Positions 1-20,358 of a DNA stretch of 20,358 nucleotides are shown here, piece after piece. The stretch is from a virus. The notes below the pieces were generated by a model. It made no database searches, was not told the origin of the DNA, and saw nothing but the letters and a program-made list of their open reading frames with translations. The position numbers were made by a program, and so were the translations under genes. Location: positions 1 through 20,358 of IMG/VR virus record IMGVR_UViG_3300026094_000050; one strand, given 5' to 3'. How positions within the stretch are numbered: position 1 is the stretch's first letter; every line of letters starts with the position of its first letter.

Positions 1-125
1 CGCTCGGCGTTAACCTGGGTACGCGTACGAACCGCGCCACGCAGCAGCGAACCTTCACGCTGATAAACCTGCTTGACCTCGGCCTCGTACTGCTCAATAA
101 AAGAGACAGGTACAGTTGTAGACAT
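1..125 (-). CDS. Major capsid protein, N-terminal part (runs off the window)
   Basis: The ATG at 123-125 opens a frame that stays open to the window edge (41 codons). The N-terminus MSTTVPVSFIEQYEAEVKQV followed by a basic stretch rich in R and T (LLRGAVRTRTQ) resembles major capsid proteins of T7-like and related podoviruses, which often start with MSTxVPVxFxxQYxxEV. A Shine-Dalgarno sequence GGAG lies about 8 nt upstream of the ATG on the minus strand. It follows the scaffold gene and a small basic protein gene in the same direction, which is where a capsid gene belongs in this gene order. The protein would form the icosahedral shell around the scaffold. Only the N-terminus is visible, so the family call is inference from that segment plus position. 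Confidence 0.72.
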   Translation of the reverse strand, partial: MSTTVPVSFIEQYEAEVKQVYQREGSLLRGAVRTRTQVNAE

Positions 126-255
126 TTTAGTTCTCCATACACAGAAAGATAAAAGTTTTTACCTTGAGCCTGCGCTGGGTGAGCCAATACGGGGCCAGCT
201 TCAGCATCAGTTAGGATTTTCAGGGGCCGCTACGCGGGTAAACCATCTAATCCTC

Positions 256-283
256 TAGGGGCCGAGCATAAGCCCAGCCCCTA
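256..283 (-). other. Intercistronic RNA hairpin upstream of the capsid gene
   Basis: Read on the minus strand this is a 12-bp stem closed by a TTAT loop: outer TAGGGGC pairs with GCCCCTA, and the inner part pairs through two G-U wobbles. Transcribed from the plus strand the same two positions become A-C mismatches, so the fold is fully paired only in the leftward transcript, the one that carries the capsid gene. There is no U-tract after the stem in that direction (a T5 run follows only on the plus strand), so it is not a standard intrinsic terminator for the operon. It may stabilise or separate the abundant capsid mRNA or act as a processing site. Function is inferred. Confidence 0.45.
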
Positions 284-299
284 TTTTTGTCAACAAAAC

Positions 300-449
300 C
301 TATTTCTTCTTTGCAGTTTTTGCAGATTCACGAAAGGCTTTGTCAGTAGGTGCACCTTTAGAACCAGGCGAACGCATGCGCTCACCAGATCCAGCTTCGA
401 TGCGTTTCCGCTTAGCATGAATGTTTGCGTACAATCCTGTTTTAGGCAT
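300..449 (-). CDS. Small basic conserved phage protein (DUF6321-like)
   Basis: This 49-aa protein starts MPKTGLYANIHAKRKRIEAG and continues through GSGERMRSPGSKGAPT to end in AKTAKKK. The pattern GLYANIHAKRKRI..GSGERMR.PGSKGAPT is a widespread small phage protein that I associate with DUF6321; the DUF number is from memory. It is strongly basic (many K and R), with no membrane segment. A Shine-Dalgarno AGAGGAC sits about 7 nt upstream of the ATG. It lies between the scaffold and major capsid genes, so it is probably expressed late with virion proteins. It could be a minor virion or nucleic-acid-binding protein, but no function is established from the sequence. Confidence 0.82.
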   Translation of the reverse strand: MPKTGLYANIHAKRKRIEAGSGERMRSPGSKGAPTDKAFRESAKTAKKK

Positions 450-460
450 TACTAAGTCCT

Positions 461-1237
461 CTAGTCAAAGGCACGAGCAAACTGCTGGCGCACATACTCA
501 CGGTAATCTTCGTCACCACTCCAGTAACGATCATCGTTCATCAAATCATTCAGCTGCTGCTTGTTCATGCGCGGGTTTGAATTATCGCCAACCACACGAT
601 GCGACGCCGCACCCTGCTCCATTAAGTTTGCCAACGTAGCAACACCGCTTGCAGTTTTTGAAAGTTCATTCACCGCCGCTTCGGGCATGTTTTGGTTGGC
701 CCACGATTTTACTTTAGCTAACTGCTGAGAAAATTCATGGCTGTCGGCACCAAGATTCCATTCTTGCGCCAACCGCTGTTTCTCAATGTCAGTCTTAGCT
801 TCTACAATGTCAGGCATTATGCTGTTGTAGAAATACTCAGTGACTTTCTGCGCCTGTTCATTAGTAAGCCCAGCTTCCTTAAATGCAGTGACATCGTTTT
901 CCGTCAAATCTACAGTTTCAGGATTCTCTGAATCGCCTACTGTAATTTCATAACTTTCCGGCGGCTCAGTTTTTTCGCGGATCTTAGCCCCCATTTCATT
1001 GTAGGCTTTTACCAGATCCTCAGGCGTTTTAAACTTCTCCGGTAGCCACTCAGGCCGGGCGTCAGGGTTCTCCGGCGTATCAACCAGATTTTCCTGCTGC
1101 TCAGGCTCTGCAGCCTCAACGCCATCAAGCAAAGTCTCCGGCTCTTTAGGCGCTTGCGTAGTTTCAGGTTGCGTATTCTCAGCCACTGTGGACTCGGGGG
1201 CTCCCTCCTCGGGAACTTGTGCCTCATCATCCATCAT
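461..1237 (-). CDS. Capsid assembly scaffolding protein (T7 gp9-like)
   Basis: This 258-aa protein is very acidic and Glu/Pro/Thr-rich over residues 1-60, then has the motif PEWLPEKFKTPEDLVKAYNE, typical of podovirus scaffolds. The remainder is predicted mostly helical and ends in a charged C-terminus (REYVRQQFARAFD) that could contact the coat protein. Scaffolds of this class chaperone procapsid assembly around the portal and leave before DNA packaging. The start is ATG-ATG with AGGAG about 6 nt upstream of the first ATG, and this ATG overlaps the upstream gene's stop (ATGA), so it is probably translationally coupled. Its place between portal and capsid genes is the standard one. Family length is usually 250-320 aa, so it looks complete. 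Confidence 0.85.
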   Translation of the reverse strand: MMDDEAQVPEEGAPESTVAENTQPETTQAPKEPETLLDGVEAAEPEQQENLVDTPENPDARPEWLPEKFKTPEDLVKAYNEMGAKIREKTEPPESYEITVGDSENPETVDLTENDVTAFKEAGLTNEQAQKVTEYFYNSIMPDIVEAKTDIEKQRLAQEWNLGADSHEFSQQLAKVKSWANQNMPEAAVNELSKTASGVATLANLMEQGAASHRVVGDNSNPRMNKQQLNDLMNDDRYWSGDEDYREYVRQQFARAFD

Positions 1238-1497
1238 ACTTCTCCTGCTAGTTTAAGAATCTGCAGCGCCATCGACCGCTGGCCCTCAGAGAAAGCCACG
1301 TCACCCGGTGCTGCATTCGGGGAATAGCTCACAGCGTGAGCTTTGGTTAAAAGGTATTCACGTAATGGTTTTTGCTTGTCACCAGAAACGGCCTGCCGGG
1401 ACGCCGTGCGCAGCGCCCGAATGCTTTCCTCTTGTTTTTCATGGTGGCTCTGTTTTTCTTCTTTGGCGTTTTCGCCTTCTAGTTCATTCCATCCCAT
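1234..1497 (-). CDS. Bbp19-like small phage protein
   Basis: This 87-aa hydrophilic protein has a charged N-terminal helix (ELEGENAKEEKQSHHEKQEE) and a C-terminal part ending GDVAFSEGQRSMALQILKLA. That ending resembles Bbp19-like podovirus proteins (pattern ..TAF.EGQR..GL.IL..), which also sit directly after the portal gene. The frame is open further upstream, but translation most likely starts at the ATG at 1495-1497, which overlaps the portal stop by 14 nt and has GGGAG about 7 nt upstream. Its own stop overlaps the scaffold start. The role is unknown in the family; the location suggests a head-assembly accessory. Confidence in the gene is good, in the family moderate. Confidence 0.62.
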   Translation of the reverse strand: MGWNELEGENAKEEKQSHHEKQEESIRALRTASRQAVSGDKQKPLREYLLTKAHAVSYSPNAAPGDVAFSEGQRSMALQILKLAGEV

Positions 1498-3022
1498 TCG
1501 GTGCTCCCATCTGCTGCTCCTCCTGAGCCTGTACCTGCGCAGCTTCCTGCTGCAGCTCAACAATCTCCTGCTGCGTGCGCAACACCTGCGGCGAAATGTG
1601 CTTGATCTCAGCAAGCTTGCCAAGTGCTTTGTGCACATCAATGATCAGTCCCGCCTTGGGATCGACCTGACCAAACGATACCGCGGTCTGCGTAAACTCA
1701 AGCAAGTTCTGCTCGTCCACCGCCTGCTGCGCCTGCGCCAGCTGACTGACGAACTCAAGCTGCAAGCCCTCGTCATCAAGCGACAGCTCCTCAGGAGCCA
1801 GATCAAGCTCAGCCATAAAACTGTACACAGCGCGAATGATTGGGAACAACATCTCCTGCTGCATGCGCGAAATCGTCGCGCCCATGTCCTGAGCAATGAT
1901 GCGTGTGCGTGCCTGCACTTCCGTGGCCGTCATCGGCGTGCGATCTAACGGCCCGTAATTATCGGCCATAAACGTACCAAGGATGCTGTTGCGCAAATCC
2001 TCAATCGTAAACAGCGACACATCAAAGTTACCCGTAGCAGGCAGCTCAGCAATCGTCGGGTTCTGACGGTCGTTACTGCCAACAGGCATAAACGTGCCAG
2101 GCTCAAACGTCAGCGTGTACGGATTGACCACTCCATCATCGACCACAGTGTAGATACCAGCGACCGCCTTGGCCGCGTTCTTTAGCTGTAGCTCTTTGAT
2201 CTTGTTAAGCGCGCGAACGTCAGACAGCGCACGCAGTCCCGGCCCACGGCCATACACACTGCCAGGCACCTTGCTCCAACGTGATACAAAAAACACAGGG
2301 TTCTGCGTTGTCTTTTCCTCAAGCTTAGCGCCCGTGCCTTTGTGAATAACAGTGTAATACCATAGCCCTGACGCCGTTTCGTCGTTAAGTGCGACAATGT
2401 CTTGGTCAGGCTTGCCCTGCTTTTCGCCAGAAATATCACGAAGCTCTTTAGGCACTTTGTTGCCATAGGCTTTGATCATCTGTTTAATGCTGAGTTTGAA
2501 CTTACGCGCGACACTAACAATGTTGCCGCCGTCATCTTCGTCAATAGCCAGCTCGCCCAGCGGGACACACTTAAAGCGCAAGCGCTCGTTGTCCTTGTCA
2601 GGCTTCATCATAATCGCGCCGGTGCCGCCAACAATACGATCCAAAATCGCTGGCTGCATTTCCTGATAGAAGTTTGAGCGCGAAAGCAACGAGAACATAT
2701 TGTCCTCGATTACCTGCAAAGCAGGGCGCAGTGCTTCACGATCCTCAATACTAGGCACACCAGATCCTGGCGAGACGCGGAACCAGCGCTGCCACGGGGG
2801 CACAAGGCCAGAGACAATTAAATTAGTCAGACGCTCAGCGGAATCAATCGCTGTTGAATCAAACACCTCATCCTGAATTTCATTTGGCGTGCGTTTGTCA
2901 CGGGTGTAAATGAGTGCGCGCTCTGGCGCAATGTACTTGTACGCCGTCTCCCACAGAGCTTCATACTCCGTGCGACGGCTAAACATGCCTTCTACTCGAG
3001 AAGTAGCTTCACGCGCATCCAT
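1484..3022 (-). CDS. Portal / head-to-tail connector protein
   Basis: This 512-aa protein is close to the usual length of T7 gp8-type connectors (about 500-550 aa). Recognisable features are the N-terminal R..YE.LWE.AY.YI.PER segment, then VFDSTAIDSAERLTNLIVSG followed by LVPPWQRWFRV, which is characteristic of the podovirus head-tail connecting protein family. The C-terminal fifth is Glu/Gln-rich and likely coiled coil (TQQEIVELQQEAAQVQAQEE), matching the barrel or crown region. Twelve copies form the packaging channel at the unique capsid vertex; the terminase docks on it and the tail attaches to it. The start ATG at 3020-3022 has GGGG about 7 nt upstream. It lies 3 bp after the coiled-coil protein gene and overlaps the Bbp19-like gene. 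Confidence 0.93.
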   Translation of the reverse strand: MDAREATSRVEGMFSRRTEYEALWETAYKYIAPERALIYTRDKRTPNEIQDEVFDSTAIDSAERLTNLIVSGLVPPWQRWFRVSPGSGVPSIEDREALRPALQVIEDNMFSLLSRSNFYQEMQPAILDRIVGGTGAIMMKPDKDNERLRFKCVPLGELAIDEDDGGNIVSVARKFKLSIKQMIKAYGNKVPKELRDISGEKQGKPDQDIVALNDETASGLWYYTVIHKGTGAKLEEKTTQNPVFFVSRWSKVPGSVYGRGPGLRALSDVRALNKIKELQLKNAAKAVAGIYTVVDDGVVNPYTLTFEPGTFMPVGSNDRQNPTIAELPATGNFDVSLFTIEDLRNSILGTFMADNYGPLDRTPMTATEVQARTRIIAQDMGATISRMQQEMLFPIIRAVYSFMAELDLAPEELSLDDEGLQLEFVSQLAQAQQAVDEQNLLEFTQTAVSFGQVDPKAGLIIDVHKALGKLAEIKHISPQVLRTQQEIVELQQEAAQVQAQEEQQMGAPNGME

Positions 3023-3025
3023 AAT

Positions 3026-3451
3026 TTACCCCAGTGTGCTGCGAGCGCCTTCGCTCTGGCTAGTTCCAAGCACCGAAAACAATGACGGCGATGGCGCAAG
3101 TTCACTACGCAAACGGCGCCGACGAGTCTGAGCTTCGCTTTGTTCTCGTGCTTCCCGCTCTTGTGTTCGTTGCTGTTCGGCTGCTAATTGCCTACGCTGC
3201 GCTTCTTGCGCACGTTCGGCAGCGGCTTCTTCTCTGCGTCGTTCTTCTGCAATTCGAGTTTGGGCTCGTTGTTCTTGCTGCTGTATTCTTTGCTGTGCTT
3301 GCTGCTGTGCTTGCTGCTGTGCCTTTCTAGCGTCGCTTCGCTGCTCCGAGGCCATGTACGCAGAACCAAGCGTTGCGCCAACTAATGCTCCGGTTGACCC
3401 AGCGGCAGCTCCGCCAGCAAGTGCCCCGACTACTGGTGCTACGAATCCCAT
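3026..3451 (-). CDS. Gly/Ala-rich hydrophobic plus Gln/Arg-rich coiled-coil protein
   Basis: This 141-aa protein has three visible parts. Residues 2-34 are a Gly/Ala-rich hydrophobic stretch (GALAGGAAAGSTGALVGATL) that could insert in a membrane. Residues 35-112 are a low-complexity Gln/Arg/Glu/Ala helix (repeats of AQQQAQQ and EERRREEAAAERAQ), almost certainly coiled coil. The last about 30 residues are Ser/Leu/Pro-containing. Similar short proteins occur between terminase and portal genes of podoviruses and resemble the N-terminus of internal virion (ejection) proteins. GGAG lies about 9 nt before the ATG. It overlaps the GNAT-like gene by 13 nt. A minor virion or ejected protein is inference; low complexity makes homology unreliable. 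Confidence 0.6.
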   Translation of the reverse strand: MGFVAPVVGALAGGAAAGSTGALVGATLGSAYMASEQRSDARKAQQQAQQQAQQRIQQQEQRAQTRIAEERRREEAAAERAQEAQRRQLAAEQQRTQEREAREQSEAQTRRRRLRSELAPSPSLFSVLGTSQSEGARSTLG

Positions 3452-3822
3452 AACTGTTTCTCCAAAATTACGTAGTTTTGTTCAAAACCATGCGGGCGTA
3501 AAAATGTTCTTGCCCAACCTTTGCGACCAAACACTACAACTTTTGTTGAACCAAGTCCACGAGCGTGCTTTTCTGCGCTAGGCCACATCTGAGCAATCTC
3601 TCCAAGATCACCCCCCGCCAGCCACAAAGTATAAGTGTCGCCTTGGATCAAAGTAACCGCTACTGCCTCCTCACCAACCCACAAAAAAGCAGTGCCCCGC
3701 TCCAGCGCAGCCATCACGTCAAATATATTTTGGTCGCCTACAGATTGTTCTAGCGCCTCGACAAGGTAAGGCTCAGCAACCGCCCAGTCAGTTTGCAAGT
3801 CGGTGCTTGGTGCATACGTCAT
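3439..3822 (-). CDS. GNAT-fold-like phage protein adjacent to terminase
   Basis: From the ATG that overlaps the terminase stop (ATGA) this is 127 aa. The pattern of an N-terminal helix, IFDVMAALERGTAFLWVGEE, AVAVTLIQGD, LAGGDL, then a helix and KVVVFGRKGWARTFLRPHGF with a final VILEKQL matches small proteins next to terminase genes in many podoviruses, which look like reduced GNAT acetyltransferases. No clear acetyl-CoA loop (R/Q-x-x-G-x-G/A) is visible, so catalysis is doubtful. An in-frame ATG at 3841-3843 would add seven residues (MEPVDSS); neither start has a strong ribosome site, and I chose the coupled one. The job is unknown; genomic position suggests packaging or head assembly. Confidence 0.66.
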   Translation of the reverse strand: MTYAPSTDLQTDWAVAEPYLVEALEQSVGDQNIFDVMAALERGTAFLWVGEEAVAVTLIQGDTYTLWLAGGDLGEIAQMWPSAEKHARGLGSTKVVVFGRKGWARTFLRPHGFEQNYVILEKQLWDS

Positions 3823-5291
3823 GCTGCTGTCCACGGGCTCCACCCTTTAGGCTTGATCGGCTTAGCGTGCTGCTTACTGCCCCACCGCCGGCCTGCTTTG
3901 CCGGCCAGCTGCGGCCCCTCGTACACCACTAGCCCATGTTGTAAGGCGTCATGTACGTGCGACTCAAATGTTTTATCCGGCACATCGCGAGGCTCGCCAC
4001 TCTTGTCATGGGTTGTGTACTTGTACCCGCCCATAAAGCCCTCGAGCAACGTCGTGCACTCGTGATTGATCAGCATGCCTGGCCTTCCCTCGATCATACG
4101 ATTGAGAGGACGCCGAACCGCACCCAGTCTTGTATCCAAATCACTCGGCCCTGCTCGGGGCGTAAAGCCCTCTTTACGCAAAATCTCAAACGGCGTTGTC
4201 GCGCTAACCTGGTTGCGCTGGTTACCCGCCGGGTCACACCACATATCGTAACTGTTGCACTCAGGAAACCGCGTGCGCAGGTACTGCTTTAACTTAGCAG
4301 CGAACTCTTCGATGCCCATGTTCTGGCTTACCAGCTCAGACAATATGAGCCACTGCCCAACGGCATTCTGCTGGAACATCACCGCCGCCGGCGTCAGACC
4401 AAAGTCCAGCCCAATTGACAGAGGGTGGTGTGCGCTCGGCTCAAGCGGCGCCTCGGCTTTATGCACTCGCACGTTAAACTGCGGAAACACCGGCAGGCCA
4501 TCTCGACGGGTGCCGTACTCACCATGCACGTGCACGTTCAACCAGTCCTCGTCCCGCCCTGACGCCAGTAGCAGCTCGTAATAACCATCAGGCAGGTGCT
4601 CTTTGTTCTCCGCATTATCTGACATACCCGAGGGCTGGCGAAACAACTGCTTGACCTCACGCCCAAACTTCTTGGCGTACTCCTGCAGGTTGGCGTCGTG
4701 CTCGTCAGACTCGAACAACTTGTGCCAGAAGGTACTGACCGCCGGCGGGTTAGTGTCCATGATCACCCCCACCCACGTTGGCGGCGCGTCACCCTGCTTC
4801 GGATAACGGCCGATACGACCCAGCAGGTTAATAAAAATGTCCGGGTTGACCTCACGATACTCGTTGACCCATGCACCGGTGAGCTCGAGCGACAAAAGGT
4901 TGCGCACGTCCTCGGAAGACTCCAGCGGCCGAAACATCCACTCACTCTCGACCCGCGTACCGTCGGCCAGCGGGAACTGGAGCATAAAAGTGTTAGTGGT
5001 AGCGTACCAGCGGCCAGCTAGCCCAGGCGGCAACCAGTCGTGTACCGTCTTAATCGTCGTGTCTTTCAACATCCGCACAGTGTTACGGATGACAGCAAAG
5101 CGGGTTTTGCGTACACCTTTTTTGTCAGGCTCCTGCAAGCAAGCCCGGCGCACCAGCTCCATAGCGCACGCGACCGACTTACCCGAGCCCAGTGGCCCCA
5201 TTAGCCCACGCACCACTGCATTCGAGGCCATCATCTCCTCAGCAATCGGTGAGGGCTTAAAGTTTATGCCGTTTTCTGGCTCATCGCTCAT
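3819..5291 (-). CDS. terL: Terminase large subunit (packaging ATPase and nuclease)
   Basis: This 490-aa protein has both expected domains. The N-terminal ATPase has Walker A GPLGSGKS at residues 32-39, a Walker B-like stretch ending GAWVNEYREV with the catalytic Glu near 144, and the coupling motif VIMDTNPP near 177-183. The C-terminal RNase H-like nuclease shows SIGLDFGLTPAAVMF with Asp near 296, WCDPAGN near 351-357, and a final Asp in SHVHDALQHG near 448. It pumps DNA into the procapsid through the portal and cuts concatemers. Its ATG overlaps the small-subunit stop (ATGA), with AGGT about 7 nt upstream. Length fits podovirus terminases (450-600 aa). Whether the phage uses cos, pac or direct terminal repeats cannot be told from the protein. 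Confidence 0.95.
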   Translation of the reverse strand: MSDEPENGINFKPSPIAEEMMASNAVVRGLMGPLGSGKSVACAMELVRRACLQEPDKKGVRKTRFAVIRNTVRMLKDTTIKTVHDWLPPGLAGRWYATTNTFMLQFPLADGTRVESEWMFRPLESSEDVRNLLSLELTGAWVNEYREVNPDIFINLLGRIGRYPKQGDAPPTWVGVIMDTNPPAVSTFWHKLFESDEHDANLQEYAKKFGREVKQLFRQPSGMSDNAENKEHLPDGYYELLLASGRDEDWLNVHVHGEYGTRRDGLPVFPQFNVRVHKAEAPLEPSAHHPLSIGLDFGLTPAAVMFQQNAVGQWLILSELVSQNMGIEEFAAKLKQYLRTRFPECNSYDMWCDPAGNQRNQVSATTPFEILRKEGFTPRAGPSDLDTRLGAVRRPLNRMIEGRPGMLINHECTTLLEGFMGGYKYTTHDKSGEPRDVPDKTFESHVHDALQHGLVVYEGPQLAGKAGRRWGSKQHAKPIKPKGWSPWTAA

Positions 5292-5713
5292 GCGTTGACC
5301 TGAATGTTAATCATAAACGGTGCGGTGTTTGCGTTGGCATCTTCTTGCTTCGAGGGCTTCTCAAGCTCTGCATACTTGCACACATCCTCAATGGCACGAA
5401 GCCGAACCGCCGGGTCAAGCGTGCGATCCAGTGCAATAGCACCAACCTCCTCGATTAACGTAGAAGCAAGGCGCTTGGTTTTCAGCCGGGCCTGCGTAGT
5501 CTCCTCGTCGATCATGCGCTTGTACGAAGCAACAGCTCGCTTTACTGGCACCGAGTTACACACGCGCTCGTAGTCATCCTGCGACAGATCGTACTTGTCC
5601 CGCAGCTCATCAGGCGGGTGGTACTCAAGCGCAATATCGTATGCCAGCTCCTGCAGCCAATTACTAGGCTGGGCCGGCACAGGCTCTGGCGGGTTGTGCT
5701 TTTTTAAATCCAT
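5288..5713 (-). CDS. terS: Terminase small subunit (DNA recognition)
   Basis: The likely protein is 141 aa starting MDLKKHNPPEPVPAQPSNWL. Residues 20-60 (ELAYDIALEYHPPDELRDKYDLS) resemble the N-terminal helix-turn-helix region of small terminases. A long central helical stretch follows (AVASYKRMIDEETTQARLKTKRLASTLIEE), then LDRTLDPAVRLRAIEDVCKYAELEKP, a common feature of these proteins. It would bind the packaging site and recruit the large subunit. The frame is open upstream to about 5881, but that extension encodes an unlikely membrane-like segment within non-coding DNA, so I start at the ATG at 5711-5713. That start has no good Shine-Dalgarno sequence. It is the promoter-proximal gene of the leftward operon. 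Confidence 0.82.
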   Translation of the reverse strand: MDLKKHNPPEPVPAQPSNWLQELAYDIALEYHPPDELRDKYDLSQDDYERVCNSVPVKRAVASYKRMIDEETTQARLKTKRLASTLIEEVGAIALDRTLDPAVRLRAIEDVCKYAELEKPSKQEDANANTAPFMINIQVNA

Positions 5714-5767
5714 GGACGCTATATACCACGAGGACGCCGAACCGTAAAGCAAATGCAGTGACAAAGC

Positions 5768-5785
5768 TACTTTACATATAAAGTA
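5768..5785. promoter_or_regulatory. Inverted repeat TACTTTA-CATA-TAAAGTA, candidate operator
   Basis: A perfect 7-bp inverted repeat with a 4-bp centre lies 55 bp upstream of the small terminase start. Its right arm is part of AAAGTAAA, which also occurs at 5946-5953 in the second inverted-repeat cluster of this control region. The size and symmetry suit a dimeric repressor or activator. It may control the leftward packaging operon. No −35/−10 pair with good match was found beside it, so the role is inferred. Confidence 0.35.
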
Positions 5786-5945
5786 AAAAATTGGCCTGAG
5801 TTGTGTGGCTGGTAGGCTAAGGCCGACCGCACCCGCGCGATTTTTGGCCCCCGCCCCCCTGTTGCGCTGTCCCTGGAGCAAGGGGGTACCCCGTGAATGT
5901 ATACACTGCTGGACACGTTACACGCTGCAGCGATGCAAAAGTGCC

Positions 5946-5972
5946 AAAGTAAATTGCGTTTTACTTAGTAAA
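5946..5972. promoter_or_regulatory. Inverted-repeat cluster of AAGTAAA / TTTACTT half-sites
   Basis: Three copies of the same half-site follow in alternating orientation: AAGTAAA (5947-5953), TTTACTT (5960-5966) and AGTAAA (5967-5972). The last two form TTTACT-T-AGTAAA, a compact inverted repeat. The half-site is shared with the palindrome at 5768-5785. This suggests two operators for one dimeric DNA-binding protein in the divergent control region. Which protein binds is unknown. Confidence 0.35.
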
Positions 5973-6044
5973 GGGGTTTTACAATGCCCGCAAAATCAAG
6001 GGGTTACAGCCGGCACAGTAACATCGGTAACGGTCTGTTACCGC

Positions 6045-6098
6045 ATAAGTTATTGATTTTATTGATTTGTTACTAATGTTACTATTGTTACTATATAA
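6045..6098. other. AT-rich segment with tandem 9-bp units, candidate DNA unwinding element
   Basis: Only 9 of 54 bases are G or C. From 6051 to 6095 the sequence falls into five consecutive 9-bp units: TATTGATTT twice (6051-6059, 6060-6068), then GTTACTAAT, GTTACTATT and GTTACTATA (6069-6095). Thus AT-only-type repeats adjoin iteron-type repeats in the same register, as in many replication origins. Unwinding activity is inferred from composition and layout. Confidence 0.5.
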
Positions 6099-6192
6099 AC
6101 TAACCCTTTTATAGGATTTAGCCAGTAACGGGGTTTTACAGTTTGCCCGCATCCTGCAGATATATATTTCACCCCTAGTTTTAACGGTAACA

Positions 6193-6247
6193 ATGGTAAC
6201 GGCCGGAACTTTCCAGCATAATCAATCACTTACATGGTAACGGCCGG
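6193..6247. repeat. Direct repeat ATGGTAACGGCCGG, two copies 41 bp apart
   Basis: The 14-mer ATGGTAACGGCCGG is present exactly at 6193-6206 and 6234-6247. It extends the GTAAC iteron with the palindrome GGCCGG-like core CGGCCGG. The 41-bp offset is about four helical turns, so both copies face the same side of the DNA. It lies between the AT-rich segment and the rightward promoter and could be a higher-affinity binding site for the iteron protein. Confidence 0.55.
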
Positions 6248-6399
6248 TTTTTGTAAAAGTAACAATGGTAACGATTTGCGTATAGCGTGTTTGTCATGCC
6301 AATGCGCCTTGTCAGTATTTCCTGGAACTGTCGCACGGCGTTGACGATACCCCGAAGCCCGCGTCGTGCCGCCTTTACAATCTTTTTTCGCTAATGGGG

Positions 6400-6428
6400 T
6401 TGACATCCTACAAACGCGCCTTTACGAT
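6400..6428 (+). promoter_or_regulatory. Sigma70-like promoter for the rightward replication operon
   Basis: A perfect −35 TTGACA (6400-6405) is followed after exactly 17 bp by −10 TACGAT (6423-6428, four of six matches including the key A and T). Transcription would begin near 6435, leaving a leader of about 33 nt before the first ATG at 6468. It is the best bacterial promoter seen in the control region and points into the long gene array. A second GCCTTTACAAT box at 6371-6381 echoes the −10 region (GCCTTTACGAT at 6418-6428) but has no −35 partner at a workable distance. Confidence 0.65.
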
Positions 6429-6467
6429 TCACCCGAGACTTACACAAACGCAACGGAGATTGACACC

Positions 6468-6650
6468 ATGAAAGACTTTTCCGCTTTTACACGATCCGCG
6501 CTTGCTGCTAAGGGGATCCACATCATGGGCCTTATCGCGCTACCTGATGCCAATGGTAGCTTTGCAAACTGTCAGCGTGGTTACCGCGTAAATGATAATG
6601 GTTGCGGCCGTATCTGGACGCATGCCGAAGTCATCACGGCCGCGGCATAA
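6468..6650 (+). CDS. Small hypothetical phage protein, first gene of the replication operon
   Basis: This 60-aa protein begins MKDFSAFTRSALAAKGIHIM and ends with a short segment CQRGYRVNDNGCGRIWTHAEVI. It has two cysteines (in CQRGY and GCGR) and no membrane segment or signal peptide. The ATG at 6468 is chosen because GGAGATTGACACC precedes it, a leader nearly identical to that of the next gene (GGAGATTGACGCT), and because it follows the promoter at 6400-6428. As the promoter-proximal gene it should be among the earliest expressed phage products, a position often used by host-takeover proteins. I do not recognise a characterised family and assign no function. Confidence 0.7.
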   Translation: MKDFSAFTRSALAAKGIHIMGLIALPDANGSFANCQRGYRVNDNGCGRIWTHAEVITAAA

Positions 6651-6679
6651 GCGCGGCTCATACCCTGGAGATTGACGCT

Positions 6680-7360
6680 ATGACAATGCAAAACATTTCT
6701 ACGATAGCAAACCGAGCTGCAGCTTTGGGCAAGGTTAAACCGGCTGAGCGCTGGGATGCGTTTCAAACTATGGTTGCCGCTGCAGACCTGCAGGATGCCG
6801 CCCAGGTGGACGCGCTGGCCGCTTTATATGGCACGTTCGCGCCTAAGCCTACCCGGCGCAAGGTGAGCTCAGTTTTTGACTGGCTGGCGTTGGCCGTGAA
6901 TCCGAAAGACGTTCGTTATTACCTGCATAACATAAGTGTGCAAGACGGCATTGGTTATGCCACCGATGGGCACCGGCTGCATATAGCACCAATGCCTTAC
7001 TATTACACCGACGGGCTTTATGATACCAGCGGCGTGCCAGTAGAGGACCATGGCCGTTTCCCTGACGTGCATCGGGTTATTAATTCAGTGACGCCGGCGC
7101 GCTTCCATTCCTTGGCGCATGGGCTCGGTTACATTGTGGCCGCGCATGATCGGGGCAAGCCGGTGGAATACCAGACGCTGCATGTGATGGATGATTTGGT
7201 GCATGTGAACCGCCGCTATCTGCAAGACGCGCTGCGCTTTTGCGATGGTGAGGGTGCCCGGTTTGGCCAGGAGGGTCCAGATAAAGGCGTGCTGTTGCAG
7301 CTAGATGGTGACCGCATGGCGATCATCATGCCGGTGAATATGTCACGGGTTCAGCAGTAA
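6680..7360 (+). CDS. DnaN-like sliding clamp, reduced (two-domain size)
   Basis: This 226-aa protein carries several hallmarks of bacterial beta clamps in the right order. They are YATDGHRLHI at residues 93-102 (DnaN has ATDGHRLA), GRFPDVHRVI at 125-134 (DnaN has DGKFPDYxRVIP), VNRRYLQDALRF at 176-187 (DnaN has VNxxYLLDAL), and a C-terminus DRMAIIMPVNM at 211-221 (DnaN ends in a strand near VVMPMRL). At 226 aa it is far shorter than DnaN (about 366 aa, three domains) and matches the size of two-domain clamps that form trimers. The start ATG at 6680 has GGAG 10 nt upstream; the frame is open a little further but without a ribosome site. Lying in the same operon as a family A polymerase, it likely gives processivity. 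The fold call is motif-based. Confidence 0.62.
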   Translation: MTMQNISTIANRAAALGKVKPAERWDAFQTMVAAADLQDAAQVDALAALYGTFAPKPTRRKVSSVFDWLALAVNPKDVRYYLHNISVQDGIGYATDGHRLHIAPMPYYYTDGLYDTSGVPVEDHGRFPDVHRVINSVTPARFHSLAHGLGYIVAAHDRGKPVEYQTLHVMDDLVHVNRRYLQDALRFCDGEGARFGQEGPDKGVLLQLDGDRMAIIMPVNMSRVQQ

Positions 7361-7441
7361 GGCTTGCCGCAGTGCCTCTGGTTCGCTGGGGGTGCTGCCA
7401 CAAGCTATATGCTTGGAACGTAAAACATAAGGAGACAGACC

Positions 7442-7870
7442 ATGAAAAAGCAAGACGTCATTTACGCGCTGACCCGGTTCGTAAATCAGCGCCCGGGCCT
7501 AAACTTCGCGGACTACGGTGACCGCGCCTTGTACCAGCGAGACTATAGCCAGCATTGTGCAAAGCCTAAGGCAGATTTCAAGGCGCTTACCAATGCCCTG
7601 GCGTGGCGGGACAGTTTGACCGCCGATGATCTTTTGCAAGCGATCCGCCAGACGAACCGGCTCGATATGCTAGACGACGGGACGCTCGATTACACGCCGG
7701 GACAGATGGGCGCAACAGAGTATCGGCACGCGGCATGCAGCGCGCTGGCCCGCGCCCTGTGGAATTATTGGCGGGACGATACCCCGGACGGCATCACGCC
7801 GCGGGAGCATATTACCCGTACCGCTCGCCGTGAGCTTGGGCGTGGCATTGCCGCCCGCTACTTTGACTGA
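7442..7870 (+). CDS. Conserved phage protein of unknown function (RPGL-FADYGD type)
   Basis: This 142-aa protein contains NQRPGLNFADYGDRALYQRD near residues 14-33 and DGTLDYTPGQMGATEYRHAA near 79-98, followed by a helix CSALARALWNYW. Proteins with the same two blocks (RPGLxFxxYGDxxxYxxE and YxxGQxxPTEYRxAxCxxLAxALW) are common in phages and mobile elements, but their function is unknown. It is hydrophilic and cytoplasmic, with a C-terminal basic helix (TRTARRELGRGIA). A strong Shine-Dalgarno AAGGAG lies about 9 nt before the ATG. It follows the clamp gene after 81 bp, the largest gap in the first part of the operon, in which I see no other feature. Confidence 0.72.
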   Translation: MKKQDVIYALTRFVNQRPGLNFADYGDRALYQRDYSQHCAKPKADFKALTNALAWRDSLTADDLLQAIRQTNRLDMLDDGTLDYTPGQMGATEYRHAACSALARALWNYWRDDTPDGITPREHITRTARRELGRGIAARYFD

Positions 7871-7879
7871 GGTGACATT

Positions 7880-8065
7880 ATGAAACGCTGGCATCTTTTA
7901 TTGATAGGCGCTGCTTTTCTGGTTGCGCTGGGAATTGTCGGGACTATGGACAAACAAGACGCCGAAGCCGAGCGCCAGCGTTACTGCGAGATGGTGCAAA
8001 TGCACCACGACACTGGCGGCGAGTACGGCTGGCCGCCTTACGAGGGAGAGTGCAACAATGAGTAA
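7880..8065 (+). CDS. Small membrane-anchored protein
   Basis: This 61-aa protein starts MKRW followed by a hydrophobic segment LLLIGAAFLVALGIVG (residues 6-21), then a hydrophilic acidic domain ending RYCEMVQMHHDTGGEYGWPPYEGEC. The basic N-terminus and single hydrophobic helix predict a signal anchor with the C-terminal part outside the cytoplasm. The pattern YCxMVxxxxxTGGExGWPxYxGxC is shared by small proteins of other phages; two cysteines could form a disulfide. Ribosome site GAGG lies 8 nt upstream. It sits 9 bp after the previous gene and overlaps the next by 8 nt. Function unknown; possible roles include altering the host envelope or tethering. Confidence 0.65.
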   Translation: MKRWHLLLIGAAFLVALGIVGTMDKQDAEAERQRYCEMVQMHHDTGGEYGWPPYEGECNNE

Positions 8066-8192
8066 CACAAAACAGACCGCCGCCGACCTGTCAGACTACG
8101 AACGCCGAGTGCAAGAGCTCGAGGCCGAGGGCCTGACCCGCTCCGATGCCCAGGGCGTGGCCGATGCTGAGCGGATGAAAAGGGGCTACTGA
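8058..8192 (+). CDS. Small hydrophilic protein (44 aa)
   Basis: The 44 residues include SDYERRVQELEAEGLTRSDA followed by QGVADAERMKRGY. The motif LxxxGLTRSDAQGVxDAE recurs in small phage and bacterial proteins and probably forms two short helices like a tiny binding domain. The start ATG at 8058 overlaps the preceding gene and has GGGAG about 9 nt upstream; the longer open frame in this phase has no ribosome site. The stop shares bases with the next start (TGATG), so coupling is likely. Unknown function. Confidence 0.6.
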   Translation: MSNTKQTAADLSDYERRVQELEAEGLTRSDAQGVADAERMKRGY

Positions 8193-8551
8193 TGTACCGA
8201 CCAGACCATGAGGATATTTTTTGTAACGTGACCGAGCACGCGAACCCGTGGGCCGAGGTGCCGGAATATACGTTGGCCGTTAAGGTTCTCGTTCAAGCGA
8301 TACTTGATGCGACTTACATACCGACCCGGAAGCAGCGCGAAAACCTGCAGCAGTATCGCAACGCGTACGGCAGCCCGGAACAGAAGCACGAAGCTATGCG
8401 CTGGCTGCAGTCTGACGATATACGGCCGCTTTCTGCCCGGTGGATCGCTGATGTGGTGGGCATAGACATGCAACGGATCCGGCTGCGCGTTGAGCGTGAG
8501 CCGCGCCGGGTGCGGGAGGAACTAACGCAGAAAATGTGGGGGGAGCGATGA
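8192..8551 (+). CDS. Hypothetical phage protein (119 aa)
   Basis: The protein is hydrophilic with several predicted helices: EYTLAVKVLVQAILDAT near residues 27-43, RKQRENLQQYRNAYG near 46-60, and a basic C-terminal third (MQRIRLRVEREPRRVREELTQ). The segment SARWIADVVGIDMQRIRLRV resembles a helix-turn-helix (ADVVGID.QRIR), which would fit a small DNA-binding regulator, but the match is weak. Ribosome site AGGGG lies 8 nt upstream of the ATG, and start and stop both overlap neighbours, so it is surely part of the operon. I do not recognise the family. Confidence 0.6.
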   Translation: MYRPDHEDIFCNVTEHANPWAEVPEYTLAVKVLVQAILDATYIPTRKQRENLQQYRNAYGSPEQKHEAMRWLQSDDIRPLSARWIADVVGIDMQRIRLRVEREPRRVREELTQKMWGER

Positions 8552-8730
8552 GCGAGCAAAAGCGATTTAACGAGATTCTGGCGCGCATGCGTGCCGGGAT
8601 GACAACGGCAGATGACGCCGAGCGTTTAAAGGCCATGATGCATGCAGCCTGGGCGCGCAATGCTGAGAACGCGAGGCCGAATAACGTGGTGCCGCTACCC
8701 ACGAAGCCGAGCGAGGACGCCGAGCGATGA
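8548..8730 (+). CDS. Small hypothetical protein coupled to the DNA polymerase gene
   Basis: This 60-aa protein starts MSEQKRFNEILARMRAGMTT, with two helices rich in Ala, Glu and Met and a polar tail ending PLPTKPSEDAER. It has no cysteine, signal or membrane segment. Start: the ATG at 8548 forms ATGA with the preceding stop and has GGGGGAG 4 nt upstream; its stop again forms ATGA with the polymerase start. Such small proteins just before a polymerase can be accessory factors, but nothing in the sequence proves it. Family not recognised. Confidence 0.58.
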   Translation: MSEQKRFNEILARMRAGMTTADDAERLKAMMHAAWARNAENARPNNVVPLPTKPSEDAER

Positions 8731-10505
8731 TTGTGATCGACTTCGAGACAAGCTACCAGCCGAGGACGCCGAAGGGTGAGCAGCCGCACGGGCTTCGCTC
8801 GCAGACTGTGCCAGAGTACCTGCACGACCCGCGCACCGAGTGCCTGGGGGCTGCTGTGCTAATGCGCCGGAACTTTGGGCACCAGTCGGCATGGTTGCAG
8901 GGTGAGAAGCTGGGGCGCATGCTCGAGGCGGCAGCTGAGGGACGGTTGGGCCCGGTGGTTTGTCACAACGCGGCGTTTGACCTGTCAGTATGGGCGCGGT
9001 TCTATCCTGATAGTTATGCGGTGCTGCGCGATAGACTCCGAGCCCGACCCCGGCAGCTGATCGACACGCTGCATCTTGCCCGTTATATGTCGAGCCAAGG
9101 GGTGCTTCCGCACGATGTGGGCGTGAGCCTGAAGGCGCTGGGTGACTGGGTGGGGCTGGCCAAGGGTGACACTGCTGAAGCTGTCACGGGTGACGCGGCG
9201 CTTGATGAGTACGCCGTTCGTGATGCGCAGATCACCGAGAAGCTAGTGGCGTTATGGCTGGGTCAGTGGCCATGGCCCGAGTGGCAGTCGTCCACCATGC
9301 ATGTTTTGATGAGCACGCCAGGCTTTGAGTCGCTACGGGTGGACGCCGAGGTGCTGCAGGATGTGGCCCATGAGACTGAGGACGAGGCCGAGCGGGCGCG
9401 GTGGCTGAGGAAGGACGAGAACTTCGCCGCGCTGCTGGAGAAGCTGGGCGTGCCCCTGCAGTACAAGGAGACCAAGACAGGCCGGCGCAAGTTGGCGCTG
9501 TCCAAGACTGACCCGTGGATGCGTGAGTTGCTGGCGCATGATGACCCACGAGTGCGACGCGCTGCTGAGCTACGCCGTGACGCCGGGTCGAATATCAACC
9601 GCACCCGGGCAAGGCGCATGCTGGTGAGCAGTGGTGACGGGGCGCGGGCGCTGCCAATGAGCGTAGACTATTACCGGGCGCACACTGGTCGCAGTGGTGG
9701 CAGCGGGGGGCTGAACCCGCAGAACATGCCTCGGGGTGGGCCGCATCGTCAGGCGCTGGTCGCGCCGCCTGGGCGCAAGTTGGTGGTGTGCGATGCCTCG
9801 CAGATTGAGGTGCGCGTGCTGGCCTGGCTGGCGGGTGACGAGCAGACACTCGAGGTGTTCCGGCGTGGCGCTGACCCATATAAAGCGTTCGCTGTTGATC
9901 TGTACGGGCTGGCCGATGAGGACGCCGTGACGAAGCCGCAACGGCAGGTGGCCAAGAGCGCTGTGCTGGGGCTGGGCTTTGGTGCTGGGCCGCAGGGGTT
10001 CCTTACTTACTGCGAGCAGATGGGCGTGCCCATGGACGAGGCTGAAGCCGAGCGAGTGGTGCAGGCGTACCGGCAGAGCAAGCCAGCCGTGGTGCGTTAC
10101 TGGCAAGCGCTCAAAAGTATCGAGCGTACCGCTGAGCAGGTGCTACCGAGCGGCCGGCGCATGGTGTACCCCGACATGGACGGGCAGACATTCCAGCGCC
10201 CGCAGCCGTTCGCGCCAAAGGGTGTGGACACGCGCAGCCGGTACTGGCATGGTCTATTTTGTGAGAACGCGGTGCAGGCTACGGCCCGTGACATTACGTT
10301 GGTGGAGCATGGCAACCGCATCGCAGAGCATTGGCCAGTTGTGCTGGTCGTGCACGATGAGATTGTGTGCAGTGTGCCGGAGGATGACGCCGAGCGGTGC
10401 CTGTCGCACATGCAGCAGGTGATGGAGACGCCGCCAAGTTGGTGCGCTGATCTGCCGCTTGCGGCCGAGGGTGATATTGCCAGTAGCTACGGAGAAGCGA
10501 AGTGA
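8727..10505 (+). CDS. Family A DNA polymerase with 3'-5' exonuclease
   Basis: This 592-aa replicative polymerase shows all main motifs. The exonuclease has VIDFET (Asp5, Glu7), CHNAAFD (Asp85) and EYAVRD (Tyr162, Asp166). The polymerase has motif A VVCDASQIEVR (Asp356, Glu361), motif B R406-QVAK410-SAVL414-GLGF418-G, and motif C VVHDEI (Asp544). Against E. coli Pol I the position of Phe762 holds Leu414 and that of Tyr766 holds Phe418, both away from the textbook residues. It is shorter than T7 gp5 (704 aa), with no evident thioredoxin-binding insertion, consistent with use of the encoded clamp instead. The start overlaps the preceding stop (ATGA). Neighbouring genes encode clamp, SSB, primase-helicase and nucleases, so it should be the phage replicase. 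Confidence 0.96.
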   Translation: MIVIDFETSYQPRTPKGEQPHGLRSQTVPEYLHDPRTECLGAAVLMRRNFGHQSAWLQGEKLGRMLEAAAEGRLGPVVCHNAAFDLSVWARFYPDSYAVLRDRLRARPRQLIDTLHLARYMSSQGVLPHDVGVSLKALGDWVGLAKGDTAEAVTGDAALDEYAVRDAQITEKLVALWLGQWPWPEWQSSTMHVLMSTPGFESLRVDAEVLQDVAHETEDEAERARWLRKDENFAALLEKLGVPLQYKETKTGRRKLALSKTDPWMRELLAHDDPRVRRAAELRRDAGSNINRTRARRMLVSSGDGARALPMSVDYYRAHTGRSGGSGGLNPQNMPRGGPHRQALVAPPGRKLVVCDASQIEVRVLAWLAGDEQTLEVFRRGADPYKAFAVDLYGLADEDAVTKPQRQVAKSAVLGLGFGAGPQGFLTYCEQMGVPMDEAEAERVVQAYRQSKPAVVRYWQALKSIERTAEQVLPSGRRMVYPDMDGQTFQRPQPFAPKGVDTRSRYWHGLFCENAVQATARDITLVEHGNRIAEHWPVVLVVHDEIVCSVPEDDAERCLSHMQQVMETPPSWCADLPLAAEGDIASSYGEAK

Positions 10506-10609
10506 CTAGCATTCTGACGTACGGGTTGTGGATGGTTGCAGGTGTTGGGGCGGTAATCCTGACCTGCATTGTGGGCCTGTTGGTTTGGGCCGTGTTTTTC
10601 GCTGGTTAG
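10502..10609 (+). CDS. Single-pass membrane microprotein (35 aa, GTG start)
   Basis: A GTG at 10502 overlaps the polymerase stop (GTGA) and has GGAG about 8 nt upstream, then encodes 35 residues that are almost wholly hydrophobic: MTSILTYGLWMVAGVGAVIL then TCIVGLLVWAVFFAG. One transmembrane helix spans roughly residues 8-33. The frame ends 7 bp before the next start, filling a gap that would otherwise be the only sizeable one here. An internal ATG at 10532 would give a 25-aa version. Function unknown; lone-helix phage peptides may affect host membranes or superinfection. Confidence 0.6.
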   Translation: MTSILTYGLWMVAGVGAVILTCIVGLLVWAVFFAG

Positions 10610-10616
10610 GAGAGCG

Positions 10617-10808
10617 ATGATGGATGACTTGGAACTGATGTGTGAGATCGCCATTCGTGCGATGGAGGAATGTGCGGTCGATCCGCATGATGTGATGGGT
10701 GCCAGGGAGGCTGGGTTTGATGCGTTGCTGGACTTTGAGGCGAGCGAGGATCGCAAGCGTGAAGCCGTGAGCATGGCCACGCACGAATATTTCTCGGATA
10801 TGTTCTGA
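10617..10808 (+). CDS. Small acidic hypothetical protein (63 aa)
   Basis: This acidic, helical protein begins MMDDLELMCEIAIRAMEECA and includes REAGFDALLDFEASEDRKRE. It has two N-terminal ATGs; TAGGAG upstream gives spacing of 4 nt to the first and 7 nt to the second (10620), so the second may be used. It has no signal or membrane helix. Its stop and the next start share bases (TGATG). Acidic helical small proteins in phage replication operons sometimes mimic DNA or inhibit host enzymes, but that is speculation. Family not recognised. Confidence 0.58.
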   Translation: MMDDLELMCEIAIRAMEECAVDPHDVMGAREAGFDALLDFEASEDRKREAVSMATHEYFSDMF

Positions 10809-11455
10809 TGCGGCACTCAGCATCGAGCCTGGAGGCTTGGACGAATTGCCCGAGGCTCTGGAAAGCAAAGTATGTAGACAAGGTGGTGCCGTACGTCGAG
10901 CACCCGGCTGCAAAACGGGGGACTGAGATACATGAAACATTGGAAAACGCCGTCAACTCTGGGGTTGCCCCTGATACAGTGTGGACTCCGGAAGGGCTTA
11001 TCCCGGCGCTCCATCGGATGGGCGCAGACACTGAGAGCAAGGTTGGGCTTGCCGCACCGGGAGTGCCATGCGACTTTCGTGCACCGGAGGTCAAGCTCCG
11101 AGGTGTTATGGATGTGGTTGCCCAAAGCGTATCAGGAACGGTCATTCTTGACTGGAAAACCGGAAAGGTTCGCCCGAAAAAGATACAGGCAGATGCGTAC
11201 ACGGCATTCGCAAAAGCGCTGGGGTCGCCTACGCCTGTCCACTTCCGGTTTGTGTACGTCGATCAGCGGCGCAACGTTGCCCTAGATCGAGATCCGCAGC
11301 AGGCCGAGGACAATATCTTTTCGCTGATTGAGCAGGTCGAAGCGGACACCGAGCACCTGCCGCAGCCTGGCTGGTTGTGCCGCTTCTGCGATTACTATGC
11401 GTGCAGGTACAACGAAAACCCCACCAAGTTTGAACGGGAGAAAGATGATGGGTAA
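10808..11455 (+). CDS. Cas4/RecB-like PD-(D/E)XK exonuclease with probable Fe-S cluster
   Basis: This 215-aa protein has the PDDEXK_1 layout. It starts with SASSLEAWTNCPRLWKAKYV, then KRGTEIHETLE with His42, LRGVMDVV with Asp102, VILDWKTGK with Asp115 and Lys117, and a QADAYTAF helix with Gln127 and Tyr131. Cys14 near the N-terminus and C191-x2-C194-x4-C199 near the C-terminus match the one-plus-three cysteine pattern that holds a 4Fe-4S cluster in Cas4, AddB and related nucleases. It probably resects DNA ends for recombination-dependent replication or degrades host DNA. The start shares bases with the preceding stop (TGATG). There is no CRISPR array or other cas gene here, so a replication or recombination role is favoured. 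Confidence 0.87.
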   Translation: MRHSASSLEAWTNCPRLWKAKYVDKVVPYVEHPAAKRGTEIHETLENAVNSGVAPDTVWTPEGLIPALHRMGADTESKVGLAAPGVPCDFRAPEVKLRGVMDVVAQSVSGTVILDWKTGKVRPKKIQADAYTAFAKALGSPTPVHFRFVYVDQRRNVALDRDPQQAEDNIFSLIEQVEADTEHLPQPGWLCRFCDYYACRYNENPTKFEREKDDG

Positions 11456-11810
11456 GCACCATTTGGAGATTCAGTACGGAGAATATGATCTGCCTGACCC
11501 GGAGGATCTGGCCCTGCGCATGAGCTACCAGCCGGGCAACCCGATGGGGGATTACGAAGATGAGAACTGGAAGGAGCACGCTGACCGTGCTGGCTGCAAC
11601 GTGGATCACCCAAGCCATTACACGGCAGGCAAGATCGAGTGCATTGAGGCCATCGAGGAAGCGCTGAACACTGAGGAGCTGCGGGGCTACTACAAGGGCA
11701 ACGCGATCAAGTACATCTGGCGGGAGCGCCACAAGAATGGCATCGAGGACATTAAGAAAGCCCGCTGGTATTTGGATCGGTTGATCGACGTGCTGTCCGA
11801 TGAGAAATGA
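11445..11810 (+). CDS. DUF3310 protein (T7 gp1.7-related domain)
   Basis: The protein is 121 aa. After a variable N-terminal 50 residues it shows the complete DUF3310 signature: VDHPSHYTAGKIECIEAIEE, then LRGYYKGNAIKYIWRERHKNG followed by IEDIKKARWYLDRLI. DUF3310 is found in T7 gp1.7, a nucleotide kinase, though many members are just this domain and lack proven activity. A role in nucleotide supply for replication is plausible. Start: ATG-ATG at 11445 or 11448 overlaps the nuclease gene by 8 to 11 nt, with GGGAG upstream. The stop overlaps the VRR-NUC start. Confidence 0.85.
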   Translation: MMGKHHLEIQYGEYDLPDPEDLALRMSYQPGNPMGDYEDENWKEHADRAGCNVDHPSHYTAGKIECIEAIEEALNTEELRGYYKGNAIKYIWRERHKNGIEDIKKARWYLDRLIDVLSDEK

Positions 11811-12144
11811 GGCAGCGGTAAAGACGAAGATCACCAAGGAGCTGCGCAAACGCGGTGCTTGGTACACCATGCCGCACCAGCGAGGCTACAGCACGCCAGG
11901 GGTGCCGGACATCATCGGCTGGTTCAAGGGCACGCCGCTGGCCATCGAGGTGAAGTACAACGGCAACCAGCCCTCTGCTGCACAGGAGCGCCAGCTGATT
12001 GAGTGCGAGGAAGCGGGTGCGGTAGCACTAGTGATTGATGAGACGAACTTGGGACTGCTTTGGCGGTGGTTGGATGCGCTAGAGATGAGCGCCGAAATAG
12101 AAGAAACAGGAGTTATAGATCATGCCAGTCAAAAGGTGCACTAG
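11800..12144 (+). CDS. VRR-NUC domain endonuclease
   Basis: This 114-aa protein is a single VRR-NUC (PD-(D/E)XK superfamily) domain. Glu4 lies in the N-terminal helix, GYSTPGVPDIIGWFKG carries Asp37, LAIEVKYNG carries Glu50 and Lys52, and Gln62 lies in PSAAQERQLIECEEAG. The length is typical of stand-alone phage VRR-NUC proteins. The family includes flap nucleases such as FAN1; phage forms are thought to cut branched DNA such as Holliday junctions, so it may resolve replication intermediates before packaging. The start ATG lies inside the DUF3310 stop region with 11-nt overlap. The end overlaps the following small gene. Confidence 0.86.
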   Translation: MRNEAAVKTKITKELRKRGAWYTMPHQRGYSTPGVPDIIGWFKGTPLAIEVKYNGNQPSAAQERQLIECEEAGAVALVIDETNLGLLWRWLDALEMSAEIEETGVIDHASQKVH

Positions 12145-12262
12145 CAGAGGCAAGAGCGGATTTAAGTGGGGCGACTCCGGTGTGTGCTACACGGGCTCGG
12201 ACGCTAAAGTAAAAGCCGAACGGCAGGGCCGCGCCATCGAGGCAAGCAAGCGTAGAAAATGA
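12122..12262 (+). CDS. Small basic phage protein (KWGDSG-CYTG type)
   Basis: This gene encodes 46 aa, MPVKRCTSRGKSGFKWGDSG then VCYTGSDAKVKAERQGRAIE and ASKRRK. The pattern KWGxSGxCYTGxxAKxKAxxQGRAIxAS occurs in small basic proteins across many phages; two cysteines (6 and 22) might bind metal. It starts inside the VRR-NUC gene with GGAG 9 nt upstream and ends overlapping the helicase start (ATGA). Size and charge fit a nucleic-acid-binding accessory. It is easily missed by gene callers because of length and overlap. Confidence 0.72.
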   Translation: MPVKRCTSRGKSGFKWGDSGVCYTGSDAKVKAERQGRAIEASKRRK

Positions 12263-13800
12263 CAACTTGGAAAATTCACAAGGGCCATTACGTGTGGCCA
12301 GGGCAGCTGCCTGACTCTGTAATAAGCGCAATATCTGCAACACCTGCAGTGCGCGACGGCGAGACAATAGGCTACGCGTGTCAGGCGACAATCAAAACGT
12401 ACCGGGCTCTGCTTGAGCTCGGCATGCGCGCGCCCTGCCCTACTGAGAGCTCGACGTGGCAGTGGCTGGGTCAGTACGAGCCGATGAAGCACCAGCGCAA
12501 AACCGTGGCCAGTATGCTGGCGCACGAGCGCAGCTTTGTTCTTGATGACCCGGGCACGGGCAAGACTCTGGCTGCCTTGTGGGGGCTGGATGCCATGCGC
12601 CGGGCTGGCAACGTGAAGCGCTGTCTGATCATTGCTCCGCTCTCCATCGTGCATGGTGTGTGGTGGGACGAGCTGTTCCTAACAACGCAGTGGCGGTGTG
12701 CTGATCTGACCAAGCGCTCACGCGAGCGCCGCTTGCAGATGGTGCAAGACCCACGCAACGAGGTGCTGTTGATTAACCCGGAAAGTCTCGGGTCGATCTC
12801 TGACATTGTGGACGTGGATGCGGTGATTGTGGATGAGTTTACGGCGTTCAAGTCGCCCTCGGCACAGCGCAGCAAGGCGCTCAAGGCGTTGCTGGATCGC
12901 ACCAAGCCGTGGACGGTGTTTATGTCAGGCACGCCGGCACCGCAGGGGCCAGTGGATGCGTACTTCCCGATCAAGATGATCAACCCCAAGGCCGCACGGA
13001 TGACCAAGCGGCTGTGGCAGGACATGACCGAGGTGAGGGTCAGTGAGTTTACCTGGGTGCCGAAGAAAGATGCGCAGGAGACGCTGACCAAGTGGCTGCA
13101 GCCTGGCACCCGCACCAGCCGGGACGAGGCGCTGGATCTTCCAACACTGCAGACATTGGAGCGTCGATACGCGCTGACCAAGGCGCAGTCGAAGGCGATC
13201 AAGCAGATGAAAGAGGAGGCTGCTGCCGATACGGACGAGGGCACGATCACCGCAGCCAATGCTGCTGTGGCGGCGAGCAAGATGCTGCAGATTCTCACCG
13301 GCCATGTGCGCATGGTTGACCCTAAGACCGACGAGCATATTAGTTTCAGCCTCGATGCTAAAACATGGTTTGAAGCAATTGAGGAAATACTGGAGGAGAG
13401 GCACAAGCCGGTGCTGATCTTCGTGCCGTTCCGTGCTGCTGCTCGAGCAGTAAGCGAGCATTTGAATTGTCCTGTCGTGATGGGTGACACCCCCAGAGAG
13501 GAGCGCGCTGAGATTTACCGGGCTATTAACCAAGGCGACTTGAAAGCAGTGGTGGCAGTCGCTGCAACGATGAGCCATGGCCTGACGCTAACCGGCTCAA
13601 ACTGTGTGCTGTGGGCGCTTCCGCCTACCAGTGCCGAGCAGTATCAGCAGGCCAACGCCCGGGTGTACCGCAAGGGTCAGTCAAACCCTGTTGACATTAT
13701 TCACCTCGTCGGCCATTCTTTTGTACAAGCTCTCTTTGCACGAACTGACAAGAGAGTGAAGCTTCAGCAGGCAGTGCTTGATGCACTCGCCGTAATGTAA
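12259..13800 (+). CDS. SNF2-type DNA helicase/translocase
   Basis: This 513-aa superfamily 2 ATPase has its motifs in order: Q-like YEPMKHQ (73-79), Walker A LDDPGTGKT (95-103), Walker B AVIVDEF with Asp192 and Glu193 (DE-F in place of DEAH), motif III FMSGTPAP (SGT at 223-225), the second RecA domain with VLIFVPFRAAARAVSEHL, and motif VI QQANARVYRKGQ (463-474), the arginine-finger region typical of the SNF2 group. Phage members are assumed to drive fork remodelling, branch migration or protein removal from DNA. About 65 N-terminal residues precede the helicase core and carry no recognised domain. The start overlaps the previous stop (ATGA). Confidence 0.92.
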   Translation: MTTWKIHKGHYVWPGQLPDSVISAISATPAVRDGETIGYACQATIKTYRALLELGMRAPCPTESSTWQWLGQYEPMKHQRKTVASMLAHERSFVLDDPGTGKTLAALWGLDAMRRAGNVKRCLIIAPLSIVHGVWWDELFLTTQWRCADLTKRSRERRLQMVQDPRNEVLLINPESLGSISDIVDVDAVIVDEFTAFKSPSAQRSKALKALLDRTKPWTVFMSGTPAPQGPVDAYFPIKMINPKAARMTKRLWQDMTEVRVSEFTWVPKKDAQETLTKWLQPGTRTSRDEALDLPTLQTLERRYALTKAQSKAIKQMKEEAAADTDEGTITAANAAVAASKMLQILTGHVRMVDPKTDEHISFSLDAKTWFEAIEEILEERHKPVLIFVPFRAAARAVSEHLNCPVVMGDTPREERAEIYRAINQGDLKAVVAVAATMSHGLTLTGSNCVLWALPPTSAEQYQQANARVYRKGQSNPVDIIHLVGHSFVQALFARTDKRVKLQQAVLDALAVM

Positions 13801-13812
13801 GAGGGGACGACG

Positions 13813-14181
13813 ATGGCAGATACGAACACTTTGATCAGCTACTACATCCAGCTGCGGGATCGCAAGAAAGAGATCCAAGCGCGGCACAAGGAGGAGCTGG
13901 AGCCGATTGATGCTGGGCTAATGAAGCTTGAAGGCATTTTGCAGGAGCGGCTGAACGAAATGGGTGTAGAGAAGATGGGCGGTGACACTGGCACGGTGTT
14001 CACCAAGGTAAACACAAGCATAACGGTAGAGGATTGGGATAGTGTAGTGGAGTATGTAAAAAATAACGATGCGTTTGATCTTCTGGATCGGCGCGTAAAC
14101 AAAACAACCGCGCAGGAGCGTGGTGATGTGCCGGGTCTTCGGACTTCGCAAATCAAAACGATTCAAGTACGACGCAAGTAG
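13813..14181 (+). CDS. Conserved coiled-coil phage protein upstream of SSB
   Basis: This 122-aa protein begins with a long charged helix ([20 protein letters not shown], then a leucine-rich helix [18 protein letters not shown]). A beta part follows ([20 protein letters not shown]), then [14 protein letters not shown] and a C-terminal IQVRRK. Proteins with this order (helix, GTxYxxxxTSxTVxDxDxF, LLxxRVxKxAVxE, PPGL, VRR) are common beside SSB and recombination genes of Gram-negative phages but lack a known function. Ribosome site GGGG lies about 8 nt upstream of the ATG, 12 bp after the helicase. A DNA-repair or SSB-partner role is inferred from context only. Confidence 0.75.
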
Positions 14182-14191
14182 GAGCGACATC

Positions 14192-15160
<969 letters not shown>

Positions 15161-15174
15161 GACTTACAATTAGC

Positions 15175-15195
15175 GCGGGGGGCGTTGCTCCCCGC
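15175..15195 (+). promoter_or_regulatory. GC-rich hairpin immediately before the HTH regulator gene
   Basis: Stem GCGGGG-G-GC pairs with GC-T-CCCCGC around a GTT loop (9 bp with one G-U pair). It ends only 2 nt before the Shine-Dalgarno GGAGG and 11 nt before the ATG of the regulator gene. No U-tract follows, so it is not a complete intrinsic terminator. It separates the SSB gene from the regulator gene and could limit read-through, protect the upstream mRNA 3' end or modulate ribosome access. Function is inferred. Confidence 0.45.
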
Positions 15196-15206
15196 TGGAG
15201 GTAATT

Positions 15207-15506
15207 ATGCAGACGATTCAGGAAAACAACGAGAAGTTTACGCGCCTCGCCGCAAAAGCTTGGGATGAGTTCTATGAGAGTTGCAGCGAAAGCTCGAATC
15301 TTAACGACAAAAGCATCGCCGCACTGATGGGCGTGTCCCGGCAGACGGTCGTGAATTGGTCATCCGGCAAAAGCTCGCCTTGTGTCGGTACAATCATGCG
15401 GATTAAGATGGTTGCCAATGCTATAGATAAAGCACATGCGGATGAGAAGCTGCCAGCCAAGTCCAGAAACAAGCAGGACGCGCTAGTGCAGGAAATCCTG
15501 AAATAA
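15207..15506 (+). CDS. Helix-turn-helix DNA-binding regulator
   Basis: This 99-aa protein has a clear helix-turn-helix at about residues 33-56: NDKSIAALMGVSRQTVVNWS, with the ALMGVSRQTVxNW pattern of Cro/XRE-like proteins. The rest is helical, with a basic C-terminus (KLPAKSRNKQDALVQEILK). Ribosome site GGAGG lies 6 nt upstream of the ATG. It is bracketed by a hairpin upstream and a reverse-facing terminator downstream, so this gene seems to be an insulated unit within the operon. Possible targets are the inverted repeats (5768-5785, 5946-5972) or the GTAAC iterons in the control region; it may be a repressor or a replication-initiation factor. No partner is proven. Confidence 0.8.
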   Translation: MQTIQENNEKFTRLAAKAWDEFYESCSESSNLNDKSIAALMGVSRQTVVNWSSGKSSPCVGTIMRIKMVANAIDKAHADEKLPAKSRNKQDALVQEILK

Positions 15507-15536
15507 AAAAACCCCGGCGGGGGACTTGCCGGGGTT
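15505..15536 (-). terminator. Intrinsic terminator oriented leftward (antisense to the operon)
   Basis: Stem AACCCCGGC (15510-15518) pairs with GCCGGGGTT (15528-15536) around a 9-nt loop. The seven A residues at 15505-15511 give a T7 tract after the stem on the minus strand only; rightward the stem is followed by CAGAGAG without U. So by sequence it terminates leftward transcription, although the genes on both sides read rightward. It would stop antisense transcripts entering from the convergent late operon. It might also pair as an mRNA 3'-end stabiliser for the regulator gene. The stop codon TAA of that gene abuts it. Confidence 0.7.
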
Positions 15537-15550
15537 CAGAGAGCCACACC

Positions 15551-18160
15551 ATGAAAGATAAGCTAACTGCGATAGTATCCATTTCGGATGGACGTGTAAA
15601 GCATTACTGGTTTGACAATAGAGAGGAAGCGTACAGGGCCGCTGTACAATTTGCACAAGAAGGAAACTACGGCGATCTGTACTGGTCGATGGCGGAGTTC
15701 CACAGCGAGCAGCGCACTCAAGATAATGCGAAAGAGTTGCGTGCATTCTGGCTGGATCTGGACTGCGGCGATGGCAAGGGCTATGCCACTAAGCAGGACG
15801 CGCTGAAAGCGCTGGCCTCGGCACCGCTGCCGCCGTTTTCGATGCTGGTGGACAGTGGCAACGGGCTGCATGTTTACTGGCTGCTGGATGAGCCGGCACC
15901 TGTAGAGGATTGGAAACCAGTAGCCGAGCACCTGAAGCGCGCCTGTATTGTAAAGCAGCTGCATGCTGACCACGCGATCACCGCCGATGTAGCACGGATT
16001 TTGCGCGTGCCTGGCACTTTTAACTGCAAAGACCCCGAGCAGCCACGTCCGGTCAAGGTGCTTAAAAAGCGCGAGGGCCGGTACACCTTGCAGGAGTTTC
16101 AGCAGGCGCTGCCGTCAGTTGGGCCCATCCGTGACGCTAAGCCAAAGCGTGAGCCCGATGAGTGGAGCGTGGACGCGCAGGATTTCCCGCCCGCGTACGT
16201 AGAAAACGTGCTCCGGGGCTGCAAACAGGTGCGCGAAGCGGCAAAGGTGCAATCGGCAGGCATCGCCGAGCCGTACTGGCGTGCCGTTTTGTCAGTTGTC
16301 TACCGTTGCGAGGGTGGCGATGAGCTGATCCATAAGATCAGCAAGGGCGACGAGCGCTACGATGCAGATGAAACACAGCGCAAGGCTGAATCTACGGTAG
16401 GGCCAGCAACCTGCGAGCATTTCTCGGCAGTTAACCCGGAGGCGTGTGCCGGGTGTCCGTTTGCCGGAGCGGTGACCAGCCCCATTGCCATCCCAGCACC
16501 AGCGCCCGTGCCAGAAGGCGACGAGCAGGAAGAGGTGCAGCGGGATAACCGCGTGAACGATTGGCACATCACCGCCAAGGGCGTTTATAAGGCCATGGAG
16601 AATGACGAGGGCGGCATCGAGAAAGTGTGGGCCGCTATGACCCCCGTCTATGGTGAGACGTTCCGCACCCGCCGAGGCGAGACAGAAACAGACGCTGACG
16701 ATGCAAAGGTGATGCTGAAGTGGCTGCGCCCGGACAACCGTTGGCGCACGACGATGATGCCGCTGTCCTTGCTCGGCAGTAACACGAAAATGATGGAGTG
16801 GGCCGGATCGCAAGGGCTTGCGAGTCTACTACCCAACGGGAAGGCATGGCAGATGTACATTAGCGAGCTTACAAACAAACTGCTGCAAGAGCGCCGGGTC
16901 ACCGAGTACTACGATCGCCTGGGCTGGCATGCGGACAACGGCGAGTTTGTGCTGGGCACGAAAAAGGTCACCTCGCAGGGGGTGTCCGACGCCACGATTG
17001 AGCGCAACAGCCCGCTCTCGCAGCTAACGCCGCAAGGTGATCTGGACAAGTGGAAAGCTGGCATCAAGCTGCTGGATGTAGAAGGGCTGGAGAAGCACCA
17101 GTTCTGCATACTTGCTGGTTTTGGCTCACCGCTGCTGGATCTGATGGACGTTTCGGGTGCGGCTATCTCGCTGGCCGGCGCATCGGGCAAGGGCAAGACG
17201 CTCGCTGCCAGGGCAGCACTGTCTATCTACGGCAACCCCGACCAGCTGTTCCAGTCTGCGGATGCGACCCGCAACTCGACGGATGTGCACCTGGGCACCC
17301 TGCATTCAGTGCCGTACCTGATGGACGAAATCACCAGCATGAGCGACAAGGCTATCGGTGATCTGCTGTACAAGATCGCAAACGGGCGCGGCAAGGACAC
17401 GCTGCAGCGCAACAGATCATGGAGCAACGGCGGCAGCTGGCGGCTCGTGGCGTTCCTGACAACCAACAGCCCCATCATGGAGGCGAGCCAGTCGCACTTG
17501 ACAGAAGCGCAGCGCAACCGCGCTATCGAGCTGATCATCGAGCAGGCCGTCCCTGCCCAGCAGGCCACTGAGCTGTACAAGGCAACCGGGCAAAACTTCG
17601 GCGTTGCGGGCGAAGTGTACATGCAGTACCTGATTCAGAATCGCGACACTTGCCGGGATTTGGCCCAGCGCGCGGTCGAACAAGTTAAGGATGCGTTTGA
17701 GGGACAGGACGCGCAGCGCTTCGGTATTTGGGCACTGGCTGCAGCACTGGCCGGCGGCATGATCGCCAAGAAGCTGGGCTTGATCCCGTTTAGCCCATGG
17801 AAAGTTATTGAGTCCGTGGTGCCGACGCTGCAATCGCAAGGCGAGCAAACCCAGACGCCGGAACAGCAGTTCCTCGATGTCCTGCGCGAGTGGCTTACTT
17901 CAGAATCCGATCATGTGTGCGTGTGCACCAATGGGCGCATGGGCTTTGTGGATGACCCGGTGGCCCGGCGCGACGGCGAGGATCTGTACATTCACAGCAC
18001 CCGGTTTAAGCAGGAGCTGCGGGATCGCAATGTTAGCCTGGCTGTTGTGCGCAAGCTGATCGCAGAGAATGCAGAGACAGGCATCAAGGTGCGGTTGTCT
18101 CAGGGCACCCCGCCAGTGTCAGCGCTGCGGCTGCCCGCCAGCATGGTCTACAACGACTGA
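15551..18160 (+). CDS. Primase-helicase (AEP-like primase plus DUF927-type ATPase)
   Basis: This is the largest protein of the window, 869 aa. The N-terminal part fits a RepB/AEP-like primase: FWLDLDCG with Asp69 and Asp71, SGNGLHVYWLL with His107 (102-112), and ADVARILRVPGTFN (146-159). A cysteine/histidine group Cys288, His290, Cys299, Cys302 (CEHF...CAGCPF) probably binds zinc. The C-terminal ATPase has Walker A GASGKGKT (543-550), Walker B VPYLMDEIT (587-594) and a polar sensor FLTTNSP (636-641), resembling DUF927-type superfamily 3-like helicases. It would lay primers and unwind the fork for the family A polymerase. The ribosome site is weak (AGAGAG about 8 nt upstream). It converges on the metallophosphoesterase gene with 7 bp between stops. 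Confidence 0.86.
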   Translation: MKDKLTAIVSISDGRVKHYWFDNREEAYRAAVQFAQEGNYGDLYWSMAEFHSEQRTQDNAKELRAFWLDLDCGDGKGYATKQDALKALASAPLPPFSMLVDSGNGLHVYWLLDEPAPVEDWKPVAEHLKRACIVKQLHADHAITADVARILRVPGTFNCKDPEQPRPVKVLKKREGRYTLQEFQQALPSVGPIRDAKPKREPDEWSVDAQDFPPAYVENVLRGCKQVREAAKVQSAGIAEPYWRAVLSVVYRCEGGDELIHKISKGDERYDADETQRKAESTVGPATCEHFSAVNPEACAGCPFAGAVTSPIAIPAPAPVPEGDEQEEVQRDNRVNDWHITAKGVYKAMENDEGGIEKVWAAMTPVYGETFRTRRGETETDADDAKVMLKWLRPDNRWRTTMMPLSLLGSNTKMMEWAGSQGLASLLPNGKAWQMYISELTNKLLQERRVTEYYDRLGWHADNGEFVLGTKKVTSQGVSDATIERNSPLSQLTPQGDLDKWKAGIKLLDVEGLEKHQFCILAGFGSPLLDLMDVSGAAISLAGASGKGKTLAARAALSIYGNPDQLFQSADATRNSTDVHLGTLHSVPYLMDEITSMSDKAIGDLLYKIANGRGKDTLQRNRSWSNGGSWRLVAFLTTNSPIMEASQSHLTEAQRNRAIELIIEQAVPAQQATELYKATGQNFGVAGEVYMQYLIQNRDTCRDLAQRAVEQVKDAFEGQDAQRFGIWALAAALAGGMIAKKLGLIPFSPWKVIESVVPTLQSQGEQTQTPEQQFLDVLREWLTSESDHVCVCTNGRMGFVDDPVARRDGEDLYIHSTRFKQELRDRNVSLAVVRKLIAENAETGIKVRLSQGTPPVSALRLPASMVYND

Positions 18161-18167
18161 AGCATTC

Positions 18168-19310
18168 TTAGCACATCTCGGGCGTCAGCACTTGGCGTCC
18201 GACGTACCCATGCTCGGCGTGGTAAGTAATCACCTGTCCTTGGCGTGCTGATTTGAATCCGTGCCGGCTGGCATACGAATCCCTGGCTGACAAAGTTCCA
18301 TGCTGCTCCACGGTCATAAGCTCGCTTTCTTTAGCGGCATAGTGGTGCAAATGACCAATATGTGCATAGCTATATTTGGTGCGGCCAAAGATCTCACGAA
18401 ACTCTGCAGCCAGTGCCCGGTCAAGCTGGTCAATCTTTTTCAGGTGGCCATGGTGAAAGAACAGGCTCGTCTTGCCATGTTCGATTACGTAAAACGGTGC
18501 GGGTGACTGGTCTATGCGCAGTCTCGGATTGTCCCTGTAGCGGTCGGCAAAGGATTCGCGCAGCCAGATCTCAGATACTTCATCGTGGTTGCCCTCAGCC
18601 ATGATCACGTCCACAGTCTCATAGCGCTCAAGCAGCATCTCGATTATTTGCCGTGTTATGCGTATGCCCGTGCGAACTAACTTAGGAAAGCGGGTGTCGG
18701 TATCTAGCTGATGCTTGCTGGTAGGCGTCACACTCTCGATGCCGTCGAAATGCAGGAAGTCTCCCATTTGTGCAAACACTGCACGCTGGGCGATAGGTGC
18801 CTGCTCAATCGCAGCAGCGAAGAACTTCATAATTAAATCTTCAGCAAGGCTAGTGTCCCAGTCCTCGCCCGCTTCCTCGCCCCAGGCAAGCATGCCAATG
18901 TGCGCGTCGGTCAGCACAAACAAGTTAAGTAAATCGTTTCGGGGTTTGATCTTCTGGCGGATACGAGGTGCAGCAGGTATATCTTCTTTTAATGCAGCGA
19001 TTGCGTTCTGCATCGCCTCATACTGCGCTTGCTTGTCGCGGTCAGTCTTGTACCACTCAAGCTTTGTCTCGCCTGTCTCGGGATTCCACAGCACTGAGCG
19101 GCCACGAAACATCTCGTCGTCGCGCTCGTTAAACTGCTGGGTCTCAAATTTTTGCTCGTGCGTCTTGCCTTCTCGCATGCGCTCAAGGCGGCGCTGCAAT
19201 GTGCGAGTGTTAATACCAAGCAAGGCTGCGGCCCCATCCTGAGTGCCGGTTTGCTCAATAGCAGCAAGAATTTGTGCGTTGGTTAAGCCTTTAGTGCCTA
19301 AAGTGCTCAT
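18168..19310 (-). CDS. Metallophosphoesterase with N-terminal helix-turn-helix
   Basis: This 380-aa protein has residues 8-46 forming a FIS/Hin-like helix-turn-helix (ILAAIEQTGTQDGAAALLGI then NTRTLQRRL), followed by a linker to about 125. The calcineurin-like phosphoesterase motifs follow: DAHIG (Asp135, His137), MGDFLHFDG (Asp184), EGNHDE (Asn241, His242), FFHHGHL (His287, His289) and HIGHLHH (His320, His322). These ligands form a two-metal site. Phage proteins of this architecture are often annotated as DNA-binding phosphoesterases; substrates are unknown. It lies at the 3' end of the leftward lysis operon, 2 bp after the holin gene, with AAGG 8 nt before the ATG. It might be a nuclease or nucleotidase acting late in infection. 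Confidence 0.88.
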   Translation of the reverse strand: MSTLGTKGLTNAQILAAIEQTGTQDGAAALLGINTRTLQRRLERMREGKTHEQKFETQQFNERDDEMFRGRSVLWNPETGETKLEWYKTDRDKQAQYEAMQNAIAALKEDIPAAPRIRQKIKPRNDLLNLFVLTDAHIGMLAWGEEAGEDWDTSLAEDLIMKFFAAAIEQAPIAQRAVFAQMGDFLHFDGIESVTPTSKHQLDTDTRFPKLVRTGIRITRQIIEMLLERYETVDVIMAEGNHDEVSEIWLRESFADRYRDNPRLRIDQSPAPFYVIEHGKTSLFFHHGHLKKIDQLDRALAAEFREIFGRTKYSYAHIGHLHHYAAKESELMTVEQHGTLSARDSYASRHGFKSARQGQVITYHAEHGYVGRQVLTPEMC

Positions 19311-19312
19311 TT

Positions 19313-19717
19313 TTAGCCTTTTTTGCGCAGTTCTCCTGCTATTTTTTCTCCCGAGCGCCCCAACACATAACCGCCGAGGCCCACGCTAAGAAGGCTCCAT
19401 GCCTGCTCGGGCATGTCGAACATTACACTAGTACCAAGGATTGCGTCTAGGTAAGGGGCAATAATGTAGTTGTTGCCGATCATTACCGCAAACATTAGCA
19501 TTACCACCGGGCGCCAGGCACTGGTTACCCAGTGCTCGCTTTTTGCTTCCGCCACCACCACATCACGCGCCAGCTGGTTAGCTGTCTGCTCATGCTCAAG
19601 CATGGCGATGCGCAGCTCTTGTGCCGCCTTGGCCGCTTGATCCTTGTCCTCAAAAAAGCGGCCCAGCACGTTATCAACGGCCGTGCCAAGGCCAGCGCCT
19701 AGTAATTCTTTTATCAT
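19313..19717 (-). CDS. Holin (3TM family)
   Basis: The protein is 134 aa. An amphipathic N-terminal helix (MIKELLGAGLGTAVDNVLGR) is followed by a charged coiled segment (residues 24-62), then hydrophobic helices WRPVVMLMFAVMIGNNYIIA (68-87) and AWSLLSVGLGGYVLGRSG (106-123) and a basic C-terminus. The pattern WRPxxMxxFxxxxxxNYxxxP followed by a Gly-rich helix and GRSxEK is that of the Holin_3TMs family first seen in gene transfer agents. It would make the inner-membrane hole that lets the amidase reach peptidoglycan. The ATG at 19715-19717 overlaps the amidase stop (ATGA); a GTG five codons upstream is possible but less likely. Confidence 0.86.
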   Translation of the reverse strand: MIKELLGAGLGTAVDNVLGRFFEDKDQAAKAAQELRIAMLEHEQTANQLARDVVVAEAKSEHWVTSAWRPVVMLMFAVMIGNNYIIAPYLDAILGTSVMFDMPEQAWSLLSVGLGGYVLGRSGEKIAGELRKKG

Positions 19718-20130
19718 GTGTTTGCCAGCCACGCTTGCACGTCAAAACAAGGGCAGTCTTTGCTTGCGTCCAGATCCCTGTGGCCCACAACGTCGAGCTT
19801 GCCGTAACTTACTTCGAGCTTGTTAAGCAGCTCGCTTAGTGCGTCCCACTGCCAGTGACTAAAATTTGAGTCAGCGCGTTGCTTATCCTCAGTCATGCCA
19901 CCAATCAAGCAGATCCCGATGCTGTCTGCGTTGTGTCCTCGCACGTGAGCACCGGGCACCTCGACCGGCCGGCCTGCCTCTATCTTGCCGTCGCGCGTAA
20001 TAACGTAATGATAACCAATGTCATCCCAGCCGTTGTCGTTCACATGCCAGTCCCTAATTGTTTCTGCACCAATGTCCATAGACGCAGGCGTGTAGCTGCA
20101 ATGGACTACAATCGTGTTAATTTTACGCAT
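19714..20130 (-). CDS. Endolysin: N-acetylmuramoyl-L-alanine amidase (Amidase_2, T7 lysozyme-like)
   Basis: This 138-aa enzyme cleaves the amide bond between muramic acid and the peptide stem. Zn ligands and catalytic residues line up with T7 lysozyme: His10 in IVVHCS, Tyr40 in GYHYVI, His117 in GHRDL, Lys124 and Cys126 in SKDCPCFD. Other family blocks are RDGKIEAGRP and GAHVRGHNADSIGICLIGG. It has no signal peptide, so it depends on the neighbouring holin for export. T7 lysozyme also inhibits T7 RNA polymerase, but no such polymerase is seen here. It overlaps the upstream lipoprotein gene by 8 nt and the holin by 4 nt. Confidence 0.94.
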   Translation of the reverse strand: MRKINTIVVHCSYTPASMDIGAETIRDWHVNDNGWDDIGYHYVITRDGKIEAGRPVEVPGAHVRGHNADSIGICLIGGMTEDKQRADSNFSHWQWDALSELLNKLEVSYGKLDVVGHRDLDASKDCPCFDVQAWLANT

Positions 20131-20320
20131 CTGAGCATTGTCCTTTTAGAACAAGTAGGTGCGGTTCGCCATCAAGATTAACTAAAACTTCTCGTTTGCC
20201 AGATTGGTTTGGCGTAACGTCGCAAACCTGCACATGGGTATATGCATCAGTCTCAAACGCATTGCACGTTGCTTGGCCTGTCGAACATGCAATTATTGCA
20301 GCGAGCAGCAGCTGTTCCAT
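20123..20320 (-). CDS. Small predicted lipoprotein or secreted protein in the lysis operon
   Basis: From the ATG at 20318-20320 (AGGT 7 nt upstream) the protein is 65 aa: MEQLLLAAIIACSTGQATCN followed by a polar domain ending VLVNLDGEPHLLVLKGQCSD-A. Residues 4-12 are hydrophobic and end in IIAC, which fits a lipobox with Cys12 as the lipidated residue. The N-terminus lacks the usual basic residue, which weakens the case; a TTG 12 codons upstream would add an Arg but overlaps the preceding gene. Other cysteines (19, 33 and 62, approximate) could form disulfides. Lying just before amidase and holin it may act as an Rz1-like spanin part or other late envelope protein; no Rz partner is visible. 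Confidence 0.55.
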   Translation of the reverse strand: MEQLLLAAIIACSTGQATCNAFETDAYTHVQVCDVTPNQSGKREVLVNLDGEPHLLVLKGQCSDA

Positions 20321-20322
20321 GA

Positions 20323-20358
20323 CTAACCTGCAAACTTGTGCTTGAGCAGATTCCAAAT
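20323..20358 (-). CDS. 3' end of an unknown gene (runs off the window)
   Basis: On the minus strand the last 11 codons before TAG (20323-20325) read IWNLLKHKFAG, placing a stop 2 bp ahead of the lipoprotein start. Tight spacing is normal in this operon, so an upstream gene very likely ends here. The fragment is too short to identify a product; tail or internal virion proteins commonly precede lysis genes in podoviruses. Confidence 0.35.
   Translation of the reverse strand: MWNLLKHKFAG

Follow-up and report, generated by a model that had tools for sequence, protein, structure and literature searches.

The replication origins of PICIs and SaPIs, among them those of SaPIbov1 and EcCICFT073, consist of two inverted sets of 5–6-bp iterons around an AT-rich stretch, lie immediately 3′ of the pri-rep gene, and have as initiator a self-loading helicase of the AAA+ class that carries a winged helix at its C-terminus; in SaPI Rep it is the C-terminal domain that reads the iterons. 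The paper in which the EcCICFT073 origin was tested in vivo stated, in 2018, that this organisation occurs in no other known bacterial replicon (PMC6092414). Reading the EcCICFT073 origin here, we find 11 TCTACC units, which follow one another at steps of 9 and 11 bp and are divided between two inverted sets. SCCmec Cch2 also uses its C-terminal domain to bind short iterons downstream of its own operon (PMC7581432), and for that putative origin only three iterons, and neither a two-set mirror nor IHF, have been reported. The PrimQH-type primases of mobile elements join an AEP primase, a zinc/PriCT linker, a helicase (VirE (VapE) or DUF927 among others) and a C-terminal winged helix predicted to recognise origins; the accessible portion of the source describes no cognate origin for them (PMC5862659), and we propose one here.

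The locus in question lies in a virus record of 20,358 bp (the window, by which we mean the whole stretch of DNA analysed). Judged from its sequence and by analogy, region 5994–6272 is very probably the replication origin of the phage, working like a PICI/SaPI origin with added IHF sites. Like those origins it has two inverted sets of short iterons around an AT-rich stretch; it shares the 9-bp step with EcCICFT073, and the primase-helicase proposed to act on it is homologous to SaPIbov1 Rep and has the domain make-up of a PrimQH-type primase. Unlike them, it belongs to a phage without a detected integrase, is placed between terS and the early genes, has IHF sites, strictly spaced, that separate its inner iterons from its outer ones, as well as a 95-bp spacer, and is accompanied by a primase fused to a DUF927 helicase. 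Because the array is about 9 kb from the primase-helicase gene, and not next to it, we do not class it as a PICI origin; the arrays of VapE phages described below do have that position. SCCmec Cch shares DUF927 with the window protein but has no fused primase. Plasmid iteron origins (Rep_3/TrfA type, pSC101, R6K) follow a similar logic of repeats with an IHF/AT-rich region, but plasmid iterons are about 17–22 bp long and form a single direct array, whereas the sites in the window are 5 bp long, follow a 9-bp step and form two inverted sets, which is not the layout of an origin of the Rep_3 type. What is new, and was found nowhere described in the literature that could be searched, is that IHF sites stand between the inner and the outer iterons, that the spacer is fixed at 95 bp, and that the phage appears not to integrate.

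An iteron array at a divergent gene junction

In the window a 750-bp divergent junction separates leftward genes (small terminase, large terminase, portal and scaffold) from rightward genes (PolA-type polymerase, RecB/Cas4-like nuclease, VRR-NUC, SNF2 helicase and DUF927 primase-helicase); apart from DUF927 and a phosphoesterase, we take these names from likeness to annotated phage genes and from established knowledge. Comparison of the whole window with phage records by megablast gave no match. The features that matter here are as follows.

5288–5713, minus strand: terS, small terminase subunit by position, in the leftward late operon adjoining the array
5994–6006, plus strand: third IHF-consensus site (AATCAAGGGGTTA), on the terS side
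6018–6041, no strand assigned: outer iterons of the terS-side half, GTAAC 6018, GTAAC 6027 and GTTAC 6037; offsets the same in relatives L003 and L004, pair also in relative G001
6046–6058, minus strand: perfect IHF-consensus site (TAAGTTATTGATT), at the same offset in relatives
6069–6091, minus strand: inner iteron triplet, GTTAC 6069, 6078 and 6087, 9-bp period, 10 bp from the IHF site
6092–6186, no strand assigned: 95-bp AT-richer spacer, 38% GC against about 55% for the window; proposed melting/helicase-loading region
6187–6209, plus strand: inner iteron triplet of the early-gene-side half, GTAAC 6187, GTAAC 6196 and GGAAC 6205
6220–6232, plus strand: perfect IHF-consensus site (AATCAATCACTTA), 10 bp from the triplet
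6237–6272, plus strand: outer iterons of the early-gene-side half, GTAAC 6237, 6259 and 6268
6400–6428, plus strand: sole sigma-70-like promoter match in the junction, not above chance, outside the array and toward the early genes
15551–18160, plus strand: proposed initiator, from profile and fold an AEP primase, a DUF927 (SaPIbov1 Rep/Cch-like) AAA+ helicase and a C-terminal winged helix (about residues 768–869)

The original prediction for this DNA had counted 14 copies of GTAAC/GTTAC between 5917 and 6272, and we recovered all 14. Dinucleotide shuffles of this 356-bp stretch held a mean of 1.7 copies and a maximum of 7, shuffles of the whole window never placed more than 5 copies in any 356 bp, and exact 9-bp pairs, of which five are observed, numbered at most one in 2000 shuffles. 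The four groups with exact 9-bp spacing that had been described correspond to 6018/6027, 6069/6078/6087, 6187/6196 and 6259/6268, and the reported split in orientation holds, with GTAAC in all six right-hand copies and GTTAC in six of the eight on the left. The unit given at the time, GTAACAWTR, has to be replaced by GTTMC (GTTAC or GTTCC) followed by 4 variable bases. Counted with GTTCC allowed as a variant, the core comprises twelve units, the twelfth being the GGAAC at 6205, which had been missed, as had the three perfect IHF-consensus sites; copies at 5917, 6003 and 6125 fall outside this conserved core. Perfect matches to the IHF consensus (WATCAANNNNTTR) number three in the window and three in the 36-kb G001, all of them confined to the array, and the array with its IHF sites exceeds chance by far and is unique in both.

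The core, read from left to right, consists of three units, an IHF site, three units, 95 bp, three units, an IHF site and three units. Outward from the spacer each half presents a triplet at 9-bp steps, 10 bp, an IHF site, 4 bp and a single iteron, and one further iteron pair on each flank brings the total to 6+6 = 12 units. The outermost pairs depart from the mirror in that their distances are unequal and the terS-side pair is reversed.

Absence of the array from relatives with the same gene order had been named beforehand as part of what would refute the prediction, and the array is conserved. Among relatives retrieved with the large terminase, which keep the junction, 12 of 12 core unit positions are matched in L003 and L004 as in the window, and 11 in G001, where the single right-hand unit was not counted, the table entry there duplicating a neighbour. 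The gaps from IHF site to triplet are 10/10 and the spacer is 95–96 bp in all four. In G002, by contrast, the triplet and the IHF site are pushed apart by 11 inserted bp, one helical turn, and the spacer measures 100 bp. Across 11 two-armed loci the spacer is 95 bp in seven and 96 bp in one. The third IHF site is also present in L002, L003 and G001, in varying orientation. In both the window and G001 the cumulative GC-skew minimum, proposed earlier as a check, coincides with the array or lies close to it, which fits an origin but is confounded because the coding strand switches at the same place.

Recurrence of the array in other phages

We scanned viral contigs for a single arm (TTGATT followed after 10 bp by three GTWMC units with a 9-bp period) and obtained 96 stretches, against a chance expectation put at one or two, although base composition and repeats raise the real background. 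About a third of the hits lie within coding genes, look like chance (e.g. L028, L031, L046, L048 and L050) and were not counted. Arms numbered 130 in the real sequence of the loci and 0 in 1.6 Mb of reversed control, a control that speaks to chance and not to frequency because many loci were pattern-selected. A scan of genome contigs added 23 hits, about eight or nine of them apparently true arrays. Distant arrays were reached by a gapped DNA pattern and not by overall DNA similarity, and the design recurs in many mostly marine phages without a terminase recognisably shared with the window; in most sequences with true arrays, neither the terminase of the window nor anything closely related to its primase is encoded. 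The mirror is not strict everywhere: in many loci outside the window group the second arm is arranged more loosely.

One group has an SU10-like portal and a Terminase_6-type large subunit, with the array upstream of the terminase genes. In three of its members (L034, L039 and L042) the strict mirror with a 95-bp spacer is present, even though the group's DUF927 proteins share no more than about 24–29% identity with that of the window. Of 14 array-bearing contigs longer than 24 kb, 13 carry a DUF927 protein, as against none of 28 comparison contigs. In another group the gene of a VapE-type primase-helicase is followed directly, at its 3′ end, by the array (12 of 12 loci), as it is in the isolated phage APSE-1. 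Among isolated phages, arrays of GTTAC/GTTCC-type units are found in APSE-1, Kosakonia Kc259 and Acidovorax ACF1, and other iterons with the same 9-bp step in Yersinia YeP4, Staphylococcus phiSP15-1 and Paenibacillus GaryLarson. Since arrays occur with differing terminases and track DUF927 or VapE, the array follows the primase-helicase and not the terminase.

Further loci vary the pattern. Yersinia phage YeP4 (L120, 2430–2600) has the same geometry 3′ of its VapE gene with a different iteron (AGACAACCT), so that the spacing stays while the iteron sequence changes. The DUF927 phage Rollin of Pseudomonas has one IHF site and three GCATACTTT units. Two Prevotellaceae contigs (L152 near 1200 and L153 near 1360) carry long, apparently one-sided GTTAC iteron arrays with an IHF-like site, and a Clostridia contig (L146, near 1408) carries a two-sided GTAAC/GTTAC array without an IHF consensus site. 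No similar array was found in VA-RY-3, EXVC031P, HTVC027P or BT50.

The proposed initiator

The protein encoded at 15551–18160 contains a DUF927 domain (Pfam PF06048, E 4e-39, 135 bits against a cut-off of 22.6). A profile built from this protein and 13 relatives matched, among solved structures, SaPIbov1 Rep (8tch_A, E 2.4e-28) and SCCmec Cch (5dgk, E 8.8e-23). In the AlphaFold model of the protein (mean pLDDT 73), the N-terminus matches AEP primases, and the best fold matches for residues 330–869 (Foldseek, VIA-align) are Cch (Z 30.8) and SaPIbov1 Rep (Z 25.5), the overall rmsd being high in both cases since the domains sit in different relative positions. Modelled separately, the C-terminal 129 residues give a winged helix (pLDDT 82) whose best matches are SaPIbov1 Rep 452–555 (Z 9.8, 94 residues, 2.8 Å) and Cch (Z 9.1). 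With a DUF927 domain and a C-terminal winged helix, the protein belongs to the SaPIbov1 Rep/Cch (DUF927) helicase family; against plasmids, the window primase gave distant, partial DUF927/primase matches only.

Both the primase-helicase and the HTH protein at 15207 had been named earlier as candidates for binding the repeats. Of the two we favour the primase-helicase, through its C-terminal winged helix, as the likeliest iteron binder, and not the small HTH protein. That one primase family contains both helicase types, as in the PrimQH primases, would explain how one origin design can serve both.

Origin model and rival explanations

The suggestion that this array is an origin has been strengthened by the exact geometry kept in relatives, by the tight association with primase-helicases across phages without a recognisably shared terminase, and by the homology to SaPIbov1 Rep. 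We propose that the C-terminal winged helix of the primase-helicase binds the iterons, each half offering six 5-bp iterons and one IHF site. IHF, which is probably a structural part of the array, would put a bend into the DNA where the inner triplet gives way to the outer iterons, so that a single helicase hexamer could collect all six sites of that half. Two such hexamers, in mirror orientation on either side of the 95-bp AT-richer spacer and facing each other, would melt this spacer, load themselves and unwind in both directions, and the fused AEP primase would prime for the phage PolA; firing of the origin would be bidirectional. In its boldest form, which we offer tentatively and regard as somewhat doubtful, each half is a counted landing pad, folded by IHF, with one iteron for each of the six subunits of a ring, and 6+6 sites prescribe a double hexamer, head to head, with a fixed 95-bp spacer in between, as a general rule for PrimPol-helicase phages and satellites that can be read from sequence alone. 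Because site number and spacing are fixed, the self-loading double-hexamer model is directly testable. An organisation like that of PICI origins is common here among tailed phages that carry one or the other of two primase-helicase types. This suggests that phages and satellites share one initiation mechanism, and for uncultured marine phages it supplies a rule by which origins can be found from sequence and their likely initiator named. Several observations run against the origin reading: besides the confounded GC-skew minimum and the looser second arms in many loci, the initiator gene is 9 kb away, whereas in PICIs it is just upstream of the array, and the Rhizobium DUF927 phage RHph_TM3_14A has two IHF-consensus sites 318 bp apart in an intergenic stretch (L125, 19442–19760) with no evident iterons.

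The most serious rival is a packaging site next to terS, at which the small terminase would bind the repeats with the assistance of IHF. The cosB site of lambda, which also includes an IHF site, is likewise a set of repeats adjoining terS, and the array adjoins terS in the window group and lies upstream of the TerS/TerL genes in the Terminase_6 group. Lambda cosB has three R sites for TerS (PMC6092414), against twelve units in the window. The same array is found with different terminase families (Terminase_3-like in the window, Terminase_6 in the other group) and beside small terminases without significant similarity to one another, in the VapE group it is at the helicase gene and not beside an identified terminase, and its 6+6 inverted design matches PICI origins, all of which makes packaging an unlikely function. 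A better packaging candidate than the array is a 21-bp block at 5787–5807 (CACACAACTCAGGCCAATTTT on the minus strand) upstream of terS, which is identical in the window and all five relatives compared at the junction, occurs once per genome in the window and G001, and is possibly a late promoter or packaging site.

The divergent junction would also suit an operator whose repeats are bound by a repressor governing both operons, such as the HTH protein at 15207, with IHF shaping the DNA, and this 99-aa protein, kept in close relatives, weakly matches repressor families. A promoter and terminator scan of the junction found nothing at the array, and no sigma-70-like promoter lies within it; the HTH protein had no detected homologue in the remaining array-bearing loci that were compared, which were fragments only, and the VapE-group array is behind the helicase gene. 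We therefore hold it quite improbable that the region is solely regulatory, although origin and operator roles can coexist and the origin may also be autoregulatory. An attachment site combining arm-type integrase sites with IHF sites is brought to mind by lambda-like attP, which shows a comparable mixture of short repeats and IHF sites. An integrase (PF00589) was matched neither in G001, which at 36 kb looks nearly complete in that the protein cut at its left end seems to continue at its right end, nor in four further array-bearing records (the window itself being a fragment), and we give this explanation hardly any credence.

Several other gene products of the window drew our attention. The early gene at 6602–7360 encodes a protein with a weak match to phrog_947, a phage DNA polymerase processivity factor family, and is possibly a sliding clamp. 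A conserved early protein to which no function was assigned, encoded at 14120–15160, ends in a proline-glutamate repeat tail (EPEPEP...). The gene at 18168–19310 encodes a metallophosphoesterase with an N-terminal Fis-type HTH domain, and the protein is 72–78% identical in relatives.
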